A stretch of 64,000 bases of DNA, taken from the NCBI RefSeq assembly GCF_000243395.2, contig NZ_CM001484.1, positions 664,089 to 728,088 of the forward strand, in the 5' to 3' direction. The position numbers were made by a program, and so were the translations under genes. The stretch is from Saccharomonospora glauca K62. GTDB taxonomy: Bacteria > Actinomycetota > Actinomycetes > Mycobacteriales > Pseudonocardiaceae. The notes beneath the pieces were generated by a model. It made no database searches. It saw only the letters and a program-made list of their open reading frames with translations, and was not told the origin of the DNA. Of this stretch, positions 1 through 64,000 are shown one piece after another; the stretch's first letter is position 1, and each line of letters starts with the position of its first letter.

Positions 1-333
1 TGGCTCTCCGGTTCGTGCCTGTTGGTGCGCAGGTCCGCGTTCGACTCCGTCGCGGGCTTCGATTCCCGCTACTTCATGTACTTCGAGGACGTCGACTTCG
101 GTGACCGGCTCGGCCGGGCCGGGTGGCTCAACGTCTACGTGCCGTCGGCGAGCGTGATGCACATCGGCGGGGTGTCCACGAGCAAGGCCTCCAAGCGCAT
201 GCTCGCGGCCCACCACGACAGTGCCTACCGCTACCTCGCCGACCGACACACGGGGCTTTTGTGGAAGCCGGTGTTGGCCGCCATCAAGCTGGGTCTCGCG
301 GTGCGGCTGAAGGTGGAGACCCGCGGCGCCTGA
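1..333 (+). CDS. wbbL: C-terminal part of WbbL-like rhamnosyltransferase
   Basis: This is the end of a family 2 glycosyltransferase whose start lies before the window. The visible frame opens with WLSGSCLLVRR and contains GFDSRYFMYFEDVDFGDR, the acceptor-side acidic motif typical of actinobacterial rhamnosyltransferases. In mycobacteria WbbL adds L-rhamnose to decaprenyl-pyrophosphoryl-GlcNAc, making the linker between peptidoglycan and arabinogalactan at the inner face of the membrane. The identification rests on these motifs and on the next plus-strand gene being a ManB-type pyrophosphorylase, the order seen in M. tuberculosis (wbbL-manB). A different rhamnosyl- or glycosyltransferase of the same family remains possible because only about 110 residues are visible. 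Confidence 0.75.
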   Translation, partial: WLSGSCLLVRRSAFDSVAGFDSRYFMYFEDVDFGDRLGRAGWLNVYVPSASVMHIGGVSTSKASKRMLAAHHDSAYRYLADRHTGLLWKPVLAAIKLGLAVRLKVETRGA

Positions 334-346
334 GGCGGGCCCGCGA

Positions 347-790
347 TCACAGCCCTTCGAGCCTGCGGGCGACGTACGACTGGTTCCGCGTCGTCTTGGT
401 GGTGGGCACCAGTCCGCCGTCGTCGGAGTCCTCGTCGGTCCGGGACTCGGCTTGCGCGTCGGCCTTCGTGTCGCCGCTGCCCTCGGACGAGGGGATCGAC
501 ACGGGCTGGGTGACGTCGGGCTGCTCCGACAGGGGAGTCCGCATCGGGGTCGTCGGCATCGTCTCGGAAAGGTGGGACTCCCGCGAGACGTCGTTGGCCT
601 CGATCACGGACGACGGCAGTTTCGTAGTGGTGTTCGGGTCGACCTCGGAGTCGATCTTCTGAACCACCGCCCGTGGAATCTGCTGTGTGTTCACAGAGTC
701 CATCGGCGATGTCATGTTGTCCGGTGTCACAACGCCCTTGCGCGCTTGTGCGCGGGCGAGCACGGCGTCCGCGCGGTCGCGGGGATCCAT
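347..790 (-). CDS. Hypothetical acidic protein of 147 residues
   Basis: I do not recognise a named family. The ATG at 790 gives a protein starting MDPRDRADAVLARAQARKG, with a conserved-looking N-terminal half (KGVVTPDNMTSPMDSVNTQQIP) and a low-complexity Ser/Thr/Glu/Asp-rich C-terminal half. No signal peptide or membrane segment is seen, so it is probably a soluble, partly disordered cytoplasmic protein. The frame stays open much further upstream through manB, but that part is antisense to a well-defined gene and is not coding. It is convergent with wbbL (13 bp between stops) and divergent from manB, so 791-943 should hold two promoters. Confidence 0.6.
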   Translation of the reverse strand: MDPRDRADAVLARAQARKGVVTPDNMTSPMDSVNTQQIPRAVVQKIDSEVDPNTTTKLPSSVIEANDVSRESHLSETMPTTPMRTPLSEQPDVTQPVSIPSSEGSGDTKADAQAESRTDEDSDDGGLVPTTKTTRNQSYVARRLEGL

Positions 791-943
791 GTCCTCGCAC
801 CCCCATACCCTCACCGATGGCCCTCTCTGCACCGGGCCGCCGCCTTCGGCCTCTAGGGTAGGCCCTCTGGCACCCGCCCGTCGAAGGTTGGGTGTGCTTC
901 GTCGTCGAGTCGATGATGTAGGTATGGGAGGGGTCTGCGCGAC

Positions 944-2023
944 ATGACGTCCGTGTCGGGTGCTGATGCCGTGATTCTCGTGGGGGGCAAGGGAACGCGG
1001 CTGCGTCCGCTCACCCTGTCGGCTCCCAAGCCGATGCTGCCCACGGCGGGGGTTCCGTTCCTGTCGCATGTGCTCTCGCGTATCCGCGCGGTGGGGATCA
1101 CACATGTGGTGCTCGGCACGTCGTACCGCGCGGAGGTGTTCGAGGAGTACTTCGGCGACGGCTCGGCGTTCGGCCTCGACATCGACTACGTGGTGGAGTC
1201 CGAGCCGCTCGACACGGGCGGTGCCATCCGCAACGTCGTGGACCGGCTGCGGGGCGACGACGCGGTGGTGTTCAACGGCGACATCCTCTCGGGGGCCGAC
1301 CTCGGCGCCCTGGTGGCCGCCCACCGGAAGGCGGAGGCCGACGTCACGCTGCACCTGCAGCGGGTCGCCGACCCGTCTCGGTTCGGGTCCGTACCCACCG
1401 ACGCCGACGGCCGGGTCACCGCGTTTCTGGAGAAGACTCCGAATCCGCCCACCGATCAGATCAACGCGGGTTGCTACGTGTTCCGCCGCTCGGTGATCGA
1501 GGAGATCCCGGCGGGCCGTCCCGTGTCGGTGGAGCGCGAGACGTTCCCCGACCTGTTGCGGCGGGGCAGGCACGTGCACGGCTACGTGGACAGCTCGTAC
1601 TGGCTCGACGTCGGTACCCCCGAGGCGTTCGTGCGCGGTTCGGCCGACCTCGTCACGGGGCGTGCCCCGTCCTCGGCCCTCCCCGGCCCCACGGGAGAGC
1701 GGTTGGTGCTCGACGACGCGGTGATCGCCGACGGCGCCGAGGTCACCGAAGGGTCCACCGTGGGTAAGGGGGCTTCCGTGGCCGCGGGTGCCCGAGTCCG
1801 TGGTTCCGTGCTCTTCGACGGCGCGGTGGTCGCGGAGGGGGCCGTGGTGGAACGGTCCGTGCTCGGTGTGGGAGCCCGAGTCGGCAAGGGAGCCGTCCTG
1901 AGGGGCGTGGTGCTCGGCGACCGGGCGTCGGTGGGCGCCGAGTGCGAGCTGCTCGACGGGGCGCGAGTGTGGCCGGACGTCGAACTGGCCGATTCCGCGA
2001 TACGGTTCTCCAGCGATGTCTGA
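944..2023 (+). CDS. manB: Mannose-1-phosphate guanylyltransferase (GDP-mannose pyrophosphorylase)
   Basis: The enzyme joins mannose-1-phosphate and GTP to give GDP-mannose, the donor for phosphatidylinositol mannosides and other mannosylated envelope glycans. The nucleotidyltransferase signature GGKGTRLRPLT is at residues 14-24, with FNGDIL near residue 108 and FLEKTP farther on. The last 100 residues are hexapeptide-like repeats (GAxV-type) expected to form a left-handed beta helix. Length (359 residues) matches M. tuberculosis Rv3264c, which carries the symbol manB although it is a pyrophosphorylase. The ATG has a GGGAGGGG stretch 11 bp upstream. It overlaps the next gene by 8 bp, suggesting translational coupling. 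A glucose-1-phosphate thymidylyltransferase-like specificity cannot be excluded from sequence alone. Confidence 0.85.
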   Translation: MTSVSGADAVILVGGKGTRLRPLTLSAPKPMLPTAGVPFLSHVLSRIRAVGITHVVLGTSYRAEVFEEYFGDGSAFGLDIDYVVESEPLDTGGAIRNVVDRLRGDDAVVFNGDILSGADLGALVAAHRKAEADVTLHLQRVADPSRFGSVPTDADGRVTAFLEKTPNPPTDQINAGCYVFRRSVIEEIPAGRPVSVERETFPDLLRRGRHVHGYVDSSYWLDVGTPEAFVRGSADLVTGRAPSSALPGPTGERLVLDDAVIADGAEVTEGSTVGKGASVAAGARVRGSVLFDGAVVAEGAVVERSVLGVGARVGKGAVLRGVVLGDRASVGAECELLDGARVWPDVELADSAIRFSSDV

Positions 2024-2927
2024 GGTCTCCCGCCGCTGGCGGCCTCCCTTCCCCCTCGACGTCGAGGGCGTACTGGCGCCCCTGCGCCGAGGCCGGGGCG
2101 ACCCGTGTCTGAGGCACGACGGCGGCGGGCGCACCTGGCTCACCGCGAACACGGCCGACGGGCCGGGCACGCTCGTCTTCCGCGTGTGCGGGGACGGCAC
2201 CGTGGAGGCGCGGGCATGGGGCGGTGGCGCGAACGTGCTGCTCGACGGGCTTCCCGAGCTGCTCGGGGCCGCTGACGACGACACCGGTTTCGTCGCCCAC
2301 CACGACGCCGTGGCCCGAGCCCGGCGGCGGTCCCCGCTGCTCCGCCTGACCCGCACCGGCCGGGTGTGGGACGCGCTCGTACCCGCCGTGCTGGAGCAGA
2401 AGGTGACGACCCACGAGGCGCGGCGGTCGTGGCGGGAGTTGTGCCGTTGGTTCGGGGAACCGGCGCCCGGCCCGACCCCCGTGGGCCTGCGGGTGCCCCC
2501 GACCCCGGCGGCGATTCGGGCGGTGACGGAGTGGCAGTGGCACCGGGCGGGCGTCGACCTGCGACGGCGGACGACCCTGGTGGCCGCCGCGCGGGTCGCG
2601 CACCGGCTGGAGGAGGCCGCGATCCACGGCGGGGAACGCGGCCGCGCGCTGCTGCGGAAGGTGCCGGGCATCGGGGTGTGGACGGCGGCGGAGATCGCGC
2701 AGCGGGCGTGGGGCGACCCCGACGCGGTGAGTTTCGGTGACCTGCACACCCCGTCGCTCGTGGGACACGCCTTGGTGGGGTGCCCGTTGGACGACGGCGG
2801 GATGGCGGAGGTGCTGGCGCCGTACGCACCGCAGCGGCAGCGGGTGGTGCGTTACCTGCAGGCGGCGGGGTACTCGCGCCCGAGGTTCGGGCCGCGTGCC
2901 CCGGTGCGGAACTACCGCGCGATCTGA
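2016..2927 (+). CDS. AlkA-like HhH-GPD DNA glycosylase
   Basis: A base-excision repair glycosylase of the AlkA/OGG superfamily that would remove alkylated or oxidised purines. The helix-hairpin-helix is LRKVPGIGVWTAAEIAQ near residues 212-228, followed by the catalytic aspartate in AVSFGDLHTPS (about residue 242). The C-terminus is rich in Arg and Pro and ends NYRAI, as in actinobacterial members of COG0122. The start overlaps the last 8 bp of manB, and the gene's end overlaps the end of the opposite-strand regulator by 16 bp. Whether the substrate is 3-methyladenine, 8-oxoguanine or another lesion is not visible. Confidence 0.8.
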   Translation: MSEVSRRWRPPFPLDVEGVLAPLRRGRGDPCLRHDGGGRTWLTANTADGPGTLVFRVCGDGTVEARAWGGGANVLLDGLPELLGAADDDTGFVAHHDAVARARRRSPLLRLTRTGRVWDALVPAVLEQKVTTHEARRSWRELCRWFGEPAPGPTPVGLRVPPTPAAIRAVTEWQWHRAGVDLRRRTTLVAAARVAHRLEEAAIHGGERGRALLRKVPGIGVWTAAEIAQRAWGDPDAVSFGDLHTPSLVGHALVGCPLDDGGMAEVLAPYAPQRQRVVRYLQAAGYSRPRFGPRAPVRNYRAI

Positions 2928-3610
2928 GTGAACGCCTCGGAAAGCTGTGCCTCGGCTCGGTCGAAGTACTCCTCCAGAGCCTGCTCCGCCTCGACGAGCT
3001 TGCCGTCGAGGACGAGCGTGGTGATCCGGCGGTTGAATTCGAGGTAGGGCTCGTGGAACTCGCGCGGCCGGGACATGACGTGGAAGGCCAACCGCAGTTC
3101 GGCGAGCAACTGCCGCATCAGCTCGTCCACGCGCGGGCTGCCCGCGAGCCCGCCGATGGCCTGGTGGAACCGCATGTTGGCGGTGCCGACGTCGACCCAG
3201 CGCTGTTCGGCGTGGGCGCGTTCGCCCTCTGACACGGCCTCGTCCAGGGCGGCGAGGCGAGTGCTGTCGGCGGTGTCCGCGAGCCGGATGGCACGGGTCT
3301 CCAGCATCCGCCGCACGCGGTAGAGATCGGCGACGTCCGCGGCGTCGAGGACCCGCACGAACACCCCGCGATGGAACTCGTGGACCAGCAGGCGTTCGTG
3401 CACCAGTAGCCGGAACGCCTCGCGGAGGGTGTTGCGCGACACGGACAGCGCGCGTCCGGCGTTCTCCTCCGACAGCCGGGTGCCGGGCGGCAGGGCGCCC
3501 TCGATGATTCGCTGGCGAAGGACGTCGGCGACGCGTTCGGCCGTGCTCGTTCGGTCGAGCAGTGCGCGATCGCCCGCGAGCAGGTCGACCCACAGGTCCG
3601 TGGTAGTCAT
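2912..3610 (-). CDS. GntR-family regulator, FadR/FCD subfamily
   Basis: An N-terminal winged helix (about residues 24-88, with RIIEGALPPGTRLSEENAG and SVSRNTLREAFRLLV) is followed by an all-helical FCD ligand domain (about 92-220) containing the expected DVADLYRVRRMLE and RFHQAIGGLAGSPRVDEL segments. FCD regulators usually bind small carboxylates and repress adjacent catabolic genes. It diverges from pxpB-pxpC, and the spacer contains a perfect match to the subfamily operator consensus TNGTNNNACNA, so it probably controls 5-oxoproline use and itself. The ligand is an inference from the neighbours. Confidence 0.88.
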   Translation of the reverse strand: MTTTDLWVDLLAGDRALLDRTSTAERVADVLRQRIIEGALPPGTRLSEENAGRALSVSRNTLREAFRLLVHERLLVHEFHRGVFVRVLDAADVADLYRVRRMLETRAIRLADTADSTRLAALDEAVSEGERAHAEQRWVDVGTANMRFHQAIGGLAGSPRVDELMRQLLAELRLAFHVMSRPREFHEPYLEFNRRITTLVLDGKLVEAEQALEEYFDRAEAQLSEAFTQIAR

Positions 3611-3668
3611 GCGACCTCCGTTCGACGTCCCGCAGAGTACCAGGACAACTACACAAGCCCCTTGCAGG

Positions 3669-3681
3669 ATTGTTCAACAAT
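3669..3681. promoter_or_regulatory. Candidate FCD-GntR operator
   Basis: ATTGTTCAACAAT is a perfect palindrome with one central base. Its core TTGTTCAACAA fits the FadR-subfamily consensus TNGTNNNACNA at every defined position. It lies 34 bp before the pxpB start and 58 bp before the divergent gntR start, so one bound dimer could regulate both genes. Confidence 0.65.
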
Positions 3682-3715
3682 TCTGTACTGTCGGTCGTCC
3701 GACGGAGGTGGTGAC

Positions 3716-4336
3716 ATGCGCCTGCTGCCGTGTGCCGACACGGGGTTGCTCGTGGAGCTCGACGACCTGGCCCAGGTCATGGGCTTGCACGCGGCGTTGC
3801 GCGCCGACCCGCCCGTCGGGGTGGTGGATCTCGTTCCGGCCGCTCGCACGCTACTGGTGCGGTTCGATCCTCGTCGGACCGATCGCGCCACCGTGGAAGG
3901 CGCCGTGAAGTCCGCGAGCGCCGCTCGGCCCGCGGAAACGACCCGTGGGGAGACCGAACTCGTCGAGATCCCCGTGACCTATGACGGCGACGACCTCGCC
4001 GAGGTCGCCGACCTCCTCGGCCTCACCCCACGGGAGGTGGTCGCCGCGCACACGAGCGCGCGGTGGACCGTCGCGTTCGGCGGGTTCGCCCCCGGTTTCG
4101 GGTACCTGACGGCCGAGGAGTGGCCCCACGACGTTCCCCGCCGTGGGGAGTCCCGCACCGTCGTGCCGGAGGGAGCGGTGGCGGTGGCGGGGCCGTTCAG
4201 CGGGGTGTACCCGAGATCGTCGCCCGGTGGGTGGCAGCTCATCGGGCGTACCGAGACGGCGCTGTGGGATCTCCACCGTGATCCGCCCGCCCTGCTGCGG
4301 CCCGGAGTGAACGTGCGATTCGTGGAGAAGTCGTGA
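3716..4336 (+). CDS. pxpB: 5-oxoprolinase subunit B (KipI-like)
   Basis: PxpB, PxpC and PxpA together form an ATP-dependent 5-oxoprolinase that opens pyroglutamate to glutamate; B. subtilis KipI is the older name for this subunit. The family signatures are here: a central RWTVAFGGFAPGFGYL and a C-terminal GVYPRSSPGGWQLIGRT. The ATG at 3716 is chosen because GGAGGTGGTGAC sits directly before it; an upstream in-frame TTG at 3662 would run through the operator palindrome and add a non-conserved leader. Length (206 residues) is usual. It shares a 4-bp overlap with pxpC. No pxpA is adjacent. Confidence 0.88.
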   Translation: MRLLPCADTGLLVELDDLAQVMGLHAALRADPPVGVVDLVPAARTLLVRFDPRRTDRATVEGAVKSASAARPAETTRGETELVEIPVTYDGDDLAEVADLLGLTPREVVAAHTSARWTVAFGGFAPGFGYLTAEEWPHDVPRRGESRTVVPEGAVAVAGPFSGVYPRSSPGGWQLIGRTETALWDLHRDPPALLRPGVNVRFVEKS

Positions 4337-5205
4337 ACGAGCGCGCGGAAATAGGGCTGGAGATCGTGGAGAGCGGCCCTCTCGCCACCGTGCAGGACCT
4401 CGGTCGACCGGGGCTCGCCGGGATCGGCGTCGGCGCCTCGGGAGCCGCCGACCGTGCGGCACTGCGGCTGGGGAACCGCCTCGTCGGCAACCCCGAGGGC
4501 GCGGCGGCCGTCGAGGTGACCTTCGGCGGGTTCGCCGCACTCGCGCGGCGCGACCTGACCGTCGCCGTCACGGGAGCCCCCTGCCCCGTGACCGTCGGGC
4601 GGCGGGGAGGCGCGGTGGGCGCCGTGCTGCGGGTGCGTGCGGGGGAGTGTTTGCGGTTGGGGGTGCCCGAACGCGGACTACGCAGTTACGTGGCGGTGCG
4701 GGGCGGGATCGCCGTGGAGCCCGTGCTCGGTTCCGCCTCCACCGACGTACTCGCCGGGGTGGGACCCCCGCCCCTGGAGGCCGGGCACACGCTGCCGGTG
4801 GGCGTCCCGAGGTTGCCGTTGCCGCCCGTGGACTTCGCTCCCGTGCCGCCGCTGCCCGCGGACGAACTCACGCTGCGCGTCGTTCGGGGGCCCCGCGCCG
4901 ACTGGTTCGCCGACGCCGCGCTGTCCACACTGCTGGGGTGCCCCTACGAGGTGACGTCGCGCAGCAACCGGATCGGCCTGCGCCTCGACGGTCCCGAACT
5001 GGTCAGGGCCCGGCACGAGGAGCTGCCGAGCGAGGGCGTGGTACCCGGCGCGCTGCAGGTGCCTCCGAGCGGCAAGCCCACCCTGTTCCTCGCCGACCAC
5101 CCCGTCACCGGCGGCTATCCGGTGATCGCGGTGGTGCTGTCCGCCGACGTCGACAAAGCGGCCCAGGCAAGACCGGGAGCGAGACTCCGCTTCGTGGAAG
5201 CCTGA
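4333..5205 (+). CDS. pxpC: 5-oxoprolinase subunit C (KipA-like)
   Basis: Biotin-dependent-carboxylase-like family protein, partner of PxpB in 5-oxoproline hydrolysis. Characteristic segments are VQDLGRPGLAGIGVGASGAAD near the N-terminus, SNRIGLRLDGPEL in the middle, and LPSEGVVPGALQVPPSGKP plus ADHPVTGGYPVIAVV near the C-terminus. It starts at a GTG overlapping the pxpB stop (GTGA), so the pair is translationally coupled. At 290 residues it is of normal length. The stop is followed within 6 bp by a 21-bp-period repeat locus that fills the convergent space to the next gene. Confidence 0.88.
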   Translation: MNERAEIGLEIVESGPLATVQDLGRPGLAGIGVGASGAADRAALRLGNRLVGNPEGAAAVEVTFGGFAALARRDLTVAVTGAPCPVTVGRRGGAVGAVLRVRAGECLRLGVPERGLRSYVAVRGGIAVEPVLGSASTDVLAGVGPPPLEAGHTLPVGVPRLPLPPVDFAPVPPLPADELTLRVVRGPRADWFADAALSTLLGCPYEVTSRSNRIGLRLDGPELVRARHEELPSEGVVPGALQVPPSGKPTLFLADHPVTGGYPVIAVVLSADVDKAAQARPGARLRFVEA

Positions 5206-5210
5206 CCATC

Positions 5211-5375
5211 GTGTCCGCAAGTTGTGCACTCGTGTCCGCAGGTTGGGTACGGGTGTTCGCACTTCCCGTACACGGCGGCGCCGCTGGGGCCTCGCCTAGG
5301 CGCACACAAAGCGCGGACACGCGTGCGAGACCTGCGGACACGCGTGCGAGAACTGCGGACACGCGCTCATAACTT
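5211..5375. repeat. 21-bp-period inverted repeat locus A
   Basis: Three plus-oriented units start with GTGTCCGCA or GTGTTCGCA at 5211, 5232 and 5253, exactly 21 bp apart. After a 39-bp spacer, three minus-oriented units (GCGGACAC) start at 5313, 5334 and 5355, again exactly 21 bp apart. The two arms face each other between convergent pxpC and gntR, and the right arm ends 3 bp from the gntR stop codon. Within a unit the first nine bases and a GYAC near the end are best kept, while the middle varies. The same unit recurs near 33.5, 55.0 and 60.6 kb. No protein-coding signal is seen. Confidence 0.85.
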
Positions 5376-5378
5376 GCG

Positions 5379-5735
5379 TCAGGTTTCCAGGGCCGCCTTG
5401 ACGATGGCGAGGGCCTCGTCGGCGGACAGGCCCAGCGCACGCACCTGCTCGGCGTAGGCCGCCGCCGCGTCACGCGCTCGCCGGAGGGTGACATCGCCCG
5501 AGGCGCCGACGAACGTCCCGGCCCGGCCCTTGGTTTCGAGCAGGCCGACCTCCTCCAGCTCCCGGTAGGCGCGGGCGATGGTGTTGGGCGCGATGCCGAG
5601 CTCGGCCGCCAGCGCCCGGACGGTGGGGAGCTTGGTGCCGACGGCGAGGCTGCCGTTGCGAATCCGCCGCGCGATCCCCGACTTCACCTGCTCGTACGGC
5701 GGCGTCTTCGAATTGGGGTCCAGCCGAACGATCAT
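5379..5735 (-). CDS. GntR-family regulator, YtrA subfamily
   Basis: A short (118-residue) GntR protein: winged helix at residues 8-76 with PPYEQVKSGIARRIRNGSL and LGIAPNTIARAYRELEEVG, then a roughly 40-residue helical tail for dimerisation instead of a large ligand domain. This architecture is the YtrA subfamily, whose members usually repress adjacent ABC-transporter or membrane-protein operons. Here it is the last gene of a minus-strand run after fbiA, fbiB and a NUDIX gene (7-bp gap from the NUDIX gene). No transporter is adjacent, so its targets are unknown. Confidence 0.85.
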   Translation of the reverse strand: MIVRLDPNSKTPPYEQVKSGIARRIRNGSLAVGTKLPTVRALAAELGIAPNTIARAYRELEEVGLLETKGRAGTFVGASGDVTLRRARDAAAAYAEQVRALGLSADEALAIVKAALET

Positions 5736-5742
5736 GTCGCCC

Positions 5743-6282
5743 TCACCTGTCGAGCGCCGCGGCGATGAGCTCGGTGAGGTCCTCGGTCCGCGGCGGCAGC
5801 TCGTGCACCGGCCACCACCGCAGGTCCTCGGACTCGTCGCTGGCCACCGGCTCGGCCCCCTCGGGTGCCCTGGCCACGAAGCGCACGTCGAAGTGCCGGG
5901 TGGGCACCCCGAGCGAACACGTCACCGGGTGCACGTCGAGGTGCACGGGCTCCGGGTCGAGCGAGAGCCCGGCGATGCCCGACTCCTCCGTGGCCTCCCG
6001 CAGCGCCGCCTCGACGAGCGAGGTGTCCTCGGGCTCGCAGTGGCCGCCGAGCTGCAGCCAACGCCCCACGCGCGGGTGCAGGGTCAGCAACACATGCTCG
6101 CCCTTGGCGTCGAGCACCACCGTGGAGGCGGTGAGGTGTCCCGCCACGCACGAGCGGTCGCACGCGTCCCGTCGCGCGGCCAGGAAGCCGAGGTAGCTCT
6201 GGCGCAGTGACTCCTGTGCGGCGTCGGAGGGCTTCCACGCCTCCAAGGTCGCCGTCGCGTCGGCGTGCAGGGCGCTCACCAT
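5743..6282 (-). CDS. NUDIX hydrolase linked to F420 genes
   Basis: A 179-residue NUDIX protein that would hydrolyse a nucleoside diphosphate linked to another group. The box reads [25 protein letters not shown] split as GGHCEPED then TSLVEAAL then REATEESGI. Compared with the canonical box it has Asp where Glu is usual and one extra residue before the REUXEEXGU part, a variant I believe is common in this actinobacterial subfamily. It overlaps the end of fbiB by 7 bp, which ties it to the F420 operon; a house-cleaning role for a by-product of F420 synthesis is only a guess. Confidence 0.8.
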
Positions 6283-7622
6283 TCGATCAACCCTTCGTCG
6301 AGATCACGCGGGGGTCGTGGGGACAGTGGGGTCGCCGGGTGACCGATCGCCACGGCGCCGAGCGGGTACCAGTGGTCGTCCAGCCCGAGGGTACGGCGGA
6401 CCACATCGGCGGCGAAGATCGTCGAGCCGATCCAGCAGGAGCCGAGCCCCTCGGCGGCCAACGCCACCAGCAGGGCCTGCACGGCCGCGCCGCCGGCCAC
6501 CGTGAACATCGTGTGCTCGCAGTCGTTGCGGCGATCGTCCCGGTAGGTGTGCGCGCCCTCGGGCACGAGGAACGGCACGACGACCTCGGGGGCGGTGTAG
6601 AGGATCTCGCCTCGGCGCAACCTGCGCTCGATCTGCTCGGCGCCGAACCCGTCGCCTTCGAGATCGGCGCGCCACGCCTCGCGCATGGCGTCGAGCAACT
6701 TCTCGCGTTCGGCCCGAGTACGCAGCCAGCCGAACCGTACGGGCCTGGTGTGGTGGGGTGCGGGCGCGGTGAGCGCGGCACCCACGGCCCTTCGCAGGGC
6801 CTCCGGGTCCACGGGCTCGTCGGTGAACTCCCGCACCGACCGACGCACGAGCACGGCTTCCCTGCGTCCCTTGGCGACGGCCTCCGCCGTGCCCAGGCGG
6901 AAGAGGTCCTCCTCGGCCGGACGCACGAGGTCGCGGGCGGTGGCCGCTCCCGGAACGTCGTCGCCGACGGACAGGCCGCGCACCACGGCGACGGGCACGG
7001 CCTTGAGCTTGCCCTTCACCAGGTCGGCAGCCGCGGCGACCTCGTCGGCCACGGCGATCTCGGTGACGGCGAGTTCGTTGCCCTGCCGGTCGCGGGCGCC
7101 GGCGTACGAGCGCAGCACACGTAGCCCCGAGGAACCGATGGCGGCGTCGGTCTGTCCGACCCGCCACGCACGACCCATCGTGTCGGTGATGACCACCGCG
7201 ACCTCCACGCCGAGCCGTTCGCGCAGCCCGTTGCGCAGCGCCAGGGCCGAGGCGTCCGGATCGGCGGGCAGCAGTGCGATCTCCCCGGAGTCCACATTGG
7301 AGGCGTCCACGCCGGAGGCCGCCTGCACGATGCCGAGGGTGTTCTCGGTGATCACCGTGCGGCCGACGCGGGCGAGCACCCGCACGGCTTCCCGGTCGAC
7401 GAGCTTGCGTCGTTCGGCGTCCCGCTTCTCCGGGTCGTCGGGCACGCGCACGAGCCTGCCCTCGACCTTCGACACCACCTTGCTGGTCACCACCACGACG
7501 TCGCCGGAACGCAACCACGGCGCGTGGCGTGCGATGGCGCCCGTCAGGTCGTCGCCGGGACGGAACTCCGGAAGCCCCTCCACCGGCAGGATCTCGATAC
7601 GGTCCGCGGCGTGCTCAGTCAT
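6276..7622 (-). CDS. fbiB: Bifunctional F420 biosynthesis protein FbiB
   Basis: The N-terminal half (about residues 1-245) is the CofE-type coenzyme F420-0:gamma-glutamyl ligase, with [17 protein letters not shown] and [21 protein letters not shown]; it adds the glutamate tail. The C-terminal half (about 250-448) is a nitroreductase-fold domain ([27 protein letters not shown]) that in mycobacteria binds FMN and reduces dehydro-F420-0. This two-domain fusion at 448 residues is the actinobacterial form; archaea have only CofE. It overlaps fbiA upstream by 8 bp and the NUDIX gene downstream by 7 bp, so the genes are one operon read from fbiA. Confidence 0.93.
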
Positions 7623-8610
7623 CGTCCACTCCGGCCAGGTCGAGCGCGGCCCGCACCATGTCGGCCGTCGCCTCGACGTCGGACATGATCAACGGCACGG
7701 CGCGTACGGCCACTCCCGGCACGTTCGCCGACTCGCCCTTGTGGACCAGCCAGCCGTCGAGCAGCCCGTCCTCGGACGTCTGCCGCGCCCCGTAGTACCT
7801 GCCGACTCCTTCGGCCGACGTCTCGACCCCGATCGCGGACAGGCACGCGTCGGCCATGCCCCGCAGGGGCTTCCCACCGATGATGGGGGACACACCCACG
7901 ACCCCGGCCTCGGTGGCCCGAAGCGCCTCGCGCACGCCGGGCACGGCCAGCACCGTGCCGATCGACACGACCGGGTTCGACGGGGCGAACAGCACGGCGT
8001 CGGCCTCCTCGATGACCTCCAGGACACCCGGCGCCGGTTTGGCCTCCTCCGCGCCCACGGGAACGATGCTGTGGGCGCGAAGCTTCGCCCGGTACCGCAC
8101 CCACCACTCCTGGAAGTGGAGGGCCTTGCGCTGCCCCTCCTGCTCCGGGTCGTCCACCACGACGTGGGTCTCCACCCGGTCGTCGGTCATGGGCAGGAGC
8201 CGGACGCCCGGCCGCCAGCGGTCGCACAGCGCCTCGGTGACGGCCGACAGCGGGTAGCCCGCGCGCATCATGCGGGTGCGGATGAGGTGGGTGGCGATGT
8301 CCTTGTCGCCGAGTGCGAACCACGTCGGTTCGGCGCCGTAGGCCTCCAGCTCGGACTTCACGGTCCAGGTCTCGTCGGCGTGTCCCCACCCGCGTTCCGG
8401 GTCGACCCCGCCGCCGAGCGTGTACATGCAGGTGTCGAGATCGGGGCAGATACGCAACCCGTGCATCCACACGTCGTCGCCCGTGTTGACGAGCGCGGTG
8501 ATCCGGTGGGGGGACTCCCCTTCTCCGGTCGGGGGCAGGCCGAGAGCGGCCTTGACACCGAGCAGGAACCGGGCCCCGCCCACCCCGCCGACGACGACGA
8601 CAACCTTCAC
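7615..8610 (-). CDS. fbiA: 2-phospho-L-lactate/PEP transferase FbiA (CofD)
   Basis: FbiA joins the GDP-activated phospho-lactyl or phosphoenolpyruvyl moiety to the deazaflavin Fo, giving (dehydro-)F420-0. The start [18 protein letters not shown] is the nucleotide-binding glycine-rich loop. Conserved CofD motifs follow: [19 protein letters not shown], the SNPVVSIG segment and [13 protein letters not shown]. Length (331 residues) matches M. tuberculosis Rv3261. It is the promoter-proximal gene of fbiA-fbiB-nudix-gntR. In mycobacteria a whiB gene lies upstream; none is visible here. Whether the substrate is lactate- or PEP-derived cannot be read from sequence, but actinobacteria are thought to use PEP. 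Confidence 0.93.
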
Positions 8611-9011
8611 TGTGTTGGCCTCTTCTTCACGTTCGGTGTTGCTCCTCCGGTGCTCGATCCTCGCACGGGACTCGCTGCCGGCAACGGTGGTATGGCACGA
8701 ATCCGGTTCGCTCGGTGTCCACCCTCGAAGTCGGCGGTCCGTGTCCGGCGCGTGGGCGAATTCACAGGGCCCGTGAGGGCGGAGTTCGTCCCATGGGGGC
8801 CATGTTCTCGGCGCGCGTCTGCTGGAGTTCGGCGGTGTCGGTCACAATGGTGGTTGCCCCAACGAAGCACCCGGGGACGCGCGAATTCGCGTGGGTGTTC
8901 ACTCCGTAACACGGCGACATCCCCTCGGGGGCGTCGGCATAGGATGCGCAAGCGGAACAGCGGAGTTGTCCGGCGAGAAGGCCAGACCGAAAGACAAAGC
9001 AGGAGAACGCA
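8611..9011. other. 401-bp divergent control region between fbiA and fdxA
   Basis: No convincing gene was found on either strand; open frames here are arginine-rich and lack start signals. The region must hold the fbiA promoter (leftward) and the fdxA promoter (rightward). A perfect 12-bp palindrome CGCGAATTCGCG lies at 8880-8891. TAGGAT at 8940-8945 is a possible -10 for fdxA, without a recognisable -35. Confidence 0.5.
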
Positions 9012-9332
9012 GTGACCTACGTGATCGCCGAGCCCTGCGTCGACGTGCTCGACAAGGCATGCATCGACGAGTGCCCCGTCGACTGCATCTACGAAGGCGA
9101 ACGGATGCTCTACATCCACCCCGACGAGTGCGTCGACTGCGGGGCTTGCGAGCCGGTCTGCCCGGTGGAGGCCATCTACTACGAGGACGACGTCCCGGAC
9201 GAGTGGAGCGCCTACACCAAGGCCAACGCCGACTTCTTCGACGAGCTCGGCTCGCCGGGCGGGGCGGCGAAGGTCGGAAAGACCTCGCACGACCCGCAGT
9301 GGATCAAGGACCTGCCCCCGCAGGGCGAATGA
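9012..9332 (+). CDS. fdxA: Seven-iron ferredoxin (3Fe-4S/4Fe-4S)
   Basis: A small electron carrier. Cysteines at 9, 17, 21, 25, 40, 43, 46 and 50 match the Azotobacter FdI pattern shifted by one: C9, C17 and C50 for the 3Fe-4S cluster and C21, C40, C43 and C46 for the 4Fe-4S cluster, with the extra C25 typical of this class. The GTG start at 9012 has AGGAGAA 5 bp upstream. Length (106 residues) is usual for actinobacterial FdxA/FdxC, which serve cytochromes P450 and other low-potential reactions. Its stop overlaps the dapC start by 4 bp (ATGA), the pairing also seen in M. tuberculosis (Rv1177-Rv1178). Confidence 0.93.
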
Positions 9333-10420
9333 GTAGGCCCGCGCTTCCCGACTTTCCCTGGGACTCGCTGGCCGAGCACGCCGCCACGGCACGCTCCCAC
9401 CCCGACGGGATCGTCGACCTGTCGGTGGGAACCCCCGTGGACCCGGTGCCGGAGAGCATCCGGGCCGCGTTGGCGTCGGTGTCGGACATTCCGGGTTACC
9501 CCACCACGCACGGCACCGCCGCGTTGCGTGAGGCGGCGGTGGACGCGTTGCGGCGGCGACACGGTGTCACCGGTGTCGAGCCGGAGGCGGTGCTGCCCAC
9601 GATCGGGTCGAAGGAACTCGTCGCCTGGCTGCCCACGCTGCTCGGTGTGGGCGCCGGTGACACGGTGGTGATCCCCGAGCTGGCCTACCCCACCTACGAG
9701 GTGGGCGCACTGCTCGCGGGCGCGACCGTCGTGCGGGCGGACGGGCTCACCGCGCTCGGCCCCGCGAGGCCGAAGCTGTTGTGGCTGAACTCGCCGTCGA
9801 ACCCCACCGGCAGGGTGCTCGGGGTCGCTCACCTGCGCAAGGTGGTGGAGTGGGCGCGGGAGCGCGGCACCGTGGTGGTGTCCGACGAGTGCTACCTGGC
9901 GCTCGGCTGGGACGCCGAGCCCGTGTCGATCCTGCATCCGGACGTGCACGGCGGCAGCCTCGACGGTCTGCTCGCGGTGCACTCGCTGTCGAAGTCGGCG
10001 AACCTCGCCGGATACCGCGCCGGCTTCGTGACCGGCGACCCCGTGTTGGTGCGTGACCTGCTGGCCGTGCGCAAGCACGCCGGGATGATCGTGCCGAGGC
10101 CCGTGCAGCAGGCCATGACCGTGGCACTGGCCGACGACGACGCGCTGCGGGACCAGCGTGCCCGCTACGCCGCGCGTCGGGACGTGCTGCGACCCGCCCT
10201 GGAGCGAGCGGGGTTCCGTATCGAGCACTCCGAGGCCGGGCTGTACCTGTGGGCGACGCGTGGCGAACCGGCGCGACGGACGGTGGCCCGGTTGGCGGAG
10301 CGCGGCATCCTCGTCGCACCGGGCACGTTCTACGGGCCGAAGGGCGGCGAGTACGTCCGGGTGGCGTTGACCGCCACCGACGAACGAGTGAAGACGGCGG
10401 CGGCGCGCCTGGCGGAGTGA
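9329..10420 (+). CDS. dapC: N-succinyldiaminopimelate aminotransferase
   Basis: A class I/II PLP-dependent aminotransferase of 363 residues that would transaminate N-succinyl-2-amino-6-ketopimelate in the lysine and meso-diaminopimelate pathway. Family motifs are [29 protein letters not shown] and [15 protein letters not shown], the last with the PLP lysine near residue 222. The start is fixed by ATGA overlap with fdxA. Nearby dapD and dapE, which act before and after this step, support the assignment over another aminotransferase. A strong hairpin terminator follows. Confidence 0.87.
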
Positions 10421-10468
10421 CACCGGGCGCGCGGTCCGCGGGAGTCGGGTCGGCGGAGAGCGGTTTTT

Positions 10469-10520
10469 CCGTGGGGCCGGATCGGGCACGTACTCGCCCG
10501 GTCCGGCCCCACGGCGTTTT
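10469..10520 (+). terminator. Intrinsic terminator after dapC
   Basis: A 19-bp stem with one mismatch (arms 10469-10487 and 10496-10514, 8-nt loop) is followed by GTTTTT on the plus strand. The left flank also carries a T run, which on the minus strand is A-rich, so termination is expected mainly for rightward transcripts from dapC, although the hairpin could also slow dapD transcripts. Confidence 0.85.
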
Positions 10521-10530
10521 TCGCGTGGCC

Positions 10531-11523
10531 TCAGTCGTTGGCGTGCAGGGCGGCGTTGAGCTCGATGCCCGCGCCGGTGCGTTCGACGACCTCCACCGCG
10601 CCGGTGGCGGAGTTGCGCCGGAACAGCACACCGGAGACACCGGACAACTCGCGAGCCTTCACGGTGCGGCCCCGGAAGACCACCTTCGTGCCCGCGGTGA
10701 CGTACAGGCCCGCCTCGACCACGGAGTCGTCGCCGAGCGAGATCCCCACGCCGCCGTTGGCGCCGATGAGGCACCGCCGGCCGAGGGAGATGACTTCCTT
10801 GCCGCCACCGGAGAGCGTGCCCATGATCGACGCGCCGCCGCCGATGTCGGTGCCGTCGCCGACCACGACGCCCGCCGAGATCCGGCCTTCCACCATCGAC
10901 GCGCCGAGCGTGCCCGCGTTGAAGTTCACGAAGCCCTCGTGCATGACCGTGGTGCCGCTCGCGAGGTGGGCACCGAGCCGCACCCGGTCGGCGTCACCGA
11001 TGCGGACGCCGCTGGGCAGCACGTAATCGACCATCCGCGGGAACTTGTCGACGCTGTGGACGGTCACCGGACCGCGGGACCGCAGCCGCATGCGCGTCGC
11101 CTCGAAACCCTCCACCGGGCACGGACCGTGATTGGTCCACACGACGTTGGCCAGGTGCCCGAAGACACCGTCGAGGTTCTGGCCGTGCGGGCGCACCAGC
11201 CGGTGGGACAGCAGGTGCAGCCTGAGGTACACGTCGTGCGCGTCCTTGGGCGGTTCCGCCAGCGACGCGATGGTGGTCCGCACGGCCACGACCTCGACTC
11301 CCCGCGCGTCGTCGGGTCCGAGTACGGCGGTGGCCGACGCGCCGAGGGCTTCGGAGGCCTGTTCCTTCGACAGTCGCTCGGTTCCGCTTGTCGCGGCCGC
11401 GTCCGCGTCGACGAGTTTCGGCTGCGGGAACCACGTGTCGAGCACGGTGCCGTCGGGCGTGACGGTCGCCAGGCCGACACCGGTCGCGCCGGTCGTTTCG
11501 GGATTCGGGGTAGCTGTGCTCAC
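10531..11523 (-). CDS. dapD: Tetrahydrodipicolinate N-succinyltransferase
   Basis: Transfers succinate from succinyl-CoA to tetrahydrodipicolinate, committing carbon to the succinylase branch of lysine/DAP synthesis. The C-terminal half has left-handed beta-helix repeats ([19 protein letters not shown], then [20 protein letters not shown] and [13 protein letters not shown]). At 330 residues it is the long actinobacterial form related to Rv1201c rather than the E. coli DapD. The start is GTG ([10 protein letters not shown] follows), and a TACCGT hexamer only 7 bp upstream suggests a leaderless mRNA. It converges with dapC across a terminator. Confidence 0.92.
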
Positions 11524-11530
11524 GGGGGCT

Positions 11531-11536
11531 ACGGTA
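11531..11536 (-). promoter_or_regulatory. Leaderless -10 element of dapD
   Basis: Read on the minus strand, TACCGT is followed by 7 bp and then the GTG start codon. No ribosome-binding sequence fits between them, so transcription probably begins at or next to the start codon. Confidence 0.55.
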
Positions 11537-11544
11537 ACCCGCGG

Positions 11545-11979
11545 TCAGCTCGGGGACCCCGTCACATCGGGCAGGCTCGCCACCTCGGTCCGCAGGCTCG
11601 ACAGCGCCGAGGCCATGTCGGTGAGCGTGCCGGCGCACACGTCGGGGTCGCCGTTGCCCTCGCAGTTGTTGTTGCGGTAGGCGGCCACGGTGGTGTCGAG
11701 GTCGTCGGCGGCCTTTCGCAGCCGAGGATGGTTCGTCGCGTACTTGCGAGCCGTGCCCGGCACGTTCGCCAGTTGCGTGACGTACTTCTCGCACGACGGC
11801 GACCGCACCTCCGTGGGTGCCGTGTAACAGGCGTCGGCCTGCAACGCACGCACCTTCACCAGCAGCGCGCCGGGCCCCGGATCGGGGGAGCCCTTGGGGC
11901 TGGGACCGGCCTCACGCGAACAACCGGTCAGTGTGAACAGTGCGGCGGTGAGCAGAGCGACACAGGCACGGGTACGCAC
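11545..11979 (-). CDS. Secreted lipoprotein of unknown function
   Basis: A 144-residue protein starting [20 protein letters not shown], a lipoprotein signal peptide with lipobox LTGC near residue 20. The mature part has two further cysteine pairs ([26 protein letters not shown]) that could form disulphides outside the membrane, and is predicted mostly helical. I do not recognise a family. The GTG at 11979 is preceded on its strand by TACGGT and 6 bp, again a leaderless layout. It is divergent from dapE with only 36 bp between starts. Confidence 0.72.
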
Positions 11980-11984
11980 GTCCC

Positions 11985-12010
11985 CACCGTACGCAGCGGG
12001 GGTTACGGTG
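11985..12010. promoter_or_regulatory. Back-to-back leaderless promoters of lipoprotein gene and dapE
   Basis: CACCGTA at 11985-11991 and TACGGTG at 12004-12010 are inverted copies 12 bp apart. Each contains a TACGGT hexamer reading outwards and exactly 6 bp before a start codon (GTG at 11979 leftward, ATG at 12016 rightward). They look like the -10 elements of two divergent leaderless promoters; the symmetry also gives a possible protein site. Confidence 0.6.
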
Positions 12011-12015
12011 CCAGC

Positions 12016-13092
12016 ATGGCCTCGCTCGATCTGTGTTCCGATCCCGTCGACCTGACCGCCGCGCTCGTCGACATCGCCAGTGTGTCCGGGGAGGAAGCGG
12101 CCATCGCGGACGCGGTGGAGGACGCGTTGCGTTCCCAGGCGCCGCACCTGGAGGTGGTGCGCAACGGCGACGCGGTGCTGGCCAGGACGAACCTGGGCCG
12201 GGCGAGGCGGGTCGTGTTCGCCGGTCACCTCGACACCGTGCCGGTCAACGACAACCTGCCCTCGCGGCGTACCGGATCGGGCGACGACGAGGTGCTCCAC
12301 GGTCTCGGCAGCGTCGACATGAAGGGCGGCGACGCCGTGTTCCTGCACCTGGCGGCCACGCTCCCGGACCCGCGTCACGACGTGACCTTCGTCTTCTACG
12401 ACTGCGAAGAGGTGGACGCCGCCCGTAACGGGCTGGGCCGCATCGAACGGGAACTGCCCGAGTGGTTGCGCGGCGACCTCGCCGTGGTGGGGGAGCCGTC
12501 CAACGCCTCGATCGAGGCGGGGTGCCAGGGCACACTACGTGCGGAGATCCGGTTGAAGGGCGTGCGAGCGCACACCGCGCGGGCGTGGATGGGCACCAAC
12601 GCCATCCACGCACTGGCCGAACCGCTGCGTCGACTCGCGGAGTACTCCTCGCGGGAGGTCGACATCGACGGTCTCACCTATCGCGAGGGACTCCAGGCGG
12701 TGCGGGTCTCCGGCGGCGTGGCGGGCAACGTCGTGCCCGACGAGGCGGTGTTGGTCGTGAACCATCGGTTCGCCCCCGACGTCACGCCGGAGCAGGCGGA
12801 GCAGCGGGTCCGCGAGGTGTTCGACGGTTACGAGCTCACCGTGGTCGACCGGTCCCCCGGCGCGCTGCCGGGGCTGGCGGAGCCCGCCACGGCGGAGCTG
12901 GTCCGCGCCGCGGGAGGCGACGTGGCGGCCAAGCTCGGGTGGACCGACGTTGCCCGGTTCGCCGCGCTCGGCATGCCCGCCGTGAACTTCGGGCCCGGCG
13001 ACCCCACGCTGGCCCACACGCGGCAGGAGCACGTCGCGGCTCGGGACATCCGTCGGGTCACCCAGGTGCTGCGGACGTTTTTGGCCGACTGA
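12016..13092 (+). CDS. dapE: Succinyl-diaminopimelate desuccinylase
   Basis: M20 family di-zinc amidohydrolase that removes succinate from N-succinyl-LL-DAP. Metal and catalytic motifs are visible: GHLDTVP near residue 70, GSVDMKGGD, the YDCEEVD glutamate pair, [11 protein letters not shown] and the late [15 protein letters not shown] histidine. Length (358 residues) agrees with Rv1202. The ATG at 12016 is chosen because a TACGGT hexamer lies 6 bp upstream and the signature N-terminus follows. Together with dapC and dapD it covers three of the late steps of DAP synthesis. Confidence 0.92.
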
Positions 13093-13095
13093 CTC

Positions 13096-13101
13096 TACGC
13101 T
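13096..13101 (+). promoter_or_regulatory. Leaderless -10 element of the first LOG gene
   Basis: TACGCT followed by 7 bp and the GTG start at 13109; no ribosome-binding site is visible in the gap. Confidence 0.5.
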
Positions 13102-13108
13102 GATCGCT

Positions 13109-13894
13109 GTGACCGAGGTGATGCGCAACAATACGGACAACAACGGAGAGCGACCGCCCGAACGCCATCGTGGCCCCGTCGTCCTACGCCGGGGCCGGCA
13201 GTCGGAGGACTCCACCACCGACCAGCGGCTGCTCGACTCCCGAGGCCCCAGCGACTGGGTGCACACGGACCCGTGGCGGGTCCTGCGTATCCAGGCCGAG
13301 TTCGTCGAGGGCTTCGGCGCGCTGGCGGAGGTACCGCGCGCGGTGACGGTGTTCGGCTCCGCCCGCACCCCCCGCGACCATCCCGAGTACCAGCTCGGCA
13401 GGCAGATCGGCGCCGCGCTGGCGAGTGCCGGGTTCGCCGCCATCACCGGTGGTGGGCCGGGGGTGATGGAGGCGGTGAACCGGGGAGCGTCCGAAGCCGG
13501 TGGGCTGTCCATCGGTCTGGGTATCGAGCTGCCCTTCGAGCAGGGCCTCAACCCGTGGGTCGACCTCGGGGTGAACTTCCGCTACTTTTTCGCGCGCAAG
13601 ACGATGTTCGTCAAGTACGCGCAGGCGTTCATCTGTCTCCCCGGTGGGTTCGGCACGCTCGACGAGCTGTTCGAGGCGCTCACGCTCGTGCAGACGAAGA
13701 AGGTCACCAAGTTCCCCGTGGTGTTGTTCGGCTCCTCGTACTGGGGCGGGCTGTACGACTGGATCCGGAACACGATGCTCGCCGAAGGCAAGATCAACGA
13801 GCGGGACCTGGCACTGCTGCACGTCACCGACGACATCGACGACGCCATCGGCGTGGTGCAGGAGGCCTACAAGGCATGGGAGGACACGCACTAG
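13109..13894 (+). CDS. LOG-family protein, long form (TIGR00730)
   Basis: LOG (LONELY GUY) proteins are nucleoside-5'-monophosphate phosphoribohydrolases that release cytokinin-type bases; bacterial roles are less clear. The family motifs GGGPGVMEAVNRGA and PGGFGTLDELFEAL are intact. This copy has an extra basic, disordered N-terminus of about 65 residues, giving 261 residues. The next gene is a second, short LOG protein that starts at the last base of this stop codon, so the two are co-translated. The long form may bind a different nucleotide or act as partner; that is inference. Confidence 0.85.
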   Translation: MTEVMRNNTDNNGERPPERHRGPVVLRRGRQSEDSTTDQRLLDSRGPSDWVHTDPWRVLRIQAEFVEGFGALAEVPRAVTVFGSARTPRDHPEYQLGRQIGAALASAGFAAITGGGPGVMEAVNRGASEAGGLSIGLGIELPFEQGLNPWVDLGVNFRYFFARKTMFVKYAQAFICLPGGFGTLDELFEALTLVQTKKVTKFPVVLFGSSYWGGLYDWIRNTMLAEGKINERDLALLHVTDDIDDAIGVVQEAYKAWEDTH

Positions 13895-14463
13895 TGGAGC
13901 GGATCTGCGTCTTCTGCGGGTCGTCGTCGGGCAAGGACCCCGCCTACGCCACCGAAGCCGCCGCGATGGGCAAACTGCTCGCCGACCGCGGCATCGGCCT
14001 CGTCTACGGAGGCGGCCGGGTGGGGCTCATGGGGGTCGTGGCCGATGCGGTGCTGGAGGCGGGTGGCGAGGTCATCGGCGTGATCCCCAAGCACCTGATG
14101 CGGGCCGAGATCGCCCACCACGGCCTCCCGAAGCTCCACGTCGTGGCGGACATGCACGAGCGCAAGGCCACGATGGCGCGGCTGTCGGACGGCTTCGTGG
14201 CGCTGCCCGGTGGGGCGGGCACGCTGGAGGAGCTGTTCGAGGTCTGGACATGGGCCCAACTGGGTCTGCACGCCAAGCCCGTCGGGTTGCTGGACGTCCG
14301 GGGCTACTACTCCAAGATGGCCGAGTTCATCGACCATATGGTCGCCGAGGGGTTCCTGGGCGGGACCAGCCGCGACCTCGTGACCGTCACGGACGACGCC
14401 GAGGCGCTGCTCGACGCGTTCTCCCGGCACACGTACACGCCCGTCGACAAGTGGGCGGGCTGA
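13894..14463 (+). CDS. LOG-family protein, short form
   Basis: A 189-residue LOG protein starting VERICVFCGSSSG, with GGGRVGLMG, HERKATMARLSDGFVALPGG and PGGAGTLEELFEVWTW. It resembles M. tuberculosis Rv1205, a proven cytokinin riboside monophosphate phosphoribohydrolase whose loss raises nitric-oxide sensitivity. The GTG start overlaps the previous stop by one base (TAGTG). Two LOG genes in tandem suggest related substrates or a hetero-oligomer. Confidence 0.87.
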   Translation: MERICVFCGSSSGKDPAYATEAAAMGKLLADRGIGLVYGGGRVGLMGVVADAVLEAGGEVIGVIPKHLMRAEIAHHGLPKLHVVADMHERKATMARLSDGFVALPGGAGTLEELFEVWTWAQLGLHAKPVGLLDVRGYYSKMAEFIDHMVAEGFLGGTSRDLVTVTDDAEALLDAFSRHTYTPVDKWAG

Positions 14464-14505
14464 CCCGCCCGGTCGGCACCGACAAGACGCGTCGCGACCT
14501 GTCTC

Positions 14506-15180
14506 TCAGGCCGCGTCGGAGCGCGGACGCTCGTGGTAACGGTCCACGTACTCCAGCCCGGACAGCTCCATGATCGCGTACATGATCTCGTCGGTGACCG
14601 CGCGCCGGATCGCGGGCGAGGAACCGAGTCCCTCGTAGCGGGAGAAGTCGAGCGGCTTGCCGAACCGCACGCTCACCTTGGCGAACCGGGGGATCTTCTT
14701 GCCCACCGGCAGGAGTCGTTCCGTGCCGCTCAAGGCCACGGGAACCACCACGGCGCCCGTTTCGAGGGCGAGGCTGCCGACGCCGGTGTGGCCGCGGTGC
14801 AGCCGACCGTCGAGCGAACGAGTGCCCTCCGGGTAGATCGCGAAGGTCTCGCCCGCCTCCAGCACCTCGCGGGCCGCCGCCAACGCGGTGAGCCCGGCCA
14901 TGGCGTTGCCGCGTTCCACGGGCACGTAGCCGAGCGCGGACAGGAACGCGGCCAGGGCGCGGCCCCGCAGCCCTCGGCCCGTGAAGTACTCCGCCTTGCC
15001 GAGGAAGCGCACCGGCCGGGGCGACACCAACGAGAGCACGGCCGTGTCGATCGCCGACCTGTGGTTGGGAGCTAGCAGTACCGGTCCGGACAACGGGACG
15101 TTCTCCACACCCTCGATCTCGGGGCGGTAGACGAGCCGGGCCAGCGGTGCGAGCGCTCCTCGGATCAGCTGTTGCAACAC
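14506..15180 (-). CDS. 1-acyl-sn-glycerol-3-phosphate acyltransferase-like protein
   Basis: PlsC-family acyltransferase of 224 residues that would esterify a lysophospholipid at the membrane. The HX4D motif is in NHRSAIDT (H40, D45) and the second substrate motif PEGTRS lies near residue 119; FLGKAEYF and VPVALSGTERL also fit. The GTG at 15180 is chosen because the conserved sequence begins just after it (LQQLIRGALAPLARLVYRP); the frame runs on upstream without coding features. It converges with the LOG pair and diverges from the DivIVA-like gene. Confidence 0.82.
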   Translation of the reverse strand: MLQQLIRGALAPLARLVYRPEIEGVENVPLSGPVLLAPNHRSAIDTAVLSLVSPRPVRFLGKAEYFTGRGLRGRALAAFLSALGYVPVERGNAMAGLTALAAAREVLEAGETFAIYPEGTRSLDGRLHRGHTGVGSLALETGAVVVPVALSGTERLLPVGKKIPRFAKVSVRFGKPLDFSRYEGLGSSPAIRRAVTDEIMYAIMELSGLEYVDRYHERPRSDAA

Positions 15181-15288
15181 GGTCCCTCCCAGTGGCGATC
15201 GCCTCCCAGGATTACACGACCGGCGCCGTTCGCTCCGGGGTGGCCGCCGAAGCTCACGTGGGTTCCGTCGGTGTGTCACGATCGTGGT

Positions 15289-15603
15289 GTGACCACCGCC
15301 CTGATCTACCTCCTCGTGATGCTGCTGGTGGCGGCCGTGGTGTTCCTGCTGGCCTCGCTCGTGTTCGGCAGAGGAGAGGAACTGGCGCCGCTCGCTCCGG
15401 GAAGTTCGCCGACCCGCCTTCCCACCGACGACATCACGAGTGCCGACGTCGACAACGTCCGGTTCCAGGTCGTGGTGCGTGGGTACAAGATGTCGGAGGT
15501 CGACTGGGTGATGTCCCGGCTCGGTACGGAGATCGACCTCCTGCGCGCTCGCGTGGCGGAGCTGGAGGCCGAACGCGCGGGCGGTGAGGTGCGTCGTGAG
15601 TGA
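15289..15603 (+). CDS. Small membrane-anchored DivIVA-domain protein
   Basis: A 104-residue protein: one N-terminal transmembrane helix (TALIYLLVMLLVAAVVFLLA) followed by a DivIVA-like segment with RFQVVVRGYKMSEVDWVMS and a short coiled coil ending RARVAELEAE. M. tuberculosis Rv1209 has this form and lies before tagA, as here. DivIVA-like domains mark curved or polar membrane, so a link to polar growth is plausible but unproven. The GTG start has CACGAT 6 bp upstream, a possible leaderless -10. It overlaps the next gene by 8 bp. Confidence 0.8.
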   Translation: MTTALIYLLVMLLVAAVVFLLASLVFGRGEELAPLAPGSSPTRLPTDDITSADVDNVRFQVVVRGYKMSEVDWVMSRLGTEIDLLRARVAELEAERAGGEVRRE

Positions 15604-16048
15604 CCTGGCGGTGTCGGTGGAGGTCGGCGCCCCCGCGGGTACGACCTGGCTCGCCCTGACCGACTGGGAACGGCAGCGGGAGTGGATCACGGCCACGACG
15701 GTGCGCGTGGTGTCGGGCAACGGGCGCAGTGTCGGCTCGCGGTTGGAGGCGTTCACCGGCATCGGCGGCATCGGCGTCACGGACCTCATGGAGATCACGA
15801 GCTGGGAACCCCCGGTGCGGTGCACCGTCCGCCACCTCGGCGGGGTGGTGAAGGGCACGGGCACTTTCCACGTCCAGGCGAAGGGGCCGACGCGGTGCGT
15901 GTTCGTGTGGGCGGAGGAGCTGATCCCGCCGTTCGGCCCGGTGGGCAAGCTGGGATGGCTGCTGGTGAAGCCCGCCTTCGCGAGCGCGTTGCGGCATTCC
16001 GTGCGGACGTTCGCGCGGTTCGCGGAGAACTACGAGGTGGGCGGGTGA
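15596..16048 (+). CDS. SRPBCC (polyketide cyclase/START-like) family protein
   Basis: A 150-residue START/Bet v1-like fold protein: it opens with SDLAVSVEVGAPAGTTWLALTDW and shows the expected [20 protein letters not shown] strand region and a C-terminal helix. Members bind lipids or hydrophobic ligands; no catalytic motif is visible. The GTG at 15596 is chosen over one at 15584 because GTGAGG lies at a proper distance before it. It overlaps both neighbours (8 bp upstream, 4 bp downstream), so it is part of a tight three-gene operon with the DivIVA-like gene and tagA. Confidence 0.75.
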   Translation: MSDLAVSVEVGAPAGTTWLALTDWERQREWITATTVRVVSGNGRSVGSRLEAFTGIGGIGVTDLMEITSWEPPVRCTVRHLGGVVKGTGTFHVQAKGPTRCVFVWAEELIPPFGPVGKLGWLLVKPAFASALRHSVRTFARFAENYEVGG

Positions 16049-16617
16049 GTCCCGAGCTGATCGGCGCCGACGGCGTGGCCCGCTGCGCGTGGGGCAACAG
16101 CGCGCCCGACTACGCCGTCTACCACGACGAGGAGTGGGGCGTGCCGTTGCGGGACGACGTCGCGTTGTTCGAGCGGCTCTCGTTGGAGGCCTTCCAGTCG
16201 GGGCTGTCGTGGCTGACCATCCTCCGCAAGCGGGAGGGGTTTCGCCGCGCCTTCGCGGGCTTCGTTCCCGAGCGCGTCGCCGCCTTCGACGACGCCGACG
16301 TGGCCCGGCTGCTCGCCGACGCTGCCATCGTGCGGAATCGCGCGAAGATACTCGCCACCATCGCCAACGCGAGGGCCGTCGCGGAGCTCGACGTGTCTCT
16401 CGGCGAGTTGCTGTGGTCGTTCGCCCCCGAGCCGGGCACCCGGCCGAGACCGGCCACGATGGCCGACGTCCCCGCCACAACCCCCGAGTCCGTGGCGATG
16501 GCCAAGGCACTGAAGAAGCGCGGTTTCGTGTTCGTCGGACCGACGACGTGCTACGCCCTGATGCAGGCGACGGGCATGGTCGACGACCACGTGCGGGGGT
16601 GCTTCCGCGCGGCGTGA
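16045..16617 (+). CDS. tag: DNA-3-methyladenine glycosylase I
   Basis: Excises 3-methyladenine from alkylated DNA. The four zinc ligands of the Tag family are present with the right spacing: C14 (RCAWG), H27 (YAVYHDEEWG), H182 and C186 (VDDHVRGCF). GLSWLTILRKREGFR and FVGPTTCYALMQATG are also diagnostic. Length 190 matches Rv1210 (tagA). The GTG start overlaps the SRPBCC stop by 4 bp. With the AlkA-like enzyme near 2.0 kb and the ATL near 60.3 kb, the window encodes three alkylation-damage proteins. Confidence 0.92.
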   Translation: MSPELIGADGVARCAWGNSAPDYAVYHDEEWGVPLRDDVALFERLSLEAFQSGLSWLTILRKREGFRRAFAGFVPERVAAFDDADVARLLADAAIVRNRAKILATIANARAVAELDVSLGELLWSFAPEPGTRPRPATMADVPATTPESVAMAKALKKRGFVFVGPTTCYALMQATGMVDDHVRGCFRAA

Positions 16618-16644
16618 ACCGCGCGGTTCACCACCTTCAGCGAC

Positions 16645-17493
16645 CTACTTTCCGGTGAATTTCGGGCGGCGTTTCTCGACGAAGGCCTCCACCGCCTCGC
16701 GGTGGTCGGCGGTGCCGCCCAGCTCGGTCTGGGCCGCGTTCTCGGCGTCCAGCGCCTCGGCGAGCGTGCTCCCGGCGGCCAGGGCGACCGTGCTCTTGAT
16801 CTTGGCGTAGGCCCTGGTCGGGCCCGCTGCCAGGGTCGCGGCGACGGCGTGGGCGCGAGCGGCCAGCTCGTCGTCCGGCACCACCTCGCCGACCAGGCCC
16901 AACCGGAGTGCCTCGGCGCTGTCCACCTTGGTGCCGAGCATCATCAGCTCGACCGCCTTGCCGTACCCGACGAGTCGCTGGAGCGTCCACGACGCGCCCG
17001 AGTCGGGCCCGAGCCCGACGCCGGCGAACGCCATCGCGAAACTCGCCGAGGAGGCCGCGATCCGCAGGTCACAGGCGTAGGCGAAGGCGGCTCCCGCGCC
17101 CGCGGCCGAGCCGTTGACCGCCGCGATCACCGGCTTCGGCAGATCGACGATCGCGGTGACGATGGGGTTGTAGTGCTCGGCCACCGTTCCCAAGGGTGCC
17201 TCGGTGCCCGAGCGGAGCGTCTCGACGTGCTCCTTCAGGTCCTGACCCGCGCAGAACGCCTTGCCCGCCCCGGTGAGCACGACCGCGCGCACGCCGTCGT
17301 CCGCCGCCGCTTCCCGCAGGGCCGCAAGCAGGCGTTCCTTCAGCTCCACGGTGAGCGAGTTGTACGCCCGCGGTCGGTTCAGGGTGAGCGTGCGCACCCC
17401 GTCGGCGTCGGTGGTCAGCAGTACATCGTCCACCTCGGTGCCGGCCCCTTCTCCCGCGTGCGCCGTCGTTGTCGTGCTCTCGTATTGGGTCAC
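16645..17493 (-). CDS. Enoyl-CoA hydratase/isomerase, PaaG-like
   Basis: Crotonase-fold enzyme of 282 residues. The oxyanion-hole segments are GAGKAFCAGQDLKEH and NGSAAGAGAAFAYACDLRIA. At the usual hydratase glutamate region it reads GLGPDSGASW, with aspartate rather than the Glu pair of true hydratases; this is typical of PaaG-type isomerases acting on 1,2-epoxyphenylacetyl-CoA or shifting double bonds. No other phenylacetate genes are nearby, so the physiological substrate is open. Confidence 0.82.
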   Translation of the reverse strand: MTQYESTTTTAHAGEGAGTEVDDVLLTTDADGVRTLTLNRPRAYNSLTVELKERLLAALREAAADDGVRAVVLTGAGKAFCAGQDLKEHVETLRSGTEAPLGTVAEHYNPIVTAIVDLPKPVIAAVNGSAAGAGAAFAYACDLRIAASSASFAMAFAGVGLGPDSGASWTLQRLVGYGKAVELMMLGTKVDSAEALRLGLVGEVVPDDELAARAHAVAATLAAGPTRAYAKIKSTVALAAGSTLAEALDAENAAQTELGGTADHREAVEAFVEKRRPKFTGK

Positions 17494-17572
17494 CGCATCC
17501 TCCGTTGGTCGTTACCCGATTGGCGAGTCTGACAGGCTCGCGGCGCTCATACCAGCAGCGATCCGCCGCCGG

Positions 17573-17578
17573 TAAGAT
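17573..17578 (+). promoter_or_regulatory. Possible -10 element for the DUF3117 gene
   Basis: TAAGAT fits the actinobacterial TANNNT pattern and lies 103 bp before the DUF3117 start. A weaker GACAAT occurs 40 bp further on. No convincing -35 is seen, so this is tentative. Confidence 0.35.
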
Positions 17579-17681
17579 CGGTCCACGTTCGCGGCCGACC
17601 CCTCATGGGGGACAATGGTCACGACCCGGTTGCTTTGGCGAGTGAACCGGGCGCGCTGGTTCGTAACGGAGGGAGCACGCT

Positions 17682-17849
17682 ATGGCGGCCATGAAGCCCC
17701 GGACCGGAGATGGTCCCCTCGAAGTGACCAAGGAGGGGCGGGGCCTCGTGATGCGCGTACCGCTGGAGGGAGGTGGGCGTCTCGTCGTCGAATTGACGGC
17801 TGAGGAGGCCAAGGACCTCGGTGCCGCCCTTCAGCAGGCCACGAGCTGA
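17682..17849 (+). CDS. DUF3117 micro-protein (55 residues)
   Basis: A small conserved actinobacterial protein, MAAMKPRTGDGPLEVTKEGR at its N-terminus and ELTAEEAKDLGAAL near its end, matching the Rv1211 family next to tagA in M. tuberculosis. It is soluble with no membrane segment; its function is unknown. The ATG has GGAGGGAGC 6 bp upstream, a strong ribosome-binding site. It lies alone between the enoyl-CoA hydratase gene (opposite strand) and the aminopeptidase gene. Confidence 0.88.
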   Translation: MAAMKPRTGDGPLEVTKEGRGLVMRVPLEGGGRLVVELTAEEAKDLGAALQQATS

Positions 17850-17920
17850 GTTTCCGTCCTGACAAGCAGCCGGTGTCGACCTCGCTCGGCCCGGCCTGAT
17901 TCGTAGTGCCTGGAGATCGC

Positions 17921-19384
17921 ATGGCGCGTTCGCCGCTTCCACCGGTTCCCTCACGGTTGCTCGATGTGGAGGTGGCCGATCGCGCGACGCGGAGAGCTCC
18001 CGAGGCGTTGGTCGTCGCCGAGGGAGTGACGCCCGCCGGGATCCCCGACGACACGGGGTTCACCGGCTCGGAGGGCGAGGTCCGGGCCTTGCCCGGCACC
18101 GACGGGCCCCGCTGGCTCGTGGGTGTGGGCAAGGGCACTCCACGGCACTTTCGTGCGGCAGGCGCGGCGTTCGTCCGAGCCGCGCGGTCCCACCTCGGCG
18201 CCGAAGCCGACTCGGGCGGTCGTCCGCCGCTGACCGTGCAGGCCCGGCTGCCCGAGTCGGCCGGCGCCGGTGACTACGCCGCGTTCGCGACCGGAGTCCT
18301 GCTCGGCGGCTACAGCTACCGTGTGACCGCGTCGGACGACTCGGTGCGGTTGCGGACCGTGCGGTTGCTGGCGCCCGAAGGCACGGTGGAGGAGTTCGCG
18401 GCCGCCGTGTCGCGGGCCCGCGAGTTCGCGCGCGCGACGAGTCTTGCGCGCGACCTGGCGAACACTCCGTCCAACGTGAAGTCCCCGGCTTGGCTCGCGA
18501 GCACGGCCGAGCGGGTGGTGGCGGACGTTCGTGGTCTTTCCGTCACCGTTCGCGACGAGAAGTGGCTGGCCGAGCGGAAGTTCGGGGGCATCCTGGCCGC
18601 CGGGGGCGGCTCGGCCAACCCGCCGAGGCTCGTCGAGCTGTCGTACCGGCCGCGCGGTGCCACCACCCACCTGGTGTTCGTGGGCAAGGGCATCACCTTC
18701 GACACCGGCGGGTTGTCGCTGAAGCCCGCCGAGGGAATGCACCTCATGCGCACCGACATGTCCGGGGGAGGCGCGGTCATCGCGGCCCTGCGCGCGATCG
18801 CCGCCCTGGGGCTCAAGGTGCGGGTCACCGGCCTGGTGCCGTCGGCCGAGAACGCGATCTCGGGTTCCGCGTACCGGCCCGGAGACGTGGTCCGCCACTA
18901 CGGGGGTCGCACCACGCGGGTGGACAACACCGACGCCGAAGGCCGGATGGTGCTCGCCGACGCCCTGGCCTACGGGACCGCCACCTACCGTCCCGACGTG
19001 GTCGTCGACGTGGCGACGCTGACGGGCGCGATGAAGGTGGCGTTGGGGCTGCGTACCGGTGGGCTGTTCGCCACCGACGACGCGCTCGCCGAACGCATTC
19101 GCGCGGCGGGGGACGAGGTCGGGGAGTCGTGGTGGCGCATGCCGCTGTCGGAGGAGTACGCCGACGCCGTGCGGGCCGAGCTCGCCGACGTCCGGCAGTG
19201 CCCACCCGGTCCCGGAGGCATCACCGCGGCGTTGTTCCTGCGGGAGTTCACGGCGGGACTGCCGTGGGCGCACCTCGACATCGCCGGCCCGGCCCGCGCC
19301 GAGGACACTTATGCCGAAGTGGTGCCCGGCGGCACGGGTTTCGGCGCGCGGACGCTGGTGGAGTTCGCGGCCTCCTACGCGTGA
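17921..19384 (+). CDS. pepA: Leucyl aminopeptidase (M17 family)
   Basis: Cytosolic di-metal aminopeptidase that removes N-terminal amino acids from peptides and salvages glutathione- or mycothiol-type conjugates. The C-terminal catalytic domain has GKGITFDTGGLSLKP and the hallmark NTDAEGRMVLADAL near residue 335, holding the metal-binding Asp and Glu. The variable N-terminal domain covers the first 160 residues. The ATG at 17921 is preferred over GTG 17906 because TGGAGA lies just before it. Length 487 is normal. Its end overlaps the convergent lysR-type gene by 10 bp. Confidence 0.92.
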   Translation: MARSPLPPVPSRLLDVEVADRATRRAPEALVVAEGVTPAGIPDDTGFTGSEGEVRALPGTDGPRWLVGVGKGTPRHFRAAGAAFVRAARSHLGAEADSGGRPPLTVQARLPESAGAGDYAAFATGVLLGGYSYRVTASDDSVRLRTVRLLAPEGTVEEFAAAVSRAREFARATSLARDLANTPSNVKSPAWLASTAERVVADVRGLSVTVRDEKWLAERKFGGILAAGGGSANPPRLVELSYRPRGATTHLVFVGKGITFDTGGLSLKPAEGMHLMRTDMSGGGAVIAALRAIAALGLKVRVTGLVPSAENAISGSAYRPGDVVRHYGGRTTRVDNTDAEGRMVLADALAYGTATYRPDVVVDVATLTGAMKVALGLRTGGLFATDDALAERIRAAGDEVGESWWRMPLSEEYADAVRAELADVRQCPPGPGGITAALFLREFTAGLPWAHLDIAGPARAEDTYAEVVPGGTGFGARTLVEFAASYA

Positions 19385-20310
19385 GAGCTCTGAGAGCCGT
19401 CGGCTCCCGCGCGGCGGCGGACGAACTGGCGGAACGTCGCCACGGCGGGTGACAACGGCCGATCGGCCGGCCAGGCCAGACCGATCTTGCGGGTCACCCG
19501 TGGCGCGAGGGGGATCTCCACGACTCCCGAGGGCGGGTGCGGTTCGAACGCCGGGAGCAGCGCCACTCCCAGACCGGCGGCGACGAGCCCGCGTACCGTG
19601 TCCGACTCCTGCCCCTCGAACGCCACCGTGGGCGTGAACCCGGCGGCGGCGCAGAGGTCGTCGGTGATCTGCCGCAGGCCGTAGCCGTGTTCGAGCATCA
19701 CGAACACCTCGTCGGCGAGCTCGCTCATCCGCACGTTCGGGCGGGAGGCGAGCCGATGGTCCGCGGGCACGGCCAGGAACAGTTCCTGTTCGGTGAGGAC
19801 GGTCGCCTCAAGCGCCGCCTCCTCCGGGGGCGGGGCGACGAGGGCCAGGTCTATGGCCCCGGACGTGAGCCGGTCGACGATGCTCCGGCGCGAACCCTGC
19901 ACGAGGCTGAACCGGGTGCGGGGATGGTCCGCCCGGAAGTCACGGAGCAGACCGGGCACCAGCGAGCGACCGAGCAGGTGCAGGAAGCCCAACACGACGT
20001 GACCGGATTCCGGGTCGATTTCCTCCCGTGCCCGCCGCACCCCGTGTTCGAGCGCGTCGACGGCTCGCTCGGCCGCGTCGGCGAGCAGGTGGCCGACGCG
20101 CGTGAGGCGGATGCCGCGTCCGGCGGAGACGGTGAGGGGTGCTCCGACGGCGGCGCCGAGGGCGGCCAGTCGACGACTCGCGGTCGGTTGGGGCACGCCC
20201 AGTTCGGCCGCGGCCCTCGTGAGGTTGGAGGTGCGCTTCAGCGCGCGCAGGAGCGCGGCGGCGGGGGCGAGTTCCGCGGTGAGGCGGGGTTCGTCAAATT
20301 GATTCACCAC
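19375..20310 (-). CDS. LysR-type regulator
   Basis: N-terminal winged helix (LLRALKRTSNLTRAAAELGVPQPTASRRLAALG, here split across residues 20-52) and a C-terminal periplasmic-binding-like effector domain (HVVLGFLHLLG to the end). At 311 residues it is standard. It is divergent from an MFS exporter gene with a 55-bp spacer, the arrangement of E. coli ynfL-ynfM, so it most likely regulates that transporter. The effector is unknown. Confidence 0.88.
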   Translation of the reverse strand: MVNQFDEPRLTAELAPAAALLRALKRTSNLTRAAAELGVPQPTASRRLAALGAAVGAPLTVSAGRGIRLTRVGHLLADAAERAVDALEHGVRRAREEIDPESGHVVLGFLHLLGRSLVPGLLRDFRADHPRTRFSLVQGSRRSIVDRLTSGAIDLALVAPPPEEAALEATVLTEQELFLAVPADHRLASRPNVRMSELADEVFVMLEHGYGLRQITDDLCAAAGFTPTVAFEGQESDTVRGLVAAGLGVALLPAFEPHPPSGVVEIPLAPRVTRKIGLAWPADRPLSPAVATFRQFVRRRAGADGSQSSHA

Positions 20311-20316
20311 AGCATG

Positions 20317-20330
20317 AATGATGCGTCATT
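20317..20330. promoter_or_regulatory. Candidate LysR operator
   Basis: AATGATGCGTCATT has 5-bp inverted arms (AATGA/TCATT) around four bases, in the short spacer between the divergent lysR-type and MFS genes. It lies 6 bp before the lysR-type start, where an autoregulatory site would be expected. The T-N11-A rule is only loosely met. Confidence 0.45.
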
Positions 20331-20365
20331 GTCGTATTGGACGTATTGTTTAGCGGTACTTACCG

Positions 20366-21586
20366 TTGAACCACGTGAACGTCACCGCGCGGGAATCGGC
20401 CGTCTCGGTCGGCAGTGGTCGCCGTGTCACCGTCTCGGTGGCGGCGGCCGGGATCTGTTCGTTCTCCCTGCTGTACGCGCCGCAACCGCTGCTTCCGCAG
20501 TTGGCGGCCGAGTTCGGTCTCGACCCCGGTGCCGCCTCGCTCGCCGTGTCGGCGGGCACGGGCGGTCTCGCGGCGGCCGTGCTGCCCATCGCCGTCGTGT
20601 CCGAACTCGTCGGCAAGCGGCCGGTGATCGTCGCCTCCGTGCTGGCCTCGGCCGTGCTGGGGCTGCTGCTGCCGTTCGCTCCTTCCTACGAGGTCCTGCT
20701 CGTGCTTCGCGTGCTCCAGGGCGTCGCGATCGCGGGCTTTCCCGGTGTGGCCGCCGCCTACCTCGCCGAGCTGCTCGGGCCCGCGGGCGTGGCCGGGGCG
20801 GTCGGCGCGATGATCGCCGGGAACACGGTCGGCGGGATGCTCGGCCGACTCACGGCCGGAGGGGTCACCGAGTGGTTGGGGTGGCACGGTGCTCTCGCCG
20901 TCGTGGGAGGCGTGGGGCTGCTGTGCGCGGTGCTCACCGTCGCCTCGCTGCCTCGACCGCCGCGTCGAGAGCGGGCCCGGCCCTCCGCCGCGCGCCTACG
21001 TACGGTGCTGTCGGGCTTCGCGTCGGGGCTGCGCAAACCCGTCCTGTGGGCGCAGTACGGCGTGGCGCTGCTGGCGATGGGGGCGTTCGTGGCGTTGTAC
21101 AACGCGGCGGGCTTCCGGCTCACCGGCGAGCCGCTCAACCTCAGCCCGGCGATCGCCTCGCTCGTCTTCCTGTGCTACGCGATGGGCTCGGTGTCCTCGG
21201 CCACGGCGGGTCGGCTCGTGTCCCGGTTCGGCAGGATGCGCTGCTTGCTCACCGCGCTCGCCCTGACGGCCGTCGGTGCGGTGGCCACGGTGGCGGACTC
21301 CCTCGTCGTCGTGATCGTGGGATACGTGGTGTTCACGGGGGGTTTCTTCGCGGCGCACGCCGTCGCCAACGCCTGGGCCGCCGCCGAGGCGCCCCCTCGG
21401 GCGCGGGCTTCGGCCTCCGGCCTCTACACGCTGGCGTACTACCTGGGCAGCAGCGTCGGCGGCACGGTCGGCAGCGTCGTCTTCGGGCTGGCCGGATGGG
21501 GCTGGCTCGTGGTTGCGGTCGTGGTGTGGCTCGGTTGCGCGGCCGCGGGGGTGACGCTGTTGGCGCGGCCTCGCGAGGTGACCTGA
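20366..21586 (+). CDS. MFS transporter, YnfM/AraJ-like
   Basis: A 12-helix major facilitator of about 406 residues. The first helix pair is followed by SELVGKRPVIVASVLAS, a variant of the MFS loop 2-3 motif, and LARPREVT closes the protein. It resembles the YnfM family of drug or arabinose exporters. The start is uncertain: TTG at 20366 or GTG at 20375; neither has a clear ribosome-binding site. The divergent LysR-type gene is its likely regulator. Confidence 0.82.
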   Translation: MNHVNVTARESAVSVGSGRRVTVSVAAAGICSFSLLYAPQPLLPQLAAEFGLDPGAASLAVSAGTGGLAAAVLPIAVVSELVGKRPVIVASVLASAVLGLLLPFAPSYEVLLVLRVLQGVAIAGFPGVAAAYLAELLGPAGVAGAVGAMIAGNTVGGMLGRLTAGGVTEWLGWHGALAVVGGVGLLCAVLTVASLPRPPRRERARPSAARLRTVLSGFASGLRKPVLWAQYGVALLAMGAFVALYNAAGFRLTGEPLNLSPAIASLVFLCYAMGSVSSATAGRLVSRFGRMRCLLTALALTAVGAVATVADSLVVVIVGYVVFTGGFFAAHAVANAWAAAEAPPRARASASGLYTLAYYLGSSVGGTVGSVVFGLAGWGWLVVAVVVWLGCAAAGVTLLARPREVT

Positions 21587-21602
21587 ATTCACCCCATCGA
21601 GT

Positions 21603-21618
21603 ACGAACACATGTTCGA
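21603..21618. promoter_or_regulatory. Orphan LexA (SOS) box
   Basis: ACGAACACATGTTCGA contains CGAAC-N4-GTTCG, a full match to the Gram-positive LexA consensus, and differs from the mycobacterial TCGAAC-N4-GTTCGA form only at the first base. It lies between the convergent MFS and methyltransferase genes, where no damage-inducible gene starts. The outer flanks (TCGA on both sides) add imperfect dyad symmetry, so a hairpin role at the RNA level is an alternative. Confidence 0.5.
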
Positions 21619-21659
21619 ATCGAGGTTACGATGAGGGCATGTGCTCGCAGCCGGCCGGA

Positions 21660-22316
21660 TCAGGCAGTCGTGGTCATCGCGGCCACCAGCAGGCCGTTGC
21701 CCATCGGCAGCAGGGTGGGGATCAGTCGGGTGTCCTCCCGGATGGCGCGAGCCACGTCGCGCAGGGCCAGCAGCTCGGGCTCCCGTCGGGTGGGGTCGGC
21801 GATCCGGCCCGCCGCCAGCACGTTGTGGAACGCGATCACACCCCCAGGTCTCAGCAGTTGCACCCCGAGGTCGAAGTAGCCGGGGTACTCCACGCGTGCC
21901 GCGTCGGCGAACACCAGGTCGTAGCCCCCGGTGGTGAGGCGAGAGAGCACGTCCAGCGCGCGCCCCATGATCAGACGGGTGCGTCCGGGGGGATATCCGG
22001 CGTCGAGGAACGAGCGCCGGGCACTGCGGTGAAACTCCGGCTCGATGTCGATCGAGGTCAACACGCCGTCGGGAGCCATTCCCCGCAGCAGGTAGAGACC
22101 ACTGACGCCCGCGCCGGTCCCGATCTCGACCACCGCTCTGGCCTGGACCGACGCGGCGAGGAAGCTGAGGGTCGATCCCGTGGCGCACGACACCGGTGGG
22201 CAGCCGAGCTGTTCCGCCCGGAGGCGTGCCGTGGCGAGGACCTCGTCCTCGGGGAGGTACGCCTCGATGAATTCGCCGAGATCAACCCAACCGGTGATGT
22301 GCGTCTCGGAGTTCAC
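21660..22316 (-). CDS. Class I SAM-dependent O-methyltransferase
   Basis: A 218-residue methyltransferase of the catechol O-methyltransferase-like family. Motif I is VVEIGTGAGVSGLYLLRG, followed by SIDIEPEFHRSAR and the metal-binding-region DLVFADAARVEYPGY. M. tuberculosis Rv1220c has the same length and the same divergent position before sigE. The GTG at 22316 is chosen because homology begins there (VNSETHITGWVDLGEFIEAY) and TAACCT lies 7 bp upstream as a leaderless -10. Its substrate is unknown. Confidence 0.85.
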   Translation of the reverse strand: MNSETHITGWVDLGEFIEAYLPEDEVLATARLRAEQLGCPPVSCATGSTLSFLAASVQARAVVEIGTGAGVSGLYLLRGMAPDGVLTSIDIEPEFHRSARRSFLDAGYPPGRTRLIMGRALDVLSRLTTGGYDLVFADAARVEYPGYFDLGVQLLRPGGVIAFHNVLAAGRIADPTRREPELLALRDVARAIREDTRLIPTLLPMGNGLLVAAMTTTA

Positions 22317-22323
22317 GCGCCAG

Positions 22324-22329
22324 AGGTTA
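22324..22329 (-). promoter_or_regulatory. Leaderless -10 element of the methyltransferase gene
   Basis: On the minus strand TAACCT is followed by 7 bp and the GTG start codon, with no room for a ribosome-binding site. Confidence 0.55.
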
Positions 22330-22470
22330 GCGCGGCACCGTGGGTCAGTATGGCCAGTCAGGTATCTAAGGTGCCGTTCGTCTCGGCCGAGCCACCGTCG
22401 TCCGCGGTGCGGTGGTGCGCGAGTGGCACGTGTGAAAACCACGTAAGCGCAGGTAGTGAAGGTTTTACTC

Positions 22471-22494
22471 GAAACCCTCCGTGACGAGGGTTTC
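22471..22494. promoter_or_regulatory. Perfect 9-bp hairpin upstream of sigE
   Basis: GAAACCCTC and GAGGGTTTC form a perfect 9-bp stem with a 6-base loop, 68 bp upstream of the proposed ECF promoter. No T run follows on either strand. It could be a regulator site or, if an upstream promoter is used, a leader-RNA structure. Confidence 0.5.
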
Positions 22495-22509
22495 TCAGGA
22501 TGCTCTCAG
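22493..22509 (+). promoter_or_regulatory. TCTCAG direct repeats, MprA-like site before sigE
   Basis: TCTCAG occurs at 22493-22498 and 22504-22509, an exact 11-bp spacing (one helical turn). In M. tuberculosis the response regulator MprA binds loosely conserved direct repeats with a CTCAG-like core upstream of sigE. The position fits, but no mprAB genes are in the window, so the assignment is by analogy. Confidence 0.4.
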
Positions 22510-22561
22510 ACGGACTTCACTACAACCACAGGAAAGCGGGTAACACTGTGGTGCCAAGGCG

Positions 22562-22587
22562 GGAACTTCCGTCGTACCCGCCACGTT
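22562..22587 (+). promoter_or_regulatory. ECF-type promoter of sigE
   Basis: GGAAC at 22562-22566, exactly 18 bp, then GTT at 22585-22587 is the full SigE/SigH/SigR-class consensus. Transcription should start about 22594, leaving a leader of roughly 20 bases that includes AAGGGGA before the ATG at 22615. It suggests that sigE is driven by itself or by another ECF factor. Confidence 0.75.
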
Positions 22588-22614
22588 GGGTGGAGTAGTG
22601 AAGGGGACGGGCCG

Positions 22615-23208
22615 ATGGAGGTGCCTCAGCTGCCAAACGACAGCACGCAGACCGCTCCGGTTCGGGTCGAGGACGAGGTCACGTGGACGCCGCCGACCTG
22701 GGACGAGGTCGTCCGGCAACACGCCGACCGGGTCTACCGGCTCGCCTACCGGCTGACGGGTAACGCCCACGACGCGGAGGATCTCACCCAGGAGACGTTC
22801 ATCCGGGTGTTTCGCTCGCTTGCGTCCTACAAGCCGGGAACGTTCGAGGGTTGGCTGCATCGCATCACGACCAACCTGTTCCTCGACATGGCCCGGCGGC
22901 GCGCCCGCGTCCGCATGGAGGGTCTGCCGGAGGACACCGATCGGATCGTCGGGGACGATCCCAGCCCCGAGCAGGTGTACTCGGACACCCACCTCGACCC
23001 CGACCTGCAGGCGGCACTCGACGAACTCCCGCCGGAGTTCCGGGCCGCCGTGGTGCTCTGTGACGTGGAAGGTCTGTCCTACGAGGAGATCGGTGCGACG
23101 CTTGGCGTTAAGCTCGGCACCGTCCGCAGCCGGATCCACCGTGGCCGGCAGGCACTGAAGTCTTCCCTAGAGCGTCGTCGCGCGCTCAAACAGGAGGCAA
23201 CGGTATGA
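22615..23208 (+). CDS. sigE: ECF sigma factor SigE
   Basis: A 197-residue group IV sigma factor. Region 2 (about residues 25-95: [20 protein letters not shown]) binds core polymerase and the -10; region 4 (about 130-190: [20 protein letters not shown]) binds the -35. The ATG at 22615 is chosen because an ECF promoter and a ribosome-binding site lie just upstream; earlier in-frame starts would read through that promoter. The stop overlaps the anti-sigma gene (ATGA). The order methyltransferase-sigE-rseA-htrA-tatB is that of M. tuberculosis Rv1220c-Rv1224, where SigE answers surface stress. Confidence 0.93.
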
Positions 23209-23969
23209 CGGTTGGCAGGGGATGGCGGATGGGCGAGTCGCATCTTCCTCCCGACGCCGTGGTGGCGTTCGTGGACCAGGAGCTCTCGTTGGGAGCTCAG
23301 GAACGCGCCGCGGCGCACCTCGCTCACTGCCCCCGCTGTGCCGCCGAGGTCGCCACGCAGCGCTCCGTCAGCGCGGCGGTGCGACAGGCGCGTACCCCCA
23401 CCATCTCGGCGGGTTTCCTCGCGAGCTTGCGGGAGATACCGCACACCGTCGATCTCCCGTCGCCGCCCGACCACCTCGCCGTGGGCGCCGACGGGCAGGT
23501 GATGGCCGTTCAACGTCCCAATCAGGTCGCCGGGCTGCGCGACGGCCTCCCGCCGGGTGCGCTCGGCACGTCGGCGCCTCTCGGGACGTCACCCAACGTG
23601 CTCGGCAACGGTCCCCGGCTGGGCTTGATCCGAAGGCGAGCCACCCAGGGAGCCGGCGTCGTGGTCTCGGGTCTGGTCCTCAGCGCGCTCGCGCTGGTCG
23701 CCACCACCGCCACGGGCGACGGCGGCTCGGTCGAGGCCGATCCCGAATCCGCCACTCCCCGTACCGGTGTACTGCCCGCGGCGAAGATGGGCGCTCACGG
23801 TCCCACGTACGCCCCCGAGGACGTGCAGAGCACCTCGACGACCGTGGGAGCCTCCACCACGAGCACGACGACCACGACAGCGCACCCCGGTACGCCGACG
23901 TCCACGTCGGAGACCGTCACGCCGACCACCACGGGAGTCGTGGTCGCGCCGGCGAGTGCCCCACGCTGA
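23205..23969 (+). CDS. rseA: Anti-sigma-E factor with ZAS domain
   Basis: The N-terminal zinc-binding anti-sigma domain has the HxxxCxxC motif as H38, C42 and C45 (HLAHCPRC). A hydrophobic segment near residues 149-170 ([20 protein letters not shown]) suggests a membrane helix, followed by a Thr/Ser-rich extracytoplasmic tail. This makes it longer than mycobacterial RseA, which is described as soluble. Translational coupling with sigE (4-bp overlap) keeps the two in balance. An internal ATG at 23229 is possible but loses the overlap. Confidence 0.87.
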
Positions 23970-24064
23970 CTTCACCGGCACATGGGCAGCATCACTGTGG
24001 AAGGCTAGGCGTAGGGTCACACGCCGAGCGAGCCCAGTGACCACCGCAGTCCAACCGGGGAAGA

Positions 24065-25600
24065 ATGAGCGAACCAGCCACGCCGAAACAGGAGGAGTCC
24101 GGGTCTCGGGAGCATCGGCTCCGCCCGCGCCCCATCGTGCGCCCGCCGGTGGACCCGGCGCTGGCCGCGATGTTCGGCAGGCCCCGAGGCGTGGAGGGAT
24201 CGTTCGACCTGCTGCATTCCCCCGACACGGGGGGAAGCCGACAGCCGACCCGGTCGACACCGCCCCCACCGCCACTGGCCGAGGCGTTCGGGCGCCAGCC
24301 GGGCGAGGAGGGCGTGGTGTTGCAACGCCCCGCCGACGAACGACCGGACGAGCGGGGTGACGGTCTCGACGGCACCGCCGACCCCCTGTGGGCGAGCGAG
24401 GACGACCCGTGGCGCGATCCGGGATCGCCCGCCGTCCTGGGACAGCCCGCCCTGCGTGAGGACGACCGTGCCGACGACGAGGCGACCCGTCCCACGGGCC
24501 CGCTGCTCAGCCTCCCCGAGGTGTTGTTCGGCCGCCGTGTCAAGCCGACGGCGCTGGCACTGCTCAGCGTCATCGCGCTGCTGATCGGAGCCGCGGGCGG
24601 TGTGGTCGGCTGGGCCATCGCGACGGCCGGTGACACCCTGACCGGGGAGCTGAACATCGCCGAGGCCGAGGCGGCCAAGGAACGTCCCGCGGGTTCCGTC
24701 GCCGCGATCGCGCAAAAGGTGTCCCCGGCCGTGGTGTCCATCGAGGTCGAGGTCGGCCAGTCCGGAGGTGTGGGCTCCGGCGTCGTGATCGACCGAGAGG
24801 GCTACATCCTCACCAACCACCACGTGGTGTCGCAGGCCGTCCGCGCCGACGAGGCGAAGCTCACGGTGGTCTTCACCGACGGCACCAGGGTCCAGGGCGC
24901 GATCGTGGGAACCGACCCGAGGACCGACCTCGCGGTGTTGAAGGTCAGGGTGGAGAACCCGGTCGTGATCCAGATCGGGGATTCCGACTCGCTCGCGCCC
25001 GGCGACAGGGTGATGGCCATCGGTTCTCCGTTCGGCCTGGAGAACACGGTCACCGAAGGCATCGTGAGCGCGTTGAACCGGCCGGTGACCGCGCCCGGTG
25101 AGAACGGGGACCCGCCGGTCACCTACGACGCCATCCAGACGGACGCGGCGATCAACCCCGGCAATTCGGGCGGGGCGCTCGTCGACTCCACCGGGGCGCT
25201 CGTGGGCATCAACTCGATGATTCGCACCGCGGGCAGCACGGGGGAGGGCGGCAGCATCGGTCTCGGCTTCGCGATCCCGGTCAACCAGGCCATCAAGATC
25301 AGTGAGGCGCTCGTGCGCGACGGCACCGTCAAGCACGCCTCGCTCGGAGTCAACGCCGCGTCCGTGGCGGCCAACACGTCGCAGGGAGCCCAGGTACGCG
25401 ACGTGGTTCCCAACGGTCCCGCCGCCAAGGCGGGGATCGCCGAAGGGGACGTGATCGTGAAGGTCGGCGATCGCCGGATCCGCAATGCCGCCGAGCTCAC
25501 CGTGGCCGTGCGCGAGCACGACATCGGGCAGTCCGTGCCTGTTCAGGTGGTACGAGACGGCCGTCAGTTCACCGTCGACGTAACCCTCGGTTCCGACTGA
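24065..25600 (+). CDS. htrA: HtrA-like serine protease with PDZ domain
   Basis: A membrane-anchored trypsin-like protease and chaperone of the envelope. The first 155 residues are cytoplasmic and disordered and contain two related motifs, [12 protein letters not shown] and [12 protein letters not shown]. One transmembrane helix ([18 protein letters not shown]) precedes the protease domain with the catalytic triad in [17 protein letters not shown] and NPGNSGGAL (about residues 251, 287 and 369). A C-terminal PDZ domain follows ([19 protein letters not shown]). A GGGGAAG site precedes the ATG. It sits directly after sigE-rseA, as Rv1223 does. Confidence 0.92.
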
Positions 25601-25647
25601 AGAGGTACGCTTTCACCGCATCGTGGTTCGAGGCGGAGGTTGGTCGC

Positions 25648-26064
25648 GTGTTCGACAACATTGGCTGGGGGGAGATCCTGGTTCTGATCGTCGCCGGCCT
25701 CTTCATCCTCGGCCCCGAGCGGTTGCCCGAAGCCGCCGCCTGGCTCGGACGAACCGTACGCAAGATCAGGGACTTCGCCACGGGTGCCCGCCAGCAGCTG
25801 CGCGAGGAGGTGGGCACCGACTTCGAGGAGTTCCGCAAGCCCATCGAGGACCTGCGGAGCCTTCGGAACTTCGATCCGAAGTACGCCGTGCGGCAGCACC
25901 TGTTCGACGGTGACCCCGACCCGCTGGGCCTCAACAACATCAACGGCACCGGGCCGACGAACGGCACCGGCACGTCCCCCACGGGCGGGCAGCCGCCCCG
26001 GCCTCAGCAGGAGGAACCGCTTCGGCCGGGGGAGAAACCGCCGGTGGACCCGGACGCCACCTGA
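25648..26064 (+). CDS. tatB: Sec-independent translocase protein TatB
   Basis: Twin-arginine translocation component that receives folded substrates with TatC. The N-terminal helix [20 protein letters not shown] with the Glu and the following GPERLP hinge is diagnostic; an amphipathic helix ([15 protein letters not shown]) and an acidic, proline-rich tail with NGTG repeats follow. The start is GTG with GGAGG upstream. It converges with mrp (7 bp between stops). TatA and TatC are not in this window. Confidence 0.9.
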
Positions 26065-26071
26065 CCGGCCG

Positions 26072-27217
26072 TCAGCGACCCGCGGGGGTGACGTTCAGCA
26101 TCATTCCGGCCAGGCCCCTGGCCCGGACGGACAGCTTCTCCGCTGCGCCCGCGAGCACTTGGCTCGCCGGAGCATCCGGGTCGGCGAGGACGAGAGGCGT
26201 GCCCGCGTCGCCCTGCTCGCGCAGCTTCGGGTCGAGGGGCACCTGACCGAGCAACGGGACCTCGGCGCCGATGGACTTGGACAACGACTCCGCCACGGTC
26301 TTGCCGCCACCCGAACCGAAGATCTCCATGCGGGTGCCGTCCGGGGTCTCGAACCAGGACATGTTCTCGATGACACCGGCGACGCGCTGACGGGTCTGCA
26401 GCGCGATGGCGCCCGCGCGTTCGGCGACCTCGGCGGCGGCCTGCTGCGGCGTGGTCACGACGAGGATCTCCGCGTTGGGGATGAGCTGCGCCACCGAGAT
26501 GGCGATGTCGCCCGTCCCCGGCGGGAGGTCCAGCAGCAGGATGTCGAGGTCACCCCAGAACACGTCGGCGAGGAACTGCTGCAAGGCCCTGTGGAGCATG
26601 GGGCCGCGCCAGACCACGGGAGTGTTGCCCGGCGTGAACATGCCGATGGAGATGACCTTCACGCCGTGCGCCTGCGGCGGCATGATCATCTTCTCGACCT
26701 TGGTGGGCTTGTCGCTCGCGCCCAGCATCCGGGGGATCGAGTGACCGTAAATGTCGGCGTCCACCACGCCCACGGACAGGCCCTTGCGCGCCATCGCGGC
26801 GGCCAGGTTGACGGTGACGCTCGACTTGCCGACCCCGCCCTTACCGGAGGCCACGCAGTACACGCGGGTCAGTGAGCCCGGCTGCGCGAACGGGATCACC
26901 GGCTCCTTGGCGTCACCACGCAGTTTCTTGCGTAGCTCGGTGCGCTGCTCGTCGCTCATCACGTCGAGTTCCACGCGCACGTCCCGAACACCGGGGAGTT
27001 TCGTCACGGCGGCCTTGGTGTCGCGCGTGATGGTGTCCCTGAGCGGACAGCCGGCCACGGTGAGGTAGACGGCGACCGTGACGACCCCGTCGTCGCCGAC
27101 GGAGATGTCCTTCACCATTCCCAACTCGGTGATCGGCTTACGGATCTCCGGATCGATGACCGAGTTCAGCGCGGCGCGCACGTCCTCGACACCGGGAGTC
27201 TCTTGCGTGGTGGTCAC
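26072..27217 (-). CDS. mrp: Mrp/ApbC family iron-sulfur cluster carrier ATPase
   Basis: An N-terminal MIP18/DUF59 domain (residues 1-95, with the conserved TVAGCPLRDTI) is fused to a deviant-Walker-A P-loop ATPase, GKGGVGKS at residues 125-132. VDADIYGHSIPRMLG and LDLPPGTGDIAIS are the switch segments. Such proteins deliver Fe-S clusters to apo-proteins. Length 381 agrees with Rv1229c, and the position after tatB is also mycobacterial. The start is GTG. Confidence 0.92.
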   Translation of the reverse strand: MTTTQETPGVEDVRAALNSVIDPEIRKPITELGMVKDISVGDDGVVTVAVYLTVAGCPLRDTITRDTKAAVTKLPGVRDVRVELDVMSDEQRTELRKKLRGDAKEPVIPFAQPGSLTRVYCVASGKGGVGKSSVTVNLAAAMARKGLSVGVVDADIYGHSIPRMLGASDKPTKVEKMIMPPQAHGVKVISIGMFTPGNTPVVWRGPMLHRALQQFLADVFWGDLDILLLDLPPGTGDIAISVAQLIPNAEILVVTTPQQAAAEVAERAGAIALQTRQRVAGVIENMSWFETPDGTRMEIFGSGGGKTVAESLSKSIGAEVPLLGQVPLDPKLREQGDAGTPLVLADPDAPASQVLAGAAEKLSVRARGLAGMMLNVTPAGR

Positions 27218-27420
27218 TGCTGCGGCACCGACCTTCTCGTCGCTGATGAGTTGCGTTCACCCCTCATGCTACGTGTCGGTAATCGATGCCCACCGGCTAC
27301 GTCCGCGCACCGAGGCGAGTTGGATGTAACATGGATCACATTATCCCGACGGTGGTCGGGGTCGCGCCATCGGGCGCGAGGAGCCGGGTGGCACGGCCCC
27401 GCGGAAAGCGGGTGACGATC

Positions 27421-28278
27421 ATGGCAACGTTGCTGGTCGTCTGCGTCGTCCTCGGCATCGTGTTGGTCGTGCTGGCGGCCTCGTCGATACGGGTGATCAG
27501 GCAGTACGAGCGCGGCCTGATCTTCCGGTTCGGTCGGGTGGCCAGGGCGCCGAAGGAGCCGGGGCTGGCCCTGATCGTTCCGGTGGTCGATCGCATGCAC
27601 AAGGTGAACATGCAGGTCGTGACGCTGCCGGTGCCCGCGCAGGACGGCATCACGCGCGACAACGTCACCGTGCGCGTGGACGCGGTGGTGTACTTCCGGG
27701 TGATCGATCCGGTGCAGGCGATCGTCGGCGTGGAGAACTATCGGTTCGCCATGTTGCAGGTGGCGCAGGCGAGCCTGCGGCGCACGATCGGGGAAAGCAA
27801 TCTCGACGACCTGCTATCGCATCGGGAGCGGCTCAACGAGGGGCTCGAATTGATGATCGACAGCCCGGCCGCGACATGGGGCATCCACATCGATCGGGTG
27901 GAGATCAAGGACGTGGCGCTGCCGGAGTTCATGAAGCGGGCCATGTCGCGGCAGGCCGAGGCCGAACGCGAGCGCCGGGGTCGTGTGATCGCGGCCGAAG
28001 GTGAGTTGCAGGCGTCGGAGAAGTTGTCCCAGGCGGCGGCGACGATGGCGGCCACGCCCGCGGCGTTGCAGTTGCGGTTGTTGGAGACCGTGGTCGAGGT
28101 GGCGGCCGAGAAGAACTCGACTCTGGTGCTGCCGTTTCCCGTGGAGCTGTTGCGCTTCCTCGACGAGGCGGCGAAGCGGGACGCGGCGACGCGCGAGGGA
28201 GGTGCCGGGGAGCCGGTCGCTCCCGCGCCTCGCCGGGAGCCGGTCGCGAACCCCGAACCCGGCTTCGCGCCCCGGTGA
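27421..28278 (+). CDS. Stomatin/prohibitin-like (SPFH) membrane protein
   Basis: A slipin-type protein of about 285 residues: N-terminal membrane helix (LLVVCVVLGIVLVVLAASS), then the SPFH domain beginning RVIRQYERGLIFRFGRV and running to about residue 180 (IKDVALPEFMKRAMSRQ), then a helical coiled coil rich in Ala and Glu and a Pro-rich end. SPFH proteins scaffold membrane microdomains. The start may be GTG 27412 (GGAAAG upstream) or ATG 27421. A NfeD-like partner, often adjacent, is not present. A 12-bp hairpin covers its stop codon. Confidence 0.85.
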   Translation: MATLLVVCVVLGIVLVVLAASSIRVIRQYERGLIFRFGRVARAPKEPGLALIVPVVDRMHKVNMQVVTLPVPAQDGITRDNVTVRVDAVVYFRVIDPVQAIVGVENYRFAMLQVAQASLRRTIGESNLDDLLSHRERLNEGLELMIDSPAATWGIHIDRVEIKDVALPEFMKRAMSRQAEAERERRGRVIAAEGELQASEKLSQAAATMAATPAALQLRLLETVVEVAAEKNSTLVLPFPVELLRFLDEAAKRDAATREGGAGEPVAPAPRREPVANPEPGFAPR

Positions 28279-28301
28279 CCGTCGAGGGTGGTCACCGGGG
28301 C
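28269..28301 (+). terminator. Hairpin across the SPFH gene stop codon
   Basis: A perfect 12-bp GC-rich stem (arms 28269-28280 and 28290-28301, 9-base loop) begins inside the last codons and includes the TGA. No T run follows directly, so it may act as a weak or factor-assisted terminator. Confidence 0.55.
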
Positions 28302-28437
28302 CCGTCGGCCGCCGTTTCGCCGGGTGTCGAGCCGGATCGTCGCCGTGCTCACCGGTTTTACGGGTGTACGAAGCGTGAGATCATGGGTGCCACCCGCCTC
28401 AGGTGGTCGGCCAGCGCAACAGAGCAGAACACAGGTG

Positions 28438-28959
28438 ATGATCGTGACCGGTCCCTTCTCGTCGGGTAACCAGACGCCGAGGTTGCCGCGTCTTCCCACG
28501 CCGCCGTCCGGTTGGCCGATCGGCTCGTACGCCACCTACGAGGAGGCGCAGCGCGCCGTTGACTACCTCGCGGACAAGGAATTCCAAGTTCAGGACGTCA
28601 CCATCGTGGGGGTCGACCTGATGCTCGTGGAGCGCGTGCTCGGTCGGCTGTCGTGGGCGAAGGTGTTGGGCACCGGTGCGGCGTCGGGCGCGTGGTTCGG
28701 TGTGTTCATCGGCGTGCTGCTGAGCTTGTTCAACCCCGCCCAAGGGTTTTCGTACGTGCCGTTGTTGGTAGGCCTGGTCGCCGGTGTGGTGTTCGGCGCG
28801 GCCTCGGCCGCCATGGGCTATGCCTTCACTCGCGGTAGGCGTGACTTCTCGTCGGCGAGTCAGCTCGTGGCGGGGAGGTACGACGTGCTCTGCCAGCCCC
28901 GAACTGCCGAGAAAGGTCGCGATCTGCTTGCACGTCTCGCCATGGGGTCACACGGCTGA
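28438..28959 (+). CDS. General-stress-protein-17M-like membrane protein
   Basis: A 173-residue protein with an N-terminal YflT/GSP17M-type domain (GSYATYEEAQRAVDYLADKEF to VTIVGVDLMLVER), two hydrophobic glycine-rich helices (AASGAWFGVFIGVLLSLF and LVGLVAGVVFGAASAAMG) and a C-terminal segment ending in a nucleotide-like YDVLC fold piece. M. tuberculosis Rv1234, just before lpqY, is the likely counterpart. Start ATG 28438 or GTG 28435; the ribosome-binding site is weak. Function unknown. Confidence 0.75.
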   Translation: MIVTGPFSSGNQTPRLPRLPTPPSGWPIGSYATYEEAQRAVDYLADKEFQVQDVTIVGVDLMLVERVLGRLSWAKVLGTGAASGAWFGVFIGVLLSLFNPAQGFSYVPLLVGLVAGVVFGAASAAMGYAFTRGRRDFSSASQLVAGRYDVLCQPRTAEKGRDLLARLAMGSHG

Positions 28960-29023
28960 GGGAACAAGGTCTTTTATTTGACCTTCGATCGTTACTGTCT
29001 GTACTTGCGAGCTGCTTCCCACC

Positions 29024-29071
29024 GGCATAGATTTATGCCACCTGTCACAGGCGCTTTCCCGGCCCTGTGAC
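29024..29071. promoter_or_regulatory. Two inverted repeats upstream of the sugar ABC operon
   Basis: GGCATA-GATT-TATGCC (29024-29039) is a perfect palindrome of 6-bp arms. Directly after it GTCACAGG and CCTGTGAC (29044-29051 and 29064-29071) form a perfect 8-bp inverted repeat 12 bp apart. Both lie within 120 bp of the lpqY start and are good candidates for operators controlling sugar uptake. No dedicated regulator gene is next to them. Confidence 0.5.
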
Positions 29072-29140
29072 GTCGATGTCCGTGCACGTCGTGGTGGTGG
29101 GCTCGTCTCTGCCACCCAACGTGTGGTGGGGAGGAGACAC

Positions 29141-30466
29141 ATGGTGGAGGTCGCTGCGCGGCGGCGGCTCCGGCGTTCACCCGTTCGAGTAGCGGCGATG
29201 CTCGGTGTCACTGCGGTGACGGGGGCGCTGCTGACCGCGTGCGGGTCGAGCGATGGCATGCAGATCAACGTCTACTACGCCCCGGAAGACAACTTCCAGA
29301 AGGTGGTGGACGACTGCAACAGGCAGGCGGGCGGTCGCTACGAGATCGTCTACAACAAGCTGCCCCGTGACGCCGATGGCCAGCGCGAGCAGATGGTCCG
29401 CAGGCTCGCTGCCGGTGACACCTCGATGGACGTTCTGGGCCTGGACGTCACGTGGGTGCCCGAGTTCGCGGAGGCGGGCTGGATCGAGGAGTGGACCGGC
29501 GAGAACAAGGCCGAGGCCGAGCAGGACGTGCTCCCCGGCCCGCTGGAGACGGCCATGTGGGACGGCCGGTTGTACGCCGCTCCGAAGAACACGAACGTCC
29601 AGCTGCTCTGGTACGACGACCGCATCACCCCCGAGCCTCCGCGCACGTGGGAAGAGATGATGGAGATGTCGCGGCAGCTCCGTGAGCAGGGCAAGCCGCA
29701 CCAGATCCTCTTCACCGGTGCGCAGTACGAAGGCCTCGTCGTGGTCTACAACTCGATCGCCGAGTCGGCGGGCGGGCGCATCCTGTCCGAGGACGGCAAT
29801 TCGGTGGTGATCGACTCCGGTGCCGTGCGCGGGCTGGAGATCCTGAAGGAGGTCAGCTCGACCGGGCTCACCGACCCGTCGCTGACCAACCAGCAGGAGG
29901 ACCAGGTACGGCTGACGTTCCAGCAGGGGCGCGGTGCGTTCCAGCTCAACTGGCCGTTCGTCTACGCGTCCTACGCCGCCGAGAAGCCGGACGAGTTGGA
30001 GCACTTCAAGTGGGCGCCCTACCCCGGTGTCGGTGAGCCCGGCACCGGACGCAGCACCATCGGTGGTTACAACCTCGCGGTGAGCTCGTCGTCGGAGCAC
30101 AAGGAGGAGGCGTTCGAGGCGGCGCTGTGCCTGCGCAGCCCCGAGCACCAGAAGTTCTCCGCGCTCATGGACGGTGTGCCGCCCACGGTCGAGTCGGTTT
30201 ACAACGACCCGACGCCGCTCGATCCGTCGCAGCCCGCCGACGCCGAGTCGAACCCGACCATGGAACAGAAGTACCCGATGAAGGACACCATTCGGGATCA
30301 GCTCAAGAACGCGGCGGTGCGTCCGTTGACCCCGGCGTACCAGAACCTGTCCATCGTCATGGCGAAGATCCTGTCGCCGCCGTCGGCGATCGACCCGCAG
30401 GCGACCGCGCAGCGGTTGCGCGACCAGCTCGACGAGGCGCTCAGCTCGAAGGGCGTGATCCCATGA
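29141..30466 (+). CDS. lpqY: Sugar (trehalose-type) ABC substrate-binding lipoprotein
   Basis: A 441-residue family 1 extracellular solute-binding lipoprotein. The signal peptide ends in lipobox LTAC (C34). GRLYAAPKNTNVQLLWYDD and TWEEMMEMSRQL are typical of the MalE-like fold. With the next three genes it forms the LpqY-SugABC-type importer that in mycobacteria recycles trehalose released from trehalose monomycolate. Without known mycolate genes in view, general trehalose or another disaccharide is possible. GAGGAG precedes the ATG by 5 bp; a start at 29123 would lie before this site. It overlaps the next gene by 4 bp. Confidence 0.87.
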   Translation: MVEVAARRRLRRSPVRVAAMLGVTAVTGALLTACGSSDGMQINVYYAPEDNFQKVVDDCNRQAGGRYEIVYNKLPRDADGQREQMVRRLAAGDTSMDVLGLDVTWVPEFAEAGWIEEWTGENKAEAEQDVLPGPLETAMWDGRLYAAPKNTNVQLLWYDDRITPEPPRTWEEMMEMSRQLREQGKPHQILFTGAQYEGLVVVYNSIAESAGGRILSEDGNSVVIDSGAVRGLEILKEVSSTGLTDPSLTNQQEDQVRLTFQQGRGAFQLNWPFVYASYAAEKPDELEHFKWAPYPGVGEPGTGRSTIGGYNLAVSSSSEHKEEAFEAALCLRSPEHQKFSALMDGVPPTVESVYNDPTPLDPSQPADAESNPTMEQKYPMKDTIRDQLKNAAVRPLTPAYQNLSIVMAKILSPPSAIDPQATAQRLRDQLDEALSSKGVIP

Positions 30467-31431
30467 GTGACACGGCCGCAACCTCGGCGACCCGGACCGC
30501 GTCCGCGCGGCGTGTCGAGACGGAGGCGAAGCGGGGCAAGGCCCCGATGAGCGAGGGCAAGCGGGCCGAGCGCAGGCTCGGGCTGTTGCTGGTGGCTCCC
30601 GCTGCGATCGTGATGCTGGCCGTCACCGGCTACCCGATCATCTACTCGGTGTGGCTGTCGCTGCAGCGTTACGACCTGCGGTTCCCCGACGAGCGCGAGT
30701 TCGTCTGGTTCGACAACTACGCCGCCGTGCTCACCAACTCGTACTGGTGGACGGCGTTCGGCGTCACCATGCTCATCACGGTGGTGTCGGTGGCCATCGA
30801 GTTCGTGCTCGGCATGGCACTGGCCCTCGTCATGCACCGGACGTTGGTGGGTCGGGGACTCGTGCGCACGGTGGCGTTGATCCCGTACGGCATCGTCACG
30901 GTCGTGGCGGCGTTCTCGTGGTTCTACGCCTGGACGCCCGAGACGGGGTACCTCGCCAACGCGCTCGCGCCCGACGGCGCACCGTTGACCGAGCAGTGGT
31001 CGTCGCTCGGCATCATCATCCTGGCCGAGGTGTGGAAGACCACGCCGTTTATGGCGTTGCTGCTCATGGCGGGTCTGGCGCTCGTGCCGGACGACCTGAT
31101 GAAGGCGGCGTCGATGGACGGCGCGAACGCCTGGCAGCGGTTCACCAAGGTGATGCTGCCGGTGATGAAGCCCGCCATCCTCGTGGCTCTGCTGTTCCGC
31201 ACCCTCGACGCGTTCCGGGTGTTCGACAACATCTTCGTGCTGACGAGCGGCGCCAACGACACCTCGTCGGTGTCGATGCAGACCTACAACAACCTGATGA
31301 AGGGGCTGAATCTCGGCATCGGCTCCACGATGGCCGTGCTGATCTTCATCGCGGTGGCGATCATCGCGTTCATCTTCATCAAGGTGTTCGGTACGGCGGC
31401 GCCGGGCAGTGACCAGGAGGGAAGGCGCTGA
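30463..31431 (+). CDS. sugA: Sugar ABC transporter permease, SugA type
   Basis: A 322-residue inner-membrane permease with six helices; the EAA loop that docks the ATPase is [20 protein letters not shown]. The N-terminal 40 residues are hydrophilic and basic, ahead of [22 protein letters not shown] overlap with lpqY and TGATG overlap with sugB set both ends and imply coupled translation. Counterpart of Rv1236. Confidence 0.88.
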
Positions 31432-32270
31432 TGGCCATGGGTACGGTCACCACCGCGCGCAAGGCGCGGTGGGCGCTGATCGACATCATCGTCGTGGTGT
31501 ACGCGCTGGTGCCGGTGCTGTGGATCGTCTCCCTGTCGTTCAAGACGAAGGAGACGCTCGCGGACGGCAACTTCATCCCGCGCGAGTGGACGCTCGACAA
31601 CTACCGCGAGATCTTCGCGACCAACGAGTTCATCCGGCCGCTCGTCAACTCGATCGGTATCGCGCTCATCGCGACGTTGATCGCCGTGATCCTCGGCATG
31701 ATGGCGGCGTACGCGGTGGCCCGGCTCGACTTCCCCGGCAAGAAGCTGCTCATCGGGGTGTCGCTGCTGATCGCGATGTTCCCGCAGATCTCCCTGGTGA
31801 CGCCGCTGTTCAACATCGAGCGCGAACTCGGGTTGTTCGACACGTGGCCGGGGCTGATCCTGCCCTACATCACCTTCGCGCTGCCGCTTGCGATCTACAC
31901 ACTGTCGGCGTTCTTCCGCGAGATTCCGTGGGAGCTGGAGAAGGCGGCGAAGATGGACGGCGCCACTCCGGCACAGGCGTTCCGCAAGGTCATCGCACCG
32001 CTGGCCGCGCCGGGCGTGTTCACCTCGGCGATCCTGGTGTTCATCTTCTGCTGGAACGACTTCCTGTTCGCCATCTCGCTGACGTCCACGGAGGCGTCGC
32101 GGACGGTGCCCGCCGCGCTGTCGTTCTTCACGGGTGCCTCGCAGTTTGAGGACCCCACGGGGACCATTTCGGCGGCCGCGGTGGTGATCACCATTCCGAT
32201 CATTGTGTTCGTGTTGTTCTTCCAGCGACGCATCGTCGCGGGGCTGACCTCCGGTGCGGTGAAGGGGTAG
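31431..32270 (+). CDS. sugB: Sugar ABC transporter permease, SugB type
   Basis: Second permease (279 residues, six helices). The EAA loop reads [19 protein letters not shown], and [10 protein letters not shown] and [12 protein letters not shown] are common in the MalG class. It starts on the last base of the sugA stop codon and ends 3 bp before sugC. Counterpart of Rv1237. Confidence 0.88.
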
Positions 32271-32273
32271 GCA

Positions 32274-33455
32274 ATGTCTGAGATCGTGCTCGACAAGGTG
32301 ACCAAGCGGTATCCCGACGGAGCCCTCGCCGTGTCGGAGATGGACATCCACATCAAGGACGGGGAGTTCATCATCCTCGTCGGTCCGTCCGGCTGCGGGA
32401 AGTCGACGGCGCTGAACATGATCGCGGGGCTGGAGGACATCACCTCCGGGGAACTGCGCATCGACGGCGAGCGCGCCAACGAGAAGACGCCGAAGGACCG
32501 CGACATCGCGATGGTGTTCCAGTCCTACGCGCTCTACCCGCACATGAGCGTGCGGGAGAACATGGCGTTTCCGTTGCGACTGGCCAAGGTGGACGACGCC
32601 ACGGTGAAGCGGAAGGTGGAGGAGGCCGCGCGCATCCTCGACCTGACGCAGTACTTGGACCGCAAGCCGGCGAACCTCTCCGGTGGGCAGCGGCAGCGGG
32701 TCGCCATGGGGCGAGCCATCGTGCGTAACCCCAAGGCGTTCCTCATGGACGAGCCGTTGTCCAACCTGGACGCCAAGTTGCGGGGTCAGATGCGCACGTC
32801 GGTGTCGAAGCTGCAGAGGCAGCTCGGCACCACCACCATCTACGTCACCCACGACCAGACCGAGGCCATGACGCTCGGCGACCGGGTCGTGGTGTTGCGT
32901 GGCGGTGTCGTGCAGCAGATCGGCGCGCCGCAGTTCCTCTACGACAACCCCGCGAACCTGTTCGTGGCCGGGTTCATCGGCTCGCCCTCGATGAACTTCG
33001 TGCCGGCCACCCTGGAGAACGGGGCGTTGAACAGCGCCTTGGGCACCATCGAGTTGCCCGACCGGCTGCGGCGGTTGGCCGAACGGGCCGACGCGCCGCG
33101 CGAGGTGATCATGGGTGTGCGCCCGGAGAGCTTCGAGGACGCCGCGCTGCTCGACGACGCGCACCGCCGGAGTGGCACCACCTTCAGCGCGACCGTGGAC
33201 GTGCTGGAGTCGATGGGCTCCGAGAAGTACGCCTACTTCACGGTGGAGACGGAGCTCGCGCAGACCGCCGAACTCGCCGAGCTCGCGGCGGACGCGGGTT
33301 CGGCGGACGTGCCGGGGGCGGGCTCGACGCTCGTGGCCCGGCTGTCGGCGGCCTCGGAGGTCCGGGAGGGCGAGCAGGCGCAGGTGTGGTTCGACCCGGA
33401 GAAGCTCCACCTCTTCGACCCGTCCTCGGGCAAGAACCTCACCTACGAAGGCTGA
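32274..33455 (+). CDS. sugC: Sugar ABC transporter ATPase, SugC/MsmK type
   Basis: ATP-binding subunit of 393 residues. Walker A is GPSGCGKST (37-45), the signature NLSGGQRQRVAMGRAIV, Walker B FLMDEPLSNLD and the switch VTHDQTEAMTLG. A C-terminal OB-like regulatory domain (about residues 240-393) is typical of MalK/UgpC proteins and can serve more than one importer. It is the last gene of the operon; the 467 bp beyond it hold only repeats. Confidence 0.92.
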   Translation: MSEIVLDKVTKRYPDGALAVSEMDIHIKDGEFIILVGPSGCGKSTALNMIAGLEDITSGELRIDGERANEKTPKDRDIAMVFQSYALYPHMSVRENMAFPLRLAKVDDATVKRKVEEAARILDLTQYLDRKPANLSGGQRQRVAMGRAIVRNPKAFLMDEPLSNLDAKLRGQMRTSVSKLQRQLGTTTIYVTHDQTEAMTLGDRVVVLRGGVVQQIGAPQFLYDNPANLFVAGFIGSPSMNFVPATLENGALNSALGTIELPDRLRRLAERADAPREVIMGVRPESFEDAALLDDAHRRSGTTFSATVDVLESMGSEKYAYFTVETELAQTAELAELAADAGSADVPGAGSTLVARLSAASEVREGEQAQVWFDPEKLHLFDPSSGKNLTYEG

Positions 33456-33492
33456 CGCAGGAAGCCAAGCAGGCTGCGGGCACCGAAAGTTC

Positions 33493-33618
33493 GTGTCCGC
33501 AGCCTGTGTGCTTGTGTCCGCAGCCTGTGTGCTTGTGTCCGCAGGTTGTGTGCGGGTGTTTGCAGCCTGTGTACCCGTGTCCGCGGGTTGGGGACGGGTG
33601 TTCGCACTTCTCGTACGG
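33493..33618 (+). repeat. 21-bp repeat locus B, left arm (six units)
   Basis: Six plus-oriented units start at 33493, 33514, 33535, 33556, 33577 and 33598, each exactly 21 bp after the last. They begin GTGTCCGCA, GTGTTTGCA or GTGTTCGCA; the first two are identical and the others have drifted in their second half. The arm begins 37 bp after the sugC stop codon and faces the much larger right arm. Confidence 0.88.
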
Positions 33619-33637
33619 AGGTTTGGAGGTCTAGGGA

Positions 33638-33667
33638 GCGTGTCCGCGCCGGAGGTCGCGGACACGC
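33638..33667. repeat. Hairpin at the junction of the two arms
   Basis: GCGTGTCCGCG (33638-33648) and CGCGGACACGC (33657-33667) pair perfectly over 11 bp with an 8-base loop. The left half is a solitary repeat core in plus orientation; the right half is the first part of the long tandem array. Confidence 0.75.
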
Positions 33668-33922
33668 GTGCGGGAAGTGCGGACACGCGTGCGGGAAGTG
33701 CGGACACGCGTGCGGGAAGTGCGGACACGCGTGCGGGAAGTGCGGACACGCGTGCGGGAAGTGCGGACACGCGTGCGGGAAGTGCGGACACGCGTGCGGG
33801 AAGTGCGGACACGCGTGCGGGAAGTGCGGACACGCGTGCGGGAAGTGCGGACACGCGTGCGGGAAGTGCGGACACGCGTGCGGGAAGTGCGGACACGCGT
33901 GCGGGAAGTGCGGACACGCGTG
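33658..33922 (-). repeat. 21-bp repeat locus B, right arm (12 identical tandem copies)
   Basis: Twelve identical copies of a 21-bp unit (GCGGACACGCG then TGCGGGAAGT) fill 33658-33909, followed by a 13-base partial copy that stops at 33922, directly against the stop codon of the ParB-like gene (33923-33925). Read on the minus strand each unit starts GTGTCCGCA. Complete identity of the copies suggests recent expansion by slippage or unequal exchange. Because 21 is a multiple of three, all frames stay open and give long false reading frames on both strands. There are no spacers, so it is not a CRISPR array. Confidence 0.92.
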
Positions 33923-34768
33923 TCAGCGGCGTTGGAGGCGGACGGCTCGGATGACGTCGTCGTCCCAGCGATGGGTGCGGATCATGCGGTAGCGTTCCCC
34001 GGCGACCCAGAGGTACGCCTCGGCTTCCGTGCGGTCGCCCACCAGTTCGGCCTGGCGCAGCATCTGCACCACCGGCTGGTACTCCTCCTCGTACCACCGC
34101 CGCGCCACGGTCACCCGGTCGAGCAAGGTGCCCTCGTCCTGCATCAGCCGAAAACCCCAGGCCTCGACGTGTTCCCCGAGCCGGGCGTAGTCCTCGGGCT
34201 CGGTCACCACCACGGCCGCACGGGCCTCGCCGCGCAACGGCACTCGCTCCAGGAACAGCCTCCGGTAGCCCTTGACGATGAGGTCACCCCGGTACCGGAT
34301 GCCGGCGGGGTTCAGTTTGGTCCGCACCAGGGTGACGTTGGCCTCGATCGAGGTCAGCCCCAGCGCGTACGCCACCGACACCCGGTGGTGCCCGTCGATC
34401 ACGAAGTGCAGGTCGCCGACCCGGTAGACGTCGATGGGCGGGATGTGCTCACCGCGTCTGCTCGCCGTGGCGAGCCGCTCCCAGCGCTGCCGTACCCGCG
34501 CGGACGTGGGCCGGAACCGGCGGTCGAAGTCACGGCTGCGGTCCACGCTGCCCACGATGGAGTCGAGCCGGATCACCCGCAGTCCGATCCGCCGTTCGTT
34601 TTCCTTGCCGAGGGCTTCCACCACCTCGTCGAACGGCAGCATGATGTTGACGTCGTCCGGTTCGCGCCGCAGCCAGTTGGCCAGCCGGGACAACACCTGA
34701 CGACGTCGTGCTCGGAGGAAGTCGTACTCGGCGTCGGCGCGTGGGAAACCCGTGTCGCGGCTTTTCAC
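33923..34768 (-). CDS. ParB-like nuclease-domain protein
   Basis: A 281-residue protein with a ParB/sulfiredoxin-like core: LPFDEVVEALGKENERR then IRLDSIVGSVDRSRDF and the hallmark VIDGHHRVSVAYALG (DGHHRV at 125-130). It lacks the helix-turn-helix of chromosome-partitioning ParB. The C-terminal half (YRGDLIVKGYRRLFLERVP onward) is not recognised. The GTG start has GGAGG 5 bp upstream and overlaps the phosphoesterase stop by 4 bp, so it is the last gene of a corA-small protein-phosphoesterase-ParB-like operon. Its role is unknown; a nucleotide- or ADP-dependent regulatory function is possible. The repeat array starts right at its stop codon. Confidence 0.78.
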   Translation of the reverse strand: MKSRDTGFPRADAEYDFLRARRRQVLSRLANWLRREPDDVNIMLPFDEVVEALGKENERRIGLRVIRLDSIVGSVDRSRDFDRRFRPTSARVRQRWERLATASRRGEHIPPIDVYRVGDLHFVIDGHHRVSVAYALGLTSIEANVTLVRTKLNPAGIRYRGDLIVKGYRRLFLERVPLRGEARAAVVVTEPEDYARLGEHVEAWGFRLMQDEGTLLDRVTVARRWYEEEYQPVVQMLRQAELVGDRTEAEAYLWVAGERYRMIRTHRWDDDVIRAVRLQRR

Positions 34769-35472
34769 AGTGCCTCCGTTCCAGTGCGGGGGCCGAGGCA
34801 GAACACGTGCGCACCGACGACGTTGCGTACGCGGGTGTCGCCGAGGCGGTGTTCGGTCGGCCGCCTGCCGTACGGGTGGACGTGTCCGTGCAACAGCCAG
34901 CGGGGTCGCAGGCGCTGGACGGCGTGATGGAGACAGGCGAAGCCTCGGTGCGGTGCGTCCTCTCCGTCACCGACGCCCCGAGGCGGGGTGTGGGTCAGCA
35001 ACACGTCGACCGGTGTGCCGCGTGCTCGTCGCACGAGCCGGCGGGCGCGACGGTTCTGAGCGGATTCGGTCCATTGGTTCGGACCCCCGTTGTACCAGGG
35101 GGAGCCGCCGAGCCCCGCGATGCGAATACCCGCGACCTCGACGACGCGCCCGTCGGCGTTGACACCGCCGGGCGGCCCCGGCCAGCGAGCCGGGAATCCG
35201 GCTCGCAGGGTCAACCCGTTGCGGAAGCCGAATCCGCTCAGGTCGGGATCGTGGTTGCCGGGTACGAACACCAGCGGCCGGTCGAGCGTGCTCGCGAGGA
35301 AGTCGAGGTAGTCGAACGGCAGGTCGCCCGCGGCGAGGATCAGGTCGACGGAGAGGTCGGCGGCTCGGTCGGTCCACAATGCCTCTTCGACCTCGTCGGA
35401 GACGGCGAGTACCCGCAGCGGCGCGTCGGCTCCGGGCACGCCGCCGAGGCGGTGGCCGCTCGGCGGGGTCAT
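34765..35472 (-). CDS. Calcineurin-like metallophosphoesterase with altered first motif
   Basis: A 235-residue phosphoesterase. Motifs are AVSDEVEEALW (residues 24-33), ILAAGDLPFDYLDF, VPGNHDPDL, LLTHTPPRG and LLHGHVHPYG. The first motif is normally DxH; here it is D26-E27-V28, so the histidine metal ligand is replaced, while the other ligands (D50, N72, H73 and the later histidines) are kept. Either metal binding at one site is changed or E27 or E29 substitutes. It is co-transcribed with the ParB-like gene (4-bp overlap) and the upstream tiny membrane protein. Confidence 0.82.
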   Translation of the reverse strand: MTPPSGHRLGGVPGADAPLRVLAVSDEVEEALWTDRAADLSVDLILAAGDLPFDYLDFLASTLDRPLVFVPGNHDPDLSGFGFRNGLTLRAGFPARWPGPPGGVNADGRVVEVAGIRIAGLGGSPWYNGGPNQWTESAQNRRARRLVRRARGTPVDVLLTHTPPRGVGDGEDAPHRGFACLHHAVQRLRPRWLLHGHVHPYGRRPTEHRLGDTRVRNVVGAHVFCLGPRTGTEAL

Positions 35473-35482
35473 GACCCCATTA

Positions 35483-35596
35483 TCACGTGCCGCGGGCGAA
35501 CTCGGGGTTCGTCGCGATGATCACGGTGACGACGACCACCCACACCAGCGCGGTGGTGAGGGCCCAGAACTTCAGGTTGGTGAGCATCCGGAGCAC
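35483..35596 (-). CDS. Tiny single-span membrane protein (37 residues)
   Basis: The protein begins VLRMLTNLKFWALTTALVWV and continues with a run of hydrophobic residues to TVIIATNPEF, then a short polar tail ARGT: one transmembrane helix with the N-terminus basic. The GTG start has AGGAG 6 bp upstream on its strand. It lies between corA (stop 63 bp upstream) and the phosphoesterase gene (start 10 bp downstream) in the same direction. It resembles small partner proteins of transporters in size and form, but I recognise no family. Confidence 0.6.
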   Translation of the reverse strand: MLRMLTNLKFWALTTALVWVVVVTVIIATNPEFARGT

Positions 35597-35659
35597 GGCT
35601 TCACTCCTTTCGATCGAGCGCGGGAGCGGACACGGTGGAGACCCCGAGAGGCGGGGTAG

Positions 35660-36754
35660 TCAGAGCCATTTCTTCTTGCGGAACACGCGGTAGAGCACCA
35701 GGCAGATCACGAGGATGACCGTGATGACCACCGGGTAGCCGTAGCGGGTCTGCACTTCGGGCATGTACTCGAAGTTCATCCCGTAGATGCCGGCGATGGC
35801 CGTGGGCACGGCGATGATCGCGGCCCACGACGTGATCTTGCGCATGTCCGCGTTGAGCTGGAGGGTGATCTTTCCGAGCGTGGCGTCGACGAGCGTGGTG
35901 AGCAGTTCGTCGAACGCCGCGACGCGGTCGGACACCGTGGTGACGTGGTCGTGCACGTTGCGGAAGTACGACCGCACCTCGTCGGGAATCAGCCGTGTGT
36001 GGCCCTCCGCGAGCCTGCGCAGTGGAGTGGCGAGCGGCAGCACGGCCCTGCGCAGTTCGAGCACCTCGCGTTTGAACAGATAGATCTGTTCGGACGTGAC
36101 GCGGCTGCGCGGGGCGAACACCTCGGTCTCCAGCTCGTCGATGTCGTCCTCGATGCGTTCGGTGACCACCAGGAAGTGGTCCACGACATGGTCGGCGATG
36201 GCGTGCAGCACCGAGGCGGGGCCGGCCGTCAGGCGTTCCGGGTCGGCGTCGAGTTCCCTGCGCAGGTGGGAGAGCCCGGCGTGGTTGCCGTGGCGCACCG
36301 TGATGATGAAGTCCGAGCCGAGGAACGCCATGAGTTCGCCGGACTCGACGATCTCGTTGGCGGTGGTGGGGGAGTCGTGCTCCACGTACCGGACGGTGCG
36401 GAACACCATGAAGAGCGTGTCGTCGTAGCGTTCCAGCTTCGGTCGCTGGTGCGCGTGCACGGCGTCCTCGACGGCGAGTTCGTGCAGGCCGAACGTGTCG
36501 GCGATGCCCTGGATCTGCTCCTCGTTGGGTTCGTGCAGCCCGATCCACACGAAGCCCTCGCCCCGCTCGCGCACCTCGGCGATGGCGTCGACGTGGGACC
36601 ACTCACCGGGTTGCCGAACCCCGTCTATGTAGACACCGCAGTCGACGACGTAGGGCGACGGCCGAACCTCTCGCGAGTCACGACGACGACCGTCGCGGGA
36701 AACACGGCCGTTGCCCAGGCCGCGCAGGTTGCCGAGGGAACGAATGGCGGACAT
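35660..36754 (-). CDS. corA: CorA-family magnesium/cobalt channel
   Basis: A 364-residue divalent-cation channel: a long cytoplasmic N-terminal domain and two C-terminal helices, with the ion-selectivity motif GMN in IYGMNFEYMPEVQTRYGYP and a basic end FRKKKWL. The ATG at 36754 has AGGAGAC about 5 bp upstream; the frame remains open to 36829 but without a better start. M. tuberculosis has corA (Rv1239c) next to lpqY-sugABC as here. A short proline-containing open frame in its leader may regulate it. Confidence 0.9.
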   Translation of the reverse strand: MSAIRSLGNLRGLGNGRVSRDGRRRDSREVRPSPYVVDCGVYIDGVRQPGEWSHVDAIAEVRERGEGFVWIGLHEPNEEQIQGIADTFGLHELAVEDAVHAHQRPKLERYDDTLFMVFRTVRYVEHDSPTTANEIVESGELMAFLGSDFIITVRHGNHAGLSHLRRELDADPERLTAGPASVLHAIADHVVDHFLVVTERIEDDIDELETEVFAPRSRVTSEQIYLFKREVLELRRAVLPLATPLRRLAEGHTRLIPDEVRSYFRNVHDHVTTVSDRVAAFDELLTTLVDATLGKITLQLNADMRKITSWAAIIAVPTAIAGIYGMNFEYMPEVQTRYGYPVVITVILVICLVLYRVFRKKKWL

Positions 36755-37191
36755 GACGGTCTCCTGGCTGCGACGTCGAGGACTGAAACGACGGGCACAT
36801 GCCAGCGGCCCCGACCAGGGCCACGTCATGCGGAAGCTCGTTACCGGTCACCGCGGCGGTGCTCGGCCCTGGGGGTGGGAACGCTGGCAGTACTAGGAAG
36901 CGGACTATCGCCACTACTCATCTGCGTCCTCACCTCCTCGGAGTCGAGTCGAACGGGCGCGGGCGGCGAGAGATTTCGCCGGTGCGATCTCACCGCGCCG
37001 TCATCCGAGGGTACTCCTGCCGTGTAGATCACGTCGGCGCAGGTCGGTGTGACGTAGGTGAACATTCGGTGTGGCCCCCGTGGCCGGGCGTTCACCCGTC
37101 CGGTGGCGGCCCCGGCGGCTACGGTGGGGCGAAGTCCCCACCCGGCCCACGCGTCGGCGAGGACGTCCCGTAGGAGAGCCCGAGGACGCAC
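36755..37191. other. 437-bp divergent control region of corA and the DUF2332 gene
   Basis: Besides the possible leader peptide, the region holds the promoters of both genes. TACGGT at 37120-37125 is a candidate -10 for the DUF2332 gene, and it is overlapped by a 7-bp hairpin (GGTGGGG at 37123-37129, CCCCACC at 37136-37142). Leftward, imperfect hairpins precede the leader peptide. I found no match to a known magnesium riboswitch. Confidence 0.4.
36841..36921 (-). CDS. Possible leader peptide of corA (26 residues)
   Basis: A short frame in the corA leader encodes MSSGDSPLPSTASVPTPRAE followed by HRRGDR. It has AGGAGG about 10 bp before its ATG and ends 86 bp before the corA start. Four prolines in eleven residues recall proline-containing leader peptides such as MgtL and CorL, which couple Mg2+ level to transcription of magnesium-transport genes. 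This is inference; the peptide could equally be a chance open frame. Confidence 0.4.
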   Translation of the reverse strand: MSSGDSPLPSTASVPTPRAEHRRGDR

Positions 37192-38304
37192 ATGGCTTCG
37201 AGTCTGGACACGGTTCGTGAAAGACTGCGCCGGTTCGCCGAGTACGAGGCGGCCGAGACGTCGCCGCTGTACTCGCACCTGGCGGGAAAGGCCGCGACCG
37301 ACGACGACGTGGCCGCGCTGCTCACCGTGGCTTCGGGCAACGACGCGCATCCGACGTTGCTGTTCGCGGCGGCGCACCGGCTGCTCCAGGCGGAGCCGAT
37401 CCACCCCCTGACGCGGTACTACCCGTCGTTGGGCGGGCTCTCCGGCCCGGACGAGGGGACCTGGGGGCTGTTCCGGGAGTTCGTGCTCGAACGGGCCGCC
37501 GCGATGCGCGAGCTCGTCGCCACCCGGTTCACGCAGACCAACGAGGTGCGCAGGGCGGCCGTGCTGTACCCCGCCGTGGCGTCCCTGGCGAAACAGCTCC
37601 GAGGGGCCGTCGGTCTGCTGGAGGTCGGATGCAGTGCCGGGCTGTTGCTGGGCATGGACACGTTCTCCTACCGGTACCTGTGTGATGGCGGGGAGCAGAT
37701 CACGGCGGGGCCGGCGAAGGCGGCCGTGGGGCTGCACTGCGCGCTGTCGGTGCGAGGCGAGGCGGTGTTTCCGGCATTGCCCCGGAAGGTGACCGTCAAG
37801 GCCAGGGTCGGGCTGGATCGTGCGCCCGTGGACGTCTCCGACGAGGAGGAGCTGGCATGGCTGGAGGCCTGTGTGTGGGCCGACCAACCGGATCGCATTC
37901 GGCTGCTGCGCACGGCCGCGCTCGCGCAGCGCCGTGTGCGACCGGAGCTCGTGGCGGGGGACGCCGTGGACGACCTCGCCGCGGCGGCCGAGCGGGTGCC
38001 CGAGGAGCTACCGCTGGTGGTGTTCACGAGTTACGCCCTGCCGTATCTGCCCGCCGCCCGGCGCGACGACTTCGTGTCCGCGTTGCGCGAGCTCGCCGTA
38101 CGACGTCCACTGTGGTGGGTGGCGATGGAGGACTACGCGGCGGGACTGCGCCATGTGCTTCCCGGCCACGACGACCTCTCCTACGCCGAGACGGGGCAGG
38201 TGGTGCTGGGGGTCGTGTCGTTCGACGGCACGAGGGTGAACGTCGAGCTCAAGGCGCGGGCCGTGCCTCACGGGCAGCGGATGACGTGGCTGGCGGGTCG
38301 ATGA
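37192..38304 (+). CDS. DUF2332 family protein
   Basis: A 370-residue actinobacterial protein of unknown function. Typical segments are FAEYEAAETSPLYSHLAGKA, LEVGCSAGLLLGMDTFSYRY and the late WWVAMEDYAAGLRHVLPGHD. The VGCSAGLLL stretch looks like the glycine-rich loop of Rossmann-type methyltransferases, so a SAM-dependent reaction is a fair guess. ATG start with GAGGAC upstream. It converges with a NUDIX gene. Confidence 0.82.
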   Translation: MASSLDTVRERLRRFAEYEAAETSPLYSHLAGKAATDDDVAALLTVASGNDAHPTLLFAAAHRLLQAEPIHPLTRYYPSLGGLSGPDEGTWGLFREFVLERAAAMRELVATRFTQTNEVRRAAVLYPAVASLAKQLRGAVGLLEVGCSAGLLLGMDTFSYRYLCDGGEQITAGPAKAAVGLHCALSVRGEAVFPALPRKVTVKARVGLDRAPVDVSDEEELAWLEACVWADQPDRIRLLRTAALAQRRVRPELVAGDAVDDLAAAAERVPEELPLVVFTSYALPYLPAARRDDFVSALRELAVRRPLWWVAMEDYAAGLRHVLPGHDDLSYAETGQVVLGVVSFDGTRVNVELKARAVPHGQRMTWLAGR

Positions 38305-38316
38305 CCGACCGACCGC

Positions 38317-38715
38317 TCAACATCGGGGGGCCACGTCCCACTGCCGGAGGGTCTCGGTGAGGCCGTCGGTGAGCAGCCCCGCTCGCTCCAGCGCGGTCAA
38401 CTCGACGGTGTCGACCCATCGGGCGTCGTCGGCGTCGTCACCGGGATGGAGTCGCCCGGTGACGACGGTGCACGTGTAGTCGTGGATCTCGTACCGGCCT
38501 CGGGTGACGGTGCCGGCGAGTCCGGTGGGGCGCACGGTGAGCCCCGTCTCCTCGTGGAGTTCGCGGACGACGGCCTCGGCATCGGTCTCGCCGGGTTCCA
38601 CCCGGCCGCCCGGCAGCGACCACAGTCCCGCGGAGGGTTCGTGGCCCCGGCGGATCAGCAGCAGGCGACCGTCGGCGTCGAACACGATCCCGCCGACACA
38701 GCGCTGAGTGGTCAC
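38317..38715 (-). CDS. NUDIX hydrolase with canonical box
   Basis: A 132-residue protein with a textbook NUDIX box, [15 protein letters not shown] then RELHEETGL, matching GX5EX7REUXEEXGU. It resembles MutT-like 8-oxo-dGTP or general NDP-X hydrolases in length. GTG start with GGGAGG upstream. It stands alone on the minus strand. Confidence 0.87.
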
Positions 38716-38908
38716 CGGGCCCGCCTCCCTCGGAAATCGTGTGATGGGTCACAGGGGGCACTCACGCAGTGTAGTTAAAGATCAAGTTCTTCGCGGGGCG
38801 CTGACCCAAGTGCAGGACTTTGCTGCCGTAACGGAGCGCAGTGCGGTACAAACTTAGTGGCACCAAGCCGCACACAGGTCTGCACTTCGAGAGACGGGAT
38901 TGATCGCC

Positions 38909-39070
38909 GTGAACGCGAAAAAGCTTGCGACGTTCGCTGGTATCGCGTTGGTCCTTTTCTTCGTGATCGCCCGACCAGGAGAGGCGGCGGGGTTCGTGGA
39001 CAACATCATCTCGGCGTTGCGGGACGCCGCCGAGGCCGTGATCACGTTCGTCAGCAGCGTCTTCAGCTGA
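38909..39070 (+). CDS. Small hydrophobic protein (53 residues)
   Basis: MNAKKLATFAGIALVLFFVI begins a short basic N-terminus and one transmembrane helix; ARPGEAAGFVDNIISALRDA and a second amphipathic or hydrophobic stretch follow. The GTG at 38909 has GGGA 9 bp before it. Similar tiny proteins next to PH-domain membrane proteins occur in other actinomycetes, as I recall. Function unknown; the signal-peptide-like start with AAG could also be cleaved. Confidence 0.65.
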   Translation: MNAKKLATFAGIALVLFFVIARPGEAAGFVDNIISALRDAAEAVITFVSSVFS

Positions 39071-39078
39071 CCCGGCGA

Positions 39079-39084
39079 TAGGCT
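39079..39084 (+). promoter_or_regulatory. Leaderless -10 element of the PH-domain gene
   Basis: TAGGCT lies exactly 6 bp before the GTG start at 39091, directly after the preceding small gene; no ribosome-binding site is present. Confidence 0.55.
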
Positions 39085-39090
39085 CTGGCC

Positions 39091-39660
39091 GTGTTCGCGC
39101 CCCGCGATCCAGACGAATACCTGCTCGACACCGAGCGCCGGGTGATCAGGGTTCGGCGGCACTGGTCGTGTCTCATCTGGCAGACCTTCGAGGCCGTTGC
39201 CCTGATCGCCGTGTGCGTGATGGTGTCGTACATCCTGCCGCCCTCGATGTGGGTGATGCAGAACGTCCTCTGGTACGTCGCGCTCTTTCTCGTGCTCCGC
39301 TACGCCTACCACGTGGTCGAGTGGTGGGTGGAACGGCTGGTGGTCACGGACAAACGGTTCGTCATGACCACCGGCGTCTGGACGACGCAGGTCCTGATGA
39401 TGCCGATCACCAAGGTCACCGACCTGACCTACGAGCGGCCGTTCCTCGGGCGCATCCTCGGGTACGGGACGATGATCGTGGAGTCGGCCGGTCAGATCCA
39501 GGCGCTGAACCGGATCGAGTACCTGCCGAAGCCGGAGGAGTTCTACGACACGATCTCCGAGTTGGTGTTCGGCGACAAGCAGAAGCAGGCCGAGCGGTTC
39601 TCCATGATCAAGGCGCAGCGCGCGGCTCGGCGAGGCCGGAAGAAGCCGGTGGTCGGTTGA
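39091..39660 (+). CDS. Bacterial PH-domain (bPH2/YdbS-like) membrane protein
   Basis: A 189-residue protein: N-terminal soluble stretch with DTERRVIRVRRHW, two transmembrane helices (about residues 32-75), then a bPH2 domain (LVVTDKRFVMTTGVWTTQVLMMP to SAGQIQALNRIEYLP) facing the cytoplasm and a strongly basic tail. PH2 proteins often act in membrane stress or lipid-linked functions. GTG start, probably leaderless. Confidence 0.85.
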   Translation: MFAPRDPDEYLLDTERRVIRVRRHWSCLIWQTFEAVALIAVCVMVSYILPPSMWVMQNVLWYVALFLVLRYAYHVVEWWVERLVVTDKRFVMTTGVWTTQVLMMPITKVTDLTYERPFLGRILGYGTMIVESAGQIQALNRIEYLPKPEEFYDTISELVFGDKQKQAERFSMIKAQRAARRGRKKPVVG

Positions 39661-39690
39661 GGTCGAGCCGGGCCGGTCGCCCGCGCGCTG

Positions 39691-39696
39691 GACAAT
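39691..39696 (+). promoter_or_regulatory. Possible -10 of the PHP gene deciding its start
   Basis: GACAAT lies 7 bp before a GTG at 39704. The in-frame ATG at 39695 would overlap this hexamer, so if it is the -10, the protein starts at GTG 39704 from a leaderless message. Confidence 0.4.
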
Positions 39697-40564
39697 GGTC
39701 GGTGTGCGCATCGACCTGCATACACACTCCACCGTCTCCGACGGCACCGACAGCCCCGAGGAGCTCGTACGTGTCGCGGCGGAGGCCGGCCTCGACGTCA
39801 TCGCGTTGACCGATCACGACACCACCGCCGGGTGGGAGGTGGCGGCGCGAGCACTCCCACGCGGACTTCGGCTGGTCCCCGGTGCGGAGCTTTCGTGCGA
39901 GGCGATGGGAGTCGACGGGGGCCGGGTGAGTGTGCACCTTCTGGCGTACCTGTTCGACCCCGAGGCTCCCGCCCTGGTGGCGGAGCAGCGCCGCCTGCGG
40001 CGGGAGCGGCGGACGCGGCTGCGTGCCATGGCCGAGCGCATGGCGGCCGACGGTCTGCCGATCGATCCCGACGAGGTGCTGGGTGGGTTGGCCCCCGACG
40101 CTCCGGCGGGAAGACCGCACCTCGCCCGCGCGCTCGTCCGGGCCGGCGCGGTCCGGACCGTGGACGAGGCGTTCGCGCGGTTCCTCGGAGGCGGACGCGG
40201 TTACTACGTGCCGAGAAGGGACACGCCGGTGGAAACGGCCATCGACATGATCGAAGAGGCGGGTGGGGTGACGGTGCTGGCACATCCCTTCGCGTCGTCG
40301 CGGGGCCCGACGGTGACGGAGGAGACGATCGCCGCGCTGGCCGAACGCGGCCTCACCGGCGTGGAGGTGGACCACCCCGACCACGACGAGGCGACACGGC
40401 GGCGGCTGCGGGCGCTGGCCGACGACCTCGGACTGGTCCGGACCGGTTCCAGTGACTACCACGGGACGAACAAGACCATCATCATCGGCCAGGAGACCAC
40501 GAACCCCGATCAGTTCGAGGAGTTGCTCGCGAGAGCGGGCGGGGCCCCGGTGACGGCGTCGTGA
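39695..40564 (+). CDS. PHP-domain phosphoesterase
   Basis: A metal-dependent phosphoesterase of the PHP superfamily, related to 3',5'-nucleoside bisphosphate phosphatases (RnaAM/YciV type). Motifs are RIDLHTHSTVSDG, ALTDHDTTAGW, a HPFASSRG loop, VDHPDHDE and TGSSDYHG, together holding the trinuclear metal site. The start may be ATG 39695 or, more likely, GTG 39704. It overlaps the marC start by 4 bp (GTGA). Confidence 0.87.
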   Translation: MVGVRIDLHTHSTVSDGTDSPEELVRVAAEAGLDVIALTDHDTTAGWEVAARALPRGLRLVPGAELSCEAMGVDGGRVSVHLLAYLFDPEAPALVAEQRRLRRERRTRLRAMAERMAADGLPIDPDEVLGGLAPDAPAGRPHLARALVRAGAVRTVDEAFARFLGGGRGYYVPRRDTPVETAIDMIEEAGGVTVLAHPFASSRGPTVTEETIAALAERGLTGVEVDHPDHDEATRRRLRALADDLGLVRTGSSDYHGTNKTIIIGQETTNPDQFEELLARAGGAPVTAS

Positions 40565-41181
40565 GCGAGTTTTTCGACGTCACCCTGTTCCTGGAGGCGG
40601 CGATCACGCTGTTGGTGATCATGGACCCTCCGGGGACGGTGCCGGTGTTTTTGAGCCTGGTCGGTCGTAAGCCACCGGCCGCGAGGGCGAAGGCCGCACG
40701 TCAGGCGGTGCTCGTCTCGCTGTTGGTGATCACGCTGTTCGCCGTCGCGGGCCAGTTCATCCTGGCGTACCTGGGCATCGGCATTCCCGCGTTGCAGGGC
40801 GCGGGTGGGTTGCTGTTGCTGTTGGTGGCGCTCGATCTGCTCACCGGCAAGGGCACGCCGGAGGCGGAGGCCACCGAGGACGTCAACGTCGCGCTCGTGC
40901 CGCTGGGGACACCGCTTTTGGCGGGGCCGGGTGCGATCGCGGCGACCATCGTGTTCGTGCGCCAGGCTCACGGACACGTCGGTGCCTACGTGGCGCTGGG
41001 CGCGGCCATCGTGGCCGTGCACCTGGTGCTGTGGACGTGCATGAGGTACTCGGGTGTACTGATCCGCCTGGTGCGGGAAAGCGGGATCACATTGCTGGCC
41101 AAGGTCGCGGGTCTGTTGCTGGCCGCCATCGCCGTCGAGCTGGTGGCCGACTCGGTCCGCGGCTTCGTCGAGGGAGCGTGA
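40561..41181 (+). CDS. MarC-family integral membrane protein
   Basis: A 206-residue protein with about six transmembrane helices. LLVIMDPPGTVPVFLSLVGR is the conserved N-terminal motif, and the second half contains LGTPLLAGPGAIAATIVFVR, an internal duplication of the same theme. MarC proteins were once thought to export antibiotics; their function is unsettled. Coupled to the PHP gene and followed by the RecB-like gene after one base. Confidence 0.88.
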   Translation: MSEFFDVTLFLEAAITLLVIMDPPGTVPVFLSLVGRKPPAARAKAARQAVLVSLLVITLFAVAGQFILAYLGIGIPALQGAGGLLLLLVALDLLTGKGTPEAEATEDVNVALVPLGTPLLAGPGAIAATIVFVRQAHGHVGAYVALGAAIVAVHLVLWTCMRYSGVLIRLVRESGITLLAKVAGLLLAAIAVELVADSVRGFVEGA

Positions 41182-41182
41182 G

Positions 41183-42043
41183 ATGGAACAGCTCGGGTTC
41201 GACTTCGGGGTCGAACCGAGGCCGCTGATCAGGGTGACTCCCGCGAAGTTGGCGCTCTACGACGACTGTCCGCGCCGGTACCGCATGACCTACCTCGATC
41301 GCCCGACGCCGACGCGGACGGGGCCGTGGGCCCACAACACGATGGGCGCGGTGGTGCACAACGCGCTGCGCGAGCTGTTCGACCTCCCGGCGGCCGAGCG
41401 GACCCCGGAACGCGCGGCGTCGTTGGTGGGCAAACACTGGCGCAGTGCGGGCTTCGCCGACTCCGTGCAGGTGGCCCGGTACTCCGAGGCGGCCCGCCGG
41501 TGGGTGGCCGACTACGTGGAGGCCGGGGGCGCGGACGTCGACGTGGTCGCCGTCGAACGGTGGGTGTCGGCCACGACCGGGAGCGACCCCGCCGCGCCGT
41601 CGTTGATCGTGGAGGGCCGGATCGACCGCGTCGACCGCAGGGACGCCGAGTTGGTGGTGGTGGACTACAAGACCGGACGACGCCCGCCCGAGAACACCGA
41701 CGCGCAACGGTCACGGGCGCTCGCCCTCTACGCCGTCGCGGCTCGGCGCACGCTGCGGGCGCCGTGTTCACGGGTGGAACTGCATCACCTGCCCACGGGG
41801 ACCGTCGCCGCGGCGGAACACACCGCCGAGACGTTGCGCGAACACGTCCGCGAGGCGGAGGAGATCGCTACGGCGTCCCATACCGCAACCGATAGGCTCA
41901 GGCAAGGGGGCGATCCGGATCGGCTCTTCCCCGCGCGGCCGGCGCCCCGATGTGCGTGGTGTGAGTTGCGTCCCAGCTGTCCGGAAGGCCGGGAGGCCGC
42001 CCCTTCTGCGCGTCCGTGGGATTTGCTGGCGCCGATGGCGTGA
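41183..42043 (+). CDS. RecB/Cas4-like PD-(D/E)XK exonuclease with Fe-S cysteines
   Basis: A 286-residue nuclease. The core reads LIVEGRIDRVDRR then LVVVDYKTGRRP, supplying the catalytic D and EXK-type residues. Cysteines at the N-terminus (ALYDDCPRRYR) and C-terminus (CAWCELRPSCPEG) match the four-Cys iron-sulfur cluster of AddB/Cas4 nucleases. M. tuberculosis Rv2119 has the same form. It is not near any CRISPR or cas gene and is probably a stand-alone repair enzyme. Confidence 0.85.
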   Translation: MEQLGFDFGVEPRPLIRVTPAKLALYDDCPRRYRMTYLDRPTPTRTGPWAHNTMGAVVHNALRELFDLPAAERTPERAASLVGKHWRSAGFADSVQVARYSEAARRWVADYVEAGGADVDVVAVERWVSATTGSDPAAPSLIVEGRIDRVDRRDAELVVVDYKTGRRPPENTDAQRSRALALYAVAARRTLRAPCSRVELHHLPTGTVAAAEHTAETLREHVREAEEIATASHTATDRLRQGGDPDRLFPARPAPRCAWCELRPSCPEGREAAPSARPWDLLAPMA

Positions 42044-42062
42044 CGATGAATGACGGAGTGAC

Positions 42063-42395
42063 ATGGCGGAGCTGGAGCCGGTGGAATTGAGGACGGCCTC
42101 GTCTTCGCGCGGGCCGGTCCGGGCCGGGATCTCCCGGTGGCGAGGGATCACCGGAGCTTTCGCGGCGGGTTGGGTCGTGGTCTTCCTCGCGCTGGTCGTC
42201 GCACAGCTCCTGGCGTGGGGCAACGGCGACGAGGGCCCCGGGGCTTCCGCTCTCGTGGGGCACTTCGTCGGTGGTGTGCTCGTCGGTGGGGCCCAGTACG
42301 TCGCGGACCGCAGCGACGGAGTGCGTGCGGGGCTTGCGGGCGGAGCCGTCGCCGTGCTCTCCCTTGCGATGCTGTGGCTGTTCTGGTGGTCGTGA
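42063..42395 (+). CDS. Small membrane protein with three helices
   Basis: A 110-residue protein with a basic cytoplasmic N-terminus and three predicted helices (GAFAAGWVVVFLALVVAQLL, VGHFVGGVLVGGAQYVA and GGAVAVLSLAMLWLFWW). GGAG lies 5 bp before the ATG. I do not recognise a characterised family. It follows the RecB-like gene by 19 bp in the same direction and may be co-transcribed. Confidence 0.7.
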   Translation: MAELEPVELRTASSSRGPVRAGISRWRGITGAFAAGWVVVFLALVVAQLLAWGNGDEGPGASALVGHFVGGVLVGGAQYVADRSDGVRAGLAGGAVAVLSLAMLWLFWWS

Positions 42396-42427
42396 GACTC
42401 TCGCGGGACCGACCTCGGCCGACCGCG

Positions 42428-43309
42428 TCAGGCCGCGCCCAGCCAGCCGCGCCAGCGGGTGAGGAGCTCCCGTAACAGCGCGGTGGGGTTCTCCGTGTTC
42501 GGCGAGTGCGCGGCGTCGGGGATGAGGACGAACTCGGCGTCCAGCCGTCGTGCCATGTCCCGCTGACTCGGCACGCTCCACGCGTCGTCGTGTTCACCCG
42601 CGACCACGAGGCACGGCACGTCGTGCTCCCGCAGTGCCGCCGCGAGCTCCGGAACGAGGTCGGGTTCCCGCCGCAGGCCGTCGGCCATGCCGAGCAGGCA
42701 CGCCGCCTTCGTGGCCAGGAAACGTTCGCGGTAGAACTCGGCCAGCCGCTCGGGCATCGGGGGGCGGTTCGGGGCGAGCTGAGCGGTCAGTCGCTCCCGG
42801 ACGACGTACGCCGCCTCCACGCCCCGCTCGCGCAACAGGGGCTCACCGGCCTCCATGGCTCGGTACCGGGGGCCCGGTGGCAGGGCAGCTGGGCCGCTGC
42901 CCAGCAGGGTGAGTCCGGCGATCGGCGCGCCGGCCAGCGCGGCTCCTCGCACCACGAGGCCACCGTAGGAGTGCCCGAGCAGGAGAACGGGACCGTCGGC
43001 GGCGAGCTGCGACACGAGGTCGGCCACCACCTTGCCCAGCTCCGCCGGAGCGTAGGCCGATTCGTCGTCGGGGCCCGGCGACTCGTACTGTCCGGGCAGG
43101 TCGATCGCCACCGGAAGGATCGCCGCCTCGGCGATGCCGTCCAGCAGCGGCGCGAAGTCCTCCTTGGAACCGGTGTAGCCGGGGACGAGAAGCGCGGTCG
43201 CGATCACCTCGTCGGGCCGTGGGCCTCGGAGCGCGGCCACCGGTCCGTGAGGGCCGTGCAACTCCACCCGGTCGCCCTTGTGGGGGCTCAGTGGGGAGAA
43301 CTCACTCAC
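42428..43309 (-). CDS. Alpha/beta hydrolase
   Basis: A 293-residue hydrolase with LVPGYTGSKEDF (oxyanion region), the nucleophile elbow GHSYGG, an acid in VVAGEHDD and the histidine in DAAHSPNTENP, so the catalytic triad is complete. The substrate is unknown. It lies 4 bp after the beta-propeller gene and is the last gene of the rhlE operon. Confidence 0.83.
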   Translation of the reverse strand: MSEFSPLSPHKGDRVELHGPHGPVAALRGPRPDEVIATALLVPGYTGSKEDFAPLLDGIAEAAILPVAIDLPGQYESPGPDDESAYAPAELGKVVADLVSQLAADGPVLLLGHSYGGLVVRGAALAGAPIAGLTLLGSGPAALPPGPRYRAMEAGEPLLRERGVEAAYVVRERLTAQLAPNRPPMPERLAEFYRERFLATKAACLLGMADGLRREPDLVPELAAALREHDVPCLVVAGEHDDAWSVPSQRDMARRLDAEFVLIPDAAHSPNTENPTALLRELLTRWRGWLGAA

Positions 43310-43313
43310 CAGC

Positions 43314-44678
43314 TCACCTCAGTGCTACCAACGTCCGTCCACGTTGTTCGAGGAGTACCGGGCCCGTCGCCGCGAGCTCGACCGGCCCTTCGTAGCCGTG
43401 GCGGTCCACGGCCACGGTGCGAGTCGTCGCACCGGTGTACTCGTCGAGCGCGGCGATTCCTCCCCGGACGGGCACCACGTACTCGTTCGCGAACACCGTA
43501 CCCGGCCCGAGGGTTCCCTCGACCGTCCATCGGGGTTGCAGTTTGTGGAGGTCGAGCGCGACGGTGCGGGAGCCGGTGAACCAGTACACGTGTTCTCGGC
43601 CCTTGGAGGTCGACACCACGCCGGAGGGGGGAACGGCCGCGAGTTCGGACGTCGGAACGGCGAGGTCGTAGGTGCCCACCTGATTGCCGTCGTAGTTCCA
43701 GACGAGGAGGTGTCGGCGTTCCGGCAACGCCACCGCCACCCGTTCGTCCGACATGGCCACGAGCTGGGCCGTCGGCTCGGGCAACAGCACGCTGAACACC
43801 TGCTCGGGTTCGTCGGCCTCCTCGCCCGCGGCCTTCAACACGGTGAGCCGCGCACCGGTCTCGCCGGGACAGTGTTCGATCACCCCGACCCGGTCGCCGC
43901 CGGCGGCCACCGTCGAATACCGGCAGTCGGGCCTCGGCTGCCGACCGGGGTTGACCGGGGCGGGAACCCGGCCGTACTCAAGCGTCTTGACGAGGTCGCT
44001 GCGCCAGGTGTTGAGCAGCTCCGTGCCCGTGGTGGTCACGTGGCTGTCGTCCACGACCAGGCGTGTGGGAGCTTCGGCGTCGCCGTTGCGCTGGGCCGTC
44101 CTCCGGCCCGTGGCGGGGTCGAGCTGGGTGACCTCGCTGCAGCCGACGTCCTTGCGGTAGACGGCCAGCGCCTTCGACCACGCGGCACTCACGGTGCACA
44201 GTTCGAGATCACGGCCGTAGCTCCAGCGGACCTCGCCCGTGAGGGGGTCGCGGCCCGCGACGGTGCCGTCCGAGGCGGTGATCACGAATCCGCCCTCGGC
44301 CACCGGTACCGGAGTCGCCTCGCTCGTGGCGCTCCACCGTTCGGCCAACGCTCCGGGCACCGCCGAGGGGACCGTGAGGCGAGGCGGGGGCTCCGAGGCC
44401 AGGTGCCGCGTGGTGGCACGGCTGTCGCTGAACAGCCAAACCACCATGCCCGTGGCGACACAGAGGACGGCGAGCACCGCGGCCACCACCCGGTCGCGGC
44501 GCCGGTTCCAGGGGGAGCGCCGAGGCATCGGCGAGGACTCCACCGCCCCGTCGGGGGCCCCGCGAGCGGCGGATTCCCCCTCGGGGGAAGCCGGGTCGGT
44601 CCGTGCGAGCCCGTGCTCGGGCTCCGGCGAGTGTGCCGACGTCTCGGGAGAGTCCTCGCTGGGCCGTCCGGTGGTCAC
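43314..44678 (-). CDS. Membrane-anchored PQQ-like beta-propeller protein
   Basis: A 454-residue protein with a 54-residue disordered cytoplasmic N-terminus, one transmembrane helix (VVAAVLAVLCVATGMVVWLF) and an extracytoplasmic PQQ/quinoprotein-like propeller (GGFVITASDGTVAGRDPLTG and GEVRWSYG are blade motifs). M. tuberculosis Rv3212, next to rhlE, is the likely counterpart. No enzymatic residues are seen; such propellers often bind cell-wall or protein partners. It follows rhlE by 5 bp. Confidence 0.78.
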   Translation of the reverse strand: MTTGRPSEDSPETSAHSPEPEHGLARTDPASPEGESAARGAPDGAVESSPMPRRSPWNRRRDRVVAAVLAVLCVATGMVVWLFSDSRATTRHLASEPPPRLTVPSAVPGALAERWSATSEATPVPVAEGGFVITASDGTVAGRDPLTGEVRWSYGRDLELCTVSAAWSKALAVYRKDVGCSEVTQLDPATGRRTAQRNGDAEAPTRLVVDDSHVTTTGTELLNTWRSDLVKTLEYGRVPAPVNPGRQPRPDCRYSTVAAGGDRVGVIEHCPGETGARLTVLKAAGEEADEPEQVFSVLLPEPTAQLVAMSDERVAVALPERRHLLVWNYDGNQVGTYDLAVPTSELAAVPPSGVVSTSKGREHVYWFTGSRTVALDLHKLQPRWTVEGTLGPGTVFANEYVVPVRGGIAALDEYTGATTRTVAVDRHGYEGPVELAATGPVLLEQRGRTLVALR

Positions 44679-44683
44679 GCGCC

Positions 44684-46249
44684 CTAGTCTGCCTCCGCCG
44701 CCGTTTCGGTGGTGTTGGCGGGGTTGGCGCTGCCCACACTCTCGCCACGCCTCCTGCGGCGCCGACGTCGGGTGGGCCGCTCACCGCTGTCACCGCGCGT
44801 CGACTCCTCCTTGTCGGCCGGAGCGGCGTGCTCGGCGGTCGGGGTGTGGGGGACACCTCCCCGCGTGCGGCGCCTGCGGGGGCGCGTGGTGTCGGCGGCC
44901 TCGTCGGTGGCAGTGCTCGCCGTCCGCTCGCCTCCGTCCGTGCGCGTGGCGGGAGTGATCTCACGACCGCCGCGGGTGCGCCTGCGCTGGCGGGACCTGC
45001 GCTTGCGCGGGGTGTCGGCGCGGCGGCGTCGCGTGCCACCGAAGTCCTCCTCGGCCTCGGCAGCCAGCCCGGCGCGGGTGCGCTTGGACAGCGGCAACCT
45101 CCCGGTGGCGTTCTCCGGGATGCCGAGGTCGGTGAACAGGTGCGGGGAGGTGGAGTAGGTCTCCACCGGCTCGGGGATGCCCAGCCCGAGTTCGTCGGAG
45201 ATCAGCTTCCAACGCGGGACCTCGTCCCAGTCGACGAGGGTGATCGCCACCCCGGCCTTGCCCGCGCGGCCCGTGCGGCCGATGCGGTGCACGTAGGTCT
45301 TCTCGTCCTCGGGAGTCTGGTAGTTGATGACGTGGGTCACGTCGTCGACGTCGATGCCGCGGGCGGCGACGTCGGTGGCCACCAGGACGTCCACCTTGCC
45401 CGACCGGAAGGCCCGCAGCGCCTGCTCGCGTGCTCCCTGCCCCAGGTCACCGTGGACGGCCGCGGCGGCGAACCCGCGTTCGGTGAGGTCGTCGGCGACC
45501 TTCTGCGCCGTCCTCTTGGTCCGCGTGAAGATCATGGTCAGCCCCCGGCCCTCGGCCTGGAGCACCTTCGCCACCAGCTCGGGCTTGTCCAGCGAGTGCG
45601 AGCGGTAGACGAACTGCGTGGTGCGTTCGTGCACCGCGCCCGCCTCGTGGTCCTCGGCCCGGATGTGGGTCGGCTGGTGCAGGAAGGTCCGTGCCAGCGT
45701 GAGGATCGGGCCGGGCATGGTGGCCGAGAACAGCATCGTCTGCCGCTCGTCGGGCACCATTCGCAGGATGCGCTCGATGTCGGGGAGGAAGCCGAGGTCG
45801 AGCATTTCGTCGGCCTCGTCCAGCACGAGCGTGGCGATCTTGCCGAGCACGAGATGGCGCTGTTCGGCGAGGTCGAGGAGTCGGCCGGGCGTGCCGATGA
45901 CCACGTCGACGCCCTTGCGCAGGGTCTTGATCTGGGACTCGTAGGGGCGGCCCCCGTAGATCGACGCGATGCGCACGCCGAGGTGCTTGCCCGCGTTCTC
46001 CAGGTCCTGGCTGACCTGCAGACACAGTTCGCGGGTGGGAACCACCACGAGTGCCTGTGGGGTGCCGTCCCCGGGGAGCGTGAGCCGTTGCAGCAGTGGC
46101 ACGCCGAATCCGAACGTCTTGCCCGTTCCGGTCCGCGCCTGCCCGATGACGTCCTCGCCGCGCAGCGCGAGCGGCAGTGTCAGGGCCTGGATGTCGAAGG
46201 TGCGCTCGATGCCGGACTCCGCGAGGGCCCGGACGATGTCGGGATGCAC
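44684..46249 (-). CDS. rhlE: DEAD-box RNA helicase, RhlE-like
   Basis: Contains all main helicase motifs: GQARTGTGKT (motif I), PTRELCLQ, VLDEADEMLDLG (II), LFSATMP (III), FTRTKRTAQ, ATDVAARGIDVDDVTHVINY and HRIGRTGRAG (VI). The C-terminal 110 residues are Arg-rich with RRRRTRGG-type repeats, probably for RNA binding. The start is a problem: GTG 46249 is the first usual codon, yet the conserved TFAELG sequence of the Q-motif region is encoded in frame just upstream (to about 46340) with no ATG/GTG/TTG before a stop at 46352-46354. Either an unusual ATC start at 46336 is used or there is a one-base frame error relative to ATG 46355. Confidence 0.9.
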   Translation of the reverse strand: MHPDIVRALAESGIERTFDIQALTLPLALRGEDVIGQARTGTGKTFGFGVPLLQRLTLPGDGTPQALVVVPTRELCLQVSQDLENAGKHLGVRIASIYGGRPYESQIKTLRKGVDVVIGTPGRLLDLAEQRHLVLGKIATLVLDEADEMLDLGFLPDIERILRMVPDERQTMLFSATMPGPILTLARTFLHQPTHIRAEDHEAGAVHERTTQFVYRSHSLDKPELVAKVLQAEGRGLTMIFTRTKRTAQKVADDLTERGFAAAAVHGDLGQGAREQALRAFRSGKVDVLVATDVAARGIDVDDVTHVINYQTPEDEKTYVHRIGRTGRAGKAGVAITLVDWDEVPRWKLISDELGLGIPEPVETYSTSPHLFTDLGIPENATGRLPLSKRTRAGLAAEAEEDFGGTRRRRADTPRKRRSRQRRRTRGGREITPATRTDGGERTASTATDEAADTTRPRRRRTRGGVPHTPTAEHAAPADKEESTRGDSGERPTRRRRRRRRGESVGSANPANTTETAAEAD

Positions 46250-46702
46250 CCCGAGCTCGGCGAACGTGGGGTTGGTCGGTGTGCCGGCGTCTGTGCCCGT
46301 GGCTGGGGCATCCGTGCGGTTTTCGTTCTGGTCGATGTCGAATCGCCTCTCTCATACCAGCGCGCACAGCCCGGTACTCGCGGCCTGTCGACCACTACGC
46401 GAAAGCGCGTTCGCTTCGCGATATGTCACACGAAACGGAGTGGGATGCCGCCGAAAGGCGTGCACGCACACTGTCAGGGTGTAGTGAAGTGGTCGCGACG
46501 GAGGACGGCGTGTAGGCAACCCGACGCCGGGTCGGCACTGCCGTGTCGGGCGCCTCGTGTGTGCCAGCTCGACGTCGTGCTCTACACGAGGCCAACTTCA
46601 CTACCAGCCAATAGTCTAGCCCGTCCGGTGCCCGCTCCAGGGACCTCGCGCGATACGACGGCGTGTTGTTGGTCTCGTTGTGGGCTGAACTACGGTTATC
46701 GC
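46250..46702. other. 453-bp divergent region between rhlE and the ferritin-like gene
   Basis: The part nearest rhlE still encodes its apparent N-terminus. The rest has no gene. It holds an imperfect hairpin (CGCGAAAGCG at 46398-46407 with CGCTTCGCG at 46412-46420) and two inverted copies of GTAGTGAAG (46481-46489 and, reversed, 46596-46604), the same 9-mer found three times before sigE. The ferritin-like promoter is at its right end. Confidence 0.55.
46691..46696 (+). promoter_or_regulatory. Leaderless -10 element of the ferritin-like gene
   Basis: TACGGT followed by exactly 6 bp and the GTG start, with TTGGTC 16 bp upstream as a possible -35. This is the same hexamer and spacing as at dapE. 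Confidence 0.6.
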
Positions 46703-47380
46703 GTGACTGACGCGAAGGCTGATGCCACCGAGGACCGTCCGGAGATCGGGACGGGTGTCGTCGATCTGCTCGGCGTGCTGGCGTACGGAGAGCTGTCGGC
46801 TTTCGACCGGTTGGCCGAGGACGCCCGCACGGCACCCACCCTGTCCGGCCGGGTAGCGCTCGCGTCGATGGCGGCGGCCGAAATGGGTCACTACGGGCTG
46901 CTGGAACGCTACCTCGCCGAACGGGGTGTGAGCGTCGAGGAAGCCATGCGCCCATTCATGCGGCACATCGACGCGTTCCAGGAGTCCACCGCGCCGAGGA
47001 CCTGGCTGGAGTCGCTGGTCAAGGCGTACGTCGTGGACAACCTGGCCGCCGACCTGTACCGGGAGCTGGCCGAGGTGCTCGACGAGGAGCCCCGTGAGCT
47101 GGTGACCACCGTGTTGGCCGACACGGGCCACTCCGCGTTCGCCCAGCGCGAAGTCGCGGCGGCCATCGAGAACGACGCTCCCGTGCGCGATCGCCTCGCG
47201 CTCTGGAGCCGCCGGCTGCTCGGCGAGGCGTTGACGCAGGCCCAGTACGTCGTGGCGGAAAGCGACGGGCTCGCCGAGCTCATCGTGGCCGGGACCGGCG
47301 ATCTCTCCGGCATCGCGGCGTTGTTCCGCAAGCTCCAAAAGCAACACACCAAGCGGATGCAAGCCCTCGGTCTCGGCTAG
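46703..47380 (+). CDS. Ferritin-like fold protein (Rv3210c-like)
   Basis: A 225-residue all-helical protein beginning VTDAKADATEDRPEIG. Helices carry AAAEMGHYGLLERYL and ADTGHSAFAQREVAAA, with ExxH/ DxxH-like positions compatible with a di-metal site in a ferritin or tRNA-(ms2io6A)-hydroxylase-like fold. It is a conserved actinobacterial family without assigned function. The GTG is set by the leaderless -10 and by where similarity begins; the frame is open far upstream through antisense of rhlE and is not coding there. Confidence 0.78.
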   Translation: MTDAKADATEDRPEIGTGVVDLLGVLAYGELSAFDRLAEDARTAPTLSGRVALASMAAAEMGHYGLLERYLAERGVSVEEAMRPFMRHIDAFQESTAPRTWLESLVKAYVVDNLAADLYRELAEVLDEEPRELVTTVLADTGHSAFAQREVAAAIENDAPVRDRLALWSRRLLGEALTQAQYVVAESDGLAELIVAGTGDLSGIAALFRKLQKQHTKRMQALGLG

Positions 47381-47421
47381 CCTTGAGGGCGACGAACGGT
47401 CACGACTAGGCGGAGGTCGCA

Positions 47422-47652
47422 GTGGAGGTCAAGATCGGCATCAAGGACGCGCCGCGGGAGCTCGTGGTGGCCAGCAAAGCCTCAGCCGAAGAGGTGGAAA
47501 AGCAGGTCGCCGACGCGCTGAGTGCCGATGACGGCCTGTTCCGGCTCACCGACGAAAAGGGCCGCAAGTTCCTCGTCCCGGCCGACCGCATCGCCTACGT
47601 CGAGATCGCGCCGTCCGACGTGCGTCGAGTCGGTTTCGCCGTCGGTTCCTGA
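47422..47652 (+). CDS. DUF3107 small protein
   Basis: A 76-residue protein (MEVKIGIKDAPRELVVASKA at its start, VPADRIAYVEIAPSD later) of an actinobacterial family; M. tuberculosis Rv3208A is the match by position and length. It looks like an ATP-synthase-epsilon-like or ubiquitin-sized beta-alpha fold; function unknown. GTG start with GGAGG 7 bp upstream. A clear terminator follows. Confidence 0.87.
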   Translation: MEVKIGIKDAPRELVVASKASAEEVEKQVADALSADDGLFRLTDEKGRKFLVPADRIAYVEIAPSDVRRVGFAVGS

Positions 47653-47667
47653 CACCCGAAGACGTAC

Positions 47668-47716
47668 GGCCACCCACTCCTCCCCGCACGGGGCGGGAGT
47701 GGGTGGCCGATTTTTG
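47668..47716 (+). terminator. Intrinsic terminator after the DUF3107 gene
   Basis: GGCCACCCACTC pairs with GAGTGGGTGGCC (outer stem of 12 bp, GC-rich top), followed by GATTTTTG on the plus strand. Confidence 0.85.
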
Positions 47717-47767
47717 TTGGGCGAACCCGGGACACTTCCCGGCCGAGGCCGGGGCCGCGCGGGTTTC

Positions 47768-48100
47768 CTAGCCCTCCACCGGGGCCAGGTCCTCCAGTGA
47801 CGTGGGGACCGAGAACGGGGGCCTGCTCACGCCGGTGATCCGGTAGCGGTCCCACGGGTCGGGGTCGGAGATCTCGCCGGACGCGCTGCCCTCGGGGGTG
47901 CGGATCTCGACCTTCTGCTTCTTCCCTCCCGCCAGTTCGGAAAGCCGCTGGTCGGCCTTGATCCGGCCGTACCAGTGGTAGTAGCCGTCGATCGGCTGGA
48001 AGTGGCCGCGCAACTCCACCTCGACCGCGAGTTCGGCCTCGCCGAGGCGCAGGGTCGCGGGGCCCGTGTAGCCGTCCTCGTCGTGGTCGTGTCCGCTCAC
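47768..48100 (-). CDS. DUF4873 family protein
   Basis: A 110-residue protein with GYTGPATLRLGEAELAVEVE and GHFQPIDGYYHWYGRI, characteristic of DUF4873. In other actinomycetes this domain can be fused to flavin monooxygenases or stand alone beside TetR genes. The GTG start overlaps the stop of the upstream tetR gene by 4 bp, so the two are coupled. Function unknown. Confidence 0.8.
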   Translation of the reverse strand: MSGHDHDEDGYTGPATLRLGEAELAVEVELRGHFQPIDGYYHWYGRIKADQRLSELAGGKKQKVEIRTPEGSASGEISDPDPWDRYRITGVSRPPFSVPTSLEDLAPVEG

Positions 48101-48873
48101 GATGATTCTCCCGTCTGCTCGAAAGGGGGCGGGGTGCGTTTCAAGGTGACGACCTTGTTGGCTTCCAGCGGTTTGTTCGGGTCGAGCACGATGCCGTGCT
48201 GCCGGGTCAGCCCGTCGATGGCGGCCCAGATGATCTGCGTCAGGTACTCCACGACGCTGTCGCGGCTCATGGTGCGCTTGTCCAGCCACCACTCCCCGGT
48301 GTTTTGCACCATGCCGACGATGCCGTGGGCCCAGGGCTCGGCGGCGCCGGAATCCATGTTGAGCATTCGCATGTAGTCGCCGAGCAGGGCCGTCAGTGCG
48401 GTGGCGATGAGCTGCTTGTCCTCGGCGACGACGTCGGCGTCCACCGGCCGGTCGCCGAAGGACTTGCGGGCGAGCAGCCGATAGAGGTTCGGGTGCTCCT
48501 CGATGACCGAGAAGAACGCGTCGAGGGCCATGCGGATGCGCGGTAGGGGTGCGAGTTCGGCGTTGATCGCCGGGATGAGGCGCTCGAACAGGATCTCCGT
48601 GCCTCGGCGGCCGAGCGCCAGGTACAGGTCGGCCTTGTCCTCGAAGTGGCGGTAGAGCACGGGTTTGGTGACGCCCGCGGCCGCGGCCACGTCCTCCATG
48701 CCCATGTCGGGGCCGTGTTCGTCGAGCGCTCTCAGCGCGACCTCCACGAACTCCGCGCGGCGGGCGATCCGGTGTTTGCGCCAGCGGTCGCGACGCGCGT
48801 CACCGGTGGGTTTCTCACCGGAATCGCGCCTCGACCTGCTGGAGCGGTTGACACGGTCGGCCATGTTGTCCAT
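48097..48873 (-). CDS. TetR-family regulator
   Basis: A 258-residue repressor: a basic 40-residue leader, a helix-turn-helix (EDVAAAAGVTKPVLYRHFEDKADLYLAL cut here as residues 60-87) and a C-terminal ligand domain. Start ATG 48873 or 48864. It diverges from a diiron oxygenase gene, and the spacer has GTAAC/GTTAC half-sites, so it probably represses that gene and itself. KVVTLKRTPPPF closes the protein. Confidence 0.85.
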   Translation of the reverse strand: MDNMADRVNRSSRSRRDSGEKPTGDARRDRWRKHRIARRAEFVEVALRALDEHGPDMGMEDVAAAAGVTKPVLYRHFEDKADLYLALGRRGTEILFERLIPAINAELAPLPRIRMALDAFFSVIEEHPNLYRLLARKSFGDRPVDADVVAEDKQLIATALTALLGDYMRMLNMDSGAAEPWAHGIVGMVQNTGEWWLDKRTMSRDSVVEYLTQIIWAAIDGLTRQHGIVLDPNKPLEANKVVTLKRTPPPFEQTGESS

Positions 48874-48883
48874 GCTACCAGAA

Positions 48884-48904
48884 GTAACTGTTACCCGAGG
48901 TTAC
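48884..48904. promoter_or_regulatory. Candidate TetR operator
   Basis: GTAACTGTTAC (48884-48894) is a perfect palindrome with one central base, followed by a third half-site GGTTAC ending at 48904. It lies between the divergent tetR and oxygenase starts, 10 bp from the tetR start. Confidence 0.55.
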
Positions 48905-48917
48905 ATGCAAGGGGAAG

Positions 48918-49835
48918 GTGGTGGCCGCGATGACGCGCGCGGTGAGGGAGTCCAGCCGCGAGAAGACCGCCGAACGGCTGCTGAAGTCGTCGGCCAACAA
49001 GTTCTACGACCCCGAGGTCGACATCGACTGGGACGCGCCCCTCGTGGAGGGCAAGCGCTACCTCCCCGAACATCGGTCCACCCTCTACGGCACGAAGCTG
49101 TGGGAGCAGCTCACGCCCGAGCAGCGCATCGAACTCGGCAAGCACGAGATCGCGAGTATCGCCACGAACGGCATCTGGTTCGAGGTCCTGCTCATGCAGA
49201 TGCTGCTCAAGGAGGTCTACAACGCCGATCCCACCACCGGCTTCGCGCAGTACGCGCTCACCGAGATCGCCGACGAGTGCCGCCACTCGACGATGTTCGC
49301 CCGGTTCAGCGAACGGGTCGGCTGTCCGCACTACGGCCCCGTCTCCTGGCGGAAGCGGCTCGGCAAGTTGCTGAACGTGCTCGCGTACGGGCCCGCGATG
49401 TACGGGTCGATCCTGGTGGCCGAGGAGATCCTCGACCGGTTGCAGCGCGAGCAGATGAACGACCCCGACATCCAGCCGCTCGTGCGCATGATCAACCGCA
49501 TCCACGTGCTGGAGGAAGCCCGGCACGTGACGTTCGCCCGCGAGGAGGTCGCGCGCGGCATGCGCGACCTGCGGGGCCCCGAGAAGGCCTACCAGCAGTG
49601 GCTGCTCGCGGTGGTGGCTCACGAGATCACCCGCAGTCTGGTCAACCCCCGCGTCTACGCCGCCGTGGGCATTCGACCGGCGGACGGCTACCGCGCGGCC
49701 GTGAACAATCCGTACTGGCGGGAGACCATCCGCTACTGCGGGGAGCGGATTATGGGCTTCCTCGACGAGGTCGGGCTCGTCGGCGGTCCGGGCATGCCGT
49801 GGTGGCGGCGCTCGTTCCTGCTGGGGGCCCGATGA
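48918..49835 (+). CDS. AurF-like diiron oxygenase
   Basis: A 305-residue helical protein. Iron ligands are visible as repeated ExxH-type sets: ELGKHEIASIATNG, TEIADECRHSTMF and VLEEARHVTFAREEV. This matches the p-aminobenzoate N-oxygenase (AurF/CmlI) group of the ferritin-like superfamily, which oxidises arylamines, although many genomic members have no known substrate. Start is GTG 48918, GTG 48921 or ATG 48930; GGGGAAGG precedes all. ATGA overlap couples it to the next hydrolase gene. Confidence 0.82.
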   Translation: MVAAMTRAVRESSREKTAERLLKSSANKFYDPEVDIDWDAPLVEGKRYLPEHRSTLYGTKLWEQLTPEQRIELGKHEIASIATNGIWFEVLLMQMLLKEVYNADPTTGFAQYALTEIADECRHSTMFARFSERVGCPHYGPVSWRKRLGKLLNVLAYGPAMYGSILVAEEILDRLQREQMNDPDIQPLVRMINRIHVLEEARHVTFAREEVARGMRDLRGPEKAYQQWLLAVVAHEITRSLVNPRVYAAVGIRPADGYRAAVNNPYWRETIRYCGERIMGFLDEVGLVGGPGMPWWRRSFLLGAR

Positions 49836-50725
49836 GCGCCGAGCGTTTCGTCACGAGCGACGGCACGGCCCTGGCGGTCGAGCGGGGGGAGGTGGACGAC
49901 GCGGCGGGCACCGTCGTGCTCGTCCACGGGTGGACCCAGGATCGCCGGACCTGGGACCGCGTGCTTTCCCTGCTTCCCCCCGAGGTCCGGAGCGTGCGCT
50001 ACGACCTGCGCGGACACGGGGAGTCGGGGCACTCGGCTTTCGAGACCACGACCATCGACCGGCTCGCCGACGACCTCGCGGAGGTGATCGAGGCTTTCGC
50101 CCCCTCGGGGAGGCTCGTGCTCGCGGGACACTCGATGGGCGGCATGACGATCATGGCGTTGGCCGACCGGCATCCCGAGCTCGTCCGGGACCGTGTCCAC
50201 GGAGTGGCGTTCGTGTCCACCGCCTGCGCGAACCTGAGCCGGGTCACCCTCGGGTTGCCCGGCGCGCTCGGAACCGCCGCCCACCGCGTCGAGCGCAAGC
50301 TCGCGACGGCGCTCGTGCGGTACCGGAGGGAGCGGCTTCCGCTGCCGCGCACGGCTGCCCGACTCGGGGCGCGGTGGCTCGTGTTCGGTCGCAAGCCCCG
50401 GCGTTCCGACGTCGAGTCGGTGGCCGACCAGCTCCTACGGGTCCACCCCGCGAGCATGGGGGCCTTCCGGAACGAGATCGCCCTGCACGACCGCACGGCG
50501 GCGTTGGCGGTGCTGCGCCGCACGCCGAGTGTGGTCATGGCGGGAATGGCCGACCGGCTCTGCTCCACCCGCCATGCTCGGGCCATCGCCGACGAGCTGG
50601 AGGCGGGGCGGCTCGTGCTGTGCCCCGGCGCGGGGCACATGCTGCCGCAGGAGCGAGCACACGAGGTGGCGCGGGAGATCTCGATCCTGTGCCGAGTGCC
50701 GTCGGCGTCCCTCCCGGTGGGCTGA
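49832..50725 (+). CDS. Alpha/beta hydrolase coupled to the diiron oxygenase
   Basis: A 297-residue hydrolase with VLVHGWTQDRRTW, DLRGHGESG, the nucleophile elbow GHSMGGM, an acid in GMADRLCS and the histidine in GAGHMLPQE. Typical of haloperoxidase- or esterase-like enzymes. Its start overlaps the oxygenase stop by 4 bp, so the two probably act on one substrate pathway under the divergent TetR regulator. The stop codon sits just before a strong inverted repeat. Confidence 0.83.
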   Translation: MSAERFVTSDGTALAVERGEVDDAAGTVVLVHGWTQDRRTWDRVLSLLPPEVRSVRYDLRGHGESGHSAFETTTIDRLADDLAEVIEAFAPSGRLVLAGHSMGGMTIMALADRHPELVRDRVHGVAFVSTACANLSRVTLGLPGALGTAAHRVERKLATALVRYRRERLPLPRTAARLGARWLVFGRKPRRSDVESVADQLLRVHPASMGAFRNEIALHDRTAALAVLRRTPSVVMAGMADRLCSTRHARAIADELEAGRLVLCPGAGHMLPQERAHEVAREISILCRVPSASLPVG

Positions 50726-50727
50726 GC

Positions 50728-50771
50728 GGTTTTCCGCTGTCCGGTCAGTCGCGGCCGGACAGCGGAAAACC
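50728..50771. terminator. Bidirectional hairpin with a stop codon in its loop
   Basis: GGTTTTCCGCTGTCCGG (50728-50744) and its exact complement (50755-50771) form a perfect 17-bp stem with a 10-base loop between convergent genes. The loop contains the stop codon of the minus-strand tetR gene, and the right arm encodes its last residues (FPLSG). Read either way the stem ends in an AAAACC/GGTTTT pair, so it may work as a terminator for both genes. Confidence 0.7.
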
Positions 50772-51404
50772 CGCGCCGATGCCGCGCCACGCGAGCGTCG
50801 AGGTGAGCGCGACGGCCTCTTCCTGGGACATCGAGCTGTTGGCCAGCCAGAACCGAGCGCTGACCTGGCTCATGCCCACGAGCCCGACGGCGAGCAGGCG
50901 AGCCTTCTCCTCGTCGAGCCCCGCGTCGGCCGTGATCGTCTCCGTGATGGCGTCGACGCTGGCCGACGTGGCCCGGTCGACGGCCTCCTGCACGGCGGGC
51001 TCACCTCGAAGATCCGACTCGAACACCATGCGGAACGCGCCCACGTCACTGTTGACGAAGTCGAAGAAGGCGCCCACGGCGTTCTTGACGCGCTGCTTGT
51101 TGTCCGTTGTGGACGCGAGCGCCTGCTGCACGGCGTTCACCAGGTTGTCGACGTGGCTTTCCAGCAGTGCGATGTAGAGGTCCAGCTTGCCGGGGAAGTG
51201 CTGGTAGAGCACGGGCTTGCTGACTCCCGCGCGCTCGGCGATGTCGTCCATGGCCGCCGCGTGGTAGCCGTTGGCCGCGAACACCTCCTGGGCGGCCGCG
51301 AGCAACTGCGCGCGGCGCTCCGTTCGCGGGAGCCGTACCCCGCGTCCGAGCGGTGCCGAGCTCGTCTCGCTCGTAACCTGCCGCGCCTGCCCTGTCTCCG
51401 TCAT
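50745..51404 (-). CDS. TetR-family regulator (Rv3208-like)
   Basis: A 219-residue regulator: helix-turn-helix with MDDIAERAGVSKPVLYQHFP and a C-terminal ligand domain. The ATG at 51404 has GGAGG 6 bp upstream. In M. tuberculosis a TetR gene (Rv3208) lies between the DUF3107 gene and the DUF3152 gene, and this copy fits that place. Targets are unknown; the adjacent divergent hydrolase is a candidate. Confidence 0.87.
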   Translation of the reverse strand: MTETGQARQVTSETSSAPLGRGVRLPRTERRAQLLAAAQEVFAANGYHAAAMDDIAERAGVSKPVLYQHFPGKLDLYIALLESHVDNLVNAVQQALASTTDNKQRVKNAVGAFFDFVNSDVGAFRMVFESDLRGEPAVQEAVDRATSASVDAITETITADAGLDEEKARLLAVGLVGMSQVSARFWLANSSMSQEEAVALTSTLAWRGIGAGFPLSGRD

Positions 51405-51480
51405 CCCCGCCTCCAGTCGTGCTTCCCATCGCACACTACTCGTGGGTACGTACCGCACGCCAAGCGCCGTGGGCGTCAGG

Positions 51481-51486
51481 CATGCT
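51481..51486 (+). promoter_or_regulatory. Possible leaderless -10 of the hydrolase gene
   Basis: CATGCT lies 6 bp before the GTG start at 51493; it keeps A at position 2 and T at position 6 of the usual hexamer. Confidence 0.35.
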
Positions 51487-51492
51487 GTAAAG

Positions 51493-52518
51493 GTGCCCGA
51501 AACACGCACCAGTTCACCCGAGAGGTTGACCTCCGAGCGTCCTCGTCGCCGTCCCCCGCTCACCCACGTACCGCTGTCGAGGACCCCCCTGCCGGAACTC
51601 GACCTCACGGCCGGACCGTGGCCGGGAGCGTTCGAGCGCGTCGGGGAACTTACCTTGCACGTCCGCCGTACTCACGGCGACGCTCCGGCCGCCTCGGCCA
51701 CGGCCGTCTACGTGCACGGGCTCGGTGGTTCGTCGACGAACTGGACGGACCTCGGCAGGCTGCTCGCGCCCCACGCCGCCGGGCACGCGCTCGACCTGCC
51801 CGGCTTCGGAGCCTCCGAGCCCATGGACGGGTTCACGTTCAGCCTCTCCGCGCACGCCGAGGTGTTGGGCGACTACCTGGCCGAACACACCGACGCGCCC
51901 GTGCACCTGGTCGGCAACTCGATGGGCGGGGCGATCTCCATGCTCGTCGCCGCGCACCGTCCGGAACTCGTGCGCACGCTGACGTTGATCTCCCCGGCGG
52001 TGCCCGACTTGCGCCCGGACCCGCGCAGGCTCTCCGACCCCCGCCTGGCGCTCGCGTACCTGCCGGTGATCGGCAAACGGGCCCGGCGTGAACTCGCGGC
52101 GATGACGCCGAGGCAGCGGGCGGAACAGGTCATCCGCCTGTGTTTCGCCGATCCGTCCTCGTTCCCCGCGCACCGCTTCGACGAGGTGATCGAGGAGCAC
52201 AGCGCTCGCGTCTCGTACGAGTGGGCCGAGCGCGCGATGGCTCGCAGCACCATGGAGATCTTCCGGACCTGGTTCACCAGGGGAGCGGGATCGTTGTGGG
52301 CGGTGGCGCCCCGGATCAGCGCGCCCACCCTCGTGGTCTGGGGCACGGAGGACCGCGTCATCTCCGTGCGCAAGGCGCCTCGGACGGCGCGGCTCATTCC
52401 TCGTGCGCGACTGTTGGTGCTCCCCAGAACGGGGCATGTGGCCCAGATGGAGCGACCCACGACCGTGGCCAAGGCGGTGTTGGGTATGTGGGAGAGCGTC
52501 GAGGCCGGACACTGGTGA
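51493..52518 (+). CDS. Alpha/beta hydrolase
   Basis: A 341-residue hydrolase with a roughly 60-residue basic N-terminal extension, then YVHGLGGSSTNW, DLPGFGASEP, the elbow GNSMGGAI (Asn before Ser rather than His), an acid in VWGTEDRV and the histidine in PRTGHVAQMERP. It groups with meta-cleavage-product-like hydrolases. The GTG at 51493 is chosen because the frame before it runs through the divergent tetR gene. Substrate unknown. Confidence 0.82.
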   Translation: MPETRTSSPERLTSERPRRRPPLTHVPLSRTPLPELDLTAGPWPGAFERVGELTLHVRRTHGDAPAASATAVYVHGLGGSSTNWTDLGRLLAPHAAGHALDLPGFGASEPMDGFTFSLSAHAEVLGDYLAEHTDAPVHLVGNSMGGAISMLVAAHRPELVRTLTLISPAVPDLRPDPRRLSDPRLALAYLPVIGKRARRELAAMTPRQRAEQVIRLCFADPSSFPAHRFDEVIEEHSARVSYEWAERAMARSTMEIFRTWFTRGAGSLWAVAPRISAPTLVVWGTEDRVISVRKAPRTARLIPRARLLVLPRTGHVAQMERPTTVAKAVLGMWESVEAGHW

Positions 52519-52609
52519 GTGCCACCCCCTCCGAACGGGTGACGCATGATAGGCCGAACGTGTCGGGCCACGCGGAGAACCGCACGCTCAGGTGTGGCAC
52601 TCTGAAGCC

Positions 52610-53710
52610 GTGAAGCGGGTAACAGGAGGGGTACGGAAAAGCGACGGGGACATCGCGTCGGCTGGTCACGATCCTGCTGATGCCCGTGGTACGGCGGAGG
52701 CGGACCGCCCGGACGACGGGGACTTCGACGCGGAGTCCGAGGGCGGACGTCCCCCGTCCGAGCCGCTGCGGGCGTCGTGGCGGCCGGTCGGGAAGGTTGC
52801 CCCGGAACGTCCTCGACGCTCCGGACTCAAGAAGTTCACCGCCACCTACGGCTGGCGCGCGTACCTGATCCCGATCCTGCTCGTCGTCACCGCGCTGGTC
52901 GTGTTCGACACCACCAGGAACGCCGGCACCCCCGACGGTGGCGATGCGTCGGGGGCGGCCCCGAGCGGCGGTGGCGACGGCTCGTCGCCGAATCCGGTGG
53001 CCACCGAGGTGCCCGCGAAGCAGGTCGACCTCCACATCCCCACCGCCGAGCTGCCCGAGGGCGGGGACTACGACAAGGTCGGCAAGGGCCAGTGGCACGT
53101 CGTGCCGCTCGGCGAGAACGGCGGCAAGAAGGCGGGGGACTCCCCGAACCTGTACACCTACACCGTCGAGGTGGAGGACGGGTTGAATCCGGGCAGCTTC
53201 GCCGGCGACGACAGTTTCGCCTCCACCGTGGAGGCCACGTTGTCCGACAGCCGGAGCTGGCCGGGGACCGGGGAGGTGTCCTTCCAACGCGTCGACGACA
53301 GGCACCCCGACCCGGACTTCCGGGTCAGCCTGACGTCTCCCGAGACCACCAAGCAGCTGTGCGGCCAGGAGATCCCGTTCGAGTCGTCGTGCTACATCAG
53401 CTCGTACCAGCGAGTCGTCATCAACCTGGCCAGATGGGTGCGGGGGGCGAAGGCGTTCAGCGGCAACATGGGCGTCTACCAGCAGTACGTCATCAACCAC
53501 GAGGTCGGTCACGCGCTGGGCAACGGGCACGTCGGATGTCCGGAGGACGGTGCGCTCGCCCCCGTGATGATGCAGCAGACCTTCGGCGTCGCCAACGACT
53601 ACGTCGCCAAGCTCAACGACCTGCCCGGAGGCGACCAGGGAGCCGTGCCCGCCGACGGCAAGGTCTGCCTCCCCAACGCCTGGCCCGTGCCACAGCCGAA
53701 GGGCGAGTGA
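52610..53710 (+). CDS. DUF3152 membrane-anchored zinc metalloprotease-like protein
   Basis: A 366-residue protein with a 85-residue acidic cytoplasmic N-terminus, one transmembrane helix (WRAYLIPILLVVTALVVFD), a Gly/Ser/Pro linker and an extracytoplasmic domain with the metzincin-type motif HEVGHALGNGH (H297, E298, H301, H307). Cysteine pairs suggest disulphides. It matches M. tuberculosis Rv3207c by position. GTG 52610 is preferred to GTG 52592; no clear ribosome-binding site is seen, and CACTCT 6 bp upstream could be a leaderless -10. Its substrate is unknown. Confidence 0.85.
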   Translation: MKRVTGGVRKSDGDIASAGHDPADARGTAEADRPDDGDFDAESEGGRPPSEPLRASWRPVGKVAPERPRRSGLKKFTATYGWRAYLIPILLVVTALVVFDTTRNAGTPDGGDASGAAPSGGGDGSSPNPVATEVPAKQVDLHIPTAELPEGGDYDKVGKGQWHVVPLGENGGKKAGDSPNLYTYTVEVEDGLNPGSFAGDDSFASTVEATLSDSRSWPGTGEVSFQRVDDRHPDPDFRVSLTSPETTKQLCGQEIPFESSCYISSYQRVVINLARWVRGAKAFSGNMGVYQQYVINHEVGHALGNGHVGCPEDGALAPVMMQQTFGVANDYVAKLNDLPGGDQGAVPADGKVCLPNAWPVPQPKGE

Positions 53711-53742
53711 TCCAGCCGACTCTCGTCCACGATGTGGACGTG

Positions 53743-53768
53743 GGAAGACCCGGCCCTCTCGCGCCGTT
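53743..53768 (+). promoter_or_regulatory. SigR/SigH-like promoter of moeZ
   Basis: GGAAG at 53743-53747, exactly 18 bp, then GTT at 53766-53768 differs from the SigR consensus GGAAT-N18-GTT at one position; GGGAA also fits the SigH form. It lies 43 bp before moeZ. Thiol-stress sigma factors are known to drive moeB/moeZ-type genes in other actinomycetes, as I recall, which supports the reading. Confidence 0.6.
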
Positions 53769-53810
53769 ATAGATGGCGAAGGACCGCGACACGCGCGAGA
53801 TGGAGGACTG

Positions 53811-55013
53811 ATGTCTGGTACAGGGGGCGGTACGTCGGAAGCCAAGCTTCCGCCGCTCGTCGAGCCGGCCGCCGAACTCACCAAGGAAGAGGTCGCGCGC
53901 TACAGCCGTCACCTCATCATCCCCGACGTCGGCGTGGACGGGCAGAAGCGGCTGAAGAACGCCAAGGTCCTGGTCATCGGTGCCGGCGGGCTGGGAAGCC
54001 CCGCACTGCTGTACCTCGCCGCGGCCGGGGTGGGCACCCTGGGCGTGATCGACTTCGACGTGGTGGACGAGTCGAACCTCCAGCGTCAGGTCATCCACGG
54101 CGTGTCCGACGTCGGCAAGCCGAAGGCCATCTCGGCGAAGGAATCCGTCGCCGAGATCAACCCGTTCGTGAACTTCGTCGTGCACAACGAGCAGCTGACC
54201 ACCGACAACGCGGTGGAGCTGTTCAGTTCCTACGACCTGATCCTCGACGGCACGGACAACTTCGCCACGCGCTACCTCGTCAACGACGCCGCCGTGCTGG
54301 CGGGCAAGCCGTACGTGTGGGGTTCGATCTTCCGGTTCGAGGGCCAGGTGAGCGTGTTCTGGGAGGACGCGCCCAACGGCAAGGGGTTGAACTACCGCGA
54401 CCTCTACCCCGAGCCGCCGCCTCCCGGCATGGTTCCCTCGTGCGCCGAGGGTGGCGTGCTGGGTGTGCTGTGCGCGTCGATCGGCTCCATCATGGTCACG
54501 GAGGCGATCAAGCTCATCACCGGTATCGGTGAGCCGCTGCTCGGCAGGCTCGTCACCTACGACGCGCTGGAGATGCGCTACCGCGAGGTGAAAATCCGCA
54601 AGGACCCGGAGACGCCGAAGATCACCGAGCTGATCGACTACGAGGCGTTCTGCGGCGTGGTGTCCGACGACGCCCAGAAGGCGGCGTCCGGTCACACGAT
54701 CACCCCGGAGGAGCTGAAGGCGAAGTTCGACGCCGGTGAGGACTTCGAACTCATCGACGTCCGGGAGCCGCACGAGTACGAGATCGTCAACATCAAGGGC
54801 TCGAAGCTGATCCCGAAGGACCGCATCCTGTCCGGGGAGGCCTTGGCGGAGCTGCCCCAGGACAAGCCCATCGTGCTGCACTGCAAGTCGGGCGCTCGGT
54901 CGGCGGAGGCGCTGGCGGCCCTGCACAAGGCGGGCTTCCGCGACGCCACGCACCTCGGTGGCGGTGTGCTGGCGTGGGCTCGCCAGGTGGACCCCAGCCT
55001 GCCAACGTACTGA
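53811..55013 (+). CDS. moeZ: Adenylyltransferase/sulfurtransferase MoeZ
   Basis: A 400-residue fusion: an N-terminal E1-like ThiF/MoeB domain (nucleotide loop GAGGLGS at 57-63, FDVVDESNLQRQVIHG) adenylates the C-terminus of sulfur-carrier proteins, and a C-terminal rhodanese domain supplies sulfur through C358 in CKSGARS. In mycobacteria MoeZ makes the thiocarboxylate for MoaD2 and CysO, feeding molybdopterin and cysteine synthesis. The zinc-binding CxxC pairs of E. coli MoeB are absent (NYRDLYPE instead of CYRCL-type), as in other MoeZ proteins. GGAGGA precedes the ATG. Confidence 0.93.
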   Translation: MSGTGGGTSEAKLPPLVEPAAELTKEEVARYSRHLIIPDVGVDGQKRLKNAKVLVIGAGGLGSPALLYLAAAGVGTLGVIDFDVVDESNLQRQVIHGVSDVGKPKAISAKESVAEINPFVNFVVHNEQLTTDNAVELFSSYDLILDGTDNFATRYLVNDAAVLAGKPYVWGSIFRFEGQVSVFWEDAPNGKGLNYRDLYPEPPPPGMVPSCAEGGVLGVLCASIGSIMVTEAIKLITGIGEPLLGRLVTYDALEMRYREVKIRKDPETPKITELIDYEAFCGVVSDDAQKAASGHTITPEELKAKFDAGEDFELIDVREPHEYEIVNIKGSKLIPKDRILSGEALAELPQDKPIVLHCKSGARSAEALAALHKAGFRDATHLGGGVLAWARQVDPSLPTY

Positions 55014-55038
55014 GCCGCTCCGGCGACGTACGACAACT

Positions 55039-55155
55039 GCAAACACGCGTCCGCAGCGTGCGGACACGCGTACATGGTCTGCGGACACGCCGGTATGGGC
55101 ACCCCATACCGGCGTGTCCGCACTTTATGCACGGGTGTTCGCAGTTCTTCGGGGT
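55039..55155. repeat. 21-bp-period repeat locus C with long perfect hairpin
   Basis: Minus-oriented units start at 55039, 55060 and 55081, then plus-oriented units at 55114 and 55135; spacing inside each arm is exactly 21 bp. The arms point away from each other, the reverse of loci A and B. At their junction a perfect 20-bp stem (55080-55099 with 55103-55122) has a 3-base loop. It lies between moeZ and the TIGR02569 gene, both on the plus strand, and its right end merges with the promoter of the latter. Confidence 0.88.
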
Positions 55156-55160
55156 AACGT
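55155..55160 (+). promoter_or_regulatory. Leaderless -10 element of the TIGR02569 gene
   Basis: TAACGT lies 6 bp before the GTG start at 55167. The -35 zone falls in the last unit of repeat locus C (GTGTTCGCA at 55135), so the repeat is within the promoter. Confidence 0.55.
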
Positions 55161-55166
55161 CGCGGC

Positions 55167-55958
55167 GTGATTCAGGGACCCCCTCCGGAGCACACGCGCC
55201 GGGCCTTCGGGCTGGGTGGTGCCGACGTCGAACCGTTGGTCGGCGGCACGGGATGGCGCTGCGGTGACGTGGTACTCGAACCGGTGCACGATCGCGCCCA
55301 GGGAGTGTGGCTGTCCCGCACGATGGCGGCCCTGGACGTGCCCGAGCTGCGCGTGGCACGGCCGGTGGGCGCGACCGACGGACGCTGGGTGGTCGGCGGG
55401 TGGCGAGCCCGCCGCTACCTGTCGGGCTCGCCCGATCACCGGCCTCACGAGACCGTCCTCGCCGCGGTGAAGCTGCACCAGGCGACGGCCGCGTTCCCGC
55501 GTCCTCCCTTCCTCGGGGATCGGAACGACGTCTCCGCCGTCGCCGAGCGCCTGGCGTGGGGCGAGGAGCACCGGGAGTTGGACGAGGCCAAGGGTGGGCG
55601 GTTGTTCGAGATCCTCGCGCCGGCGCGGCGCCCGGTGCAGGCCCCCGACCAACTCGTGCACGCTGAACTGTTCGGCACCCTGCTCTTCGACGGTGACGAG
55701 CCTCCGGGGCTGGTGAACTTCGTGCCGCACTTCCGACCCGCGGAGTGGGGCACCGCGGTGGCTGCGGTGGACGCCGTGGCCTGGGGCGGCGGCGACGGCG
55801 CGCTACTGCGGTACTGGTCGCACCTGCCCGAATGGCCGCAGATGTTGTTGCGAGCCGTGTTGTTCCGCCTGGCCTGGCACGCGCTGCACCCTCGTTCCGG
55901 CGTCTCGACCCTCGACGGGCTGCGGCGCGCGGCCGGTGAGATCACCGAGCTGCTGTAG
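55167..55958 (+). CDS. TIGR02569 family protein (Rv3205c-like)
   Basis: A 263-residue actinobacterial protein of unknown function, recognised from PPEHTRRAFGLGG, GGTGWRCGDVVLEPVHD and LVHAELFGTLLFDG. The fold recalls aminoglycoside-phosphotransferase/kinase-like proteins, with HAELFGTLLF in the place of the catalytic loop and NFVPHFRP in the place of the metal-binding loop, both degenerate. GTG start, probably leaderless. Its place between moeZ and the ATL/adnA genes matches M. tuberculosis. Confidence 0.82.
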   Translation: MIQGPPPEHTRRAFGLGGADVEPLVGGTGWRCGDVVLEPVHDRAQGVWLSRTMAALDVPELRVARPVGATDGRWVVGGWRARRYLSGSPDHRPHETVLAAVKLHQATAAFPRPPFLGDRNDVSAVAERLAWGEEHRELDEAKGGRLFEILAPARRPVQAPDQLVHAELFGTLLFDGDEPPGLVNFVPHFRPAEWGTAVAAVDAVAWGGGDGALLRYWSHLPEWPQMLLRAVLFRLAWHALHPRSGVSTLDGLRRAAGEITELL

Positions 55959-55978
55959 CACGGTGTTCCGTGCCACGG

Positions 55979-57112
55979 TCAGGTCCAGCTCACTCGAAGC
56001 GACTCGGCTCCCCGTGCCTTTCCCAGCCGCTCCGCCTCCGCCTCGACGGCCGCCCTCACCCGCGCGGACAGCGGCAGCAGTTCCGTCAACGTCAACTCCA
56101 TCCGGGCTCCGGACCTCCTCGCCCGCCACACGCCGGCGATCTCGCCGTCGGCGAGGATCGTGCCGGGACTGCCGAGGATCTTCCAGACCTCCTTGCGGTG
56201 ACCGGGGTCCGGCACGAGCAGTGCGCGGTCCCGCGCCTGTACCAGCGGGTCCCTCGGCGGCAGCAGGCGAACGACGTCCGCCTCCGGTGGGTGCTCCAGC
56301 GCCGCGAGTGCGTCGTGGGGGATCACGCATCGCCTGCCGTCCACCGACACCTCCACGAGGTCGTCGGGCCACATCGCGTGTGTCAGCGTGGTTCTCGTGG
56401 TTCCGACAAATCCCGCCGCGTCGGTGGCGGTCGCCGGACCGTGCAACCGCAGGTAGGTCCTCACCACGTCGACCGCCGCCCGTGCGTCGGGGTGTTCCGG
56501 GACGCGCGGGCGGGGCCGCAGCGGTACCAGCGTCACGGGAGAGACTCCCGGTCGCAGCGCGAGGCCGGCCAGCGGCGTGGCGAGCCGCATGAGCTGGTCG
56601 AGGATGTGCGTGGCCCGGCAACGTCGGCACCACAGCGACAGCCCCTCGGGGATCACCTTCGTCACGGCCTCGCTCGCGGCGCCTTTCGTCATGGGGTGCG
56701 TGACCACCTTTCGCAGCGCGGCGGCGGCCGTACGGATCGCCTCGTCGGCGGGCATCCCGGCCGCCGCCATGTCGCGGCGTTGCCAGCTCAGCCGTGCGGC
56801 GGCGTCGGCCGCGTCCCACGGCATCAAGGCCGGCAAGAGCGCTCGGAAGTCGCCCGCGCGGTGGTAGTGCGGCGCGCCGCGATGCGACCACGTTGAGAGG
56901 AAGCGTTCGTCGTCGGCGAGAGGGCGTCGCGGTGCGGTGTCGAGTCTCGCGAGCACCGCGAGGTTCGCGGTGTCGCGCTGCGCGTCGTCCTGAACCCCGA
57001 GGTCGAACACCGCGAGCGCGGCGGGGTCGGTCCCACCGCGGTGCAGCCCGTGCGCCGCAACGCGGTACGCCATCGCCTGCCGCCGGTCGATCTCCAGCAC
57101 CATCGCCGTCAC
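55979..57112 (-). CDS. Winged-helix DNA-binding domain protein (HTH_42/AlkX-like)
   Basis: A 377-residue protein of the YcaQ/AlkX-like family whose members act as DNA glycosylases for crosslinks or as DNA-binding proteins. Supporting segments are EIDRRQAMAYRVAAHGLHR, a central DAADAAARLSWQRRDMAAAG and the C-terminal AGVWRARRSGARMELTL. The start is GTG 57112 or ATG 57103; AGGAG lies just before both. It overlaps the DUF3224 gene by 4 bp. I did not see the QxD catalytic motif clearly, so enzymatic activity is uncertain. Confidence 0.72.
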   Translation of the reverse strand: MTAMVLEIDRRQAMAYRVAAHGLHRGGTDPAALAVFDLGVQDDAQRDTANLAVLARLDTAPRRPLADDERFLSTWSHRGAPHYHRAGDFRALLPALMPWDAADAAARLSWQRRDMAAAGMPADEAIRTAAAALRKVVTHPMTKGAASEAVTKVIPEGLSLWCRRCRATHILDQLMRLATPLAGLALRPGVSPVTLVPLRPRPRVPEHPDARAAVDVVRTYLRLHGPATATDAAGFVGTTRTTLTHAMWPDDLVEVSVDGRRCVIPHDALAALEHPPEADVVRLLPPRDPLVQARDRALLVPDPGHRKEVWKILGSPGTILADGEIAGVWRARRSGARMELTLTELLPLSARVRAAVEAEAERLGKARGAESLRVSWT

Positions 57113-57543
57113 GCTCCTCCCCGCGGGTCCACGCTGTCCGTACCCCCTTCGGGCAGGTGGTAGTCGAACGTGTACGGCACCGTCTCGTTCGCCGACGCCG
57201 CCGTGCCACTGCCCTCAAGACCGGCCAGCTCACCCGTGGCGGAGCCCGGCACCACGGTGAACCGGTCCGAGATCCCGTTGGCGGTGTAGGCGACGTCGTG
57301 GCGAAGGACGAACGTTCCCGAACGACCCGCGACGCTGCCCTCGACGCGTTCGTAACCGGGCGCTCGCTGTCCGCCGTGCGCGGTGGCCTCGTCGTAGTAC
57401 AGGAGGTAGTCGACCGACGCGGTCCCTTCGATCACTCCCCGATAGGTGGAGGTGGCGTGTGCGTGGGCGTAGTGGGGGCCGGTGTCCGAACCCGCGACGA
57501 CGTGTTCGTCCCAACTGGTCACGGTGTAGGAGTTCGTGCTCAT
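57109..57543 (-). CDS. DUF3224 family protein
   Basis: A 144-residue protein with an allene-oxide-cyclase-like beta-barrel pattern: TSTYRGVIEGTASVDYLLYY, GTFVLRHDVAYTANG and ELAGLEGSGT are typical of DUF3224. Function unknown. It is the first gene of a two-gene unit with the winged-helix protein and is divergent from a WYL regulator. Confidence 0.82.
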   Translation of the reverse strand: MSTNSYTVTSWDEHVVAGSDTGPHYAHAHATSTYRGVIEGTASVDYLLYYDEATAHGGQRAPGYERVEGSVAGRSGTFVLRHDVAYTANGISDRFTVVPGSATGELAGLEGSGTAASANETVPYTFDYHLPEGGTDSVDPRGGA

Positions 57544-57564
57544 GACACCGACCCTGCCCGGTAT

Positions 57565-57585
57565 ACCTGTCGTCCTTTGTCAGGT
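57565..57585. promoter_or_regulatory. Candidate operator between DUF3224 and WYL genes
   Basis: ACCTGTC and GTCAGGT, 7 bp apart, are inverted with one mismatch pair. The site lies 12 bp before the WYL-regulator start and 21 bp from the divergent DUF3224 start, so it could serve an autoregulatory repressor that controls both. Confidence 0.45.
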
Positions 57586-57597
57586 TTTACGCGCAGA

Positions 57598-58575
57598 ATG
57601 AAGGTCGTGCGGGCGAGCAGGTTGCTGTCGGTGCTGCTGCTGTTGCAGAACCGAGGGCGGATGACGGCACGGGAGCTCGCCGACGAGCTCGAGGTCTCGG
57701 TGCGCACCGTCTATCGCGACGTCGAGGCGTTGTCGGCGGCAGGCGTGCCCGTCTACGCCGACCGGGGCCGCGCGGGGGCGTATCGGCTCCTGGGCGGCTA
57801 TCGCACCCGGCTCACCGGACTGTCGGAGGCGGAAGCGCGCGCTCTCGCGCTGGCGGGCCTGCCGGCGGCCGCCTCCGAACTCGGTCTCGGCACGGTGCTC
57901 GCCGCCGCGCAGCTCAAACTGCATGCCGCGCTGCCGGAGGAACTTCGCCACCGGGCGGGCGAACTCGCCCAACGTTTCCACGTGGACGTTCCCGGCTGGC
58001 ACCGGGAGATCGAACACGCCTCGGCCCTGGCGGCGGTCGCCGATGCCGTATGGCACGCCAAGCGAGTACGCGTGCGCTATCGGCGGTGGGACGGCAGCGC
58101 CGTCGAGCGTGATCTCGACCCGCTCGGTCTCGTGCTCAAGGCCGGGGCGTGGTATCTCGCCGCACGGTGTGACGGCTCCGTGCGCACCTATCGGGTTTCG
58201 CGGGTGGACGCTCTCGTCGAGCTCGGTGAGACGTTCGACCGGCCCGACGACTTCGACCTCGCCGACTACTGGCGAACATGGTCGGAGGGGTTCGAGCGGC
58301 GGCTGTACCCGGAGACGGCGAGGGTGCGACTGTCGCCGTTGGGGTGCGAACTCGTCCCTTTCCTCCTCGGGTCCGTGGGTGCCCGTGCCCTGCGGGAGAC
58401 CGCCACTTCGCCGGACCGGGACGGTTGGGTGACGGTGGAGCTGCCGGTGGAGACCGGCGCGCCCGCGCTCGCCCAGCTCCTGCAGTTCGGTGCGGAGTTG
58501 GAGGTGCTCGCGCCGCCGGAACTCCGGCGCAGGGTGTCCGACGTCGTCGTGAGAATGGGTTCCCACTATGGCTGA
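57598..58575 (+). CDS. WYL-domain transcriptional regulator
   Basis: A 325-residue regulator of the DeoR-like HTH plus WYL type. The N-terminal HTH is MTARELADELEVSVRTVYRD; the WYL region (about residues 140-220) includes RVRYRRWDGSAVERDLDPLG and the YLAARCDGSVRTYRVSRV strand, and a WCX extension ends the protein. WYL proteins sense nucleic acids or small ligands. It overlaps the HemD-like gene by 8 bp and diverges from the DUF3224/winged-helix pair. Confidence 0.88.
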   Translation: MKVVRASRLLSVLLLLQNRGRMTARELADELEVSVRTVYRDVEALSAAGVPVYADRGRAGAYRLLGGYRTRLTGLSEAEARALALAGLPAAASELGLGTVLAAAQLKLHAALPEELRHRAGELAQRFHVDVPGWHREIEHASALAAVADAVWHAKRVRVRYRRWDGSAVERDLDPLGLVLKAGAWYLAARCDGSVRTYRVSRVDALVELGETFDRPDDFDLADYWRTWSEGFERRLYPETARVRLSPLGCELVPFLLGSVGARALRETATSPDRDGWVTVELPVETGAPALAQLLQFGAELEVLAPPELRRRVSDVVVRMGSHYG

Positions 58576-59380
58576 AGGTGTGCTCACGGGGGTGACCGTC
58601 GGGATCACCGCGGAGCGCAGGGCGAGCGAGTTCATCGCCGCGCTGGAGCGGCACGGGGCCACGGTGGTACACGCCCCCACCATCCGTATCGTGCCGCTGC
58701 CCGAGGACGAACAACTGCGTGCCGCCACCAATGCGATCCTCCAGTCCGGTGTGGACGTCGTGGCGGTGACGACGGGCGCCGGGTTCCGGGGCTGGCTGGA
58801 GGCCGCCGACGGGTGGGGAGTCTCGGAGTCGCTGACGCGCGCGCTGGCGAGGGCGAAGGTGTTCACGAGGGGGCCGAAGGCCACCGGTGCGGTGCGTCAG
58901 CGGGGGCTGTGGGAGGTCTGGTCGGCGCCGGGGGAGACCAACGACGAGCTGTTCGACCGGCTCGGCTCCGAGGACCTGCGGGGCAGGCGGGTGGCGGTGC
59001 AGTTGCACGGCGCGCCGCTGCCCGAGCACGTCGCCGCGCTGCGCGCGCGGGCGGCGGAGGTGATCGAGGTGCAGCCGTACCGCTGGGAGTGGCCCGCCGA
59101 CCTCGCGCCCGTGAAGGACCTCGTCGCACGCATCGGCGCGGGAGAGGTGGACGCTCTGGCGTTCACGAGCGCTCCGGCCGCCACGAACCTCCTCGCGCTG
59201 GCGGACGAGGGCCCCCACCGGAAGGCCTTCGCGGACGCGCTCGCGAACCGGGTGCTCTGCGCGTGCGTGGGCCCGGTGACGGCCGCGCCGCTCGTCGAGC
59301 GTGGGATTCCGGTGGCGGTACCGGAACGTGCCCGGCTCGGCGCCTTGGTGAAACTGCTGGTGGCGCGACTCGGCCGGTAG
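58568..59380 (+). CDS. hemD: Uroporphyrinogen-III synthase-like protein
   Basis: A 270-residue HemD-fold protein with two Rossmann-like lobes: ITAERRASEFIAALERHGA, VDVVAVTTGAGFRGWLEA and DALAFTSAPAATNLLALA. It would close hydroxymethylbilane to uroporphyrinogen III. No other haem gene is nearby, and the gene is coupled to a WYL regulator, so it is probably a second, special-purpose HemD like Rv0260c (a HemD/DNA-binding fusion in M. tuberculosis) rather than the haem-pathway enzyme. Activity cannot be judged because HemD lacks a fixed catalytic motif. Confidence 0.75.
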   Translation: MAEGVLTGVTVGITAERRASEFIAALERHGATVVHAPTIRIVPLPEDEQLRAATNAILQSGVDVVAVTTGAGFRGWLEAADGWGVSESLTRALARAKVFTRGPKATGAVRQRGLWEVWSAPGETNDELFDRLGSEDLRGRRVAVQLHGAPLPEHVAALRARAAEVIEVQPYRWEWPADLAPVKDLVARIGAGEVDALAFTSAPAATNLLALADEGPHRKAFADALANRVLCACVGPVTAAPLVERGIPVAVPERARLGALVKLLVARLGR

Positions 59381-59386
59381 CCGGGC

Positions 59387-60244
59387 TCAGTCGGCGAGGA
59401 CTTCGCCGCGGTCGTGGGCCCGTAGTTGCTCGCGTCCGGTGTCCTCCTCGCTGCGGCCACGACGCCAGTAGCCGGTGAAGGTGATGTGGCGCTTGTCGAC
59501 GCCGCGCTCGCGCACGAGGTGGCGGCGGACGTGCTTGACCAGGCTCGCCTCGCCGGAGACCCACGCGTACGGCGCTCCCGGCGGGAACGTCGCCTCGCGG
59601 ACGGCGGCCAGCACGGCCTCGCCGACGGGGGCCTCGCCGCGATGCACCCACCGCACGTCCACGTGGCGTCCGTCTCCGGCCAGCGGGATCTCGTCGGTGG
59701 CGTCGGCCACCTCCACGAACACGGCTGCCTTGGCCCCCTCCGGCAACCGCTCGCAGATCGCGGCGATAGCGGGGAGGGCGGACTCGTCGCCCACCAAAAG
59801 CTGCCACGACGTTCCCGTGGGCACGTCGTACAGTCCGTACGGCCCGAGCAACGCCACCTCGTCGCCGGGACGGGCCGAGGCGGCCCAGCTCGCTCCGGGG
59901 CCGGCGTCGTCGTGCAGGAGGAAGTCGATGTCCAGCTCGGCCTCTCGTGGGCGCGCGCTGCGGACGGTGTAGGTGCGCATGGCGGGTCGGGTGCCGTCGG
60001 GCATCGCGAGGTACCGGCGGTACCAGGACATCGCGTCGTCGGCGAGCGGCGGCGGGAGTTGGGGGCGGTCGGTGCCGGGGGCGGGGAAGAACACCTTGAC
60101 GTACTGGTCGGGCGCCGAGTCGACGACATGGGCGAGGTCGGGGCCCGCGAACGTGATCCGCACGAGTCGCGGGGTGAGGGCGCGAACGTGCCGGACGTAC
60201 GCGCTCAGGTAGGCCAGGCGTGGCCGGGTCGCCTCGATGCTCAT
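59387..60244 (-). CDS. Siderophore-interacting (ferric-siderophore reductase) protein
   Basis: A 285-residue SIP-family flavoprotein: FAD-binding barrel with RPAMRTYTVRSARP and the NAD(P)H-binding lobe with LLVGDESALPAIAAICERLP and the final YWRRGRSEEDTG. It reduces ferric siderophores in the cytoplasm to release iron. The ATG at 60244 is overlapped by an IdeR-type iron box containing its -10, so expression should rise under iron limitation from a leaderless mRNA. Confidence 0.9.
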   Translation of the reverse strand: MSIEATRPRLAYLSAYVRHVRALTPRLVRITFAGPDLAHVVDSAPDQYVKVFFPAPGTDRPQLPPPLADDAMSWYRRYLAMPDGTRPAMRTYTVRSARPREAELDIDFLLHDDAGPGASWAASARPGDEVALLGPYGLYDVPTGTSWQLLVGDESALPAIAAICERLPEGAKAAVFVEVADATDEIPLAGDGRHVDVRWVHRGEAPVGEAVLAAVREATFPPGAPYAWVSGEASLVKHVRRHLVRERGVDKRHITFTGYWRRGRSEEDTGREQLRAHDRGEVLAD

Positions 60245-60262
60245 TAGGCAAGGCTAACCTAC
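60244..60262. promoter_or_regulatory. IdeR/DtxR iron box over the SIP promoter
   Basis: TTAGGCAAGGCTAACCTAC matches the 19-bp consensus TTAGGTTAGGCTAACCTAA at 16 positions. On the minus strand the -10 hexamer TAGCCT (60256-60251) is inside the box and is followed by 6 bp and the ATG. Bound repressor would therefore cover both the -10 and the transcription start. The box also covers the stop codon of the upstream ATL gene. Confidence 0.8.
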
Positions 60263-60549
60263 AAAGGCTTCCAGCGAAACTTCCGGAGGTCGATCCGCCG
60301 TCCGTCGGCGAGGACGCCCTCCGCCCGCAGCCGCGCGAGTTGTTCCCGCGCCAGGTGGGGGGCCGGGGTGCCGTCGGCGCGGAGTATCCGGTGCCAGGGC
60401 AGGTCGTGCCCGTCCTCGGCGAGCACCCGGCCCACGAGCCGCGGCGTGGACGCGCCCGCCAGGGCCGCCACGTCACCGTAGGTCGCCACCGTGCCCTCCG
60501 GCACGGACGCGACCACCTCGCGGATGCGTTCGTGCAGTTCCTCGTTCAT
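60259..60549 (-). CDS. Alkyltransferase-like (ATL) DNA-repair protein
   Basis: A 96-residue homologue of O6-methylguanine methyltransferase. The active-site PCHR is replaced by P51-W52-H53-R54, so it has no acceptor cysteine; ATL proteins bind O6-alkylguanine and flag it for nucleotide-excision repair. VPEGTVATYGDVAALAGAS and LPWHRILRADG are the family segments. M. tuberculosis Rv3204 is the positional match. It precedes the SIP gene by 14 bp but the SIP gene has its own promoter. Confidence 0.9.
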   Translation of the reverse strand: MNEELHERIREVVASVPEGTVATYGDVAALAGASTPRLVGRVLAEDGHDLPWHRILRADGTPAPHLAREQLARLRAEGVLADGRRIDLRKFRWKPL

Positions 60550-60559
60550 CGCCTACCCC

Positions 60560-60613
60560 CGTACCGGAAGTGCGAACACGCGTACCCAACCTGCGGACAC
60601 GGTATGCACCCTT
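60560..60613 (-). repeat. 21-bp-period repeat locus D (two units)
   Basis: GCGAACACGCG at 60572 and GCGGACACG at 60593 are minus-oriented cores exactly 21 bp apart, with a partial unit before the first. Only one arm is present. The locus lies in the divergent space between the ATL and adnA starts, so this repeat family is not confined to gene ends. Confidence 0.75.
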
Positions 60614-60688
60614 TCGGGCGAGCAGTATGCGCAACACACGGTGGACGTGCTCCGTCGATCCGCCGGGGCGGCATGATTCCATCAGGAC

Positions 60689-63600
60689 GTGAACGGACTC
60701 CGAGCGCGATTGGTACGGACCCCGGTGCGACCGGTCCCACCGCAGACGTGGGACGAGGGTGCCCGGTGGCTGCTCGCCGAGCCGCGCGGGTTCGTCCGGG
60801 TCCTGGGAGCACCGGGGACGGGCAAGACCACCCTGCTCGCCACCACCGCGGCCGCGCGGATCGCCGAGGGCGCCGATCCGGAGAGCGTGCTGGTACTCAC
60901 CGCGTCGCGGAAGTCGGCCGACGCCGTGCGCTCCGAGATCACCCGACGGCTCACGATCCTCGACGACACCCGCGCCGAGATTCGCACGGTGCGCGAACCG
61001 CTCGTGCGTACCGTGCACTCCTACGCGTTCGCGGTCCTGCGCGCACAGGCCGCTCGGGACGGGGTCCCCGCGCCCAGGCTGTTGTCCGGACCGGAGCAGG
61101 ACGTGGTGGTGCGGGAACTGCTCGCCGGAGATCTCGAACGCGGCGCCCCGGACTGGCCCGAACCCCTGCGTCCCGCGTTGGCCGTGCCGGGATTCGCCGA
61201 GGAACTACGTGATCTGCTGCTGCGCGCCGCCGAACGCGGTCTGGGGCCCGAGGACCTCGTCACGTTGGGCCGCAGGCAGGGCAGGCCCGAGTGGGTGGCG
61301 GCCGGGCATTTCTGGAGCCAGTACGAGCAGGTGACCCTGCTGCAGGGAGTCGGCGGACACGCGGTGGGTGAGCCGGGCGCTCCCGCGCTCGACGCGGCCG
61401 AGCTGGTCTCCAGCGCGCTCGTGGAACTCGAAGGTGATCCGGGCCTGCTCGCCGGGGAACGGCAGCGGATACGCCACCTGTTCGTGGACGACGCTCAGCA
61501 CCTCGACCCCCTGCAGTACCGCTTGGTGCGGTTGCTGGCGGCCACCGCGTCCGACGCCGTGCTGGCGGGGGACCCCGACCAGGCCGTGTTCTCGTTCCGG
61601 GGAGCCGATCCGCGGTTGCTCGCCGACGCCGACCCCGACGGCACGCACACCGTCGTCCTGGAACGCTCGCACCGGCTCGCCCCCGCGGTGTACGAGACGG
61701 TGGCACGCATCGCGGGAACCCTGCCGGGCACGTCGGCGCATCGATTCGTGTCACCCGCGCCGAACGCCACCGCAGGCACGGTGCGGGTTCGGTTGCTGCC
61801 CACCGCGACCGCCGAGGCGGCGTGGGTGGCCGACCAGTTGCGCCGGGCCCACCTGCTGGACGGGGTCCCGTGGTCCGAGATGGCCGTGCTCATGCGATCG
61901 GCGACGCAGTCGCTTCCGTTGCTGCAGCGGGCCTTGGCGACGGCCGGGGTGCCCGTGGCCACGGTGGTCGAGGAACTGCCCCTGGCGCAGCAACCCGCCG
62001 TCCGTCCGTTGTTGACGGTGCTGAAGGTGGCGGCCGAGCCGTGGTCGCTCGACGCCGAGACCGCGGAGATGCTGTTGTCGTCGCCGTTGGGCGGCGCCGA
62101 CCCGTTGGCGTTGCGTCGCCTGCGTCGTGGGCTGCGCCGACTGGAGTCGGTGGCGGGAGGGGAGCGGTCGAGCGACGAACTCCTGGTGGAGGCGTTGCGG
62201 GACGGCGACGTGCTGGCCGGGTTGGCCGACGCGGAGGCCCTGCCGGTGCGGCGGGTGGGGAGACTGCTCACCACGGCGTCGGAGGCCATCCGGGAAGGCG
62301 TCGGGGTGCCCGAGGTCCTGTGGCGGGTCTGGGAGACGAGCGGTCTTCAGGACCGGCTCGTGGCTCAGGCCGGCCGGGGAGGGGTGTTGGGAGCGCGGGC
62401 GGACCGCGATCTCGACGCGGTCGTGGCGTTGTTCGACGCGGCGGCCCGCTATGTGGAGAGGCTTCCGAAGGCCAGTGTCGCCGGGTTCGCCGAGTACCTG
62501 TCGTCGCAGCACATCGCGGGCGACAGCCTCGCGCCCGTGGCCCAGAAGGGAACGGGGGTCTCACTGCTCACCGCCCACGCGGCAGTAGGTCGGGAGTGGA
62601 CGGTGGTGGCGGTGACGGGACTCCAGGAGGGGACGTGGCCCGACCTTCGGCTGCGAGGCTCGCTGCTCGGCGTCGAACGACTCGTCGACCTGTTGTCCGG
62701 AGTGGACGACGACGCCATGTCGGCCGTCTCCGCCACCGCGCCGATCCTGGCCGAGGAACGTCGCCTGTTCTACGTGGCCGCGAGCCGGGCTCGGCGAACC
62801 CTGCTGGTCAGCGCCGTGCAGGGCGAGGAGGAGCAACCGTCACGGTTCCTCTCGGAGCTGACCGACAGCGGTGAGGACGTGGGGCGGGGCGGTCCGCGGA
62901 CTCCCGTGGAGGAGCGGGAACGAGGACTGACGCTCGCGGAACTGGTGGGTGAGTTGCGCGCGGCCGTCACCGATCCGGACGCAGACCTCGGGCGCCGCAG
63001 GCTCGCCGCGCGTCAGCTCGCCCGGCTGGCGCGAGCCGGGGTGCCCGGAGCGCACCCGTCGCAGTGGTACGGCGTCTCGGGCCCCTCCACCGACCGGCCG
63101 TTGCGGGGACCGGACGAGATCATCCGCGTTTCCCCGTCCGTTGTGGACACCTTGGTGAAGTGTCCGCTCCGTTGGCTGCTGGAGCGGCACGGCGGCACCG
63201 ATCCCGCCCAGTTGTCGGCCGTCACCGGCACCGTGGTGCACGCGCTGGCGCAGGCGGCGGCCGAGGGGGCCGACGAACGGACCCTGTGGAAGGAACTCGA
63301 CGCGGCGTGGGCGAAGGTGGACGCCGGTGCGCCGTGGTTCTCCCGCAGGGAGCGGGATCGGGTGGAGGCCATGGTCCGCAACTTCCTCGCCTGGTTCCGC
63401 CGGAGCCGGGCCACGCTCACCCAGCACGCCGTGGAGCAGGACATGAGGGTGGAGCTGCCCGCCTCGGAAGGGGAACCGAGGGTGGCGTTGACGGGACGGG
63501 TCGACCGGCTGGAGCTCGACGAGGAGGGCAGGCCGGTGGTCGTCGACCTGAAGACCGCCAAGGAGGCGGTGAGTGAGCGCGCGGCCGCCGAACACCCGCA

Positions 63601-63898
63601 GCTCGCCGTCTACCAGCTCGCCACCCTGCTCGGGGCGTTCTCCGAGCACTCGGGCACCACCGGCGGTGCCAAGCTGCTGTACGTCGCCAAGTCCAACAAA
63701 AAGGACGGGGCCACCGTCCGGGAGCAGCCGCCGTTGGACGAGGAGGCCGCGCGTCGCTGGCTCGCCGACGTGCGCCGGGCCGCCGCCGACACCGCCGGGC
63801 CGACGTATCGGGTCAAGGAGAACGTGGACTGTTCGCGATGCCCTTCGCGGTCGGCGTGCCCCCTGCGGCCCGAGGGCAGGCAGGTGACGGGAGAGTGA
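60689..63898 (+). CDS. adnA: AdnA-like ATP-dependent helicase-nuclease subunit
   Basis: A 1069-residue subunit of the AdnAB DNA-end-resection machine, the actinobacterial counterpart of RecBCD/AddAB. The N-terminal UvrD-like motor has Walker A GAPGTGKTT (40-48) and FVDDAQHLDPLQ as Walker B; VLERSHRLAP and LLTAHAAVGREWTVVAV are later helicase motifs. The C-terminal RecB-like nuclease has LTGRVDRLELDEEG and PVVVDLKTAKE, and cysteines of an iron-sulfur cluster (VKCPLRW and CSRCPSRSACP). Start is GTG 60689. It overlaps adnB by 4 bp. The position after ATL matches Rv3202c-Rv3201c. Confidence 0.9.
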   Translation: MNGLRARLVRTPVRPVPPQTWDEGARWLLAEPRGFVRVLGAPGTGKTTLLATTAAARIAEGADPESVLVLTASRKSADAVRSEITRRLTILDDTRAEIRTVREPLVRTVHSYAFAVLRAQAARDGVPAPRLLSGPEQDVVVRELLAGDLERGAPDWPEPLRPALAVPGFAEELRDLLLRAAERGLGPEDLVTLGRRQGRPEWVAAGHFWSQYEQVTLLQGVGGHAVGEPGAPALDAAELVSSALVELEGDPGLLAGERQRIRHLFVDDAQHLDPLQYRLVRLLAATASDAVLAGDPDQAVFSFRGADPRLLADADPDGTHTVVLERSHRLAPAVYETVARIAGTLPGTSAHRFVSPAPNATAGTVRVRLLPTATAEAAWVADQLRRAHLLDGVPWSEMAVLMRSATQSLPLLQRALATAGVPVATVVEELPLAQQPAVRPLLTVLKVAAEPWSLDAETAEMLLSSPLGGADPLALRRLRRGLRRLESVAGGERSSDELLVEALRDGDVLAGLADAEALPVRRVGRLLTTASEAIREGVGVPEVLWRVWETSGLQDRLVAQAGRGGVLGARADRDLDAVVALFDAAARYVERLPKASVAGFAEYLSSQHIAGDSLAPVAQKGTGVSLLTAHAAVGREWTVVAVTGLQEGTWPDLRLRGSLLGVERLVDLLSGVDDDAMSAVSATAPILAEERRLFYVAASRARRTLLVSAVQGEEEQPSRFLSELTDSGEDVGRGGPRTPVEERERGLTLAELVGELRAAVTDPDADLGRRRLAARQLARLARAGVPGAHPSQWYGVSGPSTDRPLRGPDEIIRVSPSVVDTLVKCPLRWLLERHGGTDPAQLSAVTGTVVHALAQAAAEGADERTLWKELDAAWAKVDAGAPWFSRRERDRVEAMVRNFLAWFRRSRATLTQHAVEQDMRVELPASEGEPRVALTGRVDRLELDEEGRPVVVDLKTAKEAVSERAAAEHPQLAVYQLATLLGAFSEHSGTTGGAKLLYVAKSNKKDGATVREQPPLDEEAARRWLADVRRAAADTAGPTYRVKENVDCSRCPSRSACPLRPEGRQVTGE

Positions 63899-64000
63899 CG
63901 AGGACGAACGAGACCGCCCGCCCGGCCCGGTTCCTCTCTCCCGCCGACATCGCGGAGGCGTTGGGCCTGCCCACGCCGACTCGGGAACAGGCCGCGGTCA
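63895..64000 (+). CDS. adnB: Start of AdnB-like helicase-nuclease subunit (truncated by window)
   Basis: Only 35 codons are visible, beginning VTRTNETARPARFLSPADIA and reaching PTPTREQAAV, the Q-motif-like entry of UvrD-type helicases. The GTG overlaps the adnA stop by 4 bp. Position and this motif indicate the partner subunit Rv3201c; the rest lies outside the window. Confidence 0.8.
   Translation, partial: MTRTNETARPARFLSPADIAEALGLPTPTREQAAV

Follow-up and report, generated by a model that had tools for sequence, protein, structure and literature searches.

What is the large array of 21-bp units that separates two convergent genes of the soil bacterium Saccharomonospora glauca K62, and is it peculiar to this locus? 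A preliminary description of the window, i.e. the whole stretch of 64,000 nucleotides analysed here, reported six plus-oriented units facing twelve identical minus-oriented units and a partial one, joined by an 11-bp perfect hairpin and repeated at exactly 21 bp. It considered a nucleoid-protein array, a folded RNA 3' end or a recombination-prone insulator as possible roles.

The arrays of the window and their units

The array occupies a convergent junction, between the end (33455) of a plus-strand gene encoding an ABC-transporter ATPase (32274-33455; Pfam ABC_tran and OB_MalK), whose 3' end is directed toward it, and the stop codon of a minus-strand ORF of 281 aa (33923-34768). The left arm (33493-33618, plus) consists of six units, with cores starting at 33493, 33514, 33535, 33556, 33577 and 33598 according to sequence reading, TRF and a script; the last three cores are degenerate (GTGTTTGCA at 33556, GTGTCCGCG at 33577 and GTGTTCGCA at 33598). 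The right arm (33658-33922, minus) comprises 12 identical units, GCGGACACGCGTGCGGGAAGT, and one partial unit. Both reading and script locate thirteen cores in it, one per 21 bp from 33658 to 33910, and TRF reports 12.6 copies with a 100% match (score 530). The arms meet in a central inverted element (33638-33667), in which sequence reading finds a perfect 11-bp stem, GCGTGTCCGCG/CGCGGACACGC, around an 8-nt loop; the register of this centre, GTGTYCGCR-N8-YGCGRACAC, recurs in further arrays. The two arms, the hairpin joining them and the constant step are thus all borne out. The right edge of the array abuts a TCA that starts at 33923 on the plus strand and is the stop of the minus-strand gene, as had been claimed, but the label 'ParB-like' given to this gene is unproven: its product has no Pfam match at E<=0.001, no NCBIfam match at E<=0.01 and no PDB match at E<=1.

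The locus does not correspond to several familiar objects. A CRISPR, already dismissed in the preliminary description, is ruled out, as the 12 identical units are contiguous, with no spacers between them, and the neighbours tested are transporter, metabolic or unnamed genes. A known structured RNA is ruled out too, the 64-kb window containing no Rfam match above the gathering score. A coding repeat would fit a unit length that is a multiple of 3 and the open frames running across the window array, but the arrays begin after stop codons on both strands, in agreement with the earlier statement that the array is not coding. Furthermore, TGA and TAA triplets occur inside Amycolatopsis units, and an A is kept at a third codon position despite a genome of 70% GC. 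An assembly artefact, which had been put forward as a possible origin of the 12 copies, is opposed by long identical runs at other loci of the genome and by similar runs in other genomes, including the separately sequenced Prauserella salsuginis; a coding or artefactual origin is therefore very improbable. Long identical runs such as that of the window look like local expansions.

The window carries two further arrays that are absent from the preliminary description. The array at 5211-5362, with units in the order +++---, lies at a convergent junction behind a gene of the 5-oxoprolinase/urea-amidolyase family (4333-5205). The array at 55038-55143, behind moeZ (53811-55013), has outward-facing arms around a hairpin (55081-55121). 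A weak pair of cores is also found at 60571-60600. Outside arrays, the window contains about 7-8 lone cores vs about 5 predicted from its base composition.

In S. glauca, a frequent form consists of two arms of about three units each, pointing at each other. Among the 49 arrays that were folded, 31 are two-armed and 18 one-armed. The innermost cores of 28 two-armed arrays are separated by 8 nt in 14 cases, by 29 or 50 nt in six, i.e. 8 plus 21 or 42, and by other distances in eight. C-type cores predominate at the outside of the arms (56/56 at the outermost rank, 52/56 at the second and 25/49 at the third). The 12-nt spacer is variable yet ordered: several positions carry pyrimidines, position 15 is G in 96% of units, and positions 17-18 are mostly AC. 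In the 14 arrays with 8-nt centres, the C/T types of the innermost opposed cores agree in 10 and disagree in three, one involving a G, which is not convincing (Fisher p 0.10 for the 13 C/T cases). No 10.5-bp AT rhythm appears in four sets of units (second-harmonic power 0.04, 0.01, 0.08 and 0.28; p 0.67, 0.89, 0.48 and 0.06), so that gyrase-type wrapping is unsupported.

Abundance, pitch and position relative to genes

The window array has dozens of counterparts in this Saccharomonospora genome. Indeed, GTGTCCGCA-N12-GTGTCCGCA occurs 78+119 times in its 4.56 Mb, and a search of the whole genome for exact GTGTCCGCA pairs separated by any gap of 0-30 nt again returns 78+119 = 197 occurrences, with none for the reversed control. 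As the two totals are equal, all 197 pairs are accounted for by the 21-bp step, and the spacing is 21 bp in every case among the matches listed (about 100 of 197 places). According to the preliminary description, its view would fail if a genome-wide count showed 21-bp spacing to be no commoner than other spacings; the outcome is in its favour, as exact cores at most 30 nt apart are spaced by 21 bp only. The pair is present in 8/12 genomes of the genus, or 8/9 of the good ones, and in 10/297 genomes of a family sample, namely the eight of the genus and two having one or two pairs. A search of plasmids for GTGTCCGCA pairs gave no match; each of two viral contigs has a single GTGTCCGCA pair at 21-bp spacing.

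Some observations concern the layout of the chromosome. Among the matches listed, only two array places (2138525 and 2241722) fall between 1.93 and 2.57 Mb vs many between 0.2 and 1.5 Mb, and a gradient of arrays along the chromosome is possible. Behind one array, at about 616200-616290, TTGTCCACA is present twice directly and once inverted; we take this word to be the actinobacterial DnaA box, and two of its nine letters are changed in the array core GTGTCCGCA.

Position relative to genes was scored with a simple gene caller in the window, in 20 stretches of 20 kb taken at even spacing and in 32 others centred on listed pairs, these array-centred stretches coming nearly all from the first 2.64 Mb of the S. 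glauca genome. Of the 52 clusters sampled, two lie inside called genes or regions, and the other 50 were assigned to a type of gap: 26 convergent, 13 and 6 co-directional and 5 divergent. The 398 background junctions of the window and the evenly spaced stretches are distributed differently (71 convergent, 142 and 115 co-directional, 70 divergent), and the convergent excess of arrays, 26/50 vs 71/398, is highly significant (Fisher p 4e-7); the depletion in divergent gaps (5/50 vs 70/398) is not (p 0.23). In the unbiased stretches alone, i.e. the window and the evenly spaced ones, 6/13 arrays are convergent.

The arrays are also close to the ends of genes. Leaving out the two arrays inside genes and one weak pair, 41/49 are at most 30 nt from a gene 3' end, and the other 8/49 are farther away. 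Sliding each array within its own gap gives an expectation of 30.6/49, and 41 was reached in 0/20000 simulations; random 30-mers in gaps fall within 30 nt of a 3' end in 10.2% of cases, a null that is too lenient as arrays are longer. The distance from stop codon to core has its mode at 5 nt (12 ends), followed by 4 nt (8 ends). In co-directional gaps, the array is closer to the 3' end of the upstream gene in 17/19 cases and to the downstream 5' end in one, with one tie, and the unit nearest a 3' end is in sense with the gene in 49/59 cases. Other Saccharomonospora species agree, 55/63 scored arrays being at most 30 nt from a 3' end (24/29 in G002, i.e. S. cyanea, 8/8 in G010, 12/13 in G006, 9/9 in G011, 2/2 in G001 and 0/2 in G008), a count that omits eight clusters located in called genes or at the edge of a stretch, and those devoid of an exact core.

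The same pitch is found with other words in related genera. When 86 loci were scanned with TRF, namely 80 that surround the neighbouring gene in other species, locus L129 and five transposase loci, 60 intergenic rows with a period of 12-60 were obtained; period 21 was the commonest, with 14 rows in eight loci belonging to Prauserella, Amycolatopsis and S. piscinae. Pairs of ACTCGCGTG occur in 7/14 genomes, with a maximum of 91+99 in A. roodepoortensis (G300), and are spaced by 21 bp throughout among the matches listed, which include none from G302 and G309 and few from G300; the control gave a single match, in G308. Pairs of GTGTCCTGC occur in 7/15 genomes, and 109/124 of those among the matches listed are at 21 bp, with one control match. 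The proportion is 79/80 in P. salsuginis (G312) and 18/22, 8/12, 3/6, 1/2, 0/1 and 0/1 elsewhere, the 15/124 pairs at other spacings reflecting a looser pitch in some Prauserella genomes. As for CAACTCACC, A. sp. GM8 has 11/11 pairs at 21 bp; three pairs at other spacings were found in two genomes where the reversed control is also three. By eye, CGCGTG is common to the units of Saccharomonospora (lineages with an ACGC spacer end), of Prauserella and of the ACTCGCGTG type. Globally, Amycolatopsis and Prauserella have arrays of other words (ACTCGCGTG, CAACTCACC, GTGTCCTGC) at mostly the same pitch. In A. roodepoortensis, 8/9 scored clusters (10 sampled) are at most 30 nt from a 3' end, some being called as overlapping it by up to 31 nt; of 11 arrays of P. 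salsuginis, 9 are convergent and 10 one-armed, and for 6 the distance to a 3' end does not exceed 30 nt. Tandem repeats with a period of about 30 bp, several with a palindromic unit (e.g. around GTGAAGGCCACCTTCAC), were also seen between genes of Amycolatopsis, Prauserella and Actinophytocola.

Evolution and folding of the arrays

The junction of the window carries an array in G002, G011 and G006 too; instead of an array, G001 and G008 have a strong hairpin of the ordinary kind there, and a single core-like word left over. At the moeZ junction, outward-facing arms are found in four of the five other species (G002, G006, G008 and G001, with extra plus units) and none in G011. Flanking sequences match 19 of the 52 S. 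glauca clusters to one of 29 arrays of S. cyanea with high scores, and a 20th weakly. Two of these matched pairs are identical and the others show changes in units or in copy number; arrays thus remain in place at orthologous junctions, and their units turn over. Two S. glauca arrays, at 1438290 and 1439096, are letter-for-letter the same in S. cyanea with very high flank scores, which suggests a recently exchanged segment. A lineage-wide switch in spacer consensus is also visible, the spacer ending in ACGC in G000 (S. glauca), G002, G011, G001 and G008, the last two being represented by only 12 and 10 units, and in AGCC in G006 and G010.

Some arrays of distant loci resemble each other closely. 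The window array and an array at 905808, 208 kb off, are 96.8% identical over 317 bp, in a match whose start precedes the first full core by a single base and which stops short of the left flanks. The arrays at 617175 and 1192115 share 96.8% identity along 156 bp, which make up almost the whole of the former. In both pairs, identity is confined to the arrays, and the S. cyanea counterparts of the four loci are arrays with other contents. The simplest reading is copying between existing arrays of different loci. As regards features of MITEs or other insertions, the copied stretches start at the array edge, and the syntenic regions, 79-88% identical, are too distant for a comparison of empty sites.

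The arms fold unequally. Among the S. glauca arrays tested, from which the window array was excluded as too long, 29/31 two-armed ones fold strongly (z -3.8 to -14 vs shuffles); 17/18 one-armed ones fold like shuffles (z -1.5 to +1.0), one reaching z -5.3. In A. roodepoortensis, 8/10 arrays are at z -5.7 or lower; the 11 arrays of P. salsuginis range from z -2.6 to +1.7, none folding strongly. As the latter are mostly one-armed and weakly folding, the hairpin is not the shared feature. If pairing were kept by selection, the best match of an arm would be expected within its own locus, and this was examined in 28 two-armed arrays whose arms were exchanged between loci (the window array, whose order is disturbed by a stray minus core at 33475, was left out). 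Opposed units agree at 6.75/12 spacer positions in their own arms vs 7.15/12 in arms swapped among loci, with 1935/2000 shuffles at least equal to the observed value, and permutations gave arm duplex energies as good or better in 4786/5000 cases for the outer parts and 1698/5000 for the inner parts. Own arms are thus no better than swapped ones, which argues against covariation between arms. Five species have retained the stem of the hairpin behind moeZ (55081-55121); of its 18 pairs, two are compensatory and most are invariant. Predicted hairpins thus do occur inside some of these gene-end elements.

Candidate functions and known systems

The reading that we tentatively prefer, with a probability of about 0.4, is that the window array represents a gene-end element, dispersed in the genome, of which this copy has expanded locally, and that such elements are phased protein-binding arrays serving as roadblocks or insulators at gene ends. 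Each element consists of DNA sites at a pitch of 21 bp, i.e. two helical turns, often in two opposed arms across a short centre; it follows stop codons at a distance of a few nucleotides, with a preference for convergent gaps. A putative sequence-specific DNA-binding protein would occupy successive sites on one face of the helix; once bound, it would act as a roadblock ending transcription from one or both sides and would also insulate the adjoining genes. In two-armed arrays, the transcript could additionally fold into a long hairpin that would assist. Arrays would grow by duplication of units and be rewritten through copying between loci, so that each lineage would come to have its own word and mostly keep the pitch. 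The features that are shared are pitch and position, not word or hairpin, which favours recognition of double-stranded DNA with helical phasing; combined with the position at gene ends, such recognition would make a roadblock or an insulator the likeliest job. Confidence is only modest, because the protein is putative and because copying among arrays could hold words and pitch uniform without any bound factor. It is more doubtful that a clade of Pseudonocardiaceae would mark its gene ends by phased arrays read by a dedicated, fast co-evolving putative DNA-binding protein, with at least four words at constant spacing, the protein filament being a bidirectional transcription stop and a bacterial counterpart of protein-roadblock terminators.

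Several observations weigh against the roadblock: the good folding of 29/31 two-armed arrays and the two compensatory pairs of the moeZ hairpin, as expected of an RNA terminator, the arrays that lie far from 3' ends (8/49 in S. glauca, both of G008, 5/11 in P. salsuginis) or in divergent gaps (5/50), the lack of an array at the window junction in G001 and G008, the lack of an AT rhythm and the 15/124 off-pitch pairs of Prauserella. Two serious rivals must thus be weighed. Transcribed inverted arms may form a long hairpin behind the stop codon, acting as a bidirectional U-less ('I-shaped') intrinsic terminator or protecting mRNA 3' ends. The strong folds, the 8-nt centre of 14/28 two-armed arrays, the moeZ hairpin kept in five species, the other strong hairpins at array-less orthologous junctions and a location within 50 nt of stop codons, as in mycobacterial I-shaped terminators (PMC12288462, in its available part), all point this way. 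However, 17/18 one-armed arrays of S. glauca and the 11 Prauserella arrays, in similar places, fold about like shuffles, the arms do not covary, and a hairpin needs neither a 21-bp pitch nor a lineage-wide word; this reading is alive for two-armed arrays and, as a general explanation, somewhat unlikely. As regards the roles listed in the preliminary description, the results support an element of gene 3' ends, show recombination-like copying and weigh against an RNA hairpin as the common denominator; a bound protein is putative.

The other rival, alive for all arrays and on the whole unlikely, is a BIME-like repeat, i.e. a satellite or selfish repeat spread by ectopic gene conversion or insertion, gathering behind genes where it is least harmful and perhaps secondarily used (e.g. 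by gyrase). It accounts well for the two 96.8% identical pairs, whose identity stays within the arrays, for the other contents of their S. cyanea counterparts and for a location like that of REPs, mostly between convergent and unidirectional genes (PMC3733652, as far as its available text goes). It is less at ease with array positions, and the outward orientation of one array, that are kept across species, with a 4-5 nt stop-to-core mode and one pitch under four words, which exceed passive tolerance, and with the lack of a RAYT gene in five of the eight array-bearing genomes of the genus (G000, G002, G009, G010 and G011).

Dispersed repeats behind genes are a kind of element already known in general; to our knowledge, a fixed pitch with changing words is new, and among the matches listed of a search of open-licence PMC papers, no title or abstract start describes such arrays. 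The arrays hint at an unfamiliar way of marking or stopping gene ends. If phased sites stop or insulate transcription, this would be a device different from hairpins and Rho, and changing words at a constant pitch would amount to a natural experiment on the joint change of a protein and hundreds of sites. Should they be no more than repeats driven by conversion, the arrays would still exemplify the concerted evolution of numerous loci between the genes of a compact bacterium.

Like the arrays, uptake signal sequences found at convergent terminators consist of a 9-bp word present as inverted pairs at gene ends. They differ in that here the window has only about 7-8 lone cores, vs about 5 predicted from base composition, and the word forms tandem arrays at 21 bp.

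REPs are mostly located downstream of genes, between convergent and unidirectional genes; the available part of PMC3733652 defines them by a short palindromic unit of 20-40 bp with a GTAG or CGTC tag, the CGTC family being devoid of a dedicated transposase. The arrays share with REPs and BIMEs many dispersed copies behind genes (41/49 within 30 nt of a 3' end), in convergent or unidirectional gaps (5/50 being divergent), often as opposed foldable pairs. They differ by a unit that is not a 20-40 bp palindrome, by a consensus without GTAG or CGTC tag and by a head-to-tail arrangement at a 21-bp pitch that is sometimes one-armed. No RAYT gene (Y1_Tnp, PF01797) was found in S. glauca, nor in four of the other seven array-bearing genomes of the genus. 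The REP/RAYT reading is rejected, as tag, unit and transposase are unmatched, although the location is matched. PF01797 genes are present in G001, G005, G006 and G008, without clear relation to the arrays, G005 being array-less.

The I-shaped terminators of mycobacteria, which lack a U-tract, lie within 50 nt of the stop codon according to the available part of PMC12288462, as the arrays often do, and two-armed arrays form hairpins like them. However, strong folds characterize 29/31 two-armed arrays vs 1/18 one-armed and 0/11 sampled Prauserella arrays (lowest z -2.6), and phased tandem units with lineage-wide words set the arrays apart. Prokaryotic satellites are tandem repeats that change in copy number, among which transposed non-coding families are rare (PMC6749651, from the part available, where Amycolatopsis mediterranei appears in a table only and Saccharomonospora is absent from the main text). 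The arrays are likewise tandem repeats of changing copy number, but they are two-armed, tied to gene ends and built on one pitch with several words across genera.
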